Assembly: GCA_022820835.1 (NCBI GenBank)
Contig: JAJEET010000092.1
Coordinates: forward strand, 62,001 to 126,000
Length of the DNA: 64,000 nucleotides
Direction of reading: 5' to 3'
DNA from: Candidatus Poribacteria bacterium
Lineage (GTDB): Bacteria > Poribacteria > WGA-4E > WGA-3G
Below the pieces are notes generated by a model. It saw only the letters and a list, made by a program, of their open reading frames with translations, was not told where the DNA came from and did not search any database. Every line of letters starts with the position of its first letter. Positions within the stretch are counted from its first letter, which is position 1. Below, piece after piece: positions 1-64,000 of this stretch. A program made the position numbers and the translations under genes.

Positions 1-140
1 CCGGAGGCTTCGGTTTTTCTATTCCGATTCCACAGCATTGCGAAACGTTAGGACGAGTTGTTATACCCGTAGACATCACCTATAACGCACGTCCACTCGG
101 TCAATTTCGGGAAGCGATTTTCGTTCTCACTGGAGGTTAA
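1..140 (+). CDS. 3' end of an unrecognised gene (left-truncated)
   Basis: An open frame enters from the left edge (codons starting at 3) and ends at TAA 138-140, giving about 45 residues that end in VLTGG. The last codons contain the GGAGG used by the next gene, so the two are almost certainly co-transcribed. No family is recognisable in so short a tail. Confidence 0.6.
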   Translation, partial: GGFGFSIPIPQHCETLGRVVIPVDITYNARPLGQFREAIFVLTGG

Positions 141-146
141 AAAGCC

Positions 147-566
147 GTGCTAAACTTATCACACGCCACCGTTGACATCGCTATTACTTGCAGCGACTTT
201 GCGGCATCGCTGGACTTTTATCACAATAAATTGGGTTTCGAGATTGTGTTGGACTTGGAAATACCGGACGATTTGGCACGCGATGTCGGGCTTGCACCGA
301 CCGGTTTTCGCCAGGTTCGGCTCAAGGCAGGCAACACACTCATCAAACTGATGGAGATCGAATCGCCGCCGCCGAAACCGACAGACGAGTTCTCAGCAGG
401 GGTCCGTTGGCTCACATTTTTTGTGGACGATATTCAACAGACCGTCAAAGACTTAAAACAGAACGGTGTCGAATTTCTATCTGAACCGATAAGTGCACCG
501 GATGCCGTTGGCGTTGCGTGCGCCCCAGATCCCGAGGGTATTCTGATTGAACTCGTCCAGATATAA
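147..566 (+). CDS. VOC (glyoxalase/bleomycin-resistance) family protein
   Basis: The 139-residue protein has one vicinal-oxygen-chelate domain: an N-terminal HATVDIAITCSDFAASLDFY strand-helix, and a second beta-alpha half starting near VRWLTFFVDD and ending in DPEGILIELVQI. The family uses a divalent metal to bind vicinal oxygens (lyases, dioxygenases, resistance proteins); the substrate here cannot be told. The start is GTG at 147, ten bases after GGAGG at 132-136, and overlaps no other gene. Length is normal for a single-domain VOC subunit that dimerises. Confidence 0.85.
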   Translation: MLNLSHATVDIAITCSDFAASLDFYHNKLGFEIVLDLEIPDDLARDVGLAPTGFRQVRLKAGNTLIKLMEIESPPPKPTDEFSAGVRWLTFFVDDIQQTVKDLKQNGVEFLSEPISAPDAVGVACAPDPEGILIELVQI

Positions 567-652
567 AAAACCTAACGGAGTTTCTTATCTTCTTAGCCCA
601 AGGAATTTAGCCTGAAACGAAGTAGAAGGCGCCTCGACACAAAGGGACGTGA

Positions 653-1576
653 ATGCCAAATTCACGCTACTTATCCGCAAGGAAAATTAAAAAGATGAAG
701 GTATTAACTGATTCCCAAATCCAAGATTTTAATGAAAATGGCTATCTCCTCGTCGAAGACGCACTTTCTCCCGACGACCTGAATCCGCTGATCGCTGAGT
801 TCGAGGAGATTGTTGACACCGGCGCATCACAACTCTACGCAGACGGTGAGATCGACTCCGAATTTAAGAGGGAAGGGTTTGACACCCGTCTGGCAAAAAT
901 TACGGCACAATCCCCGATCGTATTTCAGAAAGTATTTAGCGGTGCACACACAGGTCCAGCACTTTTTCATCTGCTTATCAACAGGAAACTTCTCGACATT
1001 GCCGAGTCGCTCGTCGGACCTGAGATTATGTGTCATCCGGCGTATCGCGTGCGTCCGAAACTTCCCGAACACGATCGCACCCTCGTACCGTGGCATCAGG
1101 ATGCTGGCTATATGGAACCTAAATGCGATTCGGTTTTACAACTCACGGTTTGGATTCCACTGATAGATGCGACTGTTGAAAACGGCTGCATGGAAGTCAT
1201 CCCGCATGCCCATCGGGACGGTGTTTTCCGACATCGGCACTCCGAACGTTTCTATCTTGAAATACCGGATGATGCATTACCGGAAGTCGATCCGGTAGTT
1301 GTTCCTGTCAAATTTGGCAGTGTCCTGCTACTGACCAATCTGACACCGCATCGCTCTATTCCGAATGTTAGCAACCAAGTCAGATGGAGCGTTGATTCAC
1401 GCTATCAGGATGCCGCGAAACCGACTGGCTATCAACCGGAAGCCGGTTTTCTCGCACGGAGCCGACTGCACCCTGAAGATGTCGTTACTTCGCCTGAAGA
1501 ATTCAAGCGGGTTCGTGATGAGCACCAACCCGGTCCCGGTCCAAATCGCTGGGCAAAGGAGGACAACGATGCGTAA
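653..1576 (+). CDS. Phytanoyl-CoA dioxygenase (PhyH) family protein
   Basis: Fe(II)/2-oxoglutarate-dependent oxygenase of the PhyH family (307 residues from this start). The canonical iron triad is visible: H148-Q-D150 in PWHQD and a distal His at 233 in TPHRS, with Arg244/250 downstream for 2-oxoglutarate. An alternative start at 695 (MKVLTDSQ), preceded by AAGGAAAA, fits the usual N-terminus of the family better; the 653 start has AAAGGGA. The family hydroxylates small molecules or acyl-CoAs; the substrate is unknown. The stop overlaps the next start by 8 bases, so the two genes are translationally coupled. Confidence 0.9.
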   Translation: MPNSRYLSARKIKKMKVLTDSQIQDFNENGYLLVEDALSPDDLNPLIAEFEEIVDTGASQLYADGEIDSEFKREGFDTRLAKITAQSPIVFQKVFSGAHTGPALFHLLINRKLLDIAESLVGPEIMCHPAYRVRPKLPEHDRTLVPWHQDAGYMEPKCDSVLQLTVWIPLIDATVENGCMEVIPHAHRDGVFRHRHSERFYLEIPDDALPEVDPVVVPVKFGSVLLLTNLTPHRSIPNVSNQVRWSVDSRYQDAAKPTGYQPEAGFLARSRLHPEDVVTSPEEFKRVRDEHQPGPGPNRWAKEDNDA

Positions 1577-2060
1577 TTTCAAACGGTTATCGCCACTGTT
1601 CGTTATTCTGGTGTTACTAATCATCGGTGCGAAACCGCCGACCGAAAAGTCTGAACCTAAGGATGTCAAACTCCGCGGCAAAATTGTTTGCTTAGCAGAG
1701 GAGATGCACATACACTATAAGGTCGAACGCTTCGGTAATCACGCCCCTCTATATGGGGTCAAGACCGAGGAAGGCGAATACTATACGCTCTTACGGACAT
1801 CGTTAGCGGAGGCACTCTTTGTGGACGAGAGGTTGCATGAGAAAAACTTGGAGATTTCGGGCCGTGTCTTCCCGAAAACGCAATTGCTGGAAGTAACCCG
1901 TTTTCTGTCTATCCGAGACGGTGTTCTCCACGATCTCTACTATTATTGCGATACATGCTATATCCGTACGGTCGCGCCCGGAAATTGCGACTGCTGTCAA
2001 GCACCGGTTGTGCTTATTGAAAGACCGTTAGACGTTGATTCTACAATACCCTCGCCATAG
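1569..2060 (+). CDS. Exported Cys-rich protein of unknown function
   Basis: The 163-residue protein starts at ATG 1569, six bases after a perfect AAAGGAGG (1555-1562) and overlapping the PhyH stop. Residues about 7-21 are a hydrophobic signal/anchor (LFVILVLLIIG) without a lipobox Cys. The middle resembles a small beta-barrel. The C-terminal part carries a cysteine cluster, C-x2-C-x9-C-x-C-C, that could bind zinc or another metal. No family was recognised. Coupling to the dioxygenase suggests shared expression but does not reveal a role. Confidence 0.75.
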   Translation: MRNFKRLSPLFVILVLLIIGAKPPTEKSEPKDVKLRGKIVCLAEEMHIHYKVERFGNHAPLYGVKTEEGEYYTLLRTSLAEALFVDERLHEKNLEISGRVFPKTQLLEVTRFLSIRDGVLHDLYYYCDTCYIRTVAPGNCDCCQAPVVLIERPLDVDSTIPSP

Positions 2061-2094
2061 AATAACTCTTATCAAACTCACGAAGGTTAACAAC

Positions 2095-4239
2095 ATGAAC
2101 TTCAAGGTATTAATATCGCTGTTATTGGTCGGGTGTGTAATCCTATTCGGCTTTATATTCTTAATCGTTGATTTTAAACAGCAAAAGGAAGACAGGAAAC
2201 GATCGATAGACGAGTTTTTATCAAGAAAGGATAGTCCTCCACCACTCATCCCCAGAACTGAAGAAATATCGGATGAAATTCGACAGAAATTCGCTGCTGT
2301 GCCAGCAATACCTGAGAAACCTGGAATCATCGCTGAACTCGTTCACGGCGGCTCCCCAGAAACTGTCGAATTTTCTCCGACAAACCCCAATTTAGTCGTC
2401 AGTAGAACCTACAATAAGAACACTGAAGACAACATCAGATTGTGGGATATCAATAACCCAGTTACACCCTTAGCTGTATTCAGTGGAGATTCAGTCTCAT
2501 TTTCACCAGATGGAAAGCTACTCGCTATCTCTGATCGGGGTAATATTGGGGGCAATGTAAAATTATGGGATATTGTAAAAGAACAATTTGTTAGTTCTTT
2601 ACGTGTGGCAGGATTATATGCTGTTTTTTCACCAGATAATAAACTTTTAGCGTTATCATCTTCAGGTTTATTGCTCTGGGATGTCAGTCATCCAACAGCA
2701 CCTGTAGAGGCAATCAATTTGAAAAGAAAAAACTTAGAAAAAGAACACACATTTTCTGCAGATGGCAAACTCATGGCAACAGTAGAATCAAGAACTGACA
2801 CCGTTAATATCTGGGAGATAAATGGGAATCAAGCCATCAAGAAGAATTATATTAATGTGATAGGTGGAAAGGTTGGATGGATTGAGGCAATGGCGTTTTT
2901 ACCGGATCCGAAGAATCCTATCCTCGCAATTGCAGATAATGATGAAGATATAAGATTGTATTATCCACCTGATTGGGAAAACTATAACACCATTCCTACT
3001 GGAAATGTCAACGATCTGACATTTACGCCAGATGGAGAGACACTTATCAGTGGAGGTACCAGTGAACTCGGAATTTGGTCGGTAGCAAATGGAAACCGTA
3101 TTGCTTCCCTAAAAGGGTATTCCGGTTGGGTAAAGTGTGTTGACGTGTCTGCAGACGGTAAGTTTGTCGCTGCGAGTGGTAATGATGGTGTGATTCGTGT
3201 CTGGGATATAGCAAACTATTTAGCTAAAAAACAGGAGACAACACAAAATATTGTTGTTCCGATTTATTTTCTGCCGACTAACCGTCTACCTCAGGCAGAT
3301 ATACCAGAGAAAATAGATAAGATATTAAGAGACCTTCAAACATTTTTTGCAGATGAAATTCAGCGACACGGGTTCGGCAGAAAAACTTTCGATTTTGAAA
3401 AAAATAGCGAGGGGTCAGCAAAGGTATACCTATTTGAAGGTAAAACAACAGATGAATACTACGATAGATATACCTCATCAAGAGTGCTTGATGAAATTAA
3501 ACAGCATTTTGAATTATCCAACAATTGCTATTTCATCATCGTAGATAAAAGTATAGAAAAGAAATCAAGTAAAAATAAATATACTCCTTCCGATCTGAAA
3601 AACCTTAAAAAAAGAATTCGAGATATGGAACTAAGCTTAAGAGATTATATATTTAGACGACAAGGCGGACATATTGTCGTTCATACACCGCTCAACGGAT
3701 ACTCAAAACATGCCCTCGCTACCAAGTTTGGGCATACGTTCGGATTAAACCGTGATTATAGACACCCTTCATATCTGATGTCGTACGGTAGACAATCGAA
3801 ACATCTGTCCAAAAGTAGTGCAGCATGGTTAAGTAGGAGCCGATTTTTTAATTCAGAAATGACATTTTTTGATGACAAAACGCTAATTGAAACACGCCCA
3901 TCTTCAAGAGGAAAAGTCCGATTTAAGGTTGAAGATGCTGATGGAATTCATCAGGTACGATTGTTAGTAAAATCGACAAACAAAAACCCTCCACCCGGTT
4001 TTCAGGTGAAAATAGATCCGGCTCAAAACCAAACAGAATGGGAAAAATCATATAAAGGCGAATATTACACATTGCACGATGCCGTGACATTGCAAGGTGA
4101 GAAGGAAGCAACAGTAGAATTAGATTATCCGAAACTTGTGGACAATTTGATTGAGCTGCATGTTATTGATGGTTATGGAAACAGGGTATATGTTAAGAAA
4201 CGAATCAACACATCTTTTTTACGTCGTCTATTGAACTAA
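2095..4239 (+). CDS. Membrane-anchored WD40 protein with degenerate metallopeptidase-like domain
   Basis: 714 residues from ATG 2095 (preceded by GAAGG). Residues about 4-25 form one membrane segment. Residues about 80-380 contain WD40-type repeats (SFSPDGKLLA, VKLWDI, LWDVS, IRVWDIANY). The following region (IYFLPTNR, DLQTFFADEIQRHGFGRKTF) resembles bacterial metzincin-like peptidase domains. Where a HExxHxxGxxHD site is expected, the sequence reads TKFGHTFGLNRD (543-554), followed by a Met-turn-like YLMSYG (Met562). The first His and the catalytic Glu are gone. A beta-rich C-terminal domain ends the protein. The domain probably binds ligand or substrate without hydrolysing it. Confidence 0.8.
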   Translation: MNFKVLISLLLVGCVILFGFIFLIVDFKQQKEDRKRSIDEFLSRKDSPPPLIPRTEEISDEIRQKFAAVPAIPEKPGIIAELVHGGSPETVEFSPTNPNLVVSRTYNKNTEDNIRLWDINNPVTPLAVFSGDSVSFSPDGKLLAISDRGNIGGNVKLWDIVKEQFVSSLRVAGLYAVFSPDNKLLALSSSGLLLWDVSHPTAPVEAINLKRKNLEKEHTFSADGKLMATVESRTDTVNIWEINGNQAIKKNYINVIGGKVGWIEAMAFLPDPKNPILAIADNDEDIRLYYPPDWENYNTIPTGNVNDLTFTPDGETLISGGTSELGIWSVANGNRIASLKGYSGWVKCVDVSADGKFVAASGNDGVIRVWDIANYLAKKQETTQNIVVPIYFLPTNRLPQADIPEKIDKILRDLQTFFADEIQRHGFGRKTFDFEKNSEGSAKVYLFEGKTTDEYYDRYTSSRVLDEIKQHFELSNNCYFIIVDKSIEKKSSKNKYTPSDLKNLKKRIRDMELSLRDYIFRRQGGHIVVHTPLNGYSKHALATKFGHTFGLNRDYRHPSYLMSYGRQSKHLSKSSAAWLSRSRFFNSEMTFFDDKTLIETRPSSRGKVRFKVEDADGIHQVRLLVKSTNKNPPPGFQVKIDPAQNQTEWEKSYKGEYYTLHDAVTLQGEKEATVELDYPKLVDNLIELHVIDGYGNRVYVKKRINTSFLRRLLN

Positions 4240-4253
4240 CAAGGAAATTGATT

Positions 4254-5447
4254 ATGGAAAAACGACCCAAAATCGCTGCGATTGCGACGATTTACCACAA
4301 ATACGCACACGCGCAGCACATCGTTGACCGATTCTTGGAAGGTTACGGATGGAACAGCCGACACCACTACCCACCGATGGACCTCGTTTCTCTCCACGTC
4401 GAACAGGTCAAAGACAACGACCTCAGCCGTGATCGGTTAGAGCGTTTCCCGACAATGAAAGGGTACCCCACAATCGCCGAAGCACTGACCCTCGGCGGCG
4501 AGGAATTGGCTGTTGATGGTGTCCTCCTCATCGGTGAACACGGCGAATATCCTTCTAACGAGAAGGGGCAACGTCTCTATCCGCGCTATGAACACTTCAA
4601 GCAGATGGCTGAGGTGTTTGAACGCAGTGGACGCGGTGTGCCAGTATTCAACGATAAACACCTCTCATGGAACTGGGAGTGGGCGCGCAAGATGTACGAC
4701 ATCTCACAAGACATGGATTTCGCATTCATGGCAGGTTCCTCGCTACCGGTTACGTGGCGCACGCCTTCAATTGATATGCCGCTCGGTGTTCCAGTCTCTG
4801 AGGCAGTGTGTGTCGGTTACGGCGGTGTCGATAGTTACGATTTCCACGCCTTAGAAACATTACAGTGTATGGTAGAACGACGTGAAGGTGGCGAAAGTGG
4901 CGTGAAATGGCTGCAGGCATACCGCGGCGACGCGTTTTGGGAAGCGCACCATACCGAACTCTGGTCGCGTGAACTCTTTGAAGCTGCGCTCTGTCGGAGT
5001 CACACGCTCACACCGTCAAGACCTGGATTTAACAACCCCTTTCCAACATTAGATGAGTTGAAGGAGATCGTGAAAGACCCGATCGCGTATCAATATAAGC
5101 ACAACGACGGTCTCAAGTCTACCATGATTTTGATGAATGGGTTGGTGCAGGATTTCAATTTTGCGGCTTACATCGGTTCAAGTGACGAGATTCTTTCAAC
5201 GCAGATGTACCTCCCAATGCCACCCGCCCGGACGACGTTGGCGAACTTCTTTTCGCCGTTGGTCAATAATATTGAGCAGATGTTCCTGACAGACGAGGCA
5301 ACCTATCCAGTTGAACGCACACTGTTGACGACAGGACTTGTTGCGGCAGGCGTTGATAGCCTTTTCAATGAAAGTACAAAGCAAGAGACACCGCATCTGG
5401 ACATCGCGTATCAACCGACTGATGAATCAACTTTCTGGAGGACATGA
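4254..5447 (+). CDS. Conserved protein of unknown function (first of a tandem pair)
   Basis: 397 residues from ATG 4254, seven bases after AAGGAA. The N-terminus (KIAAIATIYHKYAHAQH) looks like a Rossmann-type first strand similar to Gfo/Idh/MocA proteins, but the rest matches no family I recognise. Its neighbour at 5452 is a paralogue. The two share YPTIAEAL, VLLIGEHGEYP, FNDKHLS, AGSSLPVTWR, YPVERTLL and ETPHL. The conserved His/Glu/Asp residues in GEHGEYP and FNDKHLS would suit a metal site. The gene ends 4 bases before the next start, so the pair forms an operon. Confidence 0.8.
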   Translation: MEKRPKIAAIATIYHKYAHAQHIVDRFLEGYGWNSRHHYPPMDLVSLHVEQVKDNDLSRDRLERFPTMKGYPTIAEALTLGGEELAVDGVLLIGEHGEYPSNEKGQRLYPRYEHFKQMAEVFERSGRGVPVFNDKHLSWNWEWARKMYDISQDMDFAFMAGSSLPVTWRTPSIDMPLGVPVSEAVCVGYGGVDSYDFHALETLQCMVERREGGESGVKWLQAYRGDAFWEAHHTELWSRELFEAALCRSHTLTPSRPGFNNPFPTLDELKEIVKDPIAYQYKHNDGLKSTMILMNGLVQDFNFAAYIGSSDEILSTQMYLPMPPARTTLANFFSPLVNNIEQMFLTDEATYPVERTLLTTGLVAAGVDSLFNESTKQETPHLDIAYQPTDESTFWRT

Positions 5448-5451
5448 GACC

Positions 5452-6627
5452 ATGAAACGAATTGCAGTTGTTACCACTATCTACCGTTATCTGTCGCATG
5501 CGCAACATTTTGCGGATCGTTTTCTTGTCGGCTATCCAAAAGAGGGCAGATGGCATCGTCCAAATATGAAAGTCGTTTCTCTCTATGTTGATCAGAAACC
5601 AGAGGGAGAGCAAAGCCAAGACCGTGCCAGAGAATTCGGGTTCTCCGTCTATCCGACCATTGCCGAGGCACTCCGGTGCGGGGGTCATAAAATCGCTGTA
5701 GACGCGGTGTTACTCATCGGAGAACACGGTGAGTATCCTACGAATGAAAAGAGTCAAGTGCTATATCCCCGGTATGATTTTTTCAAGGCGTGCGTCAAGG
5801 TCTTTGAGGAAGATGGACGCGCCGTGCCTATTTTCAACGACAAGCACCTCTCCTACAGTTTTGAGAAAGCGAAAGAGATGGTAGAGGACGGACATCGCCT
5901 CGGTTTTGGGGTGCTGGCGGGTTCATCGCTGCCTGTCACTTGGCGATTGCCCGATGTCGATTTGCCCTTGGAATGTGAGATCGAAGAAGCACTGATGGTA
6001 GGTGTTGGCGGTTCGGATCCGATGGACTATCACGCCATGGAGGCGATGCAGTGTATGACAGAACGCCGAAAGGGTGGCGAAACAGGGGTCGCTGCTGTCG
6101 AATTAATAGATGGCGAAGAAGTCTGGAAGGCAGGCGAAGACGGACGCTGGTCTCTGGAGTTGTTGGAAGCGGCACTCTCGAGAAGCGATACGCCATGCGG
6201 GTTAACAGATGAAGACGGTAGAACACAGGATATGATCGGAAACGGTGAAATCTATCGGCTCGTTGAAAATCCAGCTGCCTATTTCATTGAATATAACGAC
6301 GGATTGCAAGCAACGCTTCTGATGCTCAACGGGGCAGTCCGAGATTACTGCTTCGCTGCGAAACTGAAGGACGAACCGGTGCCGGTGTCCACACAGTTTT
6401 TCTTAACACCGACACCGAATGTCACTTATTCCGCGTGTCTAATTGCCAAGATTGAGGAACTTTTTGAGACAGGGGCCGCGCCGTATCCAGTAGAGCGCAC
6501 TTTGTTAGTAAGCGGTGCCTTGGAGAGTTGTCTGACTTCACGGCATCAAGGACATGTGAGATTGGAAACACCGCATCTCAACGTTGAATACCGCGCCCCT
6601 GCGGAATCCCAGCATGCGCGGCGTTAA
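5452..6627 (+). CDS. Conserved protein of unknown function (second of a tandem pair)
   Basis: 391 residues starting at ATG 5452 with GGAGGA at 5437-5442. It is a paralogue of the preceding gene and keeps its landmarks: AVDAVLLIGEHGEYP, LYPRYDFF, VPIFNDKHLS, LAGSSLPVTWRLP, YPVERTLLVSG and a C-terminal ETPHLNVEYR. It is a soluble protein with no signal peptide or membrane segment. Retention of two divergent copies side by side suggests a heteromer or two related substrates. Function unknown. Confidence 0.8.
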   Translation: MKRIAVVTTIYRYLSHAQHFADRFLVGYPKEGRWHRPNMKVVSLYVDQKPEGEQSQDRAREFGFSVYPTIAEALRCGGHKIAVDAVLLIGEHGEYPTNEKSQVLYPRYDFFKACVKVFEEDGRAVPIFNDKHLSYSFEKAKEMVEDGHRLGFGVLAGSSLPVTWRLPDVDLPLECEIEEALMVGVGGSDPMDYHAMEAMQCMTERRKGGETGVAAVELIDGEEVWKAGEDGRWSLELLEAALSRSDTPCGLTDEDGRTQDMIGNGEIYRLVENPAAYFIEYNDGLQATLLMLNGAVRDYCFAAKLKDEPVPVSTQFFLTPTPNVTYSACLIAKIEELFETGAAPYPVERTLLVSGALESCLTSRHQGHVRLETPHLNVEYRAPAESQHARR

Positions 6628-6634
6628 AATGTAA

Positions 6635-6656
6635 GGGCGGGTCCCTGGTCCTGCCC
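6635..6656. terminator. Hairpin between convergent genes
   Basis: A 7-bp stem, GGGCGGG pairing with CCTGCCC (one wobble), lies in the 38-bp gap between two convergent stop codons. There is no strong T-tract, so terminator function is only plausible. The stem resembles hairpins at 19661 and 41607. Confidence 0.4.
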
Positions 6657-6665
6657 ACTCATAGC

Positions 6666-8285
6666 CTAAACAGCGGATGGCTGTTCTTGTATCACAGGGA
6701 TCACGTAACTCCGGATGGTTATCGCATCAACAGTTTCTGTTTCTATCCGTGGCTCTGGCTCTCTGCAATGATCGAATACGACATAGTACCCTTCCACTGC
6801 GCCCTCCAATTTAAGATAGGCGGCGAGTTGCTGCTTGCCTGCCTGATAGCGGTGGGGCCCCTCCCAAATCTTGGTCTCAACGATGTATTTTTTCTGATTG
6901 AAATTGACGAGCAGGTCTATCCTCCCACGTCCAGTTGGCATTTCAAGGAACATCGCGCCCCCTATGCTCCTAACAAACTGGTCAAGATAGGTGGAAAGGA
7001 GGTATTGCCCAATAAACTCCTGTGGCGTTTCTGACACTTGGAGAATCTTGTACCCCGCGCGCGCAATAAAATCCTTGAAGTTGTCAAGAAGGCGTGTCAT
7101 CTCAATCTGTCCATCGGGAGTGAGGTAATCAGAAAAATCAGGACTGATATTTTCAGGAAAGTATTCGCTCTCCAATCCGTTAATCACCGGTTGCAATGTT
7201 AGGATAATACACTGCTGATAAATTGGATTAACAATCTCACACATTCCATCGGTGCCCTCGGCAATGATGCCATAGGTCGTGAGTTCACTAATGCGGTCAT
7301 CGTATAGGATAAAGGGAACCGCTTTGTCGTAAGAGGCTATTCGCATGAGGAGGATCTCAAACCGTTGGTCTCTACGGATATTGGTTATCAGATGCGTTAG
7401 GTTAGTGTTGCGTTCCCTAAGGAGCCGAGCATGCGCGTGTGAAAAGTGCGCCATTGTAATCGGTTCGCTTTTCAGGATGTCCATCTCCTCGGTGAGTATT
7501 TGCGCCAATCGATTGACGAGGAACGGTTGGCCCCCTGTCTGTTTATGAATAGCTTCAATGGTTTCGGGGAGCAGGACGTGTCCTCTTTCCTCTGTATACT
7601 GTTGAAAAAGTTCGCGTACCTGTTCAAGTGTGAAGTTGGGCAATTTGAACTCATCTTGGATATTGAACGGGGAAACAGACCTATCGTAATCGAGCTGCGC
7701 GATGCTCTTGACTCCGACGATGCCGACGCTATGCGGACATTGCATCTCATCAGAGAGATAAATCTGTCGGAGTGAATACAGAAAATCACTCACGACGGTT
7801 TGTGGAATACCGTCAAACTCGTCAATGAGAAGGACAACCTTCTTAAAAGCTGGCACATGATCGTGAGAATCGCTATCAAGAAAACTTCCAAGGTTTTCAA
7901 AAAAAATTTCCATCGAGAGATGATCAGTTAGTTTGGTGTTCTCCAGAAATTGAGTTAACGCTTTAGAAGGTATGCCCCCGCGTTTTTGAAAGACATGCTC
8001 AATTTGTCTACGGATCCTGTGAGAGAGATGCTCGTAAAACGTGGTAGGTGTGGTTCTACGCATCGTTTGGAAATCCAATTGAATCGGAAAATAGGTAGGG
8101 TCTTCCGTACCAAGTGCTTCAAGTGCCAATCGGAAGAAGGTGGTCTTCCCGGTCTGGCGCGGTGCGAAGAGGACGATGTACTTGCCATTTTTGACGCGGT
8201 TGATGAAATCCGCGATCTCCTCAGTGCGGGGGACAATATAGTGCTGCTCGGGTCGCACGCGACCTGTAGTGCCAAAACTTCTCAT
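6666..8285 (-). CDS. AAA-type ATPase fused to a PD-(D/E)XK nuclease-like domain
   Basis: 539 residues. The N-terminal half is an AAA-like STAND/MoxR-type ATPase: Walker A APRQTGKT at 41-48 and Walker B VVLLIDEFD at 150-158, followed by a winged-helix-like region (GGQPFLVNRLAQIL). The C-terminal ~130 residues have a PD-(D/E)XK core: D457 in GRIDLL and E470-x-K472 in VETKIW, followed by a helix ending KQQLAAYLK. Such fusions occur in mobile and defence-like contexts. AAGGAG precedes ATG 8285 and a good promoter lies at 8305-8333. It is monocistronic and convergent with the preceding gene. Confidence 0.85.
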   Translation of the reverse strand: MRSFGTTGRVRPEQHYIVPRTEEIADFINRVKNGKYIVLFAPRQTGKTTFFRLALEALGTEDPTYFPIQLDFQTMRRTTPTTFYEHLSHRIRRQIEHVFQKRGGIPSKALTQFLENTKLTDHLSMEIFFENLGSFLDSDSHDHVPAFKKVVLLIDEFDGIPQTVVSDFLYSLRQIYLSDEMQCPHSVGIVGVKSIAQLDYDRSVSPFNIQDEFKLPNFTLEQVRELFQQYTEERGHVLLPETIEAIHKQTGGQPFLVNRLAQILTEEMDILKSEPITMAHFSHAHARLLRERNTNLTHLITNIRRDQRFEILLMRIASYDKAVPFILYDDRISELTTYGIIAEGTDGMCEIVNPIYQQCIILTLQPVINGLESEYFPENISPDFSDYLTPDGQIEMTRLLDNFKDFIARAGYKILQVSETPQEFIGQYLLSTYLDQFVRSIGGAMFLEMPTGRGRIDLLVNFNQKKYIVETKIWEGPHRYQAGKQQLAAYLKLEGAVEGYYVVFDHCREPEPRIETETVDAITIRSYVIPVIQEQPSAV

Positions 8286-8304
8286 CGTTCTCTCCTTGGT
8301 ATTT

Positions 8305-8333
8305 ATTGTATCATATCTCTACGTGAAAGTCCA
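8305..8333 (-). promoter_or_regulatory. Sigma-70-type promoter for the AAA-nuclease gene
   Basis: Read on the minus strand: TGGACT, a 17-bp spacer, then TACAAT, ending about 20 bases before the AAGGAG/ATG of the gene starting at 8285. The -35 matches 4/6 and the -10 5/6 of consensus. Confidence 0.6.
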
Positions 8334-8436
8334 CACCGAATTTCTGAGCAAAAGTGCCATCTAACAGATTGTGCGCATCCAAGTTGAAAATGAGTCAGAT
8401 GCCAAAAATTAGATGATATGAAACCTAAAAATTTGG

Positions 8437-8442
8437 TATAAT
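8437..8442 (+). promoter_or_regulatory. -10 box upstream of the TIM-barrel gene
   Basis: A perfect TATAAT lies 58 bases before ATG 8501. No good -35 box is found 17 bases upstream, so an activator or extended -10 may be needed. Confidence 0.4.
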
Positions 8443-8500
8443 TCACAGGTACTTCCTATTGGTAACCCAAATATTTTTTCACAAGTAAGGATTCTAGAAA

Positions 8501-9328
8501 ATGAAATTCAAACGCGAAGATATTTTAGCACAACTACGCAACAACATTGACGCTGGTAAACCCATCATTGGGGCAGGGGCTGGTACGGGTATTTCCGCCA
8601 AATGTGAGGCTGCTGGCGGCATTGATCTGATTATTATCTACAACTCTGGCAGATTCAGAATGGCAGGTAGAGGTTCACTCGCTGGGATGATGCCTTATGG
8701 CGACGCGAACCAAATCGTTGTTGAGATGGCGAGCGAAGTGCTCCCCGTTGTTCCTGATACACCGGTCCTTGCCGGTGTCTGTGGCACGGATCCGTTTAGA
8801 TTGATGGATGTCTTCTTGAAACAGATAGATGACATCGGGTTTTCCGGTGTACAGAACTTCCCGACGGTAGGACTAATTGATGGCACTTTCCGCCAACTGC
8901 TTGAAGAGACCGATATGGGATACGGGCCTGAGGTAGAGATGATTCGGACGGCAAGCCAGATGGGGATGCTTACCACACCGTATGCGTTCAACGAATCGGA
9001 AGCGGAACAGATGGCGGATGCCGGTGCGGACATTCTCGTCGCGCACATGGGACTCACGACGAAAGGGTCTATTGGTGCGAAAACAGCCTTCACATTAGAA
9101 GATGCCGCCAAACGGGTGCAAGCGATACACGACGCGGCGAAAGGGGTCAACCCTGAGATTCTTGTTATCTGTCACGGGGGTCCCATTGCTGAACCGGAAG
9201 ACGCGACGTATGTCCTGGAAAACACTGAAGGCGTTGTCGGATTCTACGGCGCGTCGAGTGCAGAACGCCTCCCAACAGAGCGGGCAATCACAGCACAGAT
9301 TGAGGCATTCAAGCAGATTCGTTTGTAG
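8501..9328 (+). CDS. Phosphoenolpyruvate-hydrolase-like TIM-barrel family protein
   Basis: 275 residues matching the TIM-barrel PEP-hydrolase/'signal transduction' family: [23 protein letters not shown] at the start, GVCGTDPFR, a central [28 protein letters not shown], and [13 protein letters not shown] near the end. Members are soluble ~275-aa barrels often fused to Tm-1-like domains; here it stands alone. The proposed activity is hydrolysis or C-C lysis of a phosphoenol/keto acid, unproven for most members. AAGGA precedes ATG 8501. Confidence 0.85.
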
Positions 9329-9332
9329 CAGT

Positions 9333-10394
9333 TTACTCCGCCAGATAGTTTTCGTTAATATAGCGGGTAATCAACTCAATCTCTTCCTCTTCAAGATAGA
9401 GTCCAATATCTATCATTCGTGTTATGAGTTCGGTTGTCTCTTCCTTAGAACGCGGTGGATAGTCTTCTACATCCGTGATTGGGTGACATTGTGAGCATCT
9501 ATCCTCAAAGAGTGCTTTCGCTTCTGCTGCATCGTAAGCCACGACTGCTGTATCGGTTGCAGCTTCTGCTTGCATAGCAACAGTCGCGGTCTGAACTGCA
9601 GTCTTCGCCTCATCTGCGCGCATCTGTTCTTGCCGCTGCTGGCGTGCCGAGACCTGAATATCCGGCGTAATCGCGATGAGATACGCCGAGACGGTCCACT
9701 CCTCTTCTTGATGGATCGGTTCCCCGATCATCGGTTTTATCGCCATCCGATTAACGAGACGTACCCAATCTGTCGGTATGCGTGGCTTCGCGAGAATCGT
9801 TCGTAAGTCGTGACAAACAACACACTTGCGCTGTAAGACGTGCTGCCCTTCCCGTAGTTTCCGTTTTGATGCGAGCTGATCAAGTGGTGCTTCGGGTGGC
9901 AATCCGGCGTTTTCAAGTAACTTACGGGTTCGAGTGATACCCTCGTCGCTGAATGCACTTGTCTGTGTACGCAACGCCGCTTCACGAAACGTGAACGGCA
10001 CCGACAATCCAATCAACAGGTACGTGCAAATAAGTAAACACGTACCGATATACGGCATTGATTCCTCAAAATGCCGGAAAAACCGGAGGATGGCAATCTT
10101 AACGAGGATCAACACACCGATTGTAATGCCGAGCATCAGGTGTGCCACGGTGCGCGGCGGGAGTTCGACTTGGTAGTTCCACAGGCGCGGCACCATGTGC
10201 CACATCATAAAAACATAGAGGATCGCATACGCGTAACCGATGAGCCGATGAAGCAGCATCAAAGAAGGCGGGGCTGCACTTTTATGCGTCTCTTTATCAA
10301 ATGGGTAACCCCACAACTTGAACATTAAGAAAACAGAGGCATTCGCGAGTCCTAAAAAAATGAGACCGAGAATTGCACTCATTGAAGTAGACAT
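9333..10394 (-). CDS. Membrane-bound dihaem cytochrome c
   Basis: 353 residues. The N-terminal ~135 residues hold four predicted membrane helices (about 4-26, 45-66, 84-104, 114-134) with several histidines (His49, 66, 85, 108) that could bind haem b. The periplasmic C-terminal part has two covalent haem c motifs, CVVCH at 191-195 and CSQCH at 300-304, separated by a long Ala/Gln-rich helix (about 250-290). It is likely an electron-transfer protein of a quinol or sugar-oxidation chain. AAGGAAA precedes ATG 10394. It lies downstream of two PhyH genes in the same direction. Confidence 0.85.
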   Translation of the reverse strand: MSTSMSAILGLIFLGLANASVFLMFKLWGYPFDKETHKSAAPPSLMLLHRLIGYAYAILYVFMMWHMVPRLWNYQVELPPRTVAHLMLGITIGVLILVKIAILRFFRHFEESMPYIGTCLLICTYLLIGLSVPFTFREAALRTQTSAFSDEGITRTRKLLENAGLPPEAPLDQLASKRKLREGQHVLQRKCVVCHDLRTILAKPRIPTDWVRLVNRMAIKPMIGEPIHQEEEWTVSAYLIAITPDIQVSARQQRQEQMRADEAKTAVQTATVAMQAEAATDTAVVAYDAAEAKALFEDRCSQCHPITDVEDYPPRSKEETTELITRMIDIGLYLEEEEIELITRYINENYLAE

Positions 10395-10407
10395 GTCGGT
10401 TTCCTTC

Positions 10408-11208
10408 CTACGTCTCTAATACGGGACGATTTAATCGAGAATGATACGGCGGTTCCATGACAGCACGTTGACGTTCATTTGCCCATTCCGGTACTGGATA
10501 CGCTGGAACGTACGCCATGTTGCCAGCCGTATAACGCGTCAAGATGGAACGTCGCGGATGGTCGGCAGTCCACGGCAGTGTGCCGTGCGTCACCGCTTCT
10601 GTGAAAATTATGACATCGCCCGCGTTGCAGACAAGCTGCCGGATGTGCTCCTGATGTTCCTGATAAAGCCGCATCTTTTGCGGACACGGGTAATTGCTCT
10701 TATGGCTGCCGGGAATGACAATTAATCCGCCTACGCCGGGAGGTACATCCGTCAACTGGAAGGTGACGACAGTCAATCCGTTGTGCATCCTCCCATCACG
10801 GAAGATATAATATTGGTTCGGGTCGAAGCCAGGGCCAGAGGATCCATGAAAAATAAAGCCTTCCGCGCCTTTGTCCATCGAAAGCAGGAACATTTGATGA
10901 TCCATGCGGAAACCTCGCCCTAATATCTCGTTGAGATATGGGACAAGCGTCGGATGCGCGAGCATGTGTCGGAAGGGGTTACACCAAGGTTCTTCCCAGT
11001 GGAGCATACCGCCGAGTTCACCTCTACCCTGTTCACCTTTCAGTTCTGGCGAACCGCCGTCAAGTGCTTGATCGGGTGGACGGATGCGTGCCTGATCACC
11101 GTGTTTGTCAATGGCTTCGTTCGCGAGTTCGACCTCCTCAGGCGTTAGTACGTTCTTGATAACAAGGTAACCGTTCAGATCAAATAGATATTTCTCGTCA
11201 GCATTCAT
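10408..11208 (-). CDS. PhyH family protein, HxD-lacking subfamily (copy 2 of a tandem pair)
   Basis: 266 residues, near-identical in layout to the copy at 11225-12025, 16 bp away. It has the PhyH jelly-roll landmarks LTDVPPGVGGLIVIPGSHKS, a distal His in VTHGTLPW and Arg in RRSILTRY. At the first iron-ligand strand no HxD/E is seen; the conserved candidates are FHGSSG and MHNGL. It is either an iron enzyme with a two-His/open site, as in 2OG halogenases, or a carboxylate comes from elsewhere. Ribosome site AAGGAAAGG. It is probably co-transcribed with 11225 and the cytochrome. Confidence 0.85.
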   Translation of the reverse strand: MNADEKYLFDLNGYLVIKNVLTPEEVELANEAIDKHGDQARIRPPDQALDGGSPELKGEQGRGELGGMLHWEEPWCNPFRHMLAHPTLVPYLNEILGRGFRMDHQMFLLSMDKGAEGFIFHGSSGPGFDPNQYYIFRDGRMHNGLTVVTFQLTDVPPGVGGLIVIPGSHKSNYPCPQKMRLYQEHQEHIRQLVCNAGDVIIFTEAVTHGTLPWTADHPRRSILTRYTAGNMAYVPAYPVPEWANERQRAVMEPPYHSRLNRPVLET

Positions 11209-11224
11209 TTTTTGCCTTTCCTTC

Positions 11225-12025
11225 CTACGTTTCCAAGGTGGGACGATTTAACCGCGAATGATAAGGTGGTTCCATGACAGCACGCTGGCGCTCATTCGCC
11301 CATTCCGGTACTGGGTATGCAGGAACATACGCCATATTGCCTGCAGTATAGCGCGTCAAGATGGAACGGCGCGGATGGTCAGCAGTCCAGGGTAGTGTGC
11401 CGTGCGTCACCGCCTCTGTGAAGATTATGACATCGCCTGCCTCACAAACGACTTGCCGGATATGCTCCTGATGCTTCTGATAGAGTCGCATCTCTTTTGG
11501 ACAGGGGTAGTTGCTCTTATGGCTTCCCGGAATGACGATCAACCCGCCTACACCGGGAGGTACGTCCGTCAGCTGGAAGGCGACGACGGTTAACCCGTTG
11601 TGCATCCGCCCATCTCGGAAGATATAATACTGGTTCGGGTCGAAGCCGGGACCAGAGGATCCATGAAACGTATGCCCCTCCGCCCCTTTGTCCATTGAAA
11701 GCAGGAACATCTGATGGTCCATGCGGAAACCCTTTCCCAATATTACATTCATATAAGGGATGAGTGTCGGGTGTGCGAGCATGTGTCGGAAGGGGTTACA
11801 CCACGGTTCTTCCCAGTGGAGCATACCGCCGAGTTCGCCTCTACCTTGTTCACCTTTCAGATCTGGTGAACCACCGTCGAGTGCCTGTTCGCGTGGACGG
11901 ATGCGTCCTTGCTCACGATGTTTATCAATTGCTTCATTCGCTATTGCCACCTCTTCAGGTGTTAACACGTTCTTGACAACGAGGTAACCGTTGAGATCGA
12001 ATAGATATTTTTCGTCAGCATTCAT
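11225..12025 (-). CDS. PhyH family protein, HxD-lacking subfamily (copy 1 of a tandem pair)
   Basis: 266 residues. Candidate iron-site residues are H121-G-S123 and H142-N-G144; the distal His is 208 and the 2-oxoglutarate Arg 219/220 or 225. It differs from the downstream copy at only a few dozen positions, which indicates a recent tandem duplication. The PGSHKSNYPCP segment after the GGL turn is typical of a PhyH subgroup abundant in Planctomycetes- and Poribacteria-like genomes. Substrate unknown. Confidence 0.85.
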   Translation of the reverse strand: MNADEKYLFDLNGYLVVKNVLTPEEVAIANEAIDKHREQGRIRPREQALDGGSPDLKGEQGRGELGGMLHWEEPWCNPFRHMLAHPTLIPYMNVILGKGFRMDHQMFLLSMDKGAEGHTFHGSSGPGFDPNQYYIFRDGRMHNGLTVVAFQLTDVPPGVGGLIVIPGSHKSNYPCPKEMRLYQKHQEHIRQVVCEAGDVIIFTEAVTHGTLPWTADHPRRSILTRYTAGNMAYVPAYPVPEWANERQRAVMEPPYHSRLNRPTLET

Positions 12026-12089
12026 AATTTTAATCTTTCCTTGCGGTTAAACGAAGTGTGTTCGGACTGAAACGTTTTCGCCTAAGAGT

Positions 12090-12111
12090 CGCCTTCCACT
12101 TCGTTTCAGGC
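12090..12111 (-). repeat. 22-nt repeat, second copy at 610-631
   Basis: On the minus strand this reads GCCTGAAACGAAGTG followed by GAAGGCG. The plus-strand copy at 610-631, upstream of another PhyH gene, differs at one base. Both copies lie in PhyH-flanking gaps. It could be an operator-like site or a repeat remnant. Confidence 0.45.
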
Positions 12112-12141
12112 TTGGTTTCTGTTCTAACACATCTTAGACGA

Positions 12142-13269
12142 TTACACTGCGTAAGCGACAGATCCGTCTTCACGCAGCGGTGTTGAACCTGTGTTCATCG
12201 GTTGATAGGGATTCTGCTCGATTAAACTATCGTCAAGTTCAATCCCTAAACCCGGAACTTCGGGAATCGGAATGTAGCCACCCTCTCGTTGATACGCGAC
12301 TTTGTATACGGCGAAGTCTTCGGATTCATCGCCTTTCGTATACTCTTGTGTAATAAAGTTCGGGATACTCGTGTCTAAGTGGAGCGATGCGGCAGTAATG
12401 AGCGGTCCAAGGAAGTTATGCGTGACAACCGCGCTGTGATACGCTTCAGCAAGTGCCGCGATTTTCTTGCAGTGCGTTATGCCACCAGCAAGACCGACAT
12501 CCGGACGCACGTATTGCGGGCCGCCTGCCTCCAACATTTCACGGAATTCCCAGATGCTTACATTGCGTTCACCGATAGCCAGCGGCGTTGTCATCCGTTT
12601 CGCTAATTCCGCTTGCGTTGTGATAGTGTCTATCTGAATCGGGTCTTCAATAAAATAGAGATTAAAGGGTACCAAGGCAGCCTCTAAGACAATGCTGTTC
12701 ATGGGTGTCAGTTTCCGATGCACCTCAACAATTAGATCAAGATCAGGACCGCCGCCTTCCCGCGCCGCTGCGACGAGGTCGCGTGCAGTCTTCACAAGCC
12801 GATCAACTCCCATATTTTGGAAGCCACCGACCAACGGATCGAACTTGAGTGCCGTGAAGCCTTCTTCGACGGCTGCCTTCGCCGCTTCATACATCGTTTC
12901 CGGGGTGCCGCCACCGCCAAGCAGATGCAATCGGATTTTATCCCGACAATTGCCACCCAACAGTTCCCAGATCGGAACACCGAGATGTTTGCCCTTGATA
13001 TCCCACAATGCGATGTCCACCGCACTGATAGCACCGCTCAGTGCTGTCCCACGAAACGGCCCCATACGGTAGAGGTATTGCCAATGATGCTCAATTCGCA
13101 GCGGATTTTGCCCGATGAGGTATCTCTTAAAGGTGTTGATGATTTGATCAACGGCTTCTGGGTACCCCCAACATGCTGTCTGTCCGACACCGCTGATACC
13201 CGCATCCGTATGAATTCGGATCACATAACCGTTTCTAATAAAAAACGACTCAATCTTATCAATCTTCAT
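12142..13269 (-). CDS. Enolase-superfamily sugar-acid dehydratase (galactonate dehydratase-like)
   Basis: 375 residues from ATG 13269, preceded by AGGAGGGG. The N-terminal capping domain is followed by the barrel with LKFDP (Lys142), VEVH (E182, H184), IEDP (E208), IGERN (E234) and VTHNFLGP (H284). The E-x-H on the third strand and the late His match the galactonate-dehydratase-type mandelate racemase subgroup, where two His act as general base and acid. The usual Asp on strand 3 is Glu here. It probably dehydrates an acid sugar. Neighbouring PhyH genes read in the same direction. Confidence 0.88.
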   Translation of the reverse strand: MKIDKIESFFIRNGYVIRIHTDAGISGVGQTACWGYPEAVDQIINTFKRYLIGQNPLRIEHHWQYLYRMGPFRGTALSGAISAVDIALWDIKGKHLGVPIWELLGGNCRDKIRLHLLGGGGTPETMYEAAKAAVEEGFTALKFDPLVGGFQNMGVDRLVKTARDLVAAAREGGGPDLDLIVEVHRKLTPMNSIVLEAALVPFNLYFIEDPIQIDTITTQAELAKRMTTPLAIGERNVSIWEFREMLEAGGPQYVRPDVGLAGGITHCKKIAALAEAYHSAVVTHNFLGPLITAASLHLDTSIPNFITQEYTKGDESEDFAVYKVAYQREGGYIPIPEVPGLGIELDDSLIEQNPYQPMNTGSTPLREDGSVAYAV

Positions 13270-13505
13270 ATAACCCCTCCTATAGAAGGTGATTTTTGTC
13301 TGGCTGCGTTGCATTGTATCACAAGCGCGCGAATTTAACAACACAGAACTAAAAAATATCATAGCCAGTCAGTTTTCGATTTTCCAATAGCAAGCTCTTT
13401 CTTGTAGGCACTACCTCCCGGTAGCGATTCGCTCCTCTAAAATCATCCGAAAACAGACAATCCATAACAGCCAATTGAATGCCCCTGGAAACATCGAAAA
13501 AAAGG

Positions 13506-13534
13506 TTGCGTGTTCGTGGCATCTGTAGTATAAT
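13506..13534 (+). promoter_or_regulatory. Strong promoter for the toxin-antitoxin operon
   Basis: TTGCGT (13506-13511), a 17-bp spacer, and perfect TATAAT (13529-13534), 47 bases before ATG 13582. The rest of the 13363-13581 gap holds a short inverted repeat around CTACCTCCCGGTAG and nothing else recognised. Confidence 0.7.
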
Positions 13535-13581
13535 TTCACCTAACTAAATTTTCGGTGGCACTACTACGAATAGGGAAAACT

Positions 13582-13884
13582 ATGAAAGAAATAAAGACGA
13601 TTGAAATTCAGGATAAGGTCTTTGATGAGATCTATACCGCCCATATCCAAAAAAATGGCACAAGTTGGCTTGGGTGGATTCCAGAGGTCCCAAAAGTCAA
13701 GTGTGAGGAACAGACGGAAACCGTGCTGCTAAAAACCCTTGAAAAAGAACTTCACGAAGCACTCGTCGCCGAAGAAGAAGCATGGGAGAAGCAGTTTGAA
13801 GAAGATGTGAAAGCCGGAAAGTTGGATCATCTGCGCAAAGAAGCACTTGAGAATGTCCGAGCAGGGAAATTCAAATATTTATAA
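13582..13884 (+). CDS. Antitoxin of a RelE/ParE-type module (HicB-like N-terminus)
   Basis: 100 residues from ATG 13582. The N-terminal half (GTSWLGWIPEVPKVKCEEQT...LEKELHEAL) resembles a HicB-like partial RNase-H fold. The acidic C-terminus (KLDHLRKEALENVRAGKFKYL) resembles toxin-wrapping tails of RelE-partner antitoxins. No obvious DNA-binding domain is seen. It overlaps the toxin gene by 32 bases, as is typical for such modules. The role is inferred from position and size. Confidence 0.7.
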   Translation: MKEIKTIEIQDKVFDEIYTAHIQKNGTSWLGWIPEVPKVKCEEQTETVLLKTLEKELHEALVAEEEAWEKQFEEDVKAGKLDHLRKEALENVRAGKFKYL

Positions 13885-14167
13885 ATCAAGTGCTGAACTC
13901 CCAAGATACGTCCACAAAACGACACCTCGTTTTTGGGAGTGTTATCAAAGATTGCCGTTGGTCATTCAAAAACTTGCCGATAAGCAATTTGAGCGGCTTA
14001 AAGAAGATCCAACCCATCCGTCCCTCAGATTAGAAAAACTTGAGAGATATGATTATTGGTCCGTGAGAGTTACCAGAGGTTATCGAGCAGTAGCATCTAA
14101 AGACGAGGAAGGCTTCGTCTGGTTTTTGATCGGAAAACATGATACCGTTTACGAGAGTTTGAGATGA
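13853..14167 (+). CDS. RelE/ParE-family toxin
   Basis: 104 residues from ATG 13853, inside the end of the antitoxin gene (a TTG at 13847 is the alternative). The C-terminal half has the RelE/ParE pattern: HPSLRLEKLERYDYWSVRV, RGYRAVA, and FLIGKHDTVYE. RelE proteins cleave mRNA on the ribosome and ParE proteins poison gyrase; sequence alone cannot decide between them. The stop TGA at 14165-14167 overlaps an ATG (14164) of the next ORF, so the downstream metabolic gene may be read from the TA promoter. Confidence 0.78.
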   Translation: MSEQGNSNIYKSSAELPRYVHKTTPRFWECYQRLPLVIQKLADKQFERLKEDPTHPSLRLEKLERYDYWSVRVTRGYRAVASKDEEGFVWFLIGKHDTVYESLR

Positions 14168-14178
14168 GGAGGCACATT

Positions 14179-15213
14179 ATGGCGATGTATCGAACCACAA
14201 TTGTCGGGGGTAGGCGTGGGGTCCACCATGCTCGGTGCTACGAAGGCATCGAGAATATGGAGGTAATTGCCATCTGTGAGATTGACGAGGAACGTTTAAA
14301 AGCAGCATCGGCAGAACTGAACGTTACAGGGTATGCCGATTACGTTGAGATGTTGGAACAGGAAAAACCCGATATCGTCCACGCTGTAACAGAACCGACA
14401 GTACCACGACATATCTGGGTGGAACCTGCCGCCGAAGCCGGTGTCAAAGCGTTAGTGATAGAGAAACCGCTTGCCCTCAGACCGAGTGAAGCAGAAGCAC
14501 TTGCCGCTGCACACGAGAAAACAGGTCTTAAAATTATCGTCAATCATCAACGCCGATATCTGCCGTTCGCTGAGAAGCTGCTGGATTTTTTCGCTGATGA
14601 CAGTCTCGGCGATATACACTTCATCCGCGCATGCACCGAAGGCGATATTACCGATATGGATACCCACCTGATGGATGTTGTGCTTTTTGCTCTTAAAGAT
14701 ATTCCGATTACGCACGTCTGGGGTGCCGTTGAGGGTGCTGAAATCTATGACGTTCCGCATCGGCAATGTCCCGAAGACTTGATGGCGATCTATACATTTG
14801 AGAACGGGGCGCGTGTCTTTTTTGAATCCGCACGGACGGCGTTTGGAGCGATAGATTTCCCCGGTAGTAATCCGCGATGCAACCTCGATTTCTGGGGAAC
14901 GAAAGGCAGAATGTGGTGGCGAGAAAACGGTTCGTGGGGGTATCAGTTCGACGGTATGCCACAGCACTTCGTCGAGCCGACCCACTTCGGTGAAGATGAC
15001 AAGTTCGGACAGCGCGCTTTTACAGAGGCAATCGCGACGTGGTTGGACGACGAGAATCAACCGCATCGCAATAGGTTGGAGTTCGCACTGCTCGGATTTG
15101 ATCTGATTATGGCGGCGTATCGCTCCGCACTCATCGGTAAAAGAATCGCGTGGCCCCCAAAACTCTCCGATGCTGAATGGGTGGAACTGAAAAACAGGAT
15201 TGTCAATACCTAA
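14179..15213 (+). CDS. Gfo/Idh/MocA-family oxidoreductase
   Basis: 344 residues. ATG 14179 is chosen because AGGAGG sits six bases upstream; an in-frame ATG at 14164 overlaps the toxin stop. N-terminal Rossmann fold (TTIVGGRRGVHHARCYEG), the EKP motif (VIEKPLALRPSEAEAL) and the C-terminal beta-sheet domain are present. The glycine loop reads GGRRGVH rather than GxGxxG. The family carries out NAD(P)-dependent oxidation of sugars or inositols; substrate unknown. Two PhyH genes follow in the same direction. Confidence 0.87.
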   Translation: MAMYRTTIVGGRRGVHHARCYEGIENMEVIAICEIDEERLKAASAELNVTGYADYVEMLEQEKPDIVHAVTEPTVPRHIWVEPAAEAGVKALVIEKPLALRPSEAEALAAAHEKTGLKIIVNHQRRYLPFAEKLLDFFADDSLGDIHFIRACTEGDITDMDTHLMDVVLFALKDIPITHVWGAVEGAEIYDVPHRQCPEDLMAIYTFENGARVFFESARTAFGAIDFPGSNPRCNLDFWGTKGRMWWRENGSWGYQFDGMPQHFVEPTHFGEDDKFGQRAFTEAIATWLDDENQPHRNRLEFALLGFDLIMAAYRSALIGKRIAWPPKLSDAEWVELKNRIVNT

Positions 15214-15284
15214 AATAGACATGACAACGTAGAGAACTACAATACTGTAGGAAAAAGAAATAGATGTTATAGGAGGCAAAAGAT

Positions 15285-16097
15285 ATGCTCAGCCAAGCAC
15301 AGGTTGACACATTTCGTGAAAAAGGGTTTCTCCTCGGAAACCGTGTTCTAAGTGATGAGCAGGTTGACGAATTGCGTGACGAATTAGCACGTGTCATTGA
15401 TAATTATGAGAAACCTGAAGTACCGCAGCCGGTGCGTATCGCCAACCTCGGCGGTAGGGAAGAGGCTCCGGTCTGGCAGATCGTTAATATTTGGGAAGCG
15501 AGTTCCGCATACCACCGGTTGGTTCACAACCCCGTCATTGTGGAAGAGATCGGACAACTGACTGAAACGACAGAGTTACGCGTCTGGCACGACCAAATCC
15601 AATACAAACCGCCGCAAGTTGGTGGTATCAACGGTTGGCATCAGGACTCGCCACTATGGGGTATCCTTATGCCGAAAACGAGTCAGGTAACGGCATGGGT
15701 TGCATTAGACGATGTTGATGAGAGCAACGGATGTATGCGTATGGTTCCCGGCTCCTATCATTGGGGCCCCCAGATGTCGTTTCTGCGCGAAGTCGGTGGC
15801 ATCCATAAGATGCCCGACCACTTTGAAGAGTATGAGCTCTCTGTCGAATTGTGTCCTGTCCCGAAGGGACATGTCCACTTCCATCACGCTTTAACGTGGC
15901 ACGGTTCTCATGACAACACGAGTAGTGAACCGCGTCGTGCGATTGCGGTGCATTACATGACAGGTGAAACCATCTATGATGAAAGCGGCAACCACATCAT
16001 GAAACGTTTTGTCACCGTCGATGGCGGCAATAAATTAGCGGGTCACCATTTTCCGCTTGTGATGGATGAAGGACAGCCGACGAAAGCGAATATATAA
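15285..16097 (+). CDS. PhyH family protein (first of a tandem pair)
   Basis: 270 residues with a full iron triad: H119-Q-D121 in WHQDSP and distal H206 in TWHGSHD, with Arg217/218 for 2-oxoglutarate. The GGAGGC ribosome site precedes ATG 15285. It is closely related to the next gene; the first 104 bases of the two coding regions are identical. The substrate is unknown; the His-rich VHFHHALTWHGSHD segment is shared by the pair. Confidence 0.9.
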   Translation: MLSQAQVDTFREKGFLLGNRVLSDEQVDELRDELARVIDNYEKPEVPQPVRIANLGGREEAPVWQIVNIWEASSAYHRLVHNPVIVEEIGQLTETTELRVWHDQIQYKPPQVGGINGWHQDSPLWGILMPKTSQVTAWVALDDVDESNGCMRMVPGSYHWGPQMSFLREVGGIHKMPDHFEEYELSVELCPVPKGHVHFHHALTWHGSHDNTSSEPRRAIAVHYMTGETIYDESGNHIMKRFVTVDGGNKLAGHHFPLVMDEGQPTKANI

Positions 16098-16100
16098 GTT

Positions 16101-16180
16101 AGAACTTACGTAACCCCGTTGCAGGCGCGGTTTGTAACCCCGCCTATTATGCAGCGTGCACTAAAAAAAGCGTAAGTCCT
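16101..16180. mobile_element. Short MITE-1-like element between the PhyH pair
   Basis: An 80-bp element with imperfect termini AGAACTTACGTA and GCGTAAGTCCT, matching the ends of the MITE copies at 37788 and 59433. The interior differs and carries a GGCGCGG...CCCCGCC hairpin related to one at 55387. Confidence 0.6.
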
Positions 16181-16205
16181 ATAAGTTTTTCTATTGGAGG
16201 CAAGC

Positions 16206-17018
16206 ATGCTCAGCCAAGCACAGGTTGACACATTTCGTGAAAAAGGGTTTCTCCTCGGAAACCGTGTTCTAAGTGATGAGCAGGTTGACGAATTGCGTGA
16301 CGAATTAGCGCGTGTCATTGATGACTACAAGAAAACCGATATTCCGCAGCCGGTACATATCGTTAATCTCGGCGGTAGGGAAGAGAGTCCCGTCTGGCAA
16401 GTCGTAAATATTTGGGAGGCGAGTTCCGCCTATCACCGACTCGTTCACAACCCAATTATTGTTGAAGATATTGGACAACTGATGTCAACGACCGAGTTAC
16501 GTGTGTGGCACGACCAGATCCAGTACAAACCCGCTGAGGTAGGTGGTGTCAATATGTGGCATCAGGATTCACCGTATTGGCCGATTCTTACTCCGAAAAC
16601 GAGTCAGGTAAGTGCTTGGGTCGCGTTGGATGATGTTGATGAGAGTAACGGATGTATGCGTATGGTTCCCGGTTCTCACCATTGGGGCAATCAGATTCCC
16701 TTCCTGCATTCCATCAAAGACATTCATTCGATGCCGGACCGCTTTGAAGAATATGAACTGGAAGTAGAACTCTGTCCGGTGCCGAAGGGATCTGTCCACT
16801 ATCATCATTCTTTGACGTGGCACGGTTCACACGATAACACAAGTGGAAACCCGCGTCGCGCGATTGCAGTGCATTATATGACAGGTGAAACGCTCTACGA
16901 TGAAAGCGGGAACCACGTTATGAAATCTTTTGTCACCGTTAATGATGGTGATAAATTGGAAGGCAATAGTTTCCCACTTGTGATGGATGCCGGAAAACCG
17001 ACGAATCCCAGTCTATAA
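16206..17018 (+). CDS. PhyH family protein (second of a tandem pair)
   Basis: 270 residues from ATG 16206, with TGGAGG just upstream. The triad residues WHQD and WHGSHD and the RRAIAVHYMTG segment are conserved with the gene at 15285. Beyond residue ~40 the two proteins diverge at many positions, so they may have different substrates. It is likely in the same transcript, unless the intervening MITE-like element interrupts it. Confidence 0.9.
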   Translation: MLSQAQVDTFREKGFLLGNRVLSDEQVDELRDELARVIDDYKKTDIPQPVHIVNLGGREESPVWQVVNIWEASSAYHRLVHNPIIVEDIGQLMSTTELRVWHDQIQYKPAEVGGVNMWHQDSPYWPILTPKTSQVSAWVALDDVDESNGCMRMVPGSHHWGNQIPFLHSIKDIHSMPDRFEEYELEVELCPVPKGSVHYHHSLTWHGSHDNTSGNPRRAIAVHYMTGETLYDESGNHVMKSFVTVNDGDKLEGNSFPLVMDAGKPTNPSL

Positions 17019-17159
17019 GTCTTTTTTACTGGATGAAAAAACCAAAAACATAGTCCATAATGTAATGGAGGACGGATATACGGAGAGGCACTTGAAGACA
17101 CTGGGGAAACACCCAATCAAAAACACCGACCTCACCGAACCGTAAGGAAAGTTAAAATT

Positions 17160-18794
17160 ATGAAAGTTGTTGATGCAGTAGCAAAAGTCCTTAAAGCAGA
17201 AGGTGTAGAATACCTGTTTGCCTATCCCGTCAACCCGATAATTGAGGCGGCGGCGAAATTAGACATCCGGCCGATTATCGTCAGGCAGGAACGGATCGGA
17301 CTCCACATGGCGGATGCGATGAGCCGGATGACCTCTGGCGAGAAGATCGGTGTGTTCTGTATGCAGAGTGGTCCGGGTTCCGAGAACGCGTTTGGCGGTG
17401 TCGCACAAGCGTACGGCGATTCCGCTCCAATCGTTGTTTTACCGATGGGATACGCGCGAACATTGACGCAGATTCAACCGAATTTCAACTCCGCCTTGAA
17501 CTACCGCCACGTCACGAAATCGTGCGAACAAGTTACGCTGCCGGGTGCTGTGCCAGAAGCACTGCGGCGCGCATTTACACAGGCACGCAACGGTAGACCG
17601 CGTCCCGCACTCGTCGAGTTCCCCTCGGACCTATTTGGTGAAGAAATTCCCGAACCTTTTGAACCTACACCTGTTCCAATAGTACGTTATGGACCTGACA
17701 CGGCATCAATTGATGCCGCCGCAGAGGCACTACTTGCCGCAGACTGCCCGGTCATCTACGCCGGACAAGGTGTCCATTATGCAAAAGCGTGGGACTCTTT
17801 GAAAGAATTGGCGGAACTCCTCGGTGCCCCCGTAACAACGAGTTTAGGTGGCAAAAGTGCTTTCCCAGAAAATCATCCACTGTCACTCGGTTCCGGAGGT
17901 CGTTCAATTCCGAAAACGGTTCATCATTTCCTCCAAAAAACGGATCTCCTGTTCGGTATCGGGTGCAGTTTCACCCGAACGCATTTCGGTGTTAAAATCC
18001 CAGAAGGGACACGTGTCTTGCACGCCACTTTGGACCCCGCAGATATTAACAAAGATGTTCCGGTTGAAATTGCACTTGTCGGTGATGCCGGTTTGATCTT
18101 GGACGGTTTAGTAGAAGCCGTTCGTGAACGTTCAGGAGGTGCGTCCGAAGAACGCACCGCTGCTATTACAGAAGAAATTCGTGCCATTAAAGCAGAGTGG
18201 CTTGAACAGTGGATGCCGAAACTCACGTCCGATGCTGTACCAATGACACCGTATCGCGTCATCTGGGACCTGTTGCATACTGTCGATGTCAAAAACACAA
18301 TTATCACACACGATGCGGGAAGTCCACGCGACCAAATGTCGCCTTTCTGGCAGTCCACTGCACCGCTGACCTACATCGGTTGGGGGAAGACGACGCAACT
18401 CGGCTACGGTCTCGGACTTGCCATGGGTGCGAAACTCGCCAGACCAGACGCACTCTGTGTCAATGTCTGGGGAGATGCAGCGATCGGTTTCACCGGTATG
18501 GATTTTGAGACAGCGGTGCGTGAACGGATACCGATCCTCTCTGTCCTTTTCAACAACTTTTCTATGGCGATTGAGATTCCGATTATGCCTGTGTCTACCG
18601 AAAAATTCAGGTCTACAGACATCTCTGGCAACTACGCAGATATGGCGAAGGCGTTCGGGGGTTACGGCGAGCGCGTCGAAACGCCCGACCAAATTATTCC
18701 GGCTATCCAGCGCGGTATCCAAAAAACACAAGAAGGCGTGCCTGCCCTGCTTGAGTTTATCACCGCAAAGGAAATTCAAATTTCCAGTTTCTAA
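17160..18794 (+). CDS. Thiamine-diphosphate-dependent enzyme (acetolactate synthase-like)
   Basis: 544 residues with the three-domain ThDP layout. The PYR domain has the activating Glu (E44 in VRQERIGLHMADA), the central domain has ADCPVIYAGQGVHY, and the PP domain has the metal-binding GDAAIGF...NN (D439, N465/466). It resembles IlvB-type carboligases or decarboxylases, but FAD-site residues cannot be judged. No small regulatory subunit lies nearby, so a catabolic role such as a 2-ketoacid decarboxylase/lyase is more likely than branched-chain synthesis. GGAAAG precedes ATG 17160. Confidence 0.87.
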   Translation: MKVVDAVAKVLKAEGVEYLFAYPVNPIIEAAAKLDIRPIIVRQERIGLHMADAMSRMTSGEKIGVFCMQSGPGSENAFGGVAQAYGDSAPIVVLPMGYARTLTQIQPNFNSALNYRHVTKSCEQVTLPGAVPEALRRAFTQARNGRPRPALVEFPSDLFGEEIPEPFEPTPVPIVRYGPDTASIDAAAEALLAADCPVIYAGQGVHYAKAWDSLKELAELLGAPVTTSLGGKSAFPENHPLSLGSGGRSIPKTVHHFLQKTDLLFGIGCSFTRTHFGVKIPEGTRVLHATLDPADINKDVPVEIALVGDAGLILDGLVEAVRERSGGASEERTAAITEEIRAIKAEWLEQWMPKLTSDAVPMTPYRVIWDLLHTVDVKNTIITHDAGSPRDQMSPFWQSTAPLTYIGWGKTTQLGYGLGLAMGAKLARPDALCVNVWGDAAIGFTGMDFETAVRERIPILSVLFNNFSMAIEIPIMPVSTEKFRSTDISGNYADMAKAFGGYGERVETPDQIIPAIQRGIQKTQEGVPALLEFITAKEIQISSF

Positions 18795-18827
18795 TTGGCT
18801 GACAGCTAAAAAAAGGAGTCCAACGTT

Positions 18828-19601
18828 ATGAAACCGATTATGATAGTCTTGCTCGTCATCGCGCTGAGTTTCAGTGTCAGTGCATGGGCAATAAACGACG
18901 ACGACGCGCTCATGTTGTACTTCACCTTCGATAAAGATGAGGGTGACAAAGTTACGGATGTGAGCGGAAATAACCTTGAAGGGGTTTTTGAAGGGGCAGT
19001 CTGGTCAAAGGATGGCAAATTCGGTGGTGCTGTCCATCTTGAAGACAGTGAAAAGTTTGTAGAGGTCGACGCGGTCCCTGAACTTGACATCACCGATGAA
19101 CTCACGATTCAATGTTGGTTTTTTCCTGAAGAATCCCAAGGCGACTCTAACCTGATGGGACGCAGGAGTGCAGGGAATGTCGGTGGCTATTGCTTGCAAT
19201 GGAGTGCACAGTTCACCGGTGCCCCACAAATTGAGACGTGGATTAACATCGGGGGCTGGCAAGGCTCTCGAAACAAACAGACCATTAAACCGGCGTTGGA
19301 GGAGTGGCACCATGTCTCCACTACCTACGATGGCGACACGATTCGTCAATACATTGATGGCGAGTTAGATGTCGAATTCGGTCCGGCGGGTAAGATTAAC
19401 AGCATTGAAGTCGTCTTCCGTATCGGCAAGGCGCAAACCGGATTGGCAGGGATGGTCGGTTTGGTTGATGAGGTAGCGATCTACAATCGTGCCCTTACCG
19501 TTGACGAAATCAAGCAAGATATGGAAAACGGTGTCTTCTTTGCTGTGTCTCCAAAGGGCAAACTTGCCACAACATGGGGTCAGTTGAAGTCGAAAATGTA
19601 A
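18828..19601 (+). CDS. Secreted LamG/concanavalin-like lectin domain protein
   Basis: 257 residues. The signal peptide (about 1-21, MKPIMIVLLVIALSFSVSAWA) is followed by one LamG/pentraxin-like sandwich: LYFTFDKDEGDKVTDVSG, LTIQCWFFPEES, WHHVSTTYDGDTIRQYIDG and VDEVAIYNRALTVDEI. The extreme C-terminus, GKLATTWGQLKSKM, closely matches that of the next gene. The family binds glycans; no catalytic residues are seen. AAAGGAG precedes the start. Confidence 0.88.
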   Translation: MKPIMIVLLVIALSFSVSAWAINDDDALMLYFTFDKDEGDKVTDVSGNNLEGVFEGAVWSKDGKFGGAVHLEDSEKFVEVDAVPELDITDELTIQCWFFPEESQGDSNLMGRRSAGNVGGYCLQWSAQFTGAPQIETWINIGGWQGSRNKQTIKPALEEWHHVSTTYDGDTIRQYIDGELDVEFGPAGKINSIEVVFRIGKAQTGLAGMVGLVDEVAIYNRALTVDEIKQDMENGVFFAVSPKGKLATTWGQLKSKM

Positions 19602-19660
19602 AACAGATAAATATTGTTATCCCGGCAGTGCCGCAATGCCTGCCTGTTCCAGTTCTACCG

Positions 19661-19688
19661 GAAGGGCGGGTTCCTACATCCGCCCTTC
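19661..19688 (+). terminator. Hairpin between the two LamG genes
   Basis: A perfect 9-bp stem, GAAGGGCGG with CCGCCCTTC, and a 10-base loop, but no T-tract. It may stabilise the transcript or attenuate rather than terminate; it resembles the hairpins at 6635 and 41607. Confidence 0.45.
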
Positions 19689-19715
19689 TATGCATTCTAC
19701 GAGGAGGAATCACTG

Positions 19716-20504
19716 ATGAGGACCCAAGTTCTTACGATACTATGCGTTTTTCTAAGTGTATCCCTCTGCTTCGCGGTTTACGCTGCGGGTGGGAAAGGGA
19801 ATGTAAAACAACTCGGTAAGCAGCTATATGTCTGGCATTTCGATGAAGGTAAAGGAAACCAGACCGAGGAGGCGACCGCCGGCTTGGTCGGCGAATTCAA
19901 CGGGAATGTGAAATGGGTTGAGGGTATCCTCGGTAAAGCCGTTGAGATGGCAGGTTCGGTCGGCAAAGCTGATTTCATAGAGGTCGCACATTCAGACGAA
20001 GTTGATATGGATGAAGCGATTACAATGATGGCATGGGTTTACCCTAACGAGCTGCCAGCAGGAGGTCAGGAGAACAAGTTTACCATCTTCTTCAAGAACA
20101 CCTATTATTTACAGATTGAACCCGGCGAAGGGAAACTCGCTTATTACTTTTATGACACCAGTGCCCCTGGCTACCACATCTCTAATGGGAAGATAAAAGC
20201 GAAAGAGTGGAGTCATGTTGCCCTTATTTGGGATGGGAGCGAAGCCAGTTTCTATATTAACGGTGAATCCGATGGCACGGCTATAGCGCAAAAGGGACCT
20301 GGACGGAGCACGCCGGGTAAGGCATTGCGATTCGGTGGTGAGAATAATGCGTGTTGCCCGCGTTTCTTTCAAGGACGGATGGATGAGTTGATGTTAGCCA
20401 ACTATGCGCTGACTGAAGCCGAACTCCAGAAGATTATCAAGGATACGCTGGATGTTTCTGTTCGTGGTAAACTGACGACAACGTGGGGCAATTTGAAGAA
20501 GTAG
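19716..20504 (+). CDS. Secreted LamG-domain protein, paralogue of 18828
   Basis: 262 residues from ATG 19716 with GAGGAGG upstream. The signal peptide is residues about 1-22, and the sandwich shows LYVWHFDEGKGN, ITMMAWVYPNELP, WSHVALIWDGSEASFYING, FQGRMDELMLANYALTEAEL. It ends in RGKLTTTWGNLKK, the same motif as the preceding gene. Both are probably exported surface or periplasmic glycan-binding proteins in one transcript ending at 20557. Confidence 0.88.
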   Translation: MRTQVLTILCVFLSVSLCFAVYAAGGKGNVKQLGKQLYVWHFDEGKGNQTEEATAGLVGEFNGNVKWVEGILGKAVEMAGSVGKADFIEVAHSDEVDMDEAITMMAWVYPNELPAGGQENKFTIFFKNTYYLQIEPGEGKLAYYFYDTSAPGYHISNGKIKAKEWSHVALIWDGSEASFYINGESDGTAIAQKGPGRSTPGKALRFGGENNACCPRFFQGRMDELMLANYALTEAELQKIIKDTLDVSVRGKLTTTWGNLKK

Positions 20505-20527
20505 TGCTACTGTTTATTTTAACTGAG

Positions 20528-20557
20528 ATGGGCGGGATTTGTTCTCGCCCATTTTTC
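20528..20557 (+). terminator. Rho-independent terminator after the LamG pair
   Basis: Stem ATGGGCG / CGCCCAT around an 11-base loop, followed by TTTTTC. It lies 24 bases after the stop at 20504. Confidence 0.75.
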
Positions 20558-20558
20558 G

Positions 20559-20587
20559 TTGCAAATAGGTGGGAATAGACGTATAAT
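20559..20587 (+). promoter_or_regulatory. Promoter of the AAA ATPase/partner operon
   Basis: TTGCAA (20559-20564), 17-bp spacer, perfect TATAAT (20582-20587). It starts right after the preceding terminator and lies 37 bases before ATG 20624. Confidence 0.75.
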
Positions 20588-20623
20588 TGGTTTAAAACCG
20601 TCGTCGGTAGAGGTGTGAAGATA

Positions 20624-22081
20624 ATGCAAAAAACCAAAGATAAACAGCAATCACCGAATATTCATATTGCAGTTGAGAATTTTGGACCGATAGAGAAAGC
20701 GGAAATAGATCTCCGTCCGCTAACTGTGTTCGTCGGTGAGAGTAACACCGGCAAGACATATCTTGCTGCGCTCATCTATGCCTTACACCAAACTTTTGAA
20801 GGGTTTACTCGAGTTCCATGGTTGCACTACAGTACTCTTCAATTAAACCACATTTACTATTCCCAACACCCCAAACTCTCAACTCAAACCGTGTTAGAAG
20901 AAACGCTAGAGGTCCTTAAAAAGTTAGAAACGATCGGATACTCATTTAAGTTTTCGGACTTACCTCAGTGGGTGCGTGCCCGGTTGCAATCAGACTTGGC
21001 AGATTCTGAAAGATTTGAAGATGAACTCAGACGGTGCTTTGATCTTGAGTCCGTCTCAGAACTGATAAAGTTTACCAAACGTCCGGTGGAGGCAATGAAG
21101 ATCTCGCTGGAAATTCGTGAAGAAAATCAAAACCTCTGGTCCTTTGGCATCCACGACTCTGGATCTGGCATTACCGTAAACAGATATGTCAATGAAGATA
21201 TGATTCTGGATTCCAAGGCTAAGGAGGTGTTCCAAAAGGCACTTGACGTTAAAGATCGGGAAGCGCCGATGCGCATTTTTAAATGGATATCAGCAAAATC
21301 CTATTACCTCCCTGCTCCTCGGGGCGGCATCATGGGAACCCACGGAGTAATTGCCAGTTCACTTGTGGATCGGGCTACCCGCGCAGGATTAGGGTATTTA
21401 CCAGAAAATCCTACGTTTTTGGGAATGATAGCGGACTTTTTAAAGCAAATTATAAGTTACGATGAGCGTCGCGTATCTTCAGATGAGATGAATGGCATCG
21501 CCAAAGTTTTGGAAGACGAAGTTCTACGTGGAGAAGTAGAGGTTAGGAAACCCGCAGGATATCCAGAATTCCGCTATCGTCCACAAAAGTCGGAACAGAC
21601 TCTGCGTATGAGCCAATCTTCATCAATGGTATCAGAACTTGCCCCTTTAGTTCTATTTCTACGCGGGATTATTCGGTCGGGCGATACACTTATCATTGAA
21701 GAACCCGAAGCCCACTTGCATCCAAGAGCTCAGACGAAGGTTGCTCTCATCCTTGCCCGATTAGTGCGAGTCGGTGTACGTGTGATTATCACAACACATA
21801 GCGACTGGCTCCTTGAGCAAATTGGAAACTTGGTTCGTGAAGGCGAAGTGATGAAGCTGGGGAAAAATAAGACGGAATCAACGACTTGGTTGACGAAGGA
21901 AGAGGTTGGTGCATGGTGGTTCCGTGAAGGTGAGCCGGTAAAGGAAATTGAGTTTGAGAACATCGCAGGTATAGAACCAGAGGAATATGGAGAGGTGGCT
22001 GAGAAACTTTACAATCGTTCGGTGGACCTCCGAAGCCAACTTGAGGAACCAGAGGGAGGCACTGAGATTGAACAGGAGTAA
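20624..22081 (+). CDS. AAA family (ABC/OLD-like) ATPase
   Basis: 485 residues. IHIAVENFGPIEKAEIDLRP, then Walker A FVGESNTGKTYLAAL, mark the SMC/OLD-like N-terminal half. SMVSELAPLVLFL is the signature region, LIIEEPEAHLHPRAQ the Walker B, and ITTHSDWLLEQI the switch His. There is no TOPRIM domain, so it is not a full OLD nuclease. Proteins of this type supply the ATPase in several two-gene phage-defence systems. The stop overlaps the start of the next gene by 14 bases, implying a stoichiometric partner. Confidence 0.85.
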   Translation: MQKTKDKQQSPNIHIAVENFGPIEKAEIDLRPLTVFVGESNTGKTYLAALIYALHQTFEGFTRVPWLHYSTLQLNHIYYSQHPKLSTQTVLEETLEVLKKLETIGYSFKFSDLPQWVRARLQSDLADSERFEDELRRCFDLESVSELIKFTKRPVEAMKISLEIREENQNLWSFGIHDSGSGITVNRYVNEDMILDSKAKEVFQKALDVKDREAPMRIFKWISAKSYYLPAPRGGIMGTHGVIASSLVDRATRAGLGYLPENPTFLGMIADFLKQIISYDERRVSSDEMNGIAKVLEDEVLRGEVEVRKPAGYPEFRYRPQKSEQTLRMSQSSSMVSELAPLVLFLRGIIRSGDTLIIEEPEAHLHPRAQTKVALILARLVRVGVRVIITTHSDWLLEQIGNLVREGEVMKLGKNKTESTTWLTKEEVGAWWFREGEPVKEIEFENIAGIEPEEYGEVAEKLYNRSVDLRSQLEEPEGGTEIEQE

Positions 22082-22565
22082 GATCCTTGAAGATATCCGA
22101 GGTCGGATAGGCCCAGAGAATCTTTTTGACCGGAACTCGTTTAGACGTGGTCGATGTAGTGCAGACCTAACCGGTGTCTCAGAAAATGATCGAGTTGTAG
22201 TGGATTTAGACAAGGTATTTCCAAGTGGACAACAGGGAAGAAATCAGTGTGAGTGTGTTCTTTTTTTCTTTGACGCTGTAGGAAATCTCATAGTTGTTCC
22301 AATAGAACTCAAAGGTGGCAGTAGTGTTGACGCATCGCAAGCAGCGGAGCAATTAAAAGGTGGAGCTGCTTTTGCTATTGATTACATACCGAGCGGCGTT
22401 AAAAGCATCTGCCGCCCAATTCTGTTTTGCAACGGTATGAGTAAAGCAGAATACAGACAACTCAAAAAACCCCAGTCACAAGTGCCTTTCGGTGGGAAAT
22501 CATTTGAAATTAAGACTGCGCGCTGTGGAGATAAGTTAGCGGATGTATTGCCTCAAATTCGCTAA
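22068..22565 (+). CDS. Small partner of the ATPase, PD-(D/E)XK-like
   Basis: 165 residues from TTG 22068, eight bases after GGGAGG; the start is inferred from that site. The core VLFFFDAVGNLIVVPIELKGG places D69 and E80-x-K82 in the arrangement of PD-(D/E)XK nucleases, followed by an amphipathic helix DASQAAEQLKGGAAFA. I do not recognise a named family. Together with the upstream ATPase it looks like a two-gene effector module. A nuclease role is inference from the motif only. Confidence 0.65.
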   Translation: MNRSKILEDIRGRIGPENLFDRNSFRRGRCSADLTGVSENDRVVVDLDKVFPSGQQGRNQCECVLFFFDAVGNLIVVPIELKGGSSVDASQAAEQLKGGAAFAIDYIPSGVKSICRPILFCNGMSKAEYRQLKKPQSQVPFGGKSFEIKTARCGDKLADVLPQIR

Positions 22566-22588
22566 CCTACACTGCATACGCACAGGGT

Positions 22589-23227
22589 TCATGGCAGTTC
22601 AGATACAATCCTTTTAAGGGCATCCTCCTGTTGGGCAAAAGTCTTGAGTTCGGGGTTGAGGTTTACTGCCTGTGTGAGGGAATCTACCGCTTTTTGAGAT
22701 TCACCCTCCAAAGCATAAGCACAAGCGAGGTTATAATAAAGTAAGGCGGTTTTTGGAAAAATTTCGAGGGCGCGTAAACTCGACGCTCGTGCTTCAGCGG
22801 GCAGGTTCTGCTGAAGATAGGCGGTTGTTAGATTCACATAGCCTTCAACGCTATCCGGTGCCATCTCAATCGCTTTTTTGAAATTCTCGACAGCCGGTGT
22901 ATATTCCTCGGCATAGAGATATGCCTGTCCGAGGTTGTTGTAAACAGAGGGTTCTTCCGTGAAGAAGAGCGTGCGACGCTTATTTTTAATCGCTTTCTGA
23001 TACACCTCTATCGCTTGTTTTGCGTCACCGTTACGCATCAGAAAGGTCGCCTTCCGATACTGGTCATTGAACTGGGCTTGGTGATGCCAAACCCAGATGA
23101 ACAACACCGTCACCGCAAGGCAAAATGTCATACAGACGATTCTGAAAACTTTATTGGTAGGTGTCTGTTCAGAAGCTTGTTCTTCTGTAGGAGCCTGCTC
23201 AGGAACTTGATTTTCATTAGAAGTCAT
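22589..23227 (-). CDS. Membrane-anchored TPR protein
   Basis: 212 residues: an acidic Gln/Glu-rich N-terminus, one membrane helix (about 28-47, IVCMTFCLAVTVLFIWVW), then about four tetratricopeptide repeats (NDQYRKATFLMRNGDAKQAIE; SVYNNLGQAYLYAEEYTPAV; VEGYVNLTTAYLQQNLPAEA; LLYYNLACAYALEGESQKAV). TPRs mediate protein-protein contacts, here outside the cytoplasmic membrane. It is convergent with the ATPase operon, 23 bp away. Confidence 0.85.
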   Translation of the reverse strand: MTSNENQVPEQAPTEEQASEQTPTNKVFRIVCMTFCLAVTVLFIWVWHHQAQFNDQYRKATFLMRNGDAKQAIEVYQKAIKNKRRTLFFTEEPSVYNNLGQAYLYAEEYTPAVENFKKAIEMAPDSVEGYVNLTTAYLQQNLPAEARASSLRALEIFPKTALLYYNLACAYALEGESQKAVDSLTQAVNLNPELKTFAQQEDALKRIVSELP

Positions 23228-23285
23228 AATTTTCTGTAAACTCGCTATAGTAAATATTCGCTTTTAGTAAAGGAACACGCGAAAT

Positions 23286-24335
23286 ATGAAGACTTATGGA
23301 TTTGGTATTATTGGGTGCGGAATGATTTCTGATTTCCATTCCGCCGCAATTTCTGAAATAGAAAACGGTCGGCTCGTCGCCGTCAGTTCACGCAACGCTG
23401 AGAACGCTAAACGGCTCACCGATCGTTACAATGTTGAAAGTTACACCGATTACACAGAGATGCTCAAACGTGATGACCTTGATATTGTCTGTGTCTGTAC
23501 GCCGAGCGGTGCACATTTAGAACCTGCCGTTGCTGCGGCAGAAGCCGGAAAACATGTCGTCGTTGAAAAACCGTTAGAGATTACCCTCGAACGGTGCGAT
23601 GCGATCATCGAAGCGTGCGACGCAGCCGGTGTTCGACTCTGTGCTATCTTCAACTCCCGTTTCACTGAAAGTACACGGCTCGTTAAATCTACAATTGAGA
23701 GCGGACGGTTCGGCAAACTAACCTTAGGCGATGCCTACATCAAGTGGTACCGTTCCCAAGAGTATTACGATAGCGGCGGTTGGCGCGGGACGTGGGACCT
23801 TGATGGTGGCGGCGCACTGATGAACCAATCTATCCACGCTATTGATCTGCTCCAATATTTTATGGGTCCCGTCAAAGCCGTCCAAGCGTTTACGGATACC
23901 TTAGCACATGAGCGGATAGAAGTCGAAGATGCCGCGGTTGCAGTGCTCCGTTTTGAAAACGGTGCACTCGGTGTCATCGAAGGCACAACTGCCACTTACC
24001 CAGGTATGCTCAAAAAGACCGAAATCTCTGGTACAAAAGGCACCGTCGTTTTAGCCGAAGAGGACATCGTGACGTGGGAATTCGATCCTGAACTCCCTGA
24101 AGATACCGAAATCCGAGAGAAATTCGCGCAAAAGACAGACACCGGTGGCGGCGCATCCGACCCGCGTGCGATTAACCACGCGAATCACCGACGGCAGATG
24201 GAGAACCTTATCAATGGACTTGAGAGCGATGCCTCACATCTCGTTGACGGACGCGAGGGACGCAAAGCCGTTGAGATTATCCTCGCTATCTACCAATCCA
24301 GCCGTGAAGGAAGGATCGTTGAGCTGCCGCTTTAA
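23286..24335 (+). CDS. Gfo/Idh/MocA-family oxidoreductase
   Basis: 349 residues. The NAD-binding GIIGCGMISDFHSAAI matches GxGxxxxxH; VVEKPLEITLERCDAI carries the EKP motif; and the substrate-domain signature GGGALMNQSIHAIDLLQYFMG contains the His of the catalytic site. This copy is fully canonical, unlike the one at 14179. It probably oxidises a sugar or cyclitol with NAD(P). It is divergent from the TPR gene; AAAGGAAC lies upstream. Confidence 0.92.
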   Translation: MKTYGFGIIGCGMISDFHSAAISEIENGRLVAVSSRNAENAKRLTDRYNVESYTDYTEMLKRDDLDIVCVCTPSGAHLEPAVAAAEAGKHVVVEKPLEITLERCDAIIEACDAAGVRLCAIFNSRFTESTRLVKSTIESGRFGKLTLGDAYIKWYRSQEYYDSGGWRGTWDLDGGGALMNQSIHAIDLLQYFMGPVKAVQAFTDTLAHERIEVEDAAVAVLRFENGALGVIEGTTATYPGMLKKTEISGTKGTVVLAEEDIVTWEFDPELPEDTEIREKFAQKTDTGGGASDPRAINHANHRRQMENLINGLESDASHLVDGREGRKAVEIILAIYQSSREGRIVELPL

Positions 24336-24337
24336 TA

Positions 24338-24368
24338 GTTGTCAGTTATCAGTTGTCAGTTGTCAGTT
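24338..24368. repeat. Heptamer array GTTGTCA/GTTATCA
   Basis: Four and a half 7-bp units directly after the stop of the dehydrogenase. Related arrays lie at 26701, 35391-35510 and 58499. Confidence 0.7.
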
Positions 24369-24693
24369 AAGAGGCTTTGATTATTATAAATATATCGCCC
24401 TTACAGGGCTTGGATGCTTGTTTGAAACGCTGCTATAAACATTGTGAAGAAACACCCAAGCAAATAAACCTCACAGGACTAAAGCGCGTTTCTGGGACCT
24501 GAAAGGTTTGTGCCTAAGATCTGGTTCGGTTGCCAACCGAACCTACCGGACCTGGAGCGGAGGCGATTATTTTCTTTAAAATTGACATTTATGGGGTTGG
24601 GACTTCGAGTCCGCTATGCGTGTTACTCACAAGTCGGGCGAGGAGACCTCGCCCCTACGAATACCCAACGTGAACGTCAAATCTTCAGAACTT
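24369..24693. repeat. Gene-free stretch with two palindromes
   Basis: No coding potential seen. It holds a perfect 9-bp inverted repeat GGTTCGGTT-GCC-AACCGAACC (24523-24543), a small GGACT-TCG-AGTCC hairpin near 24600, and at 24635-24660 one copy of the dispersed palindrome GGCGAGGAGACCTCGCC followed by CCTACGA. Confidence 0.65.
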
Positions 24694-25659
24694 TCATTCA
24701 TAGTCGAAGACGATCTTAATCGCCTCGTCTTTCTTGTTTAGAGCCATCTCGAAGCCGAGTTGTGCTTCTGTGAAAGGTAGATGGTGCGTTATCATCGGTG
24801 AAACATCGAAACGTCCTTGCGCAATCATATCCATCGCCAGTGGGAAATCGTTAGGGGCATCCGGGCCGACGGAGCCGATAAATCGGAGGTTTTTTCGGAA
24901 GAAATCTGCGAAATGGAAGTCGTAAATTTCGTCGTCCGGTACACCGAAAGCGAGGAGCGTTCCACCGCGTTTGAGGAGTTGAAGACACTGGTTGATCGTT
25001 TCGGTCTGGTGTCCGACGACCTCAATAACCAGATCCGCCATTCTTCCTTCGGTAATCTCCTCAACAGCGGCGACGAGGTCTTCCTTCGCTGTATTAACCG
25101 TGTGGGTCGCACGCATCTTTTTAGATACTGAGAGTCGGAAGTCAACGAGGTCTGATGTAATCACTGTTCGCGCGCCGAGGTTACTTATCATGTGCGAAAA
25201 GAGGAGTCCCATCGGTCCCTGCCCAATAATAACGGTATCAAGATTGAGTAGGTTCGGCAGCTTCCGACACGCCCAGACGACAGTGCCAAGCGGCTGCGAC
25301 ATCAGGATGCAGTCTTTCCGAGGAAAATCTGTCAACGGCACCGTGACACTCTCATCCGATAGGAAGTATTCCGAAAGTCCACCGATGTTGCGTGGCAGTG
25401 CGAGAACTTCATCACCTACCTTGAACTTGCCTGACTTACTGTCGGTGACAACGCCAATTGCCTCATGAATCGAAAGTCCTGGTCGAAGCGGATAATCGTC
25501 CGCTGGCTGTTCAAGAACAAACGATGGCATATCGCTGCCACAGATGGCACTATGGACGGTCTTTATCTTTATCGTGCCATCAGGATAGTCAGCGAGATTC
25601 GGTTGATCTACGTCAATAATTTCGATCTGTCGTGGTGCAACAATTTGCCCAGCTTTCAT
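24694..25659 (-). CDS. Zinc-type alcohol/polyol dehydrogenase (MDR superfamily)
   Basis: 321 residues. Catalytic-zinc residues lie in HSAICGSDM (Cys) and GLSIHEAIGVV (His-Glu). The coenzyme loop is VIIGQGPMGLLFSHM and the fold continues to the end. The four-Cys structural zinc lobe is not seen and the protein is shorter than the usual ~345 residues. It probably oxidises a secondary alcohol or polyol with NAD(P). It ends a minus-strand run, 15 bp from the phosphatase gene. Confidence 0.87.
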   Translation of the reverse strand: MKAGQIVAPRQIEIIDVDQPNLADYPDGTIKIKTVHSAICGSDMPSFVLEQPADDYPLRPGLSIHEAIGVVTDSKSGKFKVGDEVLALPRNIGGLSEYFLSDESVTVPLTDFPRKDCILMSQPLGTVVWACRKLPNLLNLDTVIIGQGPMGLLFSHMISNLGARTVITSDLVDFRLSVSKKMRATHTVNTAKEDLVAAVEEITEGRMADLVIEVVGHQTETINQCLQLLKRGGTLLAFGVPDDEIYDFHFADFFRKNLRFIGSVGPDAPNDFPLAMDMIAQGRFDVSPMITHHLPFTEAQLGFEMALNKKDEAIKIVFDYE

Positions 25660-25674
25660 ATTTTCTTTTACTCC

Positions 25675-26700
25675 TTATCGATTAGATAATGCCTTTAAAA
25701 CGTGTTGATGGAGTTTTCCGTTGGTTGCGATGATACCACGGTTCTCATACATCCGCTTGCCTGTCAAGAAATTAAGGGTGGCACCGTTCGCATCTGTAAC
25801 TGTGCCGCCTGCTTCTTCGACGGCAATCAGCCCTGCGGCATGGTCCCAGATACATTCTCGGTAATCTGGGAATGCCGGATTCGGGAGGCGAATATAAAGA
25901 GACGCTTCACCACGTGAGACGATACCGTATTTCACTTGGCTATCCATCTGGACAGGCGGTTCTGTAATCCCAAGCGAGTTCGCAATTTTAGCGTGTGCTT
26001 CACTGTCACCGTGTGTGGATTCAACGCTCTCTGCGAAACGGTGTGTCGCTTCTGATACGTACACTCGCTCCAAAAGTTCACCGGTTTTGGTGTAGAGGTG
26101 TGTGCCTTGACCCCGAATTGCGACAAATAGGCATCCGCGCCCAGAACCTGTAGCGTCAAGACGATAAGGGAGATTCGGACATCCGAGAACACCGAGTTGA
26201 ACGACACCCTCAACAATGTAAGCCAATGCAATAGCATATTGGTCACGACGGAGAAAACCTTTCGTCCCATCAATCGGGTCAAGCGTCCAGAAACTTGGTC
26301 CTACCTCGCCACTCCCGCTATTGATCCACTCACAAACTGTTTCGGTAGTAGCCACTGTATCTTCAGAAAAACGGTTCACATAACCTGAGACGCGTTCTAA
26401 GAGCGTCGCGTTTTCTCGAAGTGCCTGTGCACTCTCCTCGGCGACAATCGTGTCATCAGGAAAAGCCTTGCCAATCGCTCTACATATCAGTGCCTGCGAC
26501 CCGAAGTCAGCGACAGTTACAGGACTCCTGTCTGTTTTTTGAATGGCATCCGTCGGTACCATCTCCGCTTGTACTTGTTCGCAGAGTTGTATCGCTTTTA
26601 GCACAGCATCAATGGCGATTTGTTTTTTTATTTTACCTTGCGGTTCGATTAGGTGAATTTGAGATTTCAAGCGTCGTCTCCGTATATCCGCATGCTTCAA
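25675..26700 (-). CDS. Inositol-monophosphatase-family 3'(2'),5'-bisphosphate nucleotidase
   Basis: 341 residues. Signature metal sites of the Li-sensitive phosphatase family are present: VTVADFGSQ, AEESAQAL, LDPIDGTKGFLR and WDHAAGLIAVEEAGG. The long ~340-aa form with KGFLR matches HAL2/CysQ-type 3'-phosphoadenosine 5'-phosphate phosphatases, linked to sulphate assimilation or turnover. Only TTG starts exist (26700 or 26670); the second follows GGAGAC. Confidence 0.87.
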   Translation of the reverse strand: MKHADIRRRRLKSQIHLIEPQGKIKKQIAIDAVLKAIQLCEQVQAEMVPTDAIQKTDRSPVTVADFGSQALICRAIGKAFPDDTIVAEESAQALRENATLLERVSGYVNRFSEDTVATTETVCEWINSGSGEVGPSFWTLDPIDGTKGFLRRDQYAIALAYIVEGVVQLGVLGCPNLPYRLDATGSGRGCLFVAIRGQGTHLYTKTGELLERVYVSEATHRFAESVESTHGDSEAHAKIANSLGITEPPVQMDSQVKYGIVSRGEASLYIRLPNPAFPDYRECIWDHAAGLIAVEEAGGTVTDANGATLNFLTGKRMYENRGIIATNGKLHQHVLKALSNR

Positions 26701-26787
26701 GTTAACAGTTAACAGTTAACAGTTACCAGAAAAGAGATGTTGTGTTATCCGAACGCCTCTTAACTGGCCACTGGTTACTGGTTACTG
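26701..26787. repeat. Heptamer arrays between CysQ-like gene and pth
   Basis: Three GTTAACA units (26701-26724) face two CTGGTTA units (26771-26784) as an imperfect inverted repeat. The right array supplies the last codons and stop of pth. Confidence 0.65.
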
Positions 26788-27374
26788 ACTCTGTTGAATT
26801 TGTTCATTGCTGTTAGGATGTCGTCCGTGACGAGTGTTTCAATGGCATCAATAGCACGATTAATAGTCCGTTCGATTTCAATTTCCTCATCCTCCGAAAA
26901 TTCGCTGAGAACATAATCGACCAAATCACCGACCGGTTCCCCGATCCCGATACGCAGGCGTGGAAACACCGTAGTTCCTAAACGTTGGATGATAGACTTC
27001 ATCCCTTTTTGACCGCCATCACTCCCTTTTTGACGTATTCGAAGCACGCCAATATCAAGATGAACATCATCATAAATGACACAGAGATCAGCCAGCGGAA
27101 CATCAAAACGTCTGACGAGTGCGGCGACAGCGGCGCCACTGTTGTTCATGTATGTCATCGGTTTCGCGAGAATGATAGACGCGTCGTGCCATATCGTCTG
27201 TATTACAAGGGCATTGCAGACCGAGGTATGCGTCGGACGCTGAACCCTGGAATCCGGTTCACAGAATACTTCGTAGAGCGCGTCAATCACGCGAAACCCG
27301 ACATTGTGCTTTGTTTCGTCGTAGCGCGCCCCTGGATTGCCAAGTCCGACAATGAGTTTCACTTTTTTATCCAT
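26775..27374 (-). CDS. pth: Peptidyl-tRNA hydrolase
   Basis: 199 residues. The family signature LIVGLGNPGARYDETKHNVG carries Asn13 and catalytic His23; AKPMTYMNNSG, LCVIYDDVHLDIG (catalytic Asp) and GSDGGQKGMKSI follow. It recycles peptidyl-tRNA released from stalled ribosomes. It lies downstream of rplY, amidase and GerMN in a conserved translation/cell-wall neighbourhood. The last residues (VSNQ) derive from an intergenic heptamer repeat. Confidence 0.96.
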   Translation of the reverse strand: MDKKVKLIVGLGNPGARYDETKHNVGFRVIDALYEVFCEPDSRVQRPTHTSVCNALVIQTIWHDASIILAKPMTYMNNSGAAVAALVRRFDVPLADLCVIYDDVHLDIGVLRIRQKGSDGGQKGMKSIIQRLGTTVFPRLRIGIGEPVGDLVDYVLSEFSEDEEIEIERTINRAIDAIETLVTDDILTAMNKFNRVSNQ

Positions 27375-27405
27375 GTCCGATTGTTTATGCCTTTATCAAG
27401 TTTTA

Positions 27406-27996
27406 TCACGGGAGACGCAAAGGCTGCGAGAGATTGAGATGCCCGGCTATTGTTTCTATATCTTTACCATCAATTAGAATCTGCACCTGTTTAATCTCGT
27501 CTGGGAATGCGTCAAAAACGGTTTTGAGAATTGCCGCGACTGTCAAAAATTCGGCTGTCGTGCCACCGATGTGTCCATCAGTAAGGTGGCTTGAAAAATC
27601 CAAGTACGCCGTCTGTTGGCTATCAATATAGACTTCATTGAGCTCTGTTCCGCGCGGGATCGTGTTCCTGAAGTTAGGTGGTGTCTCTTGAATGAGTGCT
27701 GTGACAACCTGATTCAAGCGTTTGGTGAGTTCTCTATGGAGCCGCCGTTCGATTTTGACAGGGACGAGCATCATCGCGGTAGAATCAAGTAGGAATAGAT
27801 TGACATCTTGCGGTTCCGGCGGCACCTCGGAAGGGTTCGCAGCAGCCGGTAGCGGCGGCGGGGCAACCGGAACCACCGTCTGCTTTGACCTTTCAATGAT
27901 ATACAGTGTCACGCCGAGGCTGATAGCAACAACGACGAGGGTTATACCCCATATCACTAAGAGTCTCGAAAAGCCTGCAGTGTCGTTATATTGCAC
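27406..27996 (-). CDS. GerMN-domain membrane-anchored protein
   Basis: 196 residues from GTG 27996, with AAAGGATC upstream. Residues about 12-33 form a membrane helix, followed by a Pro-rich linker and a GerMN domain (VNLFLLDSTAMMLVPVKIER, IPRGTELNEVYIDSQQTAYLDFS, AAILKTVFDAFPDEIKQVQILIDGK). GerMN proteins sit at the envelope and are often next to N-acetylmuramoyl-L-alanine amidases, as here, where they are thought to act with peptidoglycan hydrolases. Confidence 0.88.
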   Translation of the reverse strand: MQYNDTAGFSRLLVIWGITLVVVAISLGVTLYIIERSKQTVVPVAPPPLPAAANPSEVPPEPQDVNLFLLDSTAMMLVPVKIERRLHRELTKRLNQVVTALIQETPPNFRNTIPRGTELNEVYIDSQQTAYLDFSSHLTDGHIGGTTAEFLTVAAILKTVFDAFPDEIKQVQILIDGKDIETIAGHLNLSQPLRLP

Positions 27997-28034
27997 TGTT
28001 TTGATCCTTTTTAATATCCGACCGGTATCTATAT

Positions 28035-29246
28035 CTATTGTTCTGATACTGTAGGCGAGGCGTTTTGGTTAATAGAAGAGATGTATCGTTGGAATGCGCG
28101 GGTAATCGCCTGTGCAATGTTTGCCATATACTCAGAATTAGATAGTCTTTCTAAATCCTCTACATTAGAAAGGTAACCGAGCTCCAAAACGACGGCTGGC
28201 ATATAGGCATCAGATAACGGAATGAGCGGTAGGTCTATAATCTGGATCGGTGTTTCCGTCAGAAAATTCAGTTCCGTTTGAAGTGCGTAAGCAAAGTCTT
28301 TGCTCTGTTTTAAATAGTCGGCTTGTGCAAGAATTTTTAGCCGTTGTCCCATGAGTGCTGGTTTGGTAGTACTTGGGAAGCGGAGTTGACCCTTCGGATT
28401 ATTGACGTAGATCCTGATTCCTTTTTGGTATGGCGAGAAAGAGGCATTGCAGTGTAGGCTCAGGAAGAGTTGTCCACGGTTCTGTTTAGCGACCTGAATA
28501 CGTTCAAAGTGTGTTTTCTCAGTATCTGTCTCACGGGTGAGATGTAGTTGTATGCTGTGCTGTTTGCTCGTCCATTGAAGTTGCTTGGCGAGTGCGAGAA
28601 CGATATCTTTTTCAAGAACGCCTGTGCTACCTGCGGATCCTCGATCCTCTGGCCCCCCGTGTCCTGGATCAACAATGATTCTTATATCCTGGGTACCGCT
28701 TGTCTCTATGGGGGTCAAAGTTTCTTTGGGTCTTATCTGTAGCCGATTTAAACTGGAATTATAGATGACTTCAACGTCGTTGAGGATCGGCAGGAGTTGT
28801 ATAAAAAAATCGATTGGCAGCATCGGCTGCTGTGCGATGATTATAGGCGGCGTAGAGAGGGTAACCGTCTGACCATCAGGATCAATATTAAATGTCGGTC
28901 TCCGCATTTGTAAACGGATTTGCTTATCTTTGGTTTTCAGTGTGAGTCGTTGGCGCGGGTGGTTGTACTGATGCGTCGCTGCCGGATCAATGACCTGTTT
29001 CACAGCGTCAACAGGTAGGTAAACCTTTCCGTTCTGATACTGTGCCTGTACCTCAGCGAGGGTTTTTCCATTGGCATCAATAAAGCGGACGGTAGGTGCT
29101 TGTGCGATACCAAGCGATACGACAGCAAGGACGAGTAGAGATAAAAAAAGCGCGCCAATTTTAACAGGGAGCGTGCCCCTGTTGACGCACTTTTCTGGTG
29201 CTTTCTCTGTATAAGCAGTGTTATTCGTCGTCGTCCTCGTCGTCAC
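28035..29246 (-). CDS. N-acetylmuramoyl-L-alanine amidase (Amidase_3)
   Basis: About 403 residues from a tentative GTG 29246, which overlaps the end of rplY by 26 bases; no ATG is available between the rplY stop and the signal sequence (VKIGALFLSLLVLAVVSLGIAQ). Mature part: a copper-amine-oxidase-N-like domain (FIDANGKTLAEV to NSSLNRLQIRP), then the zinc amidase with VDPGHGGPEDRG, EKDIVLALA, LSLHCNA and VLELGYLSN, containing the His, Glu, His and catalytic Glu. It cleaves the peptide stem from muramic acid. Confidence 0.88.
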   Translation of the reverse strand: MTTRTTTNNTAYTEKAPEKCVNRGTLPVKIGALFLSLLVLAVVSLGIAQAPTVRFIDANGKTLAEVQAQYQNGKVYLPVDAVKQVIDPAATHQYNHPRQRLTLKTKDKQIRLQMRRPTFNIDPDGQTVTLSTPPIIIAQQPMLPIDFFIQLLPILNDVEVIYNSSLNRLQIRPKETLTPIETSGTQDIRIIVDPGHGGPEDRGSAGSTGVLEKDIVLALAKQLQWTSKQHSIQLHLTRETDTEKTHFERIQVAKQNRGQLFLSLHCNASFSPYQKGIRIYVNNPKGQLRFPSTTKPALMGQRLKILAQADYLKQSKDFAYALQTELNFLTETPIQIIDLPLIPLSDAYMPAVVLELGYLSNVEDLERLSNSEYMANIAQAITRAFQRYISSINQNASPTVSEQ

Positions 29247-29925
29247 TGCGTCTACGGGAGATGATTTCTGGTTCCACAGGTTGTTCAGCGGCTGCCTCTT
29301 CACCTTCAGCGGCTTCTTCGCCTTCACCTTCACCTTCACCTTCTTCATCCTCTTCTGGTTCTTCAATTTCCATACGCGGTTGGCTGACCATCGCTATAAC
29401 CCGCTCCGGTTCGTCTAAGATTTCGAGGTCATCATCAAGGTTTAGATCGCTGACGTAAACAGCATCACCGATGTCCAATCCACTCACGTCAACTGAAATA
29501 TCGGACGGCAATTGCAAAGGCAGGCAGTGGAGCGTTACCTCGCGAAGTGGCATTTCAAGGATACCACCTTCCTGTACGCCGGGCGGATTGCCTTCCAAAA
29601 TGAGCGGCACAGTTGATGTCACCGGTTCCTCAAGTGAGATTCTGATAAAATCCGCATGGACCAATATCTGTTTTTCCACAGGATGGCGTTGAATCTCTTT
29701 GATAATAACGGTTTCAATGTTTCCGCCGACTTCCATCTTAATGATAACGTTTTCACCGTGCGTTCGTAGGAACTGTCTGAAGGTTCGAGCATCAAGTTGG
29801 ATTGTCAAAGTGTCTTGGGCACGTCCATAGAGTATAGCTGGAACAATCCCGTCGCGCCGAAGTGCGCGTGCATACTGCGTTCCGAAAGTGTCGCGTTGCT
29901 GAACCTCTAATGTTGCTTGTTGCAT
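29221..29925 (-). CDS. rplY: 50S ribosomal protein L25/general stress protein Ctc
   Basis: 234 residues of the long CTC/TL5 form. The L25 domain (TFGTQYARALRRDGIVPAILYG) is followed by the TL5 beta domain (VPLILEGNPPGVQEGGILE, LPSDISVDVSGLDIGDAVYVSDL). It binds 5S rRNA. The last ~45 residues are an acidic Glu/Gly/Ala-rich tail ending DDEDDDE, longer than in most homologues. Its DNA is also open in the amidase frame. Located between tRNA-Gln and the amidase. Confidence 0.95.
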   Translation of the reverse strand: MQQATLEVQQRDTFGTQYARALRRDGIVPAILYGRAQDTLTIQLDARTFRQFLRTHGENVIIKMEVGGNIETVIIKEIQRHPVEKQILVHADFIRISLEEPVTSTVPLILEGNPPGVQEGGILEMPLREVTLHCLPLQLPSDISVDVSGLDIGDAVYVSDLNLDDDLEILDEPERVIAMVSQPRMEIEEPEEDEEGEGEGEGEEAAEGEEAAAEQPVEPEIISRRRSDDEDDDE

Positions 29926-30003
29926 TGTAATATTCTGCCTTTATCTCTATATATTCAAGGACTATTGCTTTATCAGATTTCAAATTCGGGTATCTATTGG
30001 TGT

Positions 30004-30029
30004 CGGACGAGGAGACTTCGTCTCTACGA
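30004..30029 (+). repeat. Dispersed GACGAGGAGACTTCGTC palindrome
   Basis: A degenerate copy of the GGCGAGGAGACCTCGCC-CTACGA element, between rplY and tRNA-Gln. Confidence 0.65.
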
Positions 30030-30081
30030 TTAATGATCCCTTAAAATTCAAAGCGGACAAAGCATTATGTCAAAAAGGAGA

Positions 30082-30153
30082 CAGGGCGGGTAGGATTCGA
30101 ACCTACGCATGCAGGTTCCAAAGACCTGTGCCTTACCGCTTGGCCACCGCCCT
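30082..30153 (-). tRNA. tRNA-Gln (anticodon TTG)
   Basis: 72 nt without encoded CCA. The acceptor stem AGGGCGG/CCGCCCT is perfect, the D arm reads GCGGTAAGGC, the anticodon stem CAGGT/ACCTG holds the loop CTTTGGA (TTG), and the T arm is GTAGG-TTCGAAT-CCTAC. It starts immediately after the ispE stop codon, so it may be processed from the same transcript. Confidence 0.93.
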
Positions 30154-31035
30154 TTAATCTTTGATGTACACACCGACCGGACTGGTTACCGTCGTCGTGC
30201 AAAAACTGACCCTGTTTTTGAAGTATGATTCACTTCGGCGTGCCGATTCACTGTCCTGCATTACAGCGAACAGTGTCGCACCGCTCCCGGACATCAGCGC
30301 GCCAAAACACCCAGCCTGCGTAGAAAGCTCGGTTTTTAGCGTAGCGATTTCAGGATATTCGGCAAAAACCGGTACTTCAAGAAGGTTGTAAAGACCTTCC
30401 GAAATGCTGAGGACATCAACCTTCTCCATAAGAGTCCTTATAATTATACCCGCGTTTTCAGGTTTTGTCAAGGAAAAATTCAGCATTTTGAAAACAGCCG
30501 CTGTCGAAATCTCAATCCCCGGATTTAAAAGGAGGAGCGGAAGGTCGGAAAGCGCGGGAAGCCGTGTTAACTCGTCCCCGATGCCGGTACCTAAGGCTGC
30601 ACCGCCGTGCAGACAAAACGGAACATCTGCTCCCAACTGTGCCCCAAAACGCATCAGCGTCTCTTGTGAAAAACCGAGCCCGAAAAGTTCGTTCACGCCG
30701 TGAAGCACAGCGGCAGCATTCGCGCTTCCACCAGCGAGTCCAGCGGCAACCGGTATCCGTTTCTGGATTTCTATTGAAACACCCGCGATACCACCTACGG
30801 CATCGCTGAGGCGTTGTGCCGCACGATACGCCAAATTGCTCGCATCTGATGGAACCGCCGGGTGTTCACACCGGACGGTTATCTCTTTCGTGTCCCGTTT
30901 ACGGATGATAACATCGTCGTGCAAACCGATGGAGTGGAAGATCGTTTCGAGGTTGTGGTAGCCATCTTCACGTTTACCAACGACATCTAAGTAGAGATTG
31001 ATTTTGGCGTGGGCGCGGACTCTTATCTTCTGCAC
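30154..31035 (-). CDS. ispE: 4-diphosphocytidyl-2-C-methyl-D-erythritol kinase
   Basis: 293 residues of the GHMP kinase superfamily. The N-terminal AHAKINLYLDVVGKREDGYHNLETIF and ATP loop PVAAGLAGGSANAAAVL are diagnostic for IspE. The C-terminal MSGSGATLFAV is the third GHMP motif. It phosphorylates CDP-methylerythritol in the non-mevalonate isoprenoid pathway. The stop codon directly abuts tRNA-Gln, and 11 bases separate it from the upstream lipoprotein gene. Confidence 0.95.
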   Translation of the reverse strand: MQKIRVRAHAKINLYLDVVGKREDGYHNLETIFHSIGLHDDVIIRKRDTKEITVRCEHPAVPSDASNLAYRAAQRLSDAVGGIAGVSIEIQKRIPVAAGLAGGSANAAAVLHGVNELFGLGFSQETLMRFGAQLGADVPFCLHGGAALGTGIGDELTRLPALSDLPLLLLNPGIEISTAAVFKMLNFSLTKPENAGIIIRTLMEKVDVLSISEGLYNLLEVPVFAEYPEIATLKTELSTQAGCFGALMSGSGATLFAVMQDSESARRSESYFKNRVSFCTTTVTSPVGVYIKD

Positions 31036-31046
31036 AATTTTGCACG

Positions 31047-31934
31047 TTACTCCGCTAATTCCGACAACGGGATGATTTCAAAGTCCTCGGAGAGAAACGG
31101 TGCTGCGTTAAACTTGCTGTCGTTAATCTCGACGTTAAGTTCGACTTTAGCGATGTTCACAGCGACCCGTGTCTTTTCAAGCGGACGTTCGATTTCAACC
31201 CGATGTGGGCGTAAGATACCGCTCACTTCGCGATAGTCAGAGAAGGCGGAGCGCTGCTGAAGCACTTTATTTTTATCGTGGATGTGCCATTCCGTAACTC
31301 GCGGCTCACCTTCACGGACAAAAAGCGTAACCGTTTCTACATGTCCCGATTTGACTCCTGGACGCGTAATCGTAAACTTCGCGCCAGCACGCTCAACAGA
31401 CGTGAAATCATTCCTGCGTCCATCAAGGAATGGATTGGCGAAGATGGCACTCAACACATCCGACACGCGCAGGTCTATGCCGAAAATTTCTCGCAATGCT
31501 CCATCAGATAGTGGACCGCTATACGTTCTGCGTTCGTTCAGTAAGGAAAGGATGAATTGATTCTCGTCTTGATTAGCAATTGCGACACCACGAGGCGCAT
31601 CATACGCGCCCTTCGCTTGGATGTGAAGCAATTCGCCACCCTTTTCCGATTTCTTATACCACAACGATTCCCGAAGTTCTTCGCGTTGTTCATCCTCCTC
31701 AATTGTTACCACCATCTGTGTAATCTTTAGAGAACCGGTGAGATCGTATCTCACTTGCAGTGTCGTAAAGATAGCATCTAATTCCACACGCGCCGCGGGT
31801 GTCAATTGAACTGTGGAAGTCCTCAGACCGCATCCGACAATAGTTGCAAACAGGAGGGCAAGGCAGAATCCTTTGTAAGTACGGATTGCGATTCCGGTTT
31901 CACAGTTTGTTTGGCTGGAGCATATCTTTCTCAT
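31047..31934 (-). CDS. Lipoprotein, LolA/LolB-like (DUF4292-type)
   Basis: 295 residues. ATG 31934 overlaps the argD stop (ATGA). A signal peptide ends at the lipobox FATIVGC, so the protein is probably lipidated and periplasm-facing. The mature part is beta-rich with IEEDEQREELRESLWYKKS and a long C-terminal SGILRPHRVEIER, as in LolA/LolB-fold outer-membrane biogenesis proteins. The family call is tentative. Its place upstream of ispE fits the common lolB-ispE gene order. Confidence 0.72.
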   Translation of the reverse strand: MRKICSSQTNCETGIAIRTYKGFCLALLFATIVGCGLRTSTVQLTPAARVELDAIFTTLQVRYDLTGSLKITQMVVTIEEDEQREELRESLWYKKSEKGGELLHIQAKGAYDAPRGVAIANQDENQFILSLLNERRTYSGPLSDGALREIFGIDLRVSDVLSAIFANPFLDGRRNDFTSVERAGAKFTITRPGVKSGHVETVTLFVREGEPRVTEWHIHDKNKVLQQRSAFSDYREVSGILRPHRVEIERPLEKTRVAVNIAKVELNVEINDSKFNAAPFLSEDFEIIPLSELAE

Positions 31935-33121
31935 AGAACTTCCGACATCGATTTTTCAACGATATTGACGGCTTCTTCGACGTGTCCGGCATTGATATTC
32001 AGTGGCGGTAAGAATCGGAGGACATAATCATTCGTACATATCGTGACGAGTCCGTTCTCGATACATTTCGCAGCAATCGGTTTCGCATCAACTTCCATGA
32101 CTAAACCGCGGAGCAGACCTTTCCCTCGGACCTCTTTAATCGGATATTCGTCTTTCAGTTCCATCAACCCGCCTGCAAGGTAGTTGCCCATTTTAACGGC
32201 GTTCACGGCGAGGTTCTCTTCGAGAATCGTTCGGACGGTCGCCGCTGCAGCAGCGGTGACTAATGGGTTTCCACCGAATGTCGCAGCGTGGGTGCCGGGT
32301 ACAAAACTCTCTGCTATGTGTCGTTTTGCTAACATCGCACCGATAGGTACGCCGCTACCGAGCGCCTTCGCCATCGTAATCACATCCGGCACAACACCGT
32401 AACTCTGGTATCCAAAGAATGTTCCCAATCTGCCCATCGCTGTCTGTACTTCGTCAAACATGAGCAATAGGTTATGTTTGTCACAGAGATCGCGTAAACC
32501 TCTGAGGTAGCCGTCGCTGGGGATGTTAACACCACCTTCTGACTGGATCGGTTCAACTAAAATCGCACAGGTCTTTTCGCTGATGGCGGCTTCGGTTGCT
32601 TCCAAATCGTCGAACGGTACGTATTTGAAACCTTCGAGCATCGGTTCAAATCCGACATGATATTTCGTCTGTGCGGTAGCAGTAATGGTTGCCATCGTCC
32701 GTCCGTGGAACGAGTTATCCATGGTGATAATTTCATAGGCATCGGTTCTGCCACTGTCTTTGGTGTATTTCCGAGCCAGTTTGATGGCTGCCTCGTTCGC
32801 TTCAGCACCGCTATTGCAGAAGAAGCACTGATCCATGTCGGAGTTATCGATGAGCAGTTTTGCGAGTTCTGCCTGCGGTTGGATGTAGTAGAGGTTAGAT
32901 GTGTGGAGCAGTTTTCCTGCCTGTTCACGGATCGCTTCAACGACCTTCGGGTGGCAATGCCCCAAACCGTTGACGGCGAGTCCACCGAGGAAGTCGAGAT
33001 ATTTTTTGCCATCGGCATCCCAGAGGTAGGGTCCCTCACCTTTGATAAACGCGAGGCTTCTGTCACCGTAAGTGTTAATGATATATTCTGTCGCGATCGC
33101 TTTAATTTCAGCGGTTGTCAT
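31931..33121 (-). CDS. argD: Acetylornithine/class III aminotransferase
   Basis: 396 residues from ATG 33121 with AAGGAG upstream. Class III PLP fold: KYLDFLGGLAVNGLGHCHP, FFCNSGAEANEAAIKLAR, MDNSFHGRTMATITATAQ, FDEVQTAMGR and the PLP lysine in ITMAKALGSGVPIGAM. Spacing and FFCNSGAEANEAA match acetylornithine aminotransferases of arginine (or diaminopimelate) synthesis. An ornithine or GABA transaminase is possible but less likely. It overlaps the lipoprotein gene by 4 bases. Confidence 0.88.
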   Translation of the reverse strand: MTTAEIKAIATEYIINTYGDRSLAFIKGEGPYLWDADGKKYLDFLGGLAVNGLGHCHPKVVEAIREQAGKLLHTSNLYYIQPQAELAKLLIDNSDMDQCFFCNSGAEANEAAIKLARKYTKDSGRTDAYEIITMDNSFHGRTMATITATAQTKYHVGFEPMLEGFKYVPFDDLEATEAAISEKTCAILVEPIQSEGGVNIPSDGYLRGLRDLCDKHNLLLMFDEVQTAMGRLGTFFGYQSYGVVPDVITMAKALGSGVPIGAMLAKRHIAESFVPGTHAATFGGNPLVTAAAAATVRTILEENLAVNAVKMGNYLAGGLMELKDEYPIKEVRGKGLLRGLVMEVDAKPIAAKCIENGLVTICTNDYVLRFLPPLNINAGHVEEAVNIVEKSMSEVL

Positions 33122-33228
33122 TCTTGACTTTTCTCCTTCGTTGTTAAGTCTGGGCAATTTCTGATGTGCGGTTTCAAACCGCACCTCCTGTTCTATCGAG
33201 TTTCAAACTGAGGGGATCTGCTGTGTAT

Positions 33229-33253
33229 CGGACGAGGGAACCTCGCCCTTACG
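33229..33253 (+). repeat. Dispersed GACGAGGGAACCTCGCC palindrome
   Basis: Third copy of the palindrome-plus-CTTACGG element, in the 187-bp gap between the enolase-type gene and argD. Confidence 0.65.
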
Positions 33254-33308
33254 GCTAACAAATCCTCAAAATCAAAATGAACAAAGCACTACTTGCTTGA
33301 GACGAGTA

Positions 33309-34442
33309 TCACCAATTCGTATAAGAACCGTCGTCGCGTTGGTAACCGGTTGGTGGTCCGTATTCTGGTGTTGAGACGTTGGTGAGTGCGTCCTCGTTGA
33401 ATTCTATGCCGAGTCCGGGACGTTCAGGTGGCAAAAGGTACCCCGCTTCAAATGGCACCTGTACAGGGAACACGTCGGTCAGTGAGGACATCGGTGCGCG
33501 TGGGAGTTCCTGCACTCCAACGAGCGGTGATGCCAGACAGAGATGCAGACACGCCGCAGCGGATACTGGTCCCAAGGGATTATGCGGTGCGATGTGGATG
33601 TAGTGTGTTTCGCACCATCCTGCGATTTTTCGCGCCTCTGATAGCCCCCCAGCGATGCAGACATCAACACGGCAATAGTCCATCAGGTCTTCCTCAATGA
33701 CCTCACGAAAGGTCCATTTGCTATCGAATTGCTCGCCGACGGCAAGCGGGACCGAGGTCTGTTGCCGGAGCCGTCTGAGACTGGCGGGATTCTCACTCCG
33801 AAGCGGGTCTTCAATGAAAAACGGATGATACTCGGCGACCTTGTTACAAAAATCGAGGCTATCGGCTGGGTCCAGCCGCGTATGCACGTCAACGAGTATC
33901 TCTATGTCATCGCCTAATGCGTGACGGACGGCTTGTACCTGTTCAATGCCGTTCTGGATTGCGCGCTTGGGTTCAAATGTTCCGACATCTGAACCGTCTG
34001 CCAGCCCCCATCGGACAAACTTCCAACCGGCTTCGTGGGTTTGCCGGCAGCTCTCAACGAGTGCGTCGATTGAACCGCCGCCGTTATGCGGATAACAGAC
34101 GACTTTGTCTCTTGTGCGTCCACCCAAGAGTTCATAGACAGGGACATTGAGTGCTTTGCCTTTGATGTCCCAGAGGGCGATATCTACGGCACTCACAGCG
34201 GCGGACTGGACGACACCACCGGGGAAGAAACCTCCGCGGAACATCACCTGCCATAGATGCTCAATCCGGAACGGATCTGCACCGATAAGGAACGGTTCAA
34301 ACGAGCGAATGACTTCGGCTAAGGCAGCGGCACGGCGGCGTAATCCACCTTCACCGACACCATAGATACCGGCATCGGTTTCGACTTTGACAAAAAAATG
34401 ACCGCTTTCTGATACAAACGATTTTACACCCGTAATTTTCAT
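33309..34442 (-). CDS. Enolase-superfamily dehydratase, galactonate dehydratase-like
   Basis: 377 residues from ATG 34442; the AAGGAG lies rather far upstream. Barrel residues: VDVH (D185, H187), IEDP (E211), VGEQF (E237) and APHNPLGP (H287). The D-x-H and PHNPLGP motifs are those of D-galactonate dehydratase. It is a divergent paralogue of the enzyme at 12142 and keeps the standard Asp there replaced by Glu. A PhyH and a Gfo/Idh/MocA gene lie directly upstream in the same direction. Confidence 0.9.
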   Translation of the reverse strand: MKITGVKSFVSESGHFFVKVETDAGIYGVGEGGLRRRAAALAEVIRSFEPFLIGADPFRIEHLWQVMFRGGFFPGGVVQSAAVSAVDIALWDIKGKALNVPVYELLGGRTRDKVVCYPHNGGGSIDALVESCRQTHEAGWKFVRWGLADGSDVGTFEPKRAIQNGIEQVQAVRHALGDDIEILVDVHTRLDPADSLDFCNKVAEYHPFFIEDPLRSENPASLRRLRQQTSVPLAVGEQFDSKWTFREVIEEDLMDYCRVDVCIAGGLSEARKIAGWCETHYIHIAPHNPLGPVSAAACLHLCLASPLVGVQELPRAPMSSLTDVFPVQVPFEAGYLLPPERPGLGIEFNEDALTNVSTPEYGPPTGYQRDDGSYTNW

Positions 34443-34483
34443 GTTTTTAACGATTGGGTTTTCGCTCCTTTGTAAAAATGCTT

Positions 34484-35290
34484 CTATACAGCATCTAAGG
34501 TTGGTGTGTTGTTTTGACAGTAGACTGGACGGAAGAGCGTCTGACGTTTGAAAGGCATCTCTTCTACATGTTTTGGGTGTGGTTCCCACTGATGCCACTT
34601 GTTTCCGACGGTGTTATAGCAGTGGAAGATCGCGACCCGATCAATGCTTTCATCAGTCCACTTCGCGCCGGTATGTGTTATCGCCTCTGTGAAAACGAGC
34701 ATGGAACCAGCAGGACAGGTATAATCTTCCCACAATGGCGAGTTTCGATCTGCTGTTGACTTTGGTGCGGGGAACGCGCCTTTATGGCTACCGGTGAGGA
34801 ACATCGTTCCACCGCCGCCTTCTTTAACGGAGTTCAGTTCCCAAACGACGCGCGTCAATCCGCTATGTGCTCTGTCATGGTGCAGATGATAGGTATGCGA
34901 GTTGCCTGGGAAGTTGAGCATGCCACGCCCACCGTGTGGACGGAAGTTGTCGTGTCCGTTCGAGCGGATGGTTAAAAACGTGCCTTCGAGTCGGAAGCCG
35001 TAGCAGTTATCGTTCGCATAGCCAGAGGTCAAAAATTCGTTCATGAATCCGAACACAACCGGATGATCGGTTAGCGATTCGAGCGGACCCCCGATAGAAG
35101 AGCGATGGTGTTCAGGGATTGACGCGGGGTCCTGTTTGAGTTGGTAACAGAACTCGCGCATCTCTTTAACCTCTGATTCGCTGAGTATACCCGGGAACAA
35201 AAGCCATCCACGGGTATCAAAGCGGAACCGTTGTTCTTCCGTGAGCGGGATTGGTGGTAGATTGTCAGCATTTGTCGTAGGGTTAGGCAT
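34484..35290 (-). CDS. PhyH family protein, HGG-type
   Basis: 268 residues. Distal His206 (ITHTGAKW) and Arg218 are present. The first iron-ligand strand shows PHGGRG (H119-G-G121) and AHSGL (H142-S-G144), matching the atypical tandem pair at 10408/11225, but here an H138-adjacent HHD (137-139) also occurs, so a normal HxD site cannot be excluded. GGGGTMFLTGSHKGAFPAP is the family's turn. Unknown substrate; the gene precedes the galactonate-dehydratase-like enzyme. Confidence 0.85.
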   Translation of the reverse strand: MPNPTTNADNLPPIPLTEEQRFRFDTRGWLLFPGILSESEVKEMREFCYQLKQDPASIPEHHRSSIGGPLESLTDHPVVFGFMNEFLTSGYANDNCYGFRLEGTFLTIRSNGHDNFRPHGGRGMLNFPGNSHTYHLHHDRAHSGLTRVVWELNSVKEGGGGTMFLTGSHKGAFPAPKSTADRNSPLWEDYTCPAGSMLVFTEAITHTGAKWTDESIDRVAIFHCYNTVGNKWHQWEPHPKHVEEMPFKRQTLFRPVYCQNNTPTLDAV

Positions 35291-35300
35291 GGTTTTGTCC

Positions 35301-35510
35301 TTAGAAGTTATCAGAGCGATTTTTTCTGCGAAAAAATCTGTCAGTCGTCAGTACGGTTTTTCTACGAAAAACCTTTCAGTTTTAAGAGTTATCAGTTAAC
35401 AGTACTCAGTTAAAGAGGTATATTGTGGAAGGCACAGCAAGTGTTCCAGTCACAAGTTGTTAACTGTTAACCAGCACTCTGACGACTGATAACCGATAAC
35501 TGACAACTAT
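35301..35510. repeat. Inverted-repeat element of heptamers and A/T hairpins
   Basis: This gap holds two perfect hairpins, GATTTTTTC-TGC-GAAAAAATC (35318-35338) and GGTTTTTC-TAC-GAAAAACC (35355-35373), and TCAGTTA-type heptamers in one orientation (35391-35416) and the opposite orientation (35461-35510). A similar composite lies near 58500. Confidence 0.65.
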
Positions 35511-36664
35511 TCATACAAACGTTCATCTTCAAGTGATAGCCAAGTGCCGTAGTCGCGCGGCATCTCTTTGATTTCGCCTAAACCTGCTTCGGCACGCCAG
35601 CGTAATAGAGGATGCTCCCGATTTTTCTGGGGCAGCGCGACGCGTGTCCCGTAAACAGCGGACTCGAAGATTGCCATCAAAATCTCAATAACATGACGAC
35701 CTTCTTCGCCGTTGGATTCGTGTTCTCGGTCCTCGTCTAATGCGTTTACATACTCTTCAACGAAACAATAGTCGTCTGCATTCGCCCCTTTATTGGGATC
35801 AAAATGTTCTGGATAGATGGAGGGCAGTGCCTGCCACTGGTCGTGTGTGCCATCAGGAACGAAATGCGGTGTCGGTAGCCACCACGAACCTTTCAACTCC
35901 GACCAGAGGAGCCTGCCCTCAGTTCCGTAGAGTTCCATGACGTAGGCATCGGTATCGACCTTAGGAAATCGGTGTTGAATAAGGGTGCCGGTAACATTTC
36001 CGTCGAATTGGAGTGTCGCGGTGACGTATTCACCTGCGACCGTTCCCATCCCTGCTGGTGAAGGGATTACATCGTCGTATCCGATGGTGCGTCCACCTGC
36101 TGTTGCTTGTGCCGCGATGCTTCGGCATTTCCCGCCGAAACGGAGCATGTTGTTGACGACATGCGTTCCGATGTTCATCAACCCGTAGCCCGCATAATAC
36201 CCTTTTCCGCTGGCGTAGATGTAACGGAGGTCACCGATCTTTCCTTCATCTAAGACTTTCGCGACTGCCTGCATCGACGGCCCCGTCCGTCGTTGATGAT
36301 GTACGGCGACGCGAGCGTTTTTCGCTTTCGCTTTCGCCAGCACTTCATCCGCTTGAACGAGGTCAATGCAAAGCGGTTTCTCGACTTCGATATTCACACC
36401 GTGTTCAAGCACACGCATACAGAGTGGATAGTGTGCCTCTGTGGCTGTCGGGATGGCAACAATATCCGGTGCCGTCTGGCGAATCATCTCGTCTAAGTCG
36501 GTGAAATGTGCTGAGACGTTGACGATTTCGCCGAGGGTATCTAAGCGTTCTTGAACGAGGTCGCAGAGTGCTACGATTTCCGTGCGTGGATGTGCGTGGT
36601 ACGCTTTCGCTGCCGAGGTGCCGCGACTCCGACACCCGAGTATAGCAACACGATAAGTTTTCAT
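35507..36664 (-). CDS. Gfo/Idh/MocA-family oxidoreductase
   Basis: 385 residues from ATG 36664. Rossmann start YRVAILGCRSRGTSAAKAY, EKP motif in NIEVEKPLCIDL, substrate-domain DLRYIYASGKGYYAGYGLMNIGTHVVNNMLRFGG with the conserved His. The C-terminus ends in a ~30-residue extension (HPLLRWRAEAGLGEIKEMP). The family carries out NAD(P)-linked sugar oxidation; its PhyH and dehydratase neighbours suggest a shared catabolic route. Confidence 0.88.
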   Translation of the reverse strand: MKTYRVAILGCRSRGTSAAKAYHAHPRTEIVALCDLVQERLDTLGEIVNVSAHFTDLDEMIRQTAPDIVAIPTATEAHYPLCMRVLEHGVNIEVEKPLCIDLVQADEVLAKAKAKNARVAVHHQRRTGPSMQAVAKVLDEGKIGDLRYIYASGKGYYAGYGLMNIGTHVVNNMLRFGGKCRSIAAQATAGGRTIGYDDVIPSPAGMGTVAGEYVTATLQFDGNVTGTLIQHRFPKVDTDAYVMELYGTEGRLLWSELKGSWWLPTPHFVPDGTHDQWQALPSIYPEHFDPNKGANADDYCFVEEYVNALDEDREHESNGEEGRHVIEILMAIFESAVYGTRVALPQKNREHPLLRWRAEAGLGEIKEMPRDYGTWLSLEDERLYE

Positions 36665-36715
36665 AACGCCTTCAATCTGGAAAATATGCAAGTTCCGTTT
36701 CTGTTTGCAAGGCAA

Positions 36716-37214
36716 ACCTGTGGGTGACGCTTTTTTAATCTTAACCTATTTGAGAGCTGCTGTCAAGTTTTTTGTCGGCGGGTGTCAGAGGTATTCAATT
36801 GTTGTGATTTTTGTCATAGAGGCAGTTTAATTTTTTTTGTACGCAAAAATCGAGGTAGTGCATCTGTCCTTAAAATGTTACACTTGTGTAAGATTGGGTA
36901 TGGATGTGCTATTGCGATAAACTTAGTCATTGTAAGGGTTCAGAGGCGATTGTGTTATGGGTTCGTATTAAAAAAAAAGCGAAAAGTGTAACATTCTGCG
37001 GATGGCAACAGATTATTTTGCTGGTGTATTGCGTTTTTCGTAGATTGGTGTGGCGTTTTCCTCCTTTGAAAAATGTTATAAGATATTATATTATTTTTAT
37101 TAATAAATGTCAAGTAAAAAATCGCAAAATGGATAGGACTGTTATTGTCAGGATCAGGATTTACAGGATTATCTGAAATAGAGGCTGCACCTGTTGCTAC
37201 TGCCCTCCTGACGG
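36716..37214. other. AT-rich gene-free stretch
   Basis: About 500 bp with no convincing gene. It is clearly AT-richer than the surroundings, with a run of TTATATTATTTTTATTAATA near 37090 and a GTCAGGATCAGGATTTACAGG segment near 37150 that resembles the sequence at 37975. It probably marks the edge of the inserted island to the right. Confidence 0.5.
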
Positions 37215-37787
37215 CTATTCGTGCAGCATCTGCTCAAAGGCTTCAATATTTTGTACCCTCGCAGCGGCGACTAGCAATCGCTTGAGTTTTTGCAAATCGT
37301 TTATATTGCGAAGTTCAGGCGTTAAGGCATCCACTGCCTCTGCCTGGAATTGATCTTCCAGCAAAGCCAAAGTGTTTTCGATGGTATTTTCTATGAGAAA
37401 TTTTTCGCGTAGGTATTGGTAAGTCTTGGATTCTTGCATGAGTCCCTCCTGTATGAGTTGGTCAAGCAGCGCAGAGGCATACACTATCCCGCCAAAAAGG
37501 TAGATTCCGTAAAGTAAATCTGCCTGTGTCCTCTGATCAACAGACACAGCACGTGTTGCATCAATGCATTCTTGTAACCACCGTTCAGGGTCCATCTCCG
37601 CAGGCGGTTGCATCAACGGTGTGAACGGCAGTAGCCCGGGTGCCTGCCTCTCCAAAACCGCTTGTCCATCTATCTCAATGAGCCGAATCACTTTATAGCG
37701 ATTGGTGTGTTCGTAATCGCCCCAACTATAGGTGTACCCGCCTGGGTCGTTCCTGCCAGCCCTTGGGTGAAAATAGATGACGTTAGC
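37215..37787 (-). pseudogene. Truncated Rpn-type PD-(D/E)XK gene
   Basis: This encodes the last ~190 residues (from VIYFHP to FEQMLHE) of a protein about 80% identical to the intact gene at 41641-42501. The first ~98 residues, including the nuclease motif, are missing. Homology stops exactly at the end of a MITE (37788), whose translation supplies a false N-terminus to the longer open frame. The gene is therefore dead or encodes only a C-terminal fragment. Confidence 0.85.
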
Positions 37788-37906
37788 AGGACTTACGCAA
37801 TTTTGATTGTAGATGGTTCTGTTAAATGAAATTTCTCGGAAAACACAGCGTCTGGTAGCACAAACTGGGAAGTTTGTGGTACAAAAGAGTGGCATGCGTA
37901 AGTCCT
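37788..37906. mobile_element. MITE-1 copy A (119 bp)
   Basis: Perfect 12-bp terminal inverted repeats, AGGACTTACGCA and TGCGTAAGTCCT. The interior (CACAAACT...AGTTTGTGGTACAAAAGAG) is shared with copies at 38373 and 38494. It truncates the Rpn-type gene. Confidence 0.85.
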
Positions 37907-37972
37907 AATACTGTAGGTGTAGTCAACTTTTCAAAAACTCTTGCAAGTGAATATTCTTTGCGACGGGATGTG

Positions 37973-38350
37973 TTAGGATTTGTCAGGATTCATTTTCAGG
38001 TTGGTTTTCGGTTTCCACTCTCGGATGAGTTCGGTTTCTAATAACACTGTTTCTTCAGCGTCCTCTGTGAATTCGACTGAAAATTGGATGATCGGTCTAA
38101 ACATCCGAAGTTGTGAATGGAGTCCATCGTTTTGTGCATTTGAATCGTGCTGCAGCAACCGTCGTCGGACACAGGTTGTGGATTCGCCTACGTAGAGGCA
38201 TTCGTTTCGTCCTTCGGTGCCGGTTTTTCGCCATAGGACATATACGCCGCTCCGTCCTGTCGGCAAGTTCAGGATTTCTTCGCGCGTGAAAGGACGTAGG
38301 TTTCGTTTGAGTTGATATTGTAGGACGTAGGGGGTAATAGTGTCACGCAT
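37973..38350 (-). CDS. GIY-YIG nuclease-domain protein
   Basis: 125 residues from ATG 38350; the longer open frame is an artefact of the MITE upstream. Core motifs: GVYVLW (35-37 GVY), CLYVGES (53-55), Arg62 in CVRRRLLQH, and Glu105/107 in LLETELIREWKPKTN. It is a single-domain nuclease. It follows the DUF1156 methyltransferase in the same direction, separated by two MITEs. It may act with that gene or be an independent passenger. Confidence 0.83.
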   Translation of the reverse strand: MRDTITPYVLQYQLKRNLRPFTREEILNLPTGRSGVYVLWRKTGTEGRNECLYVGESTTCVRRRLLQHDSNAQNDGLHSQLRMFRPIIQFSVEFTEDAEETVLLETELIREWKPKTNLKMNPDKS

Positions 38351-38372
38351 AAGGTAGAATCCATTATTATTG

Positions 38373-38491
38373 AGGACAGACGCAATTTTGACAGTAGGTG
38401 GTTCTGTTAGATGAAATTTTTCGGAAAACACAGCGTTCTGGTAGCACAGGCTAACAGCCTATGGTACAAAAGAGCAGCATGCGTAAGTCCT
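38373..38491. mobile_element. MITE-1 copy B (119 bp)
   Basis: Ends AGGACAGACGCA (two mismatches) and TGCGTAAGTCCT. The interior is nearly identical to copies A and C. It begins 22 bp upstream of the GIY-YIG start, so it may supply its promoter. Confidence 0.85.
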
Positions 38492-38493
38492 AC

Positions 38494-38613
38494 AGGATTT
38501 ACGCAATTTTGACAGTAGGTGGTTCTGTTAGATAAAATTTTTCTGAAAACACAGCATTTTGGTGGCACAAACTGGGAAGTTTGTGGTACAAAAGAGCGGT
38601 ATGCGTAAGTCTT
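38494..38613. mobile_element. MITE-1 copy C (120 bp)
   Basis: Ends AGGATTTACGCA and TGCGTAAGTCTT. It lies 2 bp from copy B in the same orientation and 2 bp beyond the stop codon of the DUF1156 gene. Confidence 0.85.
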
Positions 38614-38615
38614 GG

Positions 38616-41414
38616 TTAAGACGTAGCGTCTATCTTCATCTGTTCTGGGGAACCTATTGATTGTGAGATATATTGCCATTGGGTTACGAGGTTGTTGTAG
38701 CGTGAGGCACTTTCTGCATCGCCGCGACGTTCATAATACGTATACAGTATCCCTGCGAGACGTTTTGCCGATTCATAATCGCGCATGGCGCGCGCAACGG
38801 CAGTACATCCAGAAATGCCACCGCTTCTCTCTTTACCGGATAGATGCCACACCATTCGTAGGCAGCCTTCCCATGCGGTCATGTTCTCGCTGTTGTCGCG
38901 CTCGGCGTATTCTTCTGGTTTCAGGAGTCGAACTTTGCCGCGCGCCGAAAGCAGGAGTTTGTCGTGCATAGCCGCGAGGTCTATATCCTTCGCTTTTGAA
39001 AGTCCCTCAGCATCCCCGAAATTGCCTTCCGTGTAGCCGTGCTGCTGGAGCCATGTTAAGCAGAATTGGCTCTCTGGATCCAGTTCGCCTGTCTCCTTTT
39101 CATGATAAGCAGTGATTTCGTTGTTGATTTCTTTGAGTACTTCACGTATTGGAACAACTTCACCGCTGATTCGTGTGACTTTGCTATAGCGGGAGTAGAT
39201 CTCCATTCCTGGACCGATGGCGGCTTGTGCGAGATCAACGGGTCTGATATTTGCAATGCGCGTGAGTCGCTCAAGTGCGGGCGGCACCTCTCTTTTCAGT
39301 TCTTGTAGAAATTCGTTGCGGGTTATAGCAGGGGCATCTTTAAGGCGCGGGCGGCATACCAAAAGAATAGAGGAAGCAAGTGCATTTTTCCTTACAAAAA
39401 GGCCCGCAGTCTGTTCTGTCCGTAGGGGCCAGGTAGCAACTATCTGAAAACCTGCATTGACAATTGCTGTAAGCATCGTCTCCCATCCGGTGGAGGTTCT
39501 GCTCCCGTGTTCCTCCTCTTGCTGTCTGTAGGCGTAAAAAATAGAAGTAGGAATTTCTGGTGAGCAGTATCGGCGTATCTGTCGAAGCGACTTTCCCAGA
39601 AGATTCTCAAAATGTTGTGTCGGGTTTTCAAACCGTGGACTGGCAGTTATCTCCTCAGCCGTTGGGGTCATCATACCTGCAAACAGCTCTGGGTAGATAT
39701 GGCGTAGGAGAGGTCTCAGCCAGACGTAGAAGAATTCGGAGAGATCTGCGTAGCCAACATTGTCGTAGTACGGTGGATCTGTGATAATAACAGGCATATC
39801 CTGAGCATGAGGAGTCGTACATACGTTCGCCTGATCCGCTTCTCCAATGTTTGTAGGGGCCGGAAAATTCTCAATAACCTTTGCTATCCATTCCACCTGT
39901 GCCATCCAATTCTGCGTTGAAAAAGAAAACGGATTTGTTTCAGCGAAACCCCAAGTCATCTGAAGGACCTGCCGTGTAAAGGCTGTCCTGACTACCTCAT
40001 CAGTATCTTGCCACCAAGAAAAGCGGCTTCCACTCTCAGCGGTTCTACCAATGGCAAGAGATAGATACGTGCAAATAGCATTGGTATATTCTCTAGATGC
40101 ACCATCCTGAGTAAGTTGATCGCGGACCTCAAATAACAGATCAGTAAGGGTATTTAGTGTTAAAAGTTGTCGTTTTGTAAAAAGTTGGTGCCAATGTGTG
40201 ATTCCATAGTTCTGGACTCTGAACCCCAGTGCTTGTCGCGGTAGTCTTCCGCTGGGTCGCCAATCAGGTGCAACAGACTGGACTACTTGGATGTGTGCAT
40301 CAGTGGGTGACAAAAATAATTTTCTACGATTCCCCTCAGCAACTACCGCTATCATTGTTTCGCCTATTTTACCTGCTTTTGATTGTTCTCGAACATAATC
40401 TAGCTTAACAGCAGTCCCGCATCCGCAACAGGACGCCCCAGAACGGTTGACAGTAGACTTCGGTACTCCTTTATTATGCGTTTGCACAATCCACGAAATC
40501 GTGTTAGATTCTCGATCAATAACCGGTTTAACCCAATGCTCGTTGTTTTTTTTCTTTGACAACTGAAAAGTTTTCATCAGGGGCATCTGAAGGCCGCAGG
40601 CAGGATTGCTACACGGCACCGTGCGCGCCCAGAGCCACGCGACTACAGTAGCAGAAGTGCCATCTGGCAAGTCTACTTTCGGATAGAGATGCCCGATGCG
40701 TTTGTGTGCTTCTTCACGCATCCACGCGCCGTAGTAGCGGATGTCGGCTGCCAAGCCTGCGGTGCCTTTCCACGGGGAACGTGTCCGCTTTCTACCTGTG
40801 CCGGTGAACATTCCGAGCGGATCGGCATCGGGGTTGATAGGGTTCTGGTCATGAAATTTCGGCGGTAATTCAATCATTGCCTTGTTGAGTAAAACAGGTA
40901 GCGGGTTCAGATCGGAGGCGCGGGCGCGTAAGCCTAAGCGTTGTGCTTCGAGGGGAATAGAGCCTCCGCCACAGAACGGGTCATAGACAGCGGGACAGTG
41001 GTCATGGAGGTATTTTAGGACAGCCTTTGGATCGTTTTTGAATTTTTCACGAAAAACGGATAGGTTTTCCCCGTTGTTGCGTGCGACAGAATACGCGATT
41101 TCGTAACGTGCTTCTGCTAAGAGGTTTTCATCGTTGCTATTTTGCCATATCACGAGTCGTTTGATAATTTCGTGGAGTCGGTTGCGTTCAGCGTTCTGTT
41201 CGGGTTCGGTTGGGAATTCGTCTTTGCATTCGGAGGGGTCGTCCACCATACTGGCGAAAACGACAGCGCGACAGGCAGCGAGCGGGCGGCGTGCCCAATA
41301 GCGGTGCAGTGTTGAGGGGTGTCCGTGTGTGAGCGAAGCATCTTTTGCTGACTCTACGTTAATGGCTTGGAGCGGTATATTGACTTCAATGAGTTTTTTT
41401 CGGTAATTGGGCAT
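38616..41414 (-). CDS. DUF1156 adenine-specific DNA methyltransferase
   Basis: 932 residues. The N-terminal DUF1156 region (IEVNIPLQAINVESAKDAS, HRYWARRPLAACRAVVFA) is followed by SAM motif I DPFCGGGSIPLEA (145-157), a zinc-ribbon insert (Cys268/273 and Cys329-332) and the catalytic DPPYYDNVGY (546-555), i.e. an N6-adenine/N4-cytosine MTase. COG1743-type proteins with a zinc ribbon are the PglXI-like methylases of BREX-type systems. The gene may be co-transcribed with DUF499, but a PD-(D/E)XK gene and a MITE now separate them. Confidence 0.9.
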   Translation of the reverse strand: MPNYRKKLIEVNIPLQAINVESAKDASLTHGHPSTLHRYWARRPLAACRAVVFASMVDDPSECKDEFPTEPEQNAERNRLHEIIKRLVIWQNSNDENLLAEARYEIAYSVARNNGENLSVFREKFKNDPKAVLKYLHDHCPAVYDPFCGGGSIPLEAQRLGLRARASDLNPLPVLLNKAMIELPPKFHDQNPINPDADPLGMFTGTGRKRTRSPWKGTAGLAADIRYYGAWMREEAHKRIGHLYPKVDLPDGTSATVVAWLWARTVPCSNPACGLQMPLMKTFQLSKKKNNEHWVKPVIDRESNTISWIVQTHNKGVPKSTVNRSGASCCGCGTAVKLDYVREQSKAGKIGETMIAVVAEGNRRKLFLSPTDAHIQVVQSVAPDWRPSGRLPRQALGFRVQNYGITHWHQLFTKRQLLTLNTLTDLLFEVRDQLTQDGASREYTNAICTYLSLAIGRTAESGSRFSWWQDTDEVVRTAFTRQVLQMTWGFAETNPFSFSTQNWMAQVEWIAKVIENFPAPTNIGEADQANVCTTPHAQDMPVIITDPPYYDNVGYADLSEFFYVWLRPLLRHIYPELFAGMMTPTAEEITASPRFENPTQHFENLLGKSLRQIRRYCSPEIPTSIFYAYRQQEEEHGSRTSTGWETMLTAIVNAGFQIVATWPLRTEQTAGLFVRKNALASSILLVCRPRLKDAPAITRNEFLQELKREVPPALERLTRIANIRPVDLAQAAIGPGMEIYSRYSKVTRISGEVVPIREVLKEINNEITAYHEKETGELDPESQFCLTWLQQHGYTEGNFGDAEGLSKAKDIDLAAMHDKLLLSARGKVRLLKPEEYAERDNSENMTAWEGCLRMVWHLSGKERSGGISGCTAVARAMRDYESAKRLAGILYTYYERRGDAESASRYNNLVTQWQYISQSIGSPEQMKIDATS

Positions 41415-41428
41415 TTATGCTGTTCTCA

Positions 41429-41575
41429 CTACTGTGCAGGCGACGACCTTTCTACTTTTTTAGTATTTTGCAGTTCCGGGTGTGCCTGTCTGAGCGTTCC
41501 AAGGTTGGGGGCTCTGGCAGCGGCGATGAACACTTTTTGCAGGTTTTTGTTCAATATCTCCATTTCTTCAAACAT
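41429..41575 (-). CDS. Small ORF upstream of the methyltransferase
   Basis: 48 residues (MFEEMEILNK...ERSSPAQ) from ATG 41575, with GGGAGAA six bases upstream, and ending 14 bp before the DUF1156 start. The first half would form an amphipathic helix. No family recognised. A good ribosome site and tight spacing favour a real small protein or leader; chance remains possible. Confidence 0.5.
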   Translation of the reverse strand: MFEEMEILNKNLQKVFIAAARAPNLGTLRQAHPELQNTKKVERSSPAQ

Positions 41576-41606
41576 GATGTTCTCCCGTCCCGTTACGGTG
41601 TTAATA

Positions 41607-41632
41607 AGGGCGGCCCCCGTTCCTACCGCCCT
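41607..41632 (-). terminator. Hairpin after the Rpn-type gene
   Basis: Perfect 7-bp stem AGGGCGG/CCGCCCT with a 12-base loop, 8 bp past the stop of the gene at 41641. There is no T-tract. It shows the same stem as the hairpins at 6635 and 19661. Confidence 0.45.
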
Positions 41633-41640
41633 CCTGACTA

Positions 41641-42501
41641 TTATTCGTGCAGCATCTGCTCAAAGGCTTCAATATTTTGCACTCTCGCAGCGGCGACTAG
41701 CAATTGCTTGAGTTTTTGCAAATCGTTTATACTGCGAAGTTCAGGCGTTAAAGCATTCACTGCCTCTGCCTGGAATTGATCTTCCAGCAAAGCCAGAGTG
41801 TTTTCGATGGTATTCTCTCTGGCGGCTCTTTCCATTTGGCGTTGGTAAGTTTTAGATTCTTGCATAAGTACCTCCGGTATAAGTCGTTCAAGTAATTCAG
41901 CATTATACACTATCCCACCAAAGACAGAGATTCCGTAAAGTAAATCCGCTTGTGTTTCCTGATCGATGGGGGCAGCTCGCGTTACGTCAACGCATGCTTG
42001 CACCCAACGTTCAAGGTCCATCCCCGCAGGTGGTTTCATGAGCGGCGTGAACGGCAGTAGCCCGGGTGCCTGCATCTCCAAAATCGCTTGTCCATCTATC
42101 TCAATGAGCCGAATCACTTTATAGCGATTGGTGTGTTCGTAATCGCCCCAACTATAGGTGTATCCGCCTGGGTCGTTCCTGCCCGCGTTCGGGTGAAAAT
42201 AGATGACATTTGAGTAGACCGGCATCTGGTATTTGCCGACGAGATATCCTTGATATTGTGCGTTTCTTGCCCACATCGGTGTGTCTGTACTATCGCGGAG
42301 TTGCAATTCGACATGGAGAATGGCTTCGTGACCGTTGATGCGGATCTGCTTTATGATGTCGGTTTCCCGCTCGATAATTTGCTGCTCGGTGCCCAGGTCT
42401 GCCAGCACTTCAACGTTATCTGCGTCCAGTACGAATCGCGAGAGGTCTTCGGCGTGGTCTGCCCATAACTTTTTTCCGATATTGTCGTAGTCTTGTGCCA
42501 T
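41641..42501 (-). CDS. Rpn-family PD-(D/E)XK recombination-promoting nuclease/putative transposase
   Basis: 286 residues from ATG 42501. The nuclease core lies in the first third: ERETDIIKQIRINGHEAILHVELQLR with Asp48 and Glu65-x-Gln67, then WARNAQYQGYLVGKYQMPVYSNVIYFHP. The C-terminal helical half (ENTLALLEDQFQAEAVNAL, LQKLKQLLVAAARVQ) matches the Rpn/transposase-31-like layout. Such genes promote recA-independent recombination and often sit as solitary mobile passengers. A truncated paralogue lies at 37215. Confidence 0.85.
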   Translation of the reverse strand: MAQDYDNIGKKLWADHAEDLSRFVLDADNVEVLADLGTEQQIIERETDIIKQIRINGHEAILHVELQLRDSTDTPMWARNAQYQGYLVGKYQMPVYSNVIYFHPNAGRNDPGGYTYSWGDYEHTNRYKVIRLIEIDGQAILEMQAPGLLPFTPLMKPPAGMDLERWVQACVDVTRAAPIDQETQADLLYGISVFGGIVYNAELLERLIPEVLMQESKTYQRQMERAARENTIENTLALLEDQFQAEAVNALTPELRSINDLQKLKQLLVAAARVQNIEAFEQMLHE

Positions 42502-42555
42502 GGATATAGTATACTTCAAACAGTGGAAAAATGTCAAACAAATATAGGGCGAGGT

Positions 42556-42606
42556 TGCACAGACACAAACTAAAAGTTTGTGCTACAAAAGAAACGTAAA
42601 TCCTAT
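42556..42606. mobile_element. MITE-1 fragment
   Basis: CACAAACT...AGTTTGTGCTACAAAAG followed by ACGTAAATCCT matches the right half of MITE-1. The left end is not seen. It lies in the gap between the Rpn-type gene and DUF499, beside a second element. Confidence 0.5.
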
Positions 42607-42639
42607 TATACCGTGAGTTTGATAAAAGGGATGGATTCT

Positions 42640-42870
42640 TGTAGGTTGGGTTGAGCGGTAAAACCATAGGGGCATTTTCGCTATACACAGCCTTCTCTCG
42701 AATCACCCGTTGAGGTAGATAAGTTTAGCGAAACCCAACATCCCAAACCGTGTCGGTCTCATAAGGCGTTGGGTTACACTCAGTTTTTGGTGATTTCAGG
42801 TAGCTCTGTTTCCTTGAAAACGCTGTGCTGTGTGCGATTTTTAGGAGGTTTCCGTTCAACCCAACCTACA
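42640..42870. mobile_element. MITE-2 candidate (231 bp)
   Basis: Perfect 15-bp terminal inverted repeats, TGTAGGTTGGGTTGA and TCAACCCAACCTACA. Further AACCCAAC / GTTGGGTT copies lie inside (near 42730 and 42770). There is no open frame of note. It occupies most of the 378-bp gap downstream of DUF499. Confidence 0.7.
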
Positions 42871-42915
42871 GGACGCTTCAATTTTTATTTTCTAACTCAC
42901 GTTATTATAGTTAGG

Positions 42916-45900
42916 TTAATCGCTTTTGAATTCTGCGTTGAGGTGTTCGCTGTTTTGCTTCACTGCGCGGGTGGTGTTTTCCGAAAAGCCGTCTGATTTG
43001 TTGGCGGTAACGATGATTTCGACTTTCACTGTCCCGCCATCGTCTTTCAGGGTCCGGGCAATCTCGTCTTGGATGCTGTCAATCTCATTGCTAAAAGAGA
43101 GTTCTAACTGCAGCGCCTTCGTAACAACAACGTGTGTGGGTCCCTTTGCTTGTGGTGGTTCGACCAAACCGTCATTCGGATCATCTCCTGTCTGCTCTCC
43201 TGTGTCTGGTGCTGGTTCGGGAGTGTCCGGCGGTTTCTGCTGCTTATCTCTTTCTTCCTTGCGTAACTTCGCCAGTTCAGGGGTTATGAGGACAGCGGTA
43301 GTACCCTTTTCTATCCGGAGACCACCGACCTGTTCTTCAAATCGGACGTTGCGGTAGTCGCCATCCTGATACGCCCTGGCGTATCCAAAGATGCCTGCTT
43401 CGACTCCGGCTCTAATGCACGTCGCCAAGACGTTCCGATCTTTCAATCGTGGCATGTAGACGTTTTGTGCCATGAGTTCCCAGAGGCGTTCTATTTCAAT
43501 GTGGTCTTGGTAGGTATCGCTACTCCAGACGTATTGTTGCAGTTTTGCAGCAAAGATATCGGGGTCAATTTTTGTGACAATTGAATCGTCGTCAATGAAT
43601 TTGTCTCGGAGACGCTTCATAATTCTGCCATCTTCGGGTCTTGTCTCAGCGGTAGAGAAGTTGTAGGCAGCCTCTCGCTCGTCCGTTTGGGAGGGTGTGA
43701 GTGCCCATCGATATGCCTTGAACAAGGCGTTTGTTACCGCGTCTTCAGCAGCTTCGAGATTTTCTTTTGTTTGATCTAACCTTTCACCTTCAAGGGGGGT
43801 GAGTGCGCCGTGTAGGAGGTCTCCGTTCATGATGGAGTTCCACGCGAGATAATTTTTTATAAGGTTTCTGAGTTCTCGGATGTCGTCTCGCCGTGCTGCG
43901 ATGAAGAGGAGCGTGTTTCTGAAGGTACGTTGCTTTTCATCCTGTCCACTGTATTTGAGAATCTTGCGTGCAGCCTCGCTTGCTATATCGGTCTCCTTGT
44001 CGCGGCTGGGTAGAGATGCCTGTGGTGGCAGAATGACGTACTGAATCGTCTCCGAATCCTTTACGAGGTCAGAAGATGTTGGGCAGATTTGAACGCTCGA
44101 ATCGCGGCCGATTGCCCTTTGTAATCGTGAGACAATTTCACTGTGGATATCGTCTTCGGTGTACGCTGCCGCGCGATCTATGGCGACCTTGTTCAAATTT
44201 TCTTGCGTATGGAAGTAGTATCTATCATCAAGATTATAGAGAAAATAGAGGTTGCCCGTCATTCTGTTGAGTGCGTCATTGTAAACTGCAACGCCTTGTC
44301 CGGGTTCGACAACTCCGAGATGAATCTGACGCATCGTAACACCTTTGACAGCGCGTCCGGTTGCACTACCGAGGAAAACAGTGCGGGCGACTCGACGCGC
44401 TGCGCTACCCACTTCAATGAAACTTTGAGAACTTTGATCAATCTGGTCGGTCCGGGAGCCGTGGCTGTCCACTTCTTTTACGACGGGGTCCCAATTTCCG
44501 CCAGCTCTTGCAAGCAGTCTTGTGAATTCATCGGCGAGTGCGGGATCATCAAGCGCAAGGTTTGCGGGCATTATCAACAGGGACGGATCCTGTTCTTGGT
44601 AGAGGCGGGAGATGCAAGTCGCCATGATGCGTAGTACACCGCGGGTGCGTTGAAATCCGGGAATAACTGCCCAATCCTCAAAGAGTCGATCGAATATTTC
44701 GGGATGGATCGGGTAGCAGTCTTTCATTCGTTGCAGGTAGTGTTGATCGCTAACATTATTTGGATATTCACTGCGCGAGTTCTGATACATCCTGCGGAAC
44801 GCTTCGCACGTCAAGTCGCGTTCTGTCTGTTCGTCGTCAGTCATATTACTAAACAATCGCCTACGCACCACCTCGAATGCGTTATCCACTTCTAAAGGTA
44901 TTGAGACAGCGTCCACCCTTTCCAGAATAGACTCGAGGGTATCCAGAACAGTCATGCCCCCTTCACCACCGGCTTGGATTTGTCCCTCTGGCAGCGTTGC
45001 TACGAGTGTAACATTTTTGGTTCTCTTTACAGACTCGGTAACGGCTTGAAAAAAGGTATAAATGCTCTCTTGTGTAACACCTTGTACGTTACGGACATAA
45101 GCGACGAGTTCATCCATTAGAATAACAGAGGGACCGACGTGTTCAAACAGGGCATCCAACTGGTTTCCACCCGGAGCGGAGCGTTCAAGCGCAGCTCGCC
45201 GTATGATATTATAGGCATCCTGCCCGCCGAGTTGATCCGCCATTTTTCCCCAGAGTGTATTGAGTGGGTCACCTTGTTGGGTTTCATCTGCATCGGTGGT
45301 AGAAAGATAGGTGCCGACAAGAACAGAAACGTTAGCATTAAGGAGTGTGTCGGCATCGCAGCCTGCCTCGTTTAGGATGTCATCAATTTCTGCCCGGAGT
45401 CGCGCGTACTTATCCGCTGCTGGAAGTTCCGTTAGGATGTTAATTCCGGTAACGAGGTGATAAAGCGCGATGAGACTATGGGTTTTCCCGCCGCCGAAGC
45501 CGGTTTTGAGTTGGATAACAGGATCGCCATCTTTACCGCCGAGGCGTTTCAAGGTGTTGACTAACAATTGCCGGAGTCCGGGCGTGATGTATGTCTGATT
45601 GAAGAAGATTTCGGTTTCGCCGTATTCGGGTGTCTTAGCCCTACCCTCAAATACCTCTTGAAGGTCCGCGGCGAATTCTGACTTTCGGAATGTGCCTTGA
45701 ATAACATCGGCATTGGGCCGTATCACATCGCGCCATGATTTTAGGTCTGCAGTTTTTCTTCGTGGGAGCTTCGGTTTGGTTTCCGAGGGGGATGTTGCCT
45801 TGGCGAATAACCTGTCTCGGATGGTTTCAACTTCACCTTTCTGTTCTGGGGCATTGATTTGTCCGAGCATGTCTGCGATTTCATGGAGTCGAGCTAAAGC

Positions 45901-46206
45901 ATATCCTAACGCGAGGTCTTCTGTTTCAGTGTGAAAAGTGTTATTCCGCGCTTCAGTTATTATACCCACAGCACTGCGAACATCCCGATCTGGATCAAAG
46001 CGATGTTTAAAAACATCGTGCCAGTACTTTCTGAAGAGGTGTGGAAAGTCACCAAAGTCTATATCCGCTTCGTTTTGAAAGCGATCTTCTGGTGATAAGC
46101 CTTGCACGGTTTTTAGGTTTCTAAGAATAAAAGGACGCATGGCATCACAGTAGATATTGAGTGCTTGATAAAGTGCGTCCTGATTTGGACGGTTGGGCGA
46201 ATTCAC
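42916..46206 (-). CDS. DUF499 ATPase with N-terminal HEPN-like domain
   Basis: 1096 residues from GTG 46206. The N-terminal ~125 residues are a helical domain with R87-x4-H92 in TEARNNTFHTE, the catalytic pattern of HEPN ribonucleases (Swt1-type). Then Walker A TGFGGGKTHS (235-244), Walker B SVILMDELVAYVRN and a long DUF499 body. A Pro/Asp-rich linker leads to a C-terminal beta domain. COG1483-type proteins pair with DUF1156 methylases in phage-defence islands and resemble BREX ATPases. A strong promoter lies upstream. Confidence 0.88.
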   Translation of the reverse strand: MNSPNRPNQDALYQALNIYCDAMRPFILRNLKTVQGLSPEDRFQNEADIDFGDFPHLFRKYWHDVFKHRFDPDRDVRSAVGIITEARNNTFHTETEDLALGYALARLHEIADMLGQINAPEQKGEVETIRDRLFAKATSPSETKPKLPRRKTADLKSWRDVIRPNADVIQGTFRKSEFAADLQEVFEGRAKTPEYGETEIFFNQTYITPGLRQLLVNTLKRLGGKDGDPVIQLKTGFGGGKTHSLIALYHLVTGINILTELPAADKYARLRAEIDDILNEAGCDADTLLNANVSVLVGTYLSTTDADETQQGDPLNTLWGKMADQLGGQDAYNIIRRAALERSAPGGNQLDALFEHVGPSVILMDELVAYVRNVQGVTQESIYTFFQAVTESVKRTKNVTLVATLPEGQIQAGGEGGMTVLDTLESILERVDAVSIPLEVDNAFEVVRRRLFSNMTDDEQTERDLTCEAFRRMYQNSRSEYPNNVSDQHYLQRMKDCYPIHPEIFDRLFEDWAVIPGFQRTRGVLRIMATCISRLYQEQDPSLLIMPANLALDDPALADEFTRLLARAGGNWDPVVKEVDSHGSRTDQIDQSSQSFIEVGSAARRVARTVFLGSATGRAVKGVTMRQIHLGVVEPGQGVAVYNDALNRMTGNLYFLYNLDDRYYFHTQENLNKVAIDRAAAYTEDDIHSEIVSRLQRAIGRDSSVQICPTSSDLVKDSETIQYVILPPQASLPSRDKETDIASEAARKILKYSGQDEKQRTFRNTLLFIAARRDDIRELRNLIKNYLAWNSIMNGDLLHGALTPLEGERLDQTKENLEAAEDAVTNALFKAYRWALTPSQTDEREAAYNFSTAETRPEDGRIMKRLRDKFIDDDSIVTKIDPDIFAAKLQQYVWSSDTYQDHIEIERLWELMAQNVYMPRLKDRNVLATCIRAGVEAGIFGYARAYQDGDYRNVRFEEQVGGLRIEKGTTAVLITPELAKLRKEERDKQQKPPDTPEPAPDTGEQTGDDPNDGLVEPPQAKGPTHVVVTKALQLELSFSNEIDSIQDEIARTLKDDGGTVKVEIIVTANKSDGFSENTTRAVKQNSEHLNAEFKSD

Positions 46207-46240
46207 GTTTTCCGAACTCCGTTTCCGTAATTTTCCGAGC

Positions 46241-46269
46241 AGTGTAGCATATCAGCGATTTTAGGTCAA
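46241..46269 (-). promoter_or_regulatory. Promoter of the DUF499 gene
   Basis: Read on the minus strand: TTGACC, 17-bp spacer, TACACT, 35 bases before the GTG start. Confidence 0.65.
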
Positions 46270-46317
46270 GCGTGAAATTATTTTTCTTTAGTTCGTTCAG
46301 GCAAACTGAATTTCCGC

Positions 46318-46346
46318 TTGACAAATTCTGGGATATATGGAATTAT
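46318..46346 (+). promoter_or_regulatory. Possible promoter of the J-domain gene
   Basis: Perfect TTGACA, 17-bp spacer, AATTAT (4/6). It lies 35 bases before ATG 46381 and is back-to-back with the DUF499 promoter. Confidence 0.45.
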
Positions 46347-46380
46347 AAGTACCATATCTTTCAGGAACATCGTATTGACA

Positions 46381-47286
46381 ATGCAAATTCCAGATTACTA
46401 CCAAATCTTAGAGGTTAGGCGTGACGCAAACGCCACCGAAATAAAGAGCGCGTTCCGAAAACTGGCCAAGCGCTATCATCCCGACAAAAATCCTGAGCGG
46501 ACCGCTTTTGCGGAAAAGATGTTCCGCGAAGTCTGTAACGCCTATAGCACACTCCAGAATAAGAAACAGAAATCCGATTACGACCGAGTCCTACGGACGA
46601 TCGAACGGCAGCAGTCTTTTCAAGATGGGTTCGCAAACGGCACCCTACAACACGAAACTTATCTCGACAGACTCAATAGACTCAACCAGAGCTACGCCAA
46701 GTTAGAACTGTTACTCGAAGCACTGCTCCATCAAAACTACGAAACCGGAATTTCCATGTATGAGCAGCTCCGCTACCACTCCGAAGAAACTGGGAAAGCG
46801 TGGCGGATTGACGACTTCCTAAGTTACGAAGAGAGCCGCGATTGCGAATTTCTCATTGCCGAAGCCTACCAAAAACTCGGATTTTCTAACGGAGATGCCT
46901 CTTCTATCCTTGAACGACACCGAAAAATTGAGCAGGCGATGTTGATATACGAATCTCTTTTATCAGCAGAAGTAAAACGTCCCTGCTTCAGACACTTTAT
47001 CAGCGAAGTCAAGGACAGACTCAAATATATCTATCTTTACCATTTTAGCATTGAAGGTTACCATCAAACTTCTCACATTCCGTTGACGAAAATCCGGGCG
47101 TTAAAACTTCCGAAGCGGGAAACGGCGTGGATATACAAAAAAATCGCCGAATTTTATGTTGAGATTGACCGGTATCCAGAAGCGCGAACCGTTTTGAAAA
47201 TGGCATTTGAATTGCAACCGCGCTTGACTGGTGCCAAGAAAATCTGTCGAATTTTAAGCGTCAGTAACCAGCAATCCGCTTCTTAG
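46381..47286 (+). CDS. J-domain (DnaJ-like) protein
   Basis: 301 residues from ATG 46381. The N-terminal J domain (DYYQILEVRRDANATEIKSAFRKLAKRYHPDKNPER) has the HPD tripeptide at 33-35, needed to stimulate DnaK. There is no Gly/Phe or zinc region, so it is a class C co-chaperone. The C-terminal ~230 residues are helical and end in a TPR-like ETAWIYKKIAEFYVEIDRYPEARTVLKMAFELQP. The client is unknown. It is divergent from DUF499. Confidence 0.85.
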   Translation: MQIPDYYQILEVRRDANATEIKSAFRKLAKRYHPDKNPERTAFAEKMFREVCNAYSTLQNKKQKSDYDRVLRTIERQQSFQDGFANGTLQHETYLDRLNRLNQSYAKLELLLEALLHQNYETGISMYEQLRYHSEETGKAWRIDDFLSYEESRDCEFLIAEAYQKLGFSNGDASSILERHRKIEQAMLIYESLLSAEVKRPCFRHFISEVKDRLKYIYLYHFSIEGYHQTSHIPLTKIRALKLPKRETAWIYKKIAEFYVEIDRYPEARTVLKMAFELQPRLTGAKKICRILSVSNQQSAS

Positions 47287-47335
47287 ATGCGGAACCGACT
47301 TCCAAGTTACCGTGGAGAACCGAAGTTAAAAGAAA

Positions 47336-47509
47336 ATGGAAACAACCCTATTTTTATTATCACTGCTTGTAATAGCGGGAATTTGGATGTATGCGTATCA
47401 GAAAGGTGTTAGATATATCTGTCCGAATTGCGGACAGCGACAAATCGGATGGTCAACGCAATGCCCGAAATGTGGCGTTGTTTTCAAAGATTGGGATAGA
47501 CAAAATTAA
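47336..47509 (+). CDS. Zinc-ribbon membrane microprotein
   Basis: 57 residues. One N-terminal membrane helix (about 4-21, TLFLLSLLVIAGIWMYAY) is followed by a rubredoxin-like zinc ribbon, C29-x2-C32 and C43-x2-C46. The stop lies 15 bp before the next start (47525). No strong ribosome site is seen, but the regular Cys spacing and the helix make it a credible small gene. Confidence 0.65.
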   Translation: METTLFLLSLLVIAGIWMYAYQKGVRYICPNCGQRQIGWSTQCPKCGVVFKDWDRQN

Positions 47510-47524
47510 AAAGAGGAAACCGTA

Positions 47525-48412
47525 ATGCGAAAAGAGGTGCGTTGGGAACGGATGTTCCCCGATGAGTTAGAAGCAGCATTCAATGAATGTCCCGCCGTGT
47601 ATTTCACTTATGGACTCTGCGAACCGCACGGCCCTCAAAACACAGTCGGGTTGGATGCGCTCAAGGCGCATGCGATCGCTTGCCGTACGGCACATGCACA
47701 CGGTGGCATCGTCGCCCCGCCGGACTATTGGCATATCCATGAACACGGCATGTATGCGAACTGGGCCCATCAGAATGTCGGCGAAGTACGGAGTTGGCTC
47801 ACCGCAATGTCGGCATGGCAACACTTCAAAAACGTTTGCTACCACGTCCGTGCCGCCGATGCGCTCGGATTCCATGCCGCCATCTTCCTTACAGGACACT
47901 ACGGACCCAACTGGCAAGACCTCAAAACACTTCTGACGTTAATTCAGCCACACTTTACTATGCGACTTTACGGACTCCCAGACTTTGAGGCGAACACACC
48001 CGGTTTCGACCGACAGGGTAACGGCGGAGATCACGCAGGTAGAGTTGAAACTTCGCTCCTCTGGGCATTGGAACCCGAATGCGTCGATATGTCGCGTATG
48101 CCTGAAGCGGACGCACAAGGACCGCACTTCGCCATGGGCAGAAACGCTTATGAATCAGACCGACGCATCGGTGAACGCATGGTGAACGATGAAGTCGCAT
48201 GGCTCGGTAAAAAGATGGCGGAATTGTTGGAGGATTACGCAAAACAGGATATTTCTGAACGCCGTCCTGTAACTTTCCAAGAAATCGAGCATATCTGGAC
48301 AGAGACGGTAACACCTGCATTGAAAACCTTTGAAACGATGAAAAATCCGGACGAATCGCCACCTGAAGATTCGCAGTGGTTTCAACAGTGCAAACTTCCT
48401 GAACTTTCGTAA
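47525..48412 (+). CDS. Creatininase-family amidohydrolase
   Basis: 295 residues. The binuclear-metal signature of the family is clear: GLCEPHGPQ with E33 and H35, D44 in VGLDALKA, TGHYGPN (GHGGN in most members) and GDHAGRVETS with its metal Glu. Members open cyclic amides (creatinine, cyclic imides, formamides); the exact substrate is not decidable. AGAGGAAAC precedes ATG 47525. It is followed in the same direction by a PhyH and a sarcosine-oxidase-like gene. Confidence 0.87.
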   Translation: MRKEVRWERMFPDELEAAFNECPAVYFTYGLCEPHGPQNTVGLDALKAHAIACRTAHAHGGIVAPPDYWHIHEHGMYANWAHQNVGEVRSWLTAMSAWQHFKNVCYHVRAADALGFHAAIFLTGHYGPNWQDLKTLLTLIQPHFTMRLYGLPDFEANTPGFDRQGNGGDHAGRVETSLLWALEPECVDMSRMPEADAQGPHFAMGRNAYESDRRIGERMVNDEVAWLGKKMAELLEDYAKQDISERRPVTFQEIEHIWTETVTPALKTFETMKNPDESPPEDSQWFQQCKLPELS

Positions 48413-48428
48413 GGGAGGTCTTTAAAAA

Positions 48429-49187
48429 ATGGAAATGACAAACGGACGACTCCTTGAAAACTACCGAAAAGACGGCTTCTTGACAGGTATCCGTGTCGCT
48501 GATACTGCCGAAGCAGTCCGCTATCAGCACGCCTACGATGCGTTAGAAGCAGAAGTCGGCAAAGAAAAATGCGAAATCGGTCTTATCGACTGGCATTTTG
48601 ACCACCAATTCATTTGGGAGCTCTCCATACACCCTAAGATCGTAGATGTTATTGAGGCACTCATCGGTCCCGATATAATGCTATTAGCCACGCATTTTTT
48701 TTGTAAATACGGACCCCGTGAGAAGTTCGTCGCCTGGCATCAAGACGTAACGTACTGGGGACTCGAACCGCCAGATGCGATTACCGCTTGGTATGCCATA
48801 GACGATAGCGATCCAGGCAACGGTTGCATGCAGGTAATTCCCGGAAGCCATCAGCGTGGTATCCAAGAACACGGAAAATCCGAACAGGCAGGCAACCTCC
48901 TCAGCATTAATCAGGAAGTATCCGTCACCGAAGCGGAAGCAGAGACCGCTTTTGATCTGATATTGAAAGCTGGAGAGATGTCCATCCATCATGGACAGAT
49001 CATACACGGCAGCTTACCGAACCATTCGACGAGGCGACGATGTGGACTAACCATTCGGTATATCGCACCGTCAGTGAAACAAGCAGAGGATAATTCGTTG
49101 AAACGTCCGTGGAAACCGATACTCCTACGCGGTAAAGACCGATACCAACATTTCACGACTGTACCCAATCCGTTCCCGCTTCTTTAA
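48429..49187 (+). CDS. PhyH family protein
   Basis: 252 residues; canonical triad H104-Q-D106 (AWHQDVTYW) and distal His193 (IIHGSLPNHS), with Arg203/210. Start at 48429 (ATG 48435 also possible) after AAGGGAGG. It is shorter than the other PhyH members here and begins with GRLLENYRKDGFLTG. It sits between the creatininase-family and FAD-oxidase genes. Confidence 0.9.
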   Translation: MEMTNGRLLENYRKDGFLTGIRVADTAEAVRYQHAYDALEAEVGKEKCEIGLIDWHFDHQFIWELSIHPKIVDVIEALIGPDIMLLATHFFCKYGPREKFVAWHQDVTYWGLEPPDAITAWYAIDDSDPGNGCMQVIPGSHQRGIQEHGKSEQAGNLLSINQEVSVTEAEAETAFDLILKAGEMSIHHGQIIHGSLPNHSTRRRCGLTIRYIAPSVKQAEDNSLKRPWKPILLRGKDRYQHFTTVPNPFPLL

Positions 49188-49206
49188 TGGTCATCGGTTA
49201 ACAATT

Positions 49207-50364
49207 ATGAACTCACACATCTACGATGCGATTGTCATCGGTGCTGGAGGGATGGGGAGTGCGTCCGCATATCATCTCGCTAAATCTGGTGCGGATGTAC
49301 TTGTCTTAGAACAGTTTCAACGTGGACACGCCTTCGGGAGTTCACATGGCGCGACCCGCATCATCCGTTTTTTCTATGATAAGCCTTTCTACACCGAATT
49401 GATGAAAACCGCTTATGCCGAGTGGCGTGATCTTGAGTCCGTATCAGGAAAGCCGCTGCTTTTCATCACGGGGAGTGTATGTCTCGGTGGACGCAGGAAT
49501 TCCTATGGACAGTCTGTGCGGCGGAGTTTAGATGCCGCGGGTGTTAAATCCGAGTGGTGGGCTGCGACACAATTGACAGAACGGTTTCCACAGTTCCGAG
49601 TCTCAAATGATATGGACATCCTCTGGCAGGCGGATACCGGTTTTCTTCACGCCGCCGAGTGCGTTCTGACACACTTAGAATTAGCGGAACGACACGGTGC
49701 GACCGTCCAAGAGGAAACCGCTGTAACCGACATTGATTGGCAGGGGGATTTTCCGACTGTCTGTACGGATGACGGTCAGTTCCACGGTAGAAAGGTTGTT
49801 GTGACGGCTGGCGCGTGGACAGGAAAACTCCTCACGGCATTGAATCTCCCGCTCACTGTCACGAAGCAACAGGTGTGCTACTACCAACCCACAGACACTG
49901 ATTATTTCAAACCGAAACGGTTTCCAGTCTTTGCTGAAATGACAGCGGATGGCGAATTTCTCTATGGGGTCCCGGCTTTCGGTTCCGGCGTAAAGATCGC
50001 ACGTCACGGAAGGGGAGAACTCGTCTCTCCCGATACATGTCAACGCACACCAGATACGGATTATATTACTCATATCGATGCTTATGTTCAGGAGCGCATG
50101 CCAGGACTCGGACGCTCCACGGCTGCCGAAGTCTGCCTCTATACCGAAACCCCTGACGAAGATTTTATTATCGATAGACACCGGCAGTGCCCAGATGTTT
50201 TGGTTGCTGCCGGTTTTTCAGGACACGGTTTCAAGTTCTGTTCTCTTGTCGGACGCATTATGAGCGAACTTGCCATGAACGGCGAAACCGATTTTGACAT
50301 CCATCCATTTTGTATTGACCGAGAACCGAATACCTCAAGTGGTATCCCAAGACTACAATCGTGA
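49207..50364 (+). CDS. Monomeric sarcosine oxidase/N-methyltryptophan oxidase-like FAD enzyme
   Basis: 385 residues. The FAD-binding VIGAGGMGSASAYHLAKSG (GxGxxG at 12-17), FGSSHGATRIIRFFY, and Cys345 in GHGFKFCSLVG, the covalent 8-alpha-S-cysteinyl FAD site, mark the MSOX/MTOX family. It would oxidatively remove an N-methyl group from an amino acid, giving formaldehyde and H2O2. It is the last gene of the creatininase/PhyH run; 19 bp separates it from the PhyH gene. Confidence 0.9.
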   Translation: MNSHIYDAIVIGAGGMGSASAYHLAKSGADVLVLEQFQRGHAFGSSHGATRIIRFFYDKPFYTELMKTAYAEWRDLESVSGKPLLFITGSVCLGGRRNSYGQSVRRSLDAAGVKSEWWAATQLTERFPQFRVSNDMDILWQADTGFLHAAECVLTHLELAERHGATVQEETAVTDIDWQGDFPTVCTDDGQFHGRKVVVTAGAWTGKLLTALNLPLTVTKQQVCYYQPTDTDYFKPKRFPVFAEMTADGEFLYGVPAFGSGVKIARHGRGELVSPDTCQRTPDTDYITHIDAYVQERMPGLGRSTAAEVCLYTETPDEDFIIDRHRQCPDVLVAAGFSGHGFKFCSLVGRIMSELAMNGETDFDIHPFCIDREPNTSSGIPRLQS

Positions 50365-50502
50365 CACGGCAGAAAATAAAAAACAGGATTTTGTTTGAAA
50401 GAAACTGTGGACTACCAGTTAAACCAGAGGGCACAAAACTCCTCCGCCCTGCCGTTCGTGTCACGTCCTATAAAAAGTTTCGGCGGACGTATATGCGTCA
50501 GT

Positions 50503-50904
50503 TTATCGGTTTCTGTTTCGTTGTAGTTCCGCAATGTGGCTCATCTCGGCGACAAAGTTCACATCTGCGAAGCAATGTTGCTGAATGTAGTCGCGAACCT
50601 CCGGAGAGTCGAAGATTAATTCAGAGTTGGGACGCGCCAGGTCGAACATGCTTTTGAGTTGGTTCTCTACGTCTTCGGCATCGGCTTTGGAGTCAGAGAG
50701 TTCGATGCCTAAACATTCAACATCCTCGGCGAAATAACGCTGCACCTCTTTGCACCGTTTGTGGTAGTTGCCACGCGCGATTTGTGAGATTCCGATCTTA
50801 ATAAGATTACCGAGGGGCAATTTGTGAAAATAGAGGAAATATTGTTCCTTTTCGTCGTCGTCTAACTCGTCGAACGACACTTCATCGAAAGTTCTTTTTT
50901 TCAT
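50503..50904 (-). CDS. T5orf172/MUG113-like GIY-YIG superfamily protein
   Basis: 133 residues from ATG 50904, chosen for AAGGGAA eight bases upstream (50937 is an alternative). YFLYFHKLPLGNLIKIGISQIARGNYHKRCKEVQRY with a conserved Arg, then a Glu-rich helix DAEDVENQLKSMFDLAR and SELIFDSPEVRDYI, follows the T5orf172/MUG113 pattern of divergent GIY-YIG domains. Function is likely DNA-related but unproven; the family call is tentative. Confidence 0.65.
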   Translation of the reverse strand: MKKRTFDEVSFDELDDDEKEQYFLYFHKLPLGNLIKIGISQIARGNYHKRCKEVQRYFAEDVECLGIELSDSKADAEDVENQLKSMFDLARPNSELIFDSPEVRDYIQQHCFADVNFVAEMSHIAELQRNRNR

Positions 50905-51196
50905 CGGTGTTCCCTTTTTTCTTGCTGTTGATGCCATTCGTGAAAAAAGTTTATGTTTCGTGTTTCGCAGGGTATATCAAGTATTAACCCCTATCGAGTG
51001 GGTAGGCAGACACGCTACCAAGCGGTAATGCTGATTATGTCTGCCAACTTGATACTATCATTATACTATATTTTTCGACGAAAGTCAATCTTTTAACGTG
51101 CTAAAGCGGTCTCATATCCCCAACCTAAAGGAAACTTGATAAGAGATCCGCAAAGTTTGTGTTTTGAAGATGTGAAGAGTGATGAGGAGACTCAAA

Positions 51197-51652
51197 ATGA
51201 CTGATTCTGTTGTTTCATTAACGTTGATAGGCACCGGTTGGATATTACTAATATTTGCTCTCTGGATCGGTGGATCGAAGTACACAAAATATTTTTTTGT
51301 GCCGTTTGTTGTTGTAATCCTTGTACCTATTCTTATCGCGATAGTGGGAGCGTTTTTTTCTCTTCTTGAATACGATGTCGGAACTGCTTTTCTATTCGCA
51401 ATTGTGGTGCTTGTGATAGCCGGTGTTGCTTATTTTTTTATTTGGTCATTATGGCTGTTTACGATATACGATTCAAATAAAAAGAAAGACAAATTGAACA
51501 GTAGTATTCGTCAACTGAATACAGAGATAAAAACCTATAGAGATAAACTTGCCTTGTCAATGGATGAAAGAGAGAGAAAAGTACTTCATAACAGAATTCG
51601 GAGATTGCTTCAAGTGAAGGAGCGAAAAAGAATCGCGCTTGAAAAGATTTGA
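51197..51652 (+). CDS. Small membrane protein with C-terminal coiled coil
   Basis: 151 residues from ATG 51197 with AGGAG eight bases upstream. Three predicted membrane helices (about 5-22, 30-54, 62-87) are followed by a charged helix KKKDKLNSSIRQLNTEIKTY that continues as coiled coil to the end. No family recognised. The gap before it (50938-51196) holds no other gene. Confidence 0.6.
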   Translation: MTDSVVSLTLIGTGWILLIFALWIGGSKYTKYFFVPFVVVILVPILIAIVGAFFSLLEYDVGTAFLFAIVVLVIAGVAYFFIWSLWLFTIYDSNKKKDKLNSSIRQLNTEIKTYRDKLALSMDERERKVLHNRIRRLLQVKERKRIALEKI

Positions 51653-51696
51653 TAAATCTTAATCCTTCACAATCTTCACATTAAGGAGAAGAGACA

Positions 51697-53046
51697 ATGC
51701 CAACAACACTTAAGGCAGGAAGCGCGACTGCGAATATCACGCCACCGCTAGGTGCGCGGATACCGGGCAGTTTTCGACCGAGATACGCTGAAGATGTTCA
51801 CGATGAACTTTTCGCTAAAGCCGTCGTCATTGACAACGGCTCAACACGCGTGGCAGTTGTCACGTGTGACCTCATTGCGATCCCTGAGAAGATAGCAGAC
51901 GCAGCGAAAGCCCGCATCGCTGATAGATGTGAGATCCCGCCAGCGCACGTTATGGTGAACGCAACACATACACATACGGGTGTGGCTGTTGCGAATCTGC
52001 TTGGCGTTGACGAAGATGATACCTATATCAAGTCGGTGCCGCTAAAAATTGCTGATGCGGTAGAACTCGCTGTGCGGCGACTTCAGCCTGCCCGGGTCGG
52101 GTTCGCCAGTGTCAACGAGGATCGTATCACCTTTAATCGGCGCTGGCGTATGAAAGATGGCACCGTCCGCATGAATCCGGGGGTCAATAACCCCGATCTT
52201 GTGGAACCGACAGGGACCATAGACCCTGAATTGGCGATGATGTTCGTCGAAAGGGAAGACGGCACGCCGATCGCTGCTGTCGCGAATTTTTCGCTCCACT
52301 ATATCGGTACCGACAACGGTAACGCGCTCTCCGCGGACTACTTCGGTCATTTCGATCGGCTGATGCGCCGCTATCTCGGCGATACGTGTATTTCACTCCT
52401 CTGGAACGCCGCATCCGGACAGATTAACAATATCGACTTCAGTGGACAGACGAAATGGACAGCGAGTGGACATCGGCAGGCAGTGAAAATGGCAAACGTC
52501 CTCGCCGGACATTTCATCACCGAGATGCAGTTCATGGAGATGCACGGGACGCTTGATCTCAGTGGTTCTCTTGCGACGTTAGTGTTCCGACGCAAACAGA
52601 TTACCGCTGAGGACCTCAAAGTCGCTGAGCAGGTATTGTCCGTCCCCGAAGGCACTTACGACGCTTACGAAACAGGTCCTTTCAGTTGGGTGGTTGGGCA
52701 GCCGATACCTCAAGCACTCGTTGATGTCTATGCCCGAGAATGCCAGCGTATCGCAAAACTTCCAGCACAAATGACAGCACCGGTTCAGGTCATACGTCTC
52801 GGTGAAGCAGCGATTGTGGCACTCCCAGGAGAGGTATTCGTTGAAACAGGATTTAACATCAAGTCGACATCTGATGCGAACCCGATGTTCCTGGTCAGTT
52901 TAGCAAACGGGTATATCGGTTATATCTGCACGGATAAAGCGTTGACAGAGGAGGGTGGTTATGAGACTTGGGCGGCGCTGTCGTCGTTACCGGATGTCGG
53001 GACAGTTCCGGCGATGGAAACACTGGTTGTTTCGTTATTGGAATGA
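51697..53046 (+). CDS. Neutral/alkaline ceramidase-like hydrolase
   Basis: 449 residues. The N-terminal fold of neutral ceramidase is clear: AGSATANITPPLG at the start, VTCDLIAIPE, NATHTHTG with zinc ligands His91 and His93, and NFSLHYIGTDN with the next His. There is no signal peptide or C-terminal ceramidase domain, so it is the short bacterial form; the real substrate may be another amide. AAGGAG precedes ATG 51697. It is convergent with glnB. Confidence 0.85.
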   Translation: MPTTLKAGSATANITPPLGARIPGSFRPRYAEDVHDELFAKAVVIDNGSTRVAVVTCDLIAIPEKIADAAKARIADRCEIPPAHVMVNATHTHTGVAVANLLGVDEDDTYIKSVPLKIADAVELAVRRLQPARVGFASVNEDRITFNRRWRMKDGTVRMNPGVNNPDLVEPTGTIDPELAMMFVEREDGTPIAAVANFSLHYIGTDNGNALSADYFGHFDRLMRRYLGDTCISLLWNAASGQINNIDFSGQTKWTASGHRQAVKMANVLAGHFITEMQFMEMHGTLDLSGSLATLVFRRKQITAEDLKVAEQVLSVPEGTYDAYETGPFSWVVGQPIPQALVDVYARECQRIAKLPAQMTAPVQVIRLGEAAIVALPGEVFVETGFNIKSTSDANPMFLVSLANGYIGYICTDKALTEEGGYETWAALSSLPDVGTVPAMETLVVSLLE

Positions 53047-53080
53047 AAAAAATAAGAGGTAGGCACGGGTGCCCACCTCT
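53044..53080 (-). terminator. Rho-independent terminator of glnB
   Basis: A 12-bp stem with one wobble (AGAGGTGGGCAC / GTGCCTACCTCT) followed on the minus strand by TTATTTTTTTC, 23 bp past the glnB stop. It overlaps the end of the convergent hydrolase gene. Confidence 0.8.
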
Positions 53081-53102
53081 CCATAGGAAACAGTATAGAA
53101 TG

Positions 53103-53492
<390 letters not shown>

Positions 53493-53537
53493 TTAATCAC
53501 TACGGACGAGCTTCTCTCAATATTTAGGAACCCGTCG

Positions 53538-53565
53538 GGAGGACGGATACGCGAATCCGACCTCC
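53538..53565 (-). promoter_or_regulatory. Stem-loop between glnA and glnB
   Basis: GGAGG-ACGGAT pairs with ATCCG-ACCTCC with one mismatch; there is no T-tract. It may reduce glnB readthrough or be a processing site. The rest of the 153-bp gap shows nothing. Confidence 0.4.
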
Positions 53566-53594
53566 AGATAGGTTTCAGGGAATCTTGACACGAT

Positions 53595-55010
53595 TTAAAT
53601 ATCGTGATAGAGAAAGAACTCATACGGATGCGGCCGCATGTTGATTGCATCGACCTCGTTTTCACGTTTGTAATCAATCCAGACATCCAAAACATCTTGC
53701 GTAAATACGTCGCCTTTGAGGAGATATTCGTGATCCTCTTCTAAGGCATCAAGCGCATCACCGAGAGATACTGGCGTGGATTCAATATCCGCCAGCTCCT
53801 CTGGCTCAAGGTCATAGAGGTCTTTATCCAATGGTTCCCCCGGGTGGATACGGTTCTGTATGCCGTCAAGGCCTGCCAACAGTAGCGCACTGAAAGCAAG
53901 GTACGGATTACAGGACGGATCCGGTGTCCGGAATTCAATCCGTTTCGCCTTTTCACTCTTCGAATAGACAGGAATACGGACACACGCGCTCCGGTTCCGC
54001 TGTGAGTAGGCGATATTGACCGGGGCTTCATACCCTGGTACCAACCGTTTATAAGAGTTGGTTGTCGGAGCGATGATTGCACAGAGCGAACGAGCGTGTG
54101 TGAGCAGCCCCCCGATGTAATAGAGTGCTTCTTCACTCAGCAGTGAATACCCTTGCGGATCATAGAAGATATTCTTCCCGTTTTTCCAGATACTTTGGTG
54201 GACATGCATTCCGGAACCGTTGTCTTGGAAAAGCGGTTTCGGCATGAAGGTAGCGACTAAGTTGTTCGCGCGCGCCACATTCTTGACGATGTACTTATAC
54301 AACGCAAGTTTATCACCCGTCGCCGTGAGTTCGCCATAACGGATATCAATCTCGCCTTGTCCTGCAGTTCCGACTTCATGGTGGTGTACCTCTACATCAA
54401 TACCGGATTCCATGAGCTTCAGACAGATCTCAGAACGTATGTCCTGAAGTGTGTCCGAAGGTGGTACGGGGAAGTACCCTTCTTTGTAGCGCGGTTTATA
54501 GCCGAGGTTCGGGTTCTCTTCACGCCCAGAATTCCAACTCCCCTCAACCGAATCAACGGAGTAGAAACCGGAGTGTTGGTTCTGTTCGTAACGAATATCG
54601 TTGAGAAGATAGAATTCCGCCTCAGGGCCCCAATAACTGATATCACCAATTCCAGTGGACTGTAAATAGGATTCTGCCTTTTGTGCGATATAACGGACAT
54701 CGCGTGTATAATTTTCGAGTGTAATCGGGTCTTTGATGTTACACGTGATGCTGAGTGTGGGTACCTTACAAACCGGGTCAATGATAGCAGTCGCTGGGTC
54801 TGGGAAGAGTAGCATATCGCTCTCGTTAATGGCTTGAAAACCGCGGATACTCGAACCGTCAAAGCCAGCCCCTTCTTCAAACAGGTCTTCGGTCAACTCT
54901 TCTGCCATCATCGAGAAGTGTTGCCACATCCCCGGCAGATCCATAAATTTGAGGTCGACTATTTTCACATCATGCTTTTTCGCAAGTGCGATCACCTCAC
55001 TTGGTGTCAT
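53595..55010 (-). CDS. glnA: Glutamine synthetase type I
   Basis: 471 residues. Family motifs: FDGSSIRGFQAINESDM, the PLFQDNGSGMHVHQSIWK ATP region, NSYKRLVPGYEAP and FRTPDPSCNPYLAFSALL. The adenylylation site is present at Tyr399 in DKDLYDLEPEE, so the enzyme is GSI-beta and probably controlled by GlnE. It makes glutamine from glutamate and ammonia. AGGAGG precedes ATG 55010, and a hairpin lies in the leader. Confidence 0.97.
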   Translation of the reverse strand: MTPSEVIALAKKHDVKIVDLKFMDLPGMWQHFSMMAEELTEDLFEEGAGFDGSSIRGFQAINESDMLLFPDPATAIIDPVCKVPTLSITCNIKDPITLENYTRDVRYIAQKAESYLQSTGIGDISYWGPEAEFYLLNDIRYEQNQHSGFYSVDSVEGSWNSGREENPNLGYKPRYKEGYFPVPPSDTLQDIRSEICLKLMESGIDVEVHHHEVGTAGQGEIDIRYGELTATGDKLALYKYIVKNVARANNLVATFMPKPLFQDNGSGMHVHQSIWKNGKNIFYDPQGYSLLSEEALYYIGGLLTHARSLCAIIAPTTNSYKRLVPGYEAPVNIAYSQRNRSACVRIPVYSKSEKAKRIEFRTPDPSCNPYLAFSALLLAGLDGIQNRIHPGEPLDKDLYDLEPEELADIESTPVSLGDALDALEEDHEYLLKGDVFTQDVLDVWIDYKRENEVDAINMRPHPYEFFLYHDI

Positions 55011-55024
55011 TACATATCCTCCTA

Positions 55025-55049
55025 TTTCGGCATCGTTTGTGCGCCGAAA
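55025..55049 (-). promoter_or_regulatory. Hairpin in the glnA leader
   Basis: Stem TTTCGGC/GCCGAAA with an 11-base loop, ending about 15 bases before glnA. It may affect translation; no known riboswitch consensus was recognised. Confidence 0.4.
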
Positions 55050-55596
55050 CTTGTCATTGATACACTCTCTCGATCCAAAGACCGAGACGATAATCTAATA
55101 AAACGGCATAGGGAAAACATAGCACGAAGCCCGGTGGTTTCCCCAAATTCCAGTTTTAATAACTCAAAAAAATGTCATTGGTTCGTCAACTGAACACTTA
55201 ACTCACGCATTGACGAGCACCTTACTGAATACATAAGCAAAATTTATGCCAATCAACAGGAAACGAAAATCGCACGGTATTAATTGGCGAAAACGGAAAA
55301 AATCCGTGTAACATCACGAATTACAGCGTTATAGTAAACTGTAAAAATAAGTTTACAGTTTGTCAGGGAGCAACCCCACCACCACAGGCGAGGCTTGTAT
55401 CCTCGCCATTTTGTGAGTGTCCAAGTAATCGTAGGTTTTACTCAAAAAACTAAAAAGAGGTATAAAACTTGAGGCAGCTACGAAATTGTGCCCACGCGAT
55501 GCTTGAAAAACTTCAAGGTTTTGCTAAATTATTAGGCATAGCATTGCCCGTTTTTTGCGCATAGCACCACATATCTATGAGACCGCGATTTTCTGA
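55050..55596. repeat. Gene-free glnA upstream region with two inverted repeats
   Basis: No gene seen. It contains a 10-bp inverted repeat AAACTGTAAA...TTTACAGTTT (55336-55361) and a GGCGAGG-CTTGTAT-CCTCGCC hairpin (55387-55407) related to the one near 16130. No sigma-54 (TGGCAC-N5-TTGC) site was found by eye. Confidence 0.55.
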
Positions 55597-56181
55597 TTAT
55601 TCGTCCGAGAACTCAACATCTTTGGCGAATCGACTCGTTTCGGGTCCGTCTTGTCCGGCATATTTGTTTGCCGGTTTGAGTTGATACGGCACCCGCGCAG
55701 GCGATGAGAGTTGCGCAAAAGTAAAGGCACAGATCCGCATTCCTGGATATAATCTGACCGGCATGCGTCCGAGGTTCCCCAACTCTAAGGTCGGAATACC
55801 GATCCACCCCGGATCAAAGAGTCCTGCCGTGCTATGGACGATAATACCGAGCCGCGCCAAACTACTTCTCCCTTCAAGCCTCGCCATAACATCGTCAGCT
55901 AATACGAGTTCCTCCTGGGTCGCTGCGAGGACAAGCTCACCCGGTTGTATCGTGAAGGCATCACCATCGGGAACATCAACTCTTCGCATCAAATCGTTAG
56001 CGTCAATCTCAGTGCGCAGATCAATATACGGATATTTGCTATGTTCAAACACACGAAAGGTGTTGCTTAATCTGAAATCAATAGAGCAACTACCGAGCTG
56101 CGTTTGAAGGTCTGGTTCCGGGGAAATTTTAATTTTTCCGGTCTCCATATATTTAATAATATCTCTATCTGATAAAAACAT
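55597..56181 (-). CDS. dcd: dCTP deaminase
   Basis: 194 residues from ATG 56181, with GGAAAG upstream. The family core is plain: GSCSIDFRLSNTFRVF, LAATQEELVLADDVMARLEGRSSLARLGI, and HSTAGLFDPGWIGIPTLEL with the catalytic Glu region. It converts dCTP to dUTP (possibly on to dUMP in bifunctional forms). It lies just downstream of glcF; unrelated in function. Confidence 0.93.
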   Translation of the reverse strand: MFLSDRDIIKYMETGKIKISPEPDLQTQLGSCSIDFRLSNTFRVFEHSKYPYIDLRTEIDANDLMRRVDVPDGDAFTIQPGELVLAATQEELVLADDVMARLEGRSSLARLGIIVHSTAGLFDPGWIGIPTLELGNLGRMPVRLYPGMRICAFTFAQLSSPARVPYQLKPANKYAGQDGPETSRFAKDVEFSDE

Positions 56182-56201
56182 GATTTTCTTTCCGACCTCC
56201 A

Positions 56202-57536
56202 CTATTCCTCCGCTAAAAACACCTCCGGATCGATGCCACGATATGCGTAATCTAAGAGATTAACCGGATGCATCGCTTTCATAGATAAACCGTGTTTTTG
56301 GATGCCGAGTTGGATCTGAAGGAGACAACCGGGGTTCCCCGTTGCGACGATGTCCGCATTGGTTTCGGCAATGTGTGCCATTTTGCGTTCGAGAATCTCT
56401 TGTGAAAGTTCAGGTTGTGTGATGTTATAGATTCCCGCGCTCCCGCAGCACCATTCAGATTCGGCTAACTCAATCAACGCAAGTCCAGGTATCGACTGAA
56501 GGACTTTGCGCGGCTGTGCTTGCACACGTTGACCGTGAAGGAGGTGGCACGGTTCATCATACGTAACCCGTTTTTTGATTTCTCCGGTTGGTGGTATCAT
56601 CTCAATTTCGGCTAAAAATTCGCTGATGTCTCGCATTTTATGGCTGAAGTGTTCCGCCTTCTCTGCATAAGCGTGATCGTTCTCCAAGAGTGCTTCGTAC
56701 TCTTTAAGCGTTGCGCCACAGCCGGCAGAATTAATAATAATAGCGTCTAAATTCTCCTCCGCAAACGCGTCAATGTTCTGTTTGGCAAGTTCTGAAGCGA
56801 CATCTCGCACGCCATTGTGAAGATGTAGTGCGCCACAACAGGTCTGCTTCCGCGGCGTAACCACTTCGCAACCGTTTTCTGTTAAGACGCGAATCGTCGC
56901 AACATTCGTCTCTGTGAAGACCTGATTCATAATACATCCGGGGATGAACCCGACGCGGTATCGCGTTTCGCCTTTAGCCGGTGTAATGTCGCGTATCGTA
57001 TATTTCAGTTGCGGCGGCGGGATTTTCGGCAACAACGATTCCATCTCACCGAGCTGCCCCATTAGTTTCAGGACACCGAGTTTCTGAACCAGCCACCGGA
57101 TGCCGAGGCGTTGGTAGAGCCACATCAATTCAAAGATGAGGTCCAGCCGTTCTTTATTCGGTAAGAGTTGTTTGAAGACCAAGTTTGTCCAGAATCGATA
57201 CGCTGCTGAGCGTGGTGCGTTCTGTTCATAGATGGCGCGCGCCTCTTCAAGCAGTTCCCCGAAATGGACCCCCGACGGACACGCTGTCTCACAGGCACGA
57301 CAATCTAAACACCGATAGATGTATTCCGACCATTCTTCGTTTAGCGGTGTGGCGTCCTCTTCTTTGAAGGCACTCCCCATCAAATAGAGTCTTCCTCTCG
57401 GAGAATCTGTTTCTAAGCCTAATTCTCGGTAGGTTGGACAGGTGGGTAGACAGAGTCCGCAGTGTGTACAAGCGTCCCATTTCTTCCAACTGAAGGTATC
57501 TACGCCGATAAGCGGTTGTGTTTGTTGGTTGGCCAT
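56202..57536 (-). CDS. glcF: Glycolate oxidase iron-sulfur subunit-like protein
   Basis: 444 residues. Two 4Fe-4S ferredoxin motifs open the protein (CTHCGLCLPTCPTY, CLDCRACETACPSG), followed by two CCG domains (IPGCIMNQVF...TCCGALHLHNG and YDEPCHLLHGQ...WCCGSAGIYN), as in GlcF/LutA-type subunits. It would pass electrons from a FAD subunit oxidising glycolate or lactate. No glcD/glcE is visible in the window. 6 bp from larE. Confidence 0.88.
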   Translation of the reverse strand: MANQQTQPLIGVDTFSWKKWDACTHCGLCLPTCPTYRELGLETDSPRGRLYLMGSAFKEEDATPLNEEWSEYIYRCLDCRACETACPSGVHFGELLEEARAIYEQNAPRSAAYRFWTNLVFKQLLPNKERLDLIFELMWLYQRLGIRWLVQKLGVLKLMGQLGEMESLLPKIPPPQLKYTIRDITPAKGETRYRVGFIPGCIMNQVFTETNVATIRVLTENGCEVVTPRKQTCCGALHLHNGVRDVASELAKQNIDAFAEENLDAIIINSAGCGATLKEYEALLENDHAYAEKAEHFSHKMRDISEFLAEIEMIPPTGEIKKRVTYDEPCHLLHGQRVQAQPRKVLQSIPGLALIELAESEWCCGSAGIYNITQPELSQEILERKMAHIAETNADIVATGNPGCLLQIQLGIQKHGLSMKAMHPVNLLDYAYRGIDPEVFLAEE

Positions 57537-57542
57537 ATAGTG

Positions 57543-58376
57543 TTAAGAGATTTTAACGCCCTCGTTTAGGCTCCCGGAACGGTACCCCTGCAAATCGAGT
57601 GTGACGTGTGCATATCCGAGTGTTTTAAAGTGCGTGCTGATGTCGTGCCGGACGGTTTTTGAAAGCAGCGTCGAAATCTCTTGTGCTTCCAACTCAATCC
57701 GTGCAAGTTCTCCATGGTGTCGGACACGGAATTGACGAATCCCTAAATCGTAAAGAAATTGCTCGGCGGCATCCACCTGTCGTAGTAACTCACGCGTGAT
57801 ACGCATACCGTAAGGGAACCGTGAAGAGAGGCAAGCGAATGCGGGTTTATCCCATGTCGGGAGTTCCCACGCCTTTGAAATCTCGCGGATTTCTGCCTTC
57901 GTCAAGTTGACATCAATCAGAGGTGCTTGGATCCCCATCCGTTTTGCGGCATCCATTCCGGGACGGTGGTCGCCGACATCGTCTGGGATCGCGCCGTAGA
58001 CAATCGTTCCTACGTCATATTTTTCAGCGATCGGACGCAGTTTATCGAACAACTCCGTTTTACAGAAATAGCACCGATTGGTCGGATTGCTTGCGTACCC
58101 TTCCAAGTCCAACTCTTGTGTGTGGACGGTCTCGAATCGGATTCCGATCTGCTTGGCGATGTCTTGCGCGGCTCGCATTTCTCGGATCGGATACGAATCA
58201 GAGATAGCCGTCACAGCGAGTGCGTCATCACCGAGCGCGTGTTGTGCTGCCTCCGCGAGAAATGTGCTATCAACCCCGCCTGAAAAAGCGACGATGACCT
58301 TCTGATATGCGTGCAAGCATTCATAAAGTTGGTCAAGTTTCGTCTGTAGGAGCGGTTCAAGTTTCAGTTTTAACAT
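57543..58376 (-). CDS. larE: ATP-dependent sacrificial sulfur transferase LarE-like
   Basis: 277 residues. PP-loop FSGGVDST (31-38), NPTNRCYFCKTELFD, and Cys182 in KPAFACLSSRFPYG, corresponding to the sacrificial Cys that donates sulfur to the nickel-pincer cofactor of lactate racemase. ATG 58376. It is upstream of glcF in the same direction, so a lactate/2-hydroxyacid connection is plausible. No larA, larB or larC is seen here. Confidence 0.88.
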   Translation of the reverse strand: MLKLKLEPLLQTKLDQLYECLHAYQKVIVAFSGGVDSTFLAEAAQHALGDDALAVTAISDSYPIREMRAAQDIAKQIGIRFETVHTQELDLEGYASNPTNRCYFCKTELFDKLRPIAEKYDVGTIVYGAIPDDVGDHRPGMDAAKRMGIQAPLIDVNLTKAEIREISKAWELPTWDKPAFACLSSRFPYGMRITRELLRQVDAAEQFLYDLGIRQFRVRHHGELARIELEAQEISTLLSKTVRHDISTHFKTLGYAHVTLDLQGYRSGSLNEGVKIS

Positions 58377-58438
58377 ACTTTTCAATAGCAAGTTTCGGCT
58401 TATAAATTACACCGAAATAGCCTCCGTATATAATACAA

Positions 58439-58555
58439 CGGTTATCGGTTAATCTCTTGTGGCAGTCGAGTTAACTATAGCTGCCACACAAACTTTCCTA
58501 ACTGACAACTGACAACTGAAAGATTTTTTTGTAGAAAAAATCGTACTGATAACCA
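58439..58555. repeat. Composite inverted repeat between larE and def
   Basis: GGTTATCGGTT at the left pairs with ACTGATAACC at the right. Between them are an 8-bp hairpin TGTGGCAG/CTGCCACA (58458-58488), ACTGACA-type heptamers (58499-58519) and a GATTTTTTT/AAAAAATC hairpin. Same make-up as the 35301-35510 element. Confidence 0.6.
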
Positions 58556-58573
58556 TTCCTCAGGGTTCTGGTA

Positions 58574-59173
58574 TCAAGAAGGGCGTTCAGCCTGTTGTAT
58601 CCATAACAATTCATCTTTCAACAACTGACGTTTTAAGCCGCTAATCCTGTCAATAAAAAGCACACCGTTGAGGTGATCGATCTCGTGTTGGAGTACACGT
58701 GCCAGCAAACCGTCGGTTTCAATGCGGACAGGTTCGCCTTGAATATCAATTCCATCAACAACAACCTTCTCCGGACGTCTCACCTCTGCCGTCACATCTG
58801 GGATGCTGAGGCACCCTTCCTCGACAACAACTTCTCCCTCAACATTCAGAATTTCTGGGTTAAACAGTACAAGCGGTTCGTAAGTCTCGTCGTCGTCCTC
58901 ACCTATGTTAATAATGATAAGTCGTTTCAAAACGCCGACCTGCGTTGCGGCGAGACCGATACCGTTGCCTGTGTTATACAGTGTCTCCAGCATCTGGTCA
59001 GCGAGTTGACGTTCCGCCTCTGTGATTTCTGTAACCGGTTTGGCTCTTTTGCGGAGTACCGGGTTCCCGTAATAGCAGAGCTGCAACGGTGCTGTTGCCC
59101 GCAGTAAGACATCATTTTCGCCAACCACATCCGAGGCAGGTGTATTCTGGAGCTTTCTTTTTTGTTTTGGCAT
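58574..59173 (-). CDS. def: Peptide deformylase
   Basis: 199 residues from ATG 59173. All three motifs are present: GNGIGLAATQVG, EEGCLSIPDV (metal Cys) and LQHEIDHLNGVLF (HExxH). It removes the formyl group of nascent proteins. The N-terminal ~20-residue Lys/Gln extension is unusual but small. No fmt gene is next to it in this window. Confidence 0.95.
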   Translation of the reverse strand: MPKQKRKLQNTPASDVVGENDVLLRATAPLQLCYYGNPVLRKRAKPVTEITEAERQLADQMLETLYNTGNGIGLAATQVGVLKRLIIINIGEDDDETYEPLVLFNPEILNVEGEVVVEEGCLSIPDVTAEVRRPEKVVVDGIDIQGEPVRIETDGLLARVLQHEIDHLNGVLFIDRISGLKRQLLKDELLWIQQAERPS

Positions 59174-59353
59174 GTATCTGGCGTGTCTCCCAATTCTGAC
59201 ATATTTTTGACAAAAAACCTTTAATATGGTATCACTTATTGAAGATTCTGTCAAGAAAAAAGTGTGTGTCATCAGCAGGACGATAATAACTCTGTGTATC
59301 CTCCAGCACCATTTATAGTGACCTCTAAAAATAATAAGACACATTTTCAAAGA

Positions 59354-59379
59354 CGGACGAGGAGACCTCGCCCCTACGA
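59354..59379 (+). repeat. Dispersed GACGAGGAGACCTCGCC palindrome
   Basis: Fourth copy of the palindrome-CCTACGA element. It is followed by GTTTTACTATAA, a string repeated after the fifth copy. Confidence 0.65.
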
Positions 59380-59432
59380 ACTATCTTTTGTTACAGGAAA
59401 AGTGCCTACTTCATTGTAGGTTTTACTATAAC

Positions 59433-59552
59433 AGGACTTACGCAAATTGAGCAAATATCGAGCATTTAGACGCAAGAAGCGGTAATTTTCGTTCTTTAAA
59501 CCCCCTAAATCCCCCTTATCAGGGGGACTTTAAGAGGAAATGCGTAAGTCCT
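59433..59552. mobile_element. MITE-1-type element, copy D (120 bp)
   Basis: Perfect 12-bp ends AGGACTTACGCA/TGCGTAAGTCCT as in copy A, but the interior is different and contains CCCCCTAAATCCCCCTTATC and AGGGGGACTT. The ends are conserved and the cargo is not. Confidence 0.8.
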
Positions 59553-59696
59553 ATATAAGTTTCCATTTGGCGAACAGAAAACTATAGGGTTCAGGCAGTA
59601 ACTTGTATATCGCTTGAATTTGCGCTGCAATCGTTGTAAAATAGATATTAACCTTTTATAGTAGATTCCGAAAATAATTGCACACTTTTGTTCCAA

Positions 59697-59722
59697 CGGG
59701 CGAGGGGACCTCGCCCCTACGA
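59697..59722 (+). repeat. Dispersed GGGCGAGGGGACCTCGCCC palindrome
   Basis: Fifth copy of the palindrome-CCTACGA element. The remaining parts of the 59174-59820 gap show no gene. Confidence 0.65.
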
Positions 59723-59820
59723 GTCGTCTTGTGCAAGGACAGGTTTATAATTAATTACGAGTTTTACTATAAGATACAAATGTTGTATACCGCATATCCA
59801 CGAGAAAGCAAGTAGACGCC

Positions 59821-62800
59821 ATGCGACTTTTACTATCCGTTAGTCTTATCTATTTTATTGTGTGCCCCTTCGTGTTCGCTGCTCCGGAGCCACCGGCTAT
59901 TACTGGAGAAACGTGGCTGTGTGGAACACCGCTCCTGTATCAAGAGCACCTCGCGCAACACGCCCCTGAAGAAGTCGCCGTTGCACCTGCGGCACACGTT
60001 CAGATCGGACAGACAGACCGTTTTTTTATTCACATTCCAGATGCGGAGGTAACAGCCACCTGTATCGCCAAAAGTCAACATCTTTACGTCTACATTGAGG
60101 ATTCGGTGCGCGGTATGCTCACGGAAGCAGAAGCAATCGCCATCGCACGGGAATTTGACACACGCATCTATCCAAACGTTCGGTCCTGGATGGGCACTGA
60201 ATGGAAACCCGGACTCGACAGAGATAACCGCATTATACTATTGATGCACGATGTCGGTATGAATGGATCTGGGCTCGAGTACGGCGGCTATTTCGCACCC
60301 GCGGATCAATTACCGACAGCACCGAACAGCAACCGTCGTGAGATGCTCTATATGGACATCTTCCAGTTCAAGGAACGTCCGAGACACACCTTTTATAGCA
60401 GCCTCGCACACGAATTCGCGCATCTCGTCAATTGGTTCCAAAACGGTGGGAGAACCGACCAACGGTGGTTAGAGGAAGGCACGGCATCCTTCGTGGAATG
60501 GGCAGTTTACGGCACGGTACACACCATTTTTGTCGACAGTTATCTTAGGGATCCGAGCGTTTCGCTTGCGTCCGCGAATACGTGGGATGTCTATTACGGT
60601 GGGGCTTTCATGCTCATGCTCTATCTTTACGAGCAGTATGGTGGCCGCGAACTCATCCGCGATATCGTCGGGACAGACACCCTGGGTGAGGGCGCAATTA
60701 ACACTGCTTTGGCAGGCAGTGGCAGAAGCGAACGTTTTCCGGATGTCTTTCTCAATTGGGGACTCGCGAATTGGCTGAACGTACAAGCACAAAACAGGAA
60801 ACTCGGTTATGATGCTTTGCGCAACCGTAGGGTAACTGTTTCCGTGCCGCGCGTCTTCACCTATCCGAACGCGGCGAACAGTGTCCCTATTGAGCAGTGG
60901 GGAGTGTACTATATTCACTTCGAGAATCTACCCCAAACGCTCGACATATCAATAACTGGCACGGGGTCAGGATACCTCTACGCCACAACGCTCTATCTCC
61001 CATCGAATGGACGCCCCATCGTTACACCGGTCACATTTGACAGCCGTAATAGGGGACATATTCAGCGCGAAGGGCTCCAACCAAACGATGAGATCATACT
61101 GATGGTGACAGCGGATACGCCACAAACCTTCAGTTATACCGCTGCGAACACGCTCGACGATTTTGTCATAGGTATACCGCGTGAGAGCAGATCGGATACA
61201 GCACCAGATTCCATATCAGCTGCCCTTGGCAATCGCACACAACCGAGTCTACTACCTACCGGTTTCAGACCGAAAACGCAGCTGGAACCGATGACACAAA
61301 TCCACCTCGCAAGCAACTATACCGACCTGACGATTCATGAAAAAGATGTGCCTCACCTTTATGCCGCGAGTACTTGGGGACTGGAGATTTTCTCACTGAC
61401 CGAACCGACGCAGCCTGTCCGGATCGGTGAAATCGGCACGCCTGGTCAAGCACACGTTGTAGCCGTTGACGGCGATACGGCTTACATTGCTGATGGTGTC
61501 GCAGGTGTACACGTTATTGATGTCTCCGTACCAACGGCTCCGAACATCGTCAAAACGCTTAGAGGTTTCACGAACGCACGTAGCGTCAAAACGGATGGCG
61601 ACAATCTCTATGTCCTCGGGACAGCACGCGGACTCCTCGTCTACAATCAAAACGAGGTACGCAACTCACAAACACCTCGACCCAGACGCTTCTTTCGTAC
61701 AGCAGGCACACCGCTAAATGTTGTTATCCGAGACAAGACCGTCTACGTCAGTGACGACCGACACGGATTATATATTCTTGACCAGAGTCCATTCGGTGAT
61801 TTTGTCCTCCAGAGCACCGTCCCAATACTCGCGAATGCCTACGAGATTGTGGAATCAGCGGATGACGCTTATGCATTCGTGGCATCAGGTAACCTCACCT
61901 GGGTCGATATTACCGATGCCGAAAATCCCGAAATAGGTATCCGATTAAATACGCCGGGATTCGCAACCAGCATTCAACTTCGCAACAATATCGTTTACCT
62001 CGCGGACCAACAAGCAGGACTCCAGATGATTGATGTCCGTAACCCACAGCAACCGCGACGCATTTCATCACAACCGACAATCGGGAACGCAACCGATGCT
62101 GTCGTTTGGAACACCTTGGCTTATGTCGCCGATGGTAAAGGTGGTATCCAGACAATTGATGTCAGCCGACCAGAATCGCCGAAATGGTTACACCGATATG
62201 CATTTAGCGGCACAGCTTCCGGCATTGATGTCGTAGAGGCAGAAGACGGCAAACGGACTGTTTATGTTGCAAATGGCACCGGTGGGTTGCACACACTTGA
62301 ATTTACAACGCCTTATCAAGGGATCTTGACACAAAATCTACTATTTCCTACGGAGAACCGGACTTTCCATGAGCCGTTCGAGACTGCAAATTGCACCAAA
62401 GTCCGTGTACAGAACGGATACGGTTTTGTTGCCGCCGATACAGGGATGTTCATAGTTCATCTTGATACGGATACGGTTGTGGCACATATCCGGACAGCGG
62501 CACCTGTTTACGATATTGCGATGCGTGACGGTTACGCGTATCTTTGTGCCGAATCACTGATTATTGTCGATACCCGAGCCCCCCAACAGAGCGGCATCGT
62601 TTCCGAACGCCGTGTGCCTGGGAGTGCTTACCGTGTCGCCGTTGACGCAGCAGCATCGTCCGCTTATGTCGCTGCACTTGACGGTGGGTTACACATCTTT
62701 GACATAGCAGAACCCGCAGTGCCACGTTCTATCGGCAGTTACGCAACACAGGGAAATGCGATAGGTGTTACGTTTGCAGAAGGTCGCGTGTATCTACTGG

Positions 62801-63435
62801 AGAGTGGCATCGGCGTTGCCGTTCTGGATGTATCTGAAAACCACGAACCGAGATTGCACGGCACTTATGAGAACGATGTCCTACCTATTGCTGCACAGGT
62901 TACTGGCAACTATCTCTATCTACTCGATAGCAGAGGTGTGCAGATGATTGATACGCGCACCCTTAAAATGACTTCGTCGCTTGTTTACCAAAATAGGGAA
63001 CTCTGGTTTCCATCGGAATTGCGGTTAGCGGACGCTGCCCTATATATCTCGGATTTGTATCAACTCCGCATCCTTCGCGTGCATCCCGAAGGCACTTCGC
63101 TTGCAGTCGAAAAACGAATACCGTCTGACTGGACTCCTAATGTTCCGAATCTTGCGCCAGTCAACAGCTTATACCAAAATTATCCGAATCCATTTAATCC
63201 AGAAACGTGGATTCCGTATCAACTCGCCTCAAACGTGAATGTATCGCTTCATATCTACGATGCCCAAGGGAGAAGTATCTATACCAAACCCCTCGGATAC
63301 CAAAAGTCGGGTTCGCACAGCGCGTATTGGGATGGACGAAACGCTGCTGGCGAACCTGTCGCAAGTGGAGTCTACTTTTATTCAATTCAAGCCGGAGATT
63401 TCCAAGCGACTCGGAAAATGCTCATTCGACGGTGA
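59821..63435 (+). CDS. Large secreted metallopeptidase with LVIVD repeats and C-terminal sorting domain
   Basis: 1204 residues. Signal peptide about 1-20. A gluzincin-like peptidase has HEFAH at 197-201 and a following Glu in WLEEGTASFVEW (about 218), as in M30/hyicolysin-type enzymes. From about 480 to 1080 LVIVD-type beta-propeller repeats follow (TAYIADGVAGVHVIDVSVP, IVYLADQQAGLQMIDVRNP, AYVADGKGGIQTIDVSRP). The end (LYQNYPNPFNPETWIPYQLA ... GEPVASGVYFYSIQAGDF) is a FlgD-Ig/type-A sorting domain, implying export and cell-surface attachment. Start at ATG 59821. Confidence 0.85.
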   Translation: MRLLLSVSLIYFIVCPFVFAAPEPPAITGETWLCGTPLLYQEHLAQHAPEEVAVAPAAHVQIGQTDRFFIHIPDAEVTATCIAKSQHLYVYIEDSVRGMLTEAEAIAIAREFDTRIYPNVRSWMGTEWKPGLDRDNRIILLMHDVGMNGSGLEYGGYFAPADQLPTAPNSNRREMLYMDIFQFKERPRHTFYSSLAHEFAHLVNWFQNGGRTDQRWLEEGTASFVEWAVYGTVHTIFVDSYLRDPSVSLASANTWDVYYGGAFMLMLYLYEQYGGRELIRDIVGTDTLGEGAINTALAGSGRSERFPDVFLNWGLANWLNVQAQNRKLGYDALRNRRVTVSVPRVFTYPNAANSVPIEQWGVYYIHFENLPQTLDISITGTGSGYLYATTLYLPSNGRPIVTPVTFDSRNRGHIQREGLQPNDEIILMVTADTPQTFSYTAANTLDDFVIGIPRESRSDTAPDSISAALGNRTQPSLLPTGFRPKTQLEPMTQIHLASNYTDLTIHEKDVPHLYAASTWGLEIFSLTEPTQPVRIGEIGTPGQAHVVAVDGDTAYIADGVAGVHVIDVSVPTAPNIVKTLRGFTNARSVKTDGDNLYVLGTARGLLVYNQNEVRNSQTPRPRRFFRTAGTPLNVVIRDKTVYVSDDRHGLYILDQSPFGDFVLQSTVPILANAYEIVESADDAYAFVASGNLTWVDITDAENPEIGIRLNTPGFATSIQLRNNIVYLADQQAGLQMIDVRNPQQPRRISSQPTIGNATDAVVWNTLAYVADGKGGIQTIDVSRPESPKWLHRYAFSGTASGIDVVEAEDGKRTVYVANGTGGLHTLEFTTPYQGILTQNLLFPTENRTFHEPFETANCTKVRVQNGYGFVAADTGMFIVHLDTDTVVAHIRTAAPVYDIAMRDGYAYLCAESLIIVDTRAPQQSGIVSERRVPGSAYRVAVDAAASSAYVAALDGGLHIFDIAEPAVPRSIGSYATQGNAIGVTFAEGRVYLLESGIGVAVLDVSENHEPRLHGTYENDVLPIAAQVTGNYLYLLDSRGVQMIDTRTLKMTSSLVYQNRELWFPSELRLADAALYISDLYQLRILRVHPEGTSLAVEKRIPSDWTPNVPNLAPVNSLYQNYPNPFNPETWIPYQLASNVNVSLHIYDAQGRSIYTKPLGYQKSGSHSAYWDGRNAAGEPVASGVYFYSIQAGDFQATRKMLIRR

Positions 63436-63660
63436 TTTTTCTCCACTTGTGTTCAAACACACTGAGGTACAAGGCATCCATCGAAAAGTGAAACCCATAC
63501 CTCATTAAATTCTTAAACTTCATCAGACGAACCAGAAAAACTTTGTAACGCAAATTGGTATAGGAACGTTAAATTGGGTTAATTCGACACAGTCTGACAA
63601 ACCTGTTTTCGTTCTTTCTTAATTATGTATCACAGAGAAATTTCCAAGGAGAAAAGTAAC

Positions 63661-64000
63661 ATGGCTAGGAACAGCGTAACAGGGCGTTTCCGGGATATTG
63701 AGATCGCATTCAGCATCGACAGTGATTGCATCATTATGAGTGTACAGAATTTAACCGATGCCGAGAGGCGAGTACGCGTGATGTATCAGAAACTTTCGAT
63801 GAGCGGACTCGCCAATTGGGCGCAGTTTGAACTAACCGATACGCCCGTCTCACGCCGTCTTCCGACAGAGATTATTGATGCCTATCGATTAACATTTTTT
63901 GTTGATAGTGCCGAACCCGTTTACGCACGTATGGAAAAAATATTGGACGAATTGCGCACCCTCAAAACCGAGCAGTTAGAGGATACCACGCCAGAAGATG
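63661..64000 (+). CDS. Partial CDS of unknown function (runs off right edge)
   Basis: ATG 63661 is preceded by AAGGAG eight bases upstream, and 113 codons continue without a stop to the edge (MARNSVTGRF...EQLEDTTPED). The start contains DIEIAFSIDSDCIIMSVQNLTDAERRVRV, beta-rich and acidic. No family recognised. The 225-bp gap before it shows nothing else. Confidence 0.7.
   Translation, partial: MARNSVTGRFRDIEIAFSIDSDCIIMSVQNLTDAERRVRVMYQKLSMSGLANWAQFELTDTPVSRRLPTEIIDAYRLTFFVDSAEPVYARMEKILDELRTLKTEQLEDTTPED

Follow-up and report, generated by a model that had tools for sequence, protein, structure and literature searches.

A locus related to Hma systems in Candidatus Poribacteria lacks the HmaA helicase and carries a small GIY-YIG nuclease

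The Hma (helicase–methylase–ATPase) systems of PADLOC (Payne et al. 2021, PMC8565338) are the same thing as the Type-1 BREX-related systems (Rakesh & Krishnan 2026, PMC12839542). These systems and the HEPN-DUF499 restriction–modification systems (Anantharaman et al. 2013, PMC3710099) have a HEPN-DUF499 ATPase and a DUF1156 N6-methylase in common with the locus described here. A Swi2/Snf2 helicase is a regular part of both (PMC12839542; PMC3710099), and in Type-1 BREX-related systems it is usually fused to a PD-(D/E)XK restriction endonuclease. The nucleases named for them in the main text of PMC12839542 are PD-(D/E)XK, HEPN, HNH, TOPRIM, PIN, HKD, and Schlafen, with no mention of GIY-YIG; HEPN is reported in only ~56% of Type-1 BREX-related taxa. 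A C-terminal RRM-like domain of the DUF499 ATPase is a further feature of Type-1 BREX-related systems. All described DUF499-centred (Hma or BREX-related) systems have the helicase, which may serve as a translocase, a sensor, or simply a nuclease carrier.

The window, the whole 64,000-nucleotide stretch that was analysed, covers bases 62001–126000 of a 150.9-kb contig (C19). It contains a core trio encoding a HEPN-DUF499 ATPase (HmaC), a DUF1156 adenine methylase (HmaB), and a GIY-YIG nuclease, in the order C-B-GIY and with all three ORFs intact (Table 1). HmaB and HmaC are homologous to their Hma counterparts over their full length. In contrast to Hma, which is ordered A-B-C, the locus has no HmaA and holds the GIY-YIG gene instead. 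Because the window lies well inside the contig, there is no assembly break at the locus, and such a break was rejected as the cause of the missing genes. An earlier note on this DNA had described the ATPase with its N-terminal R-x4-H motif, the methylase, the GIY-YIG nuclease, and the lack of PglZ, BrxL, and a helicase. All of this holds: none of these last three is found near the locus, and the contig is continuous past the window. The start of the nuclease, the inclusion of a 48-aa ORF in the module, and the use of BREX as the yardstick had to be revised.

BREX types 1–6 have an ATPase and an adenine methylase in common with the locus, but the homology is distant (PglXI, 8e-10) and PglZ, BrxL, BrxA/B, and BrxC are absent here. 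The only PglZ matches in the genome are on contigs C40 and C59. Membership in BREX was rejected, given the lack of PglZ and BrxL and the far higher HmaB and HmaC scores. Since Hma and Type-1 BREX-related are one kind, the locus is closer to Hma than to BREX or any other known kind, and in that comparison a helicase is expected while PglZ and BrxL never are.

Table 1. Features of the locus in window coordinates
Feature	Position	Strand	Basis
HmaC, HEPN (Swt1-like)-DUF499 AAA+ ATPase of 1096 aa that opens the module	42916..46206	-	PADLOC HmaC, Pfam DUF499
Predicted HEPN domain of HmaC, aa 1-155, RNNTFH at aa 87-92	45742..46206	-	Pfam HEPN_Swt1
298-aa ORF between HmaC and HmaB; frequent passenger, non-core	41641..42537	-	15 matches in own genome
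48-aa ORF, degenerate C-terminal end of a 298-aa family member	41429..41575	-	orthologous stretch in L048, L051
HmaB, DUF1156 N6-adenine DNA methylase, 932 aa	38616..41414	-	PADLOC HmaB
Hypervariable central block of HmaB, aa 361-700, putative target-recognition region (TRD)	39315..40334	-	identity and dS contrast
Two tandem ~120-bp MITE-like repeat copies between HmaB and GIY-YIG	38373..38614	.	repeat comparison
GIY-YIG nuclease, 125 aa, conserved start	37973..38350	-	Pfam GIY-YIG above cut-off, E=2e-7
226-aa ORF, second member of the 298-aa family, truncated, start fused into repeat	37215..37895	-	direct repeat + protein match

HmaC matches the PADLOC HmaC model with 753 bits (1.5e-226, aa 154–1091) and Pfam DUF499 with E = 5e-29. 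The Walker A motif GFGGGKT is present in all listed relatives, and the R-x4-H motif of the HEPN domain is kept in 32 of 33. Taken alone, the HEPN domain from the window scores 25.8 bits (1.4e-5) against HEPN_Swt1 (PF18731), just below the cut-off of 27.5; the same model matches seven of seven HmaC family members, the best homologue with an E-value of 4e-11. The AlphaFold model of the domain is all-helical (pLDDT 72), and a fold search with it returned no PDB match. By its R-x4-H motif and predicted all-helical fold, the N-terminus of HmaC is a Swt1-like HEPN RNase domain, which is found in every GIY-type HmaC. HmaC of this type is only 28–38% identical to the HmaC proteins of the other Hma loci in the genome of the window (contigs C15 and C21). 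The long branch that leads to it suggests that its biochemistry may have changed.

HmaB matches the PADLOC HmaB model with 911 bits (2e-274) over aa 5–920, with motif I (DPFCGGG) at aa 145, motif IV (DPPYYD) at aa 546, and the cysteines C268, C273, C329, and C332 near-invariant in the alignment (A1). Its central block is only 58–66% identical between most genomes that share 90–97% identity in HmaC and GIY-YIG. Such TRD swapping goes with 95% identity in HmaC, 94% in GIY-YIG, and 58–61% in the block. The synonymous divergence (dS) reaches 2.2 in the block against 0.5 in its flanks, and one close genome pair shares a block allele at 94% identity. Since close relatives have exchanged this block but kept the nuclease constant, sequence specificity is probably set by the methylase, with the GIY-YIG protein acting as a generic cutter. 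According to PMC11842806, site recognition by the methylase BrxX in type I BREX is required for both methylation and defence, which is consistent with methylase-set specificity here.

The ORF listed for the nuclease extends from 37973 to 38431 on the minus strand, and its first 27 codons lie within a dispersed ~120-bp repeat; the conserved ATG is at 38350. The catalytic G-x-Y/Y-x-G/R/E/N residues are invariant in 24 relatives. The AF2 model (pLDDT 87) was matched by Foldseek to the GIY-YIG domain of UvrC (1yd6, TM 0.77). Thus, by its residues and predicted fold, the protein belongs to the GIY-YIG nuclease superfamily. The fold, the catalytic residues, and a DNA methylase partner are in common with the GIY-YIG type II restriction enzymes R.Eco29kI and Hpy188I. 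In contrast to these, the nuclease here has only 125 residues and a fold closer to the UvrC domain, and its partner methylase is of the BREX-related family, with a recognition region that varies while the nuclease remains constant. As UvrC is the nearest structure, the role of the protein could be repair-related; it could also be purely regulatory. Full-length orthologues occur in 28 of 289 genomes, 27 of which also carry a GIY-type HmaC (Fisher p = 6e-25, uncorrected for kinship), and the family is almost never seen without HmaB and HmaC.

No HmaA match was found on the contig or in the orthologous loci. Among 28 genomes with a GIY-type HmaC that were searched for it, nine, all Poribacteria relatives, have no HmaA at all, including one that is 97% complete. 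In three Dehalococcoidia carriers, the helicase matches are all weak and generic (≤127 bits, against 600–1700 bits for real HmaA). The Latescibacterota carrier has a true HmaA elsewhere in its genome. Two HmaA genes, scoring 1687 and 661 bits, occur in the genome of the window; they belong to the complete Hma loci of contigs C15 and C21, each beside its own B and C genes, and many relatives likewise have HmaA genes.

The C-B-GIY order without HmaA was observed in ~30 genomes of three phyla (24 from the Poribacteria order, one Latescibacterota, and five Dehalococcoidia) in a survey comprising one contig scan and samples of ~290 and ~390 genomes. These loci occupy at least 10 genomic contexts, of which two are recurring sites and eight are unrelated. 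The GIY type forms a single clade in the trees of both HmaB (support 100) and HmaC (support 99). Purifying selection acts on each gene of the trio, with dN/dS values of 0.08–0.11 for HmaC and 0.04–0.07 for GIY-YIG, the lowest of the three, and the catalytic motifs are kept across the three phyla. Damaged copies exist: the GIY-YIG gene of L054 has a stop codon, HmaB is frameshifted in L060 and L072, and deletions are present in G010 and G007. Genome G073 has a GIY-type HmaC and HmaB with no GIY-YIG gene detected, and no phage-borne copy was found among the viral contigs searched. The earlier note suggested a system that is minimal or derived and whose putative killing parts are HEPN and GIY-YIG; this is supported by the recurrence and monophyly of the trio, its purifying selection, and the genome-wide absence of the helicase in the nine relatives. 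Two outcomes that would have spoken against the note, an assembly break and a lack of recurrence, were both looked for and did not hold.

We consider it probable that the locus is functional in defence against invaders, as a member of the Hma / Type-1 BREX-related kind that lost HmaA and has a small GIY-YIG nuclease in its place. HmaB would methylate adenine at a host-specific DNA site set by the exchangeable central block. On incoming DNA, HmaC would assemble with HmaB at unmethylated sites, using ATP. Cleavage by the GIY-YIG protein, which itself lacks a large recognition domain, would then be licensed by the complex. RNA cleavage by the HEPN domain of HmaC may provide a second, growth-arresting response.

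A mainly RNA-level abortive infection, in which HmaB and HmaC would sense unmethylated DNA, HEPN would be the real effector, and GIY-YIG would have a minor part in relieving self-toxicity or processing DNA ends, seems unlikely. It would fit the nearly invariant R-x4-H motif and the universal presence of HEPN in the GIY type, compared with ~56% in the literature, but not the invariant GIY-YIG active site, its dN/dS, or a linkage as tight as that of HmaB. We regard as quite unlikely a decaying Hma locus, with HmaB an orphan methylase and HmaC and GIY-YIG leftovers. The absence of HmaA, the repeats inserted between HmaB and GIY-YIG in the window, and the frameshifts, deletions, or scar in a few relatives (L060, L068, L072, and L163) would agree with decay, but the window and most of the ~30 genomes have all three ORFs intact, dN/dS is 0.04–0.11, the catalytic motifs are conserved, and an architecture of single origin is maintained in many contexts.

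That HmaA is borrowed in trans from the complete loci on C15 and C21, GIY-YIG serving as a reserve nuclease, is very unlikely. These genes could supply a helicase in the strain of the window, and many relatives also have HmaA, but both HmaA genes adjoin their own B and C genes, and the low identity between the HmaC proteins also argues against sharing. Helicase supply in trans was rejected as a general rule, given the nine genomes without HmaA and the three Dehalococcoidia without a true one.

The locus may, tentatively, represent a third way for DUF499/BREX-related defence: a distinct subtype moving between unrelated phyla that restricts with neither a helicase nor a translocase. All specificity would come from an exchangeable methylase, with an ORC/Cdc6-like ATPase as the gate and a generic UvrC-like GIY-YIG protein as the cutter. 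A conserved natural branch with a 125-aa nuclease and no helicase makes the role of the helicase directly testable, and a compact three-gene system is useful for biochemistry. The locus would also add GIY-YIG to the nucleases used by the DUF499-centred class, and its swapped methylase block points toward methylase-set specificity.

The other two ORFs between HmaC and HmaB are not part of the core. The earlier note had overlooked the 298-aa ORF between HmaC and HmaB. A D...E-x-Q pattern is conserved in its family and resembles Rpn/PD-(D/E)XK nucleases at the motif level only, and the ORF had no match in Pfam, NCBIfam, or PDB. It occurs in most Poribacteria copies and is missing from L066, L067, and L082; with 15 matches in its own genome, it was rejected as a core nuclease. 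The 48-aa ORF, which the earlier note had counted as a module gene, overlaps a decayed C-terminal copy of this multicopy family: aa ~236–294 of the 298-aa query match the orthologous stretch of L048 and L051. It was rejected as a system gene or antitoxin. The 226-aa ORF contains a 300-nt direct repeat that is 85% identical to positions 41603–41902, with a protein match of 82%. An NYN RNase adjoins two of the ~30 trios (L080 and L081) and also ordinary Hma loci (L095 and L150), and was thus rejected as a component and regarded as an occasional accessory. A third copy of the ~120-bp MITE-like repeat lies at 37788–37907, and ~40 copies are present genome-wide; in L046, the gap between HmaB and GIY-YIG is ~20 bp and free of these repeats.

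The system of the window is a real, conserved, GIY-YIG-bearing branch of Hma, or Type-1 BREX-related, systems without a helicase; its anatomy is well supported, and its mechanism is what we infer. HmaC (the HEPN-DUF499 ATPase) and HmaB (the DUF1156 methylase) score 753 and 911 bits with the PADLOC models, and DUF499, DUF1156 and GIY-YIG all exceed their Pfam cut-offs. For HEPN_Swt1, the window protein falls below the cut-off, and all seven family members tested match (best 4e-11). The R-x4-H motif is kept in 32 of 33 relatives, the exception (R to L) being locus L060, whose methylase is also frameshifted. The GIY-YIG residues G-x-Y, Y-x-G, Arg, Glu and Asn are retained in 24 sequences with identity down to 38%, and an AlphaFold model of the nuclease (pLDDT 87) matches the UvrC GIY-YIG domain (TM 0.77) and also R.Eco29kI. 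Values of dN/dS versus relatives are 0.04-0.07 for GIY and 0.08-0.11 for HmaC.

The module lies on contig C19 (150.9 kb), of which the window covers bases 62001-126000; the genome is in 163 contigs and 94% complete. Among named genomes scanned, its closest relatives belong to Candidatus Poribacteria. It is flanked by ordinary metabolic genes, with a divergent DnaJ-domain gene upstream at 46318, and by PADLOC none of ten neighbours is a convincing defence gene. A MITE-like element of ~120 bp, with terminal inverted repeats AGGACTTACGCA/TGCGTAAGTCCT, occurs in ~40 copies in the genome. Two copies separate HmaB from GIY and a third lies downstream, which gives the listed GIY ORF a false N-terminus. 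The 298-aa ORF was rejected as a system part, being multicopy (15 matches in the genome) and missing from several trios of HmaC, HmaB and GIY-YIG. The 48-aa ORF, which the earlier note had counted as a module gene, is a decayed piece of this family.

Coordinates of the module, its repeats and related features (L, loci)
Feature	Sequence	Position	Strand	Remark
HmaC	window	42916-46206	minus	first in transcription order
298-aa ORF	window	41641-42537	minus	after HmaC
48-aa ORF	window	41429-41575	minus	after 298-aa ORF
HmaB	window	38616-41414	minus	after 48-aa ORF
GIY-YIG	window	37973-38350	minus	after HmaB; conserved start used
Truncated second copy of 298-aa family	window	37215-37895	minus	last in transcription order
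~120-bp element	window	37788-37907; 38373-38492; 38494-38614		flanking GIY-YIG
Complete HmaA-HmaB-HmaC	L012, contig C15	33300-47443		same genome
Complete HmaA-HmaB-HmaC	L014, contig C21	70764-82179		same genome
HEPN domain in other proteins	L167	9339-11693
HEPN domain in other proteins	L168	~9097-9483
NYN-domain RNase	L080	13409-14032
NYN-domain RNase	L081	8684-9307
NYN-domain RNase	L095	9350-9970
NYN-domain RNase	L150	10318-10929

The combination recurs elsewhere, as the earlier note had proposed to check: the order HmaC-HmaB-GIY is found in ~30 genomes of three phyla. Of these, 24 belong to the Poribacteria order, a few of them having one gene interrupted by a frameshift or a stop. The Latescibacterota contribute one (L080) and the Dehalococcoidia five: L081, L082, L085 (joined to L179 over the chromosome origin), L176 and L177. 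Locus L178 is ended by its contig end. Some copies sit on near-complete single chromosomes, which rules out a binning artefact. By its flanking genes, the trio lies at two recurring sites and in eight unrelated contexts. In an 80-locus scan, restricted to loci whose contigs extend far enough, nearly all other HmaB loci have the methylase and ATPase together with a helicase, mostly arranged A-B-C, and do not have the window-type GIY family. Full-length GIY orthologues occur in 28 of 289 genomes, 27 of which carry window-type HmaC, and are thus nearly confined to such genomes (Fisher p = 6e-25, calculated over the 146 genomes in which HmaC was sought, and only indicative as the genomes are related). 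Judging by isolate names, many carriers are probably sponge symbionts.

The helicase HmaA is missing from C19 (PADLOC HmaA model) and from every orthologous locus (tblastn with both helicases of the window's genome), which bears out the module without helicase described earlier and excludes an assembly break as the cause. Supply in trans is conceivable in the window's genome, where C15 and C21 each carry a full HmaA adjoining its own HmaB and HmaC, and in the Latescibacterota carrier, which has HmaA on another contig. HmaA is, however, not found genome-wide in 9 of 28 genomes with window-type HmaC (E<=1e-30), one of them 97% complete, and three Dehalococcoidia carriers give only weak, generic helicase matches; HmaA is therefore not generally supplied in trans. 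The window's genome holds three DUF499 systems in all, and of the two complete ones, one closely resembles the PADLOC Hma models and the other is divergent.

The name Hma comes from Payne et al. 2021 (PMC8565338), and HEPN-DUF499 was described with an SNF2 helicase by Anantharaman et al. 2013 (PMC3710099). For Rakesh & Krishnan 2026 (PMC12839542), Hma belongs to the Type-1 BREX-related systems, and a Swi2/Snf2 helicase is among its three core parts; the window locus has GIY-YIG and no helicase, and their main text does not mention GIY-YIG. In the open full-text literature, DUF499 and GIY-YIG turned up together in a single paper, where they have no connection with each other; supplementary tables and subscription papers may list such a link.

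Rooted with an outgroup, the HmaB tree unites the GIY type in a single clade (support 100) that lies among the helicase-type systems, its sister being two Dehalococcoidia helicase-type loci (L083, L084). The HmaC tree also gives one clade (support 99), on a long branch. This fits a single origin in which HmaA would have been lost and GIY-YIG gained, followed by transfer among phyla; genome G067, of the Poribacteria order, is grouped with L080 of the Latescibacterota.

HmaB is a mosaic. Among genomes with HmaC 95% and GIY 94% identical, identity is 58-61% in the central block of HmaB (aa 361-700), where dS reaches values up to 2.2, and 79-93% in its ends; one close pair has a central-block allele in common (94%). 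This pattern is the signature of target-recognition exchange, the block being the putative target-recognition region (TRD). Across 105 pairs, GIY identity tracks HmaC (Spearman 0.82), not the TRD (-0.28). If the GIY enzyme had a matched site of its own, it could not outlast such TRD swaps, so specificity would most likely come from HmaB. This agrees with type I BREX, where site recognition by BrxX is required for methylation and defence alike (PMC11842806).

Several loci depart from the common layout. At the usual site in genome G007 (L163, 8754-8992), the first 36 aa of HmaB are joined to the last 50 aa of GIY-YIG, a deletion scar indicating clean loss of the system in some strains. Genome G061 has an intact GIY-YIG orthologue alone (L156, 9386-9766), without HmaB or HmaC, its flanks having genes in common with one recurring site. 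In genome G073 (L071), window-type HmaC and HmaB occur with no detectable GIY-YIG or HmaA, and a pentapeptide-repeat-like ORF follows HmaB. The Latescibacterota system (L080, 1519-15396) lies between genes for pyruvate dehydrogenase E1 and a 2-oxoacid dehydrogenase acyltransferase. The HEPN N-terminal domain of window-type HmaC is also found, at 38-41% identity, in other proteins of related genomes (e.g. of 784 aa), and is therefore a mobile module. An NYN-domain (PIN-like) RNase family occurs beside or within Hma loci of both GIY and helicase type.
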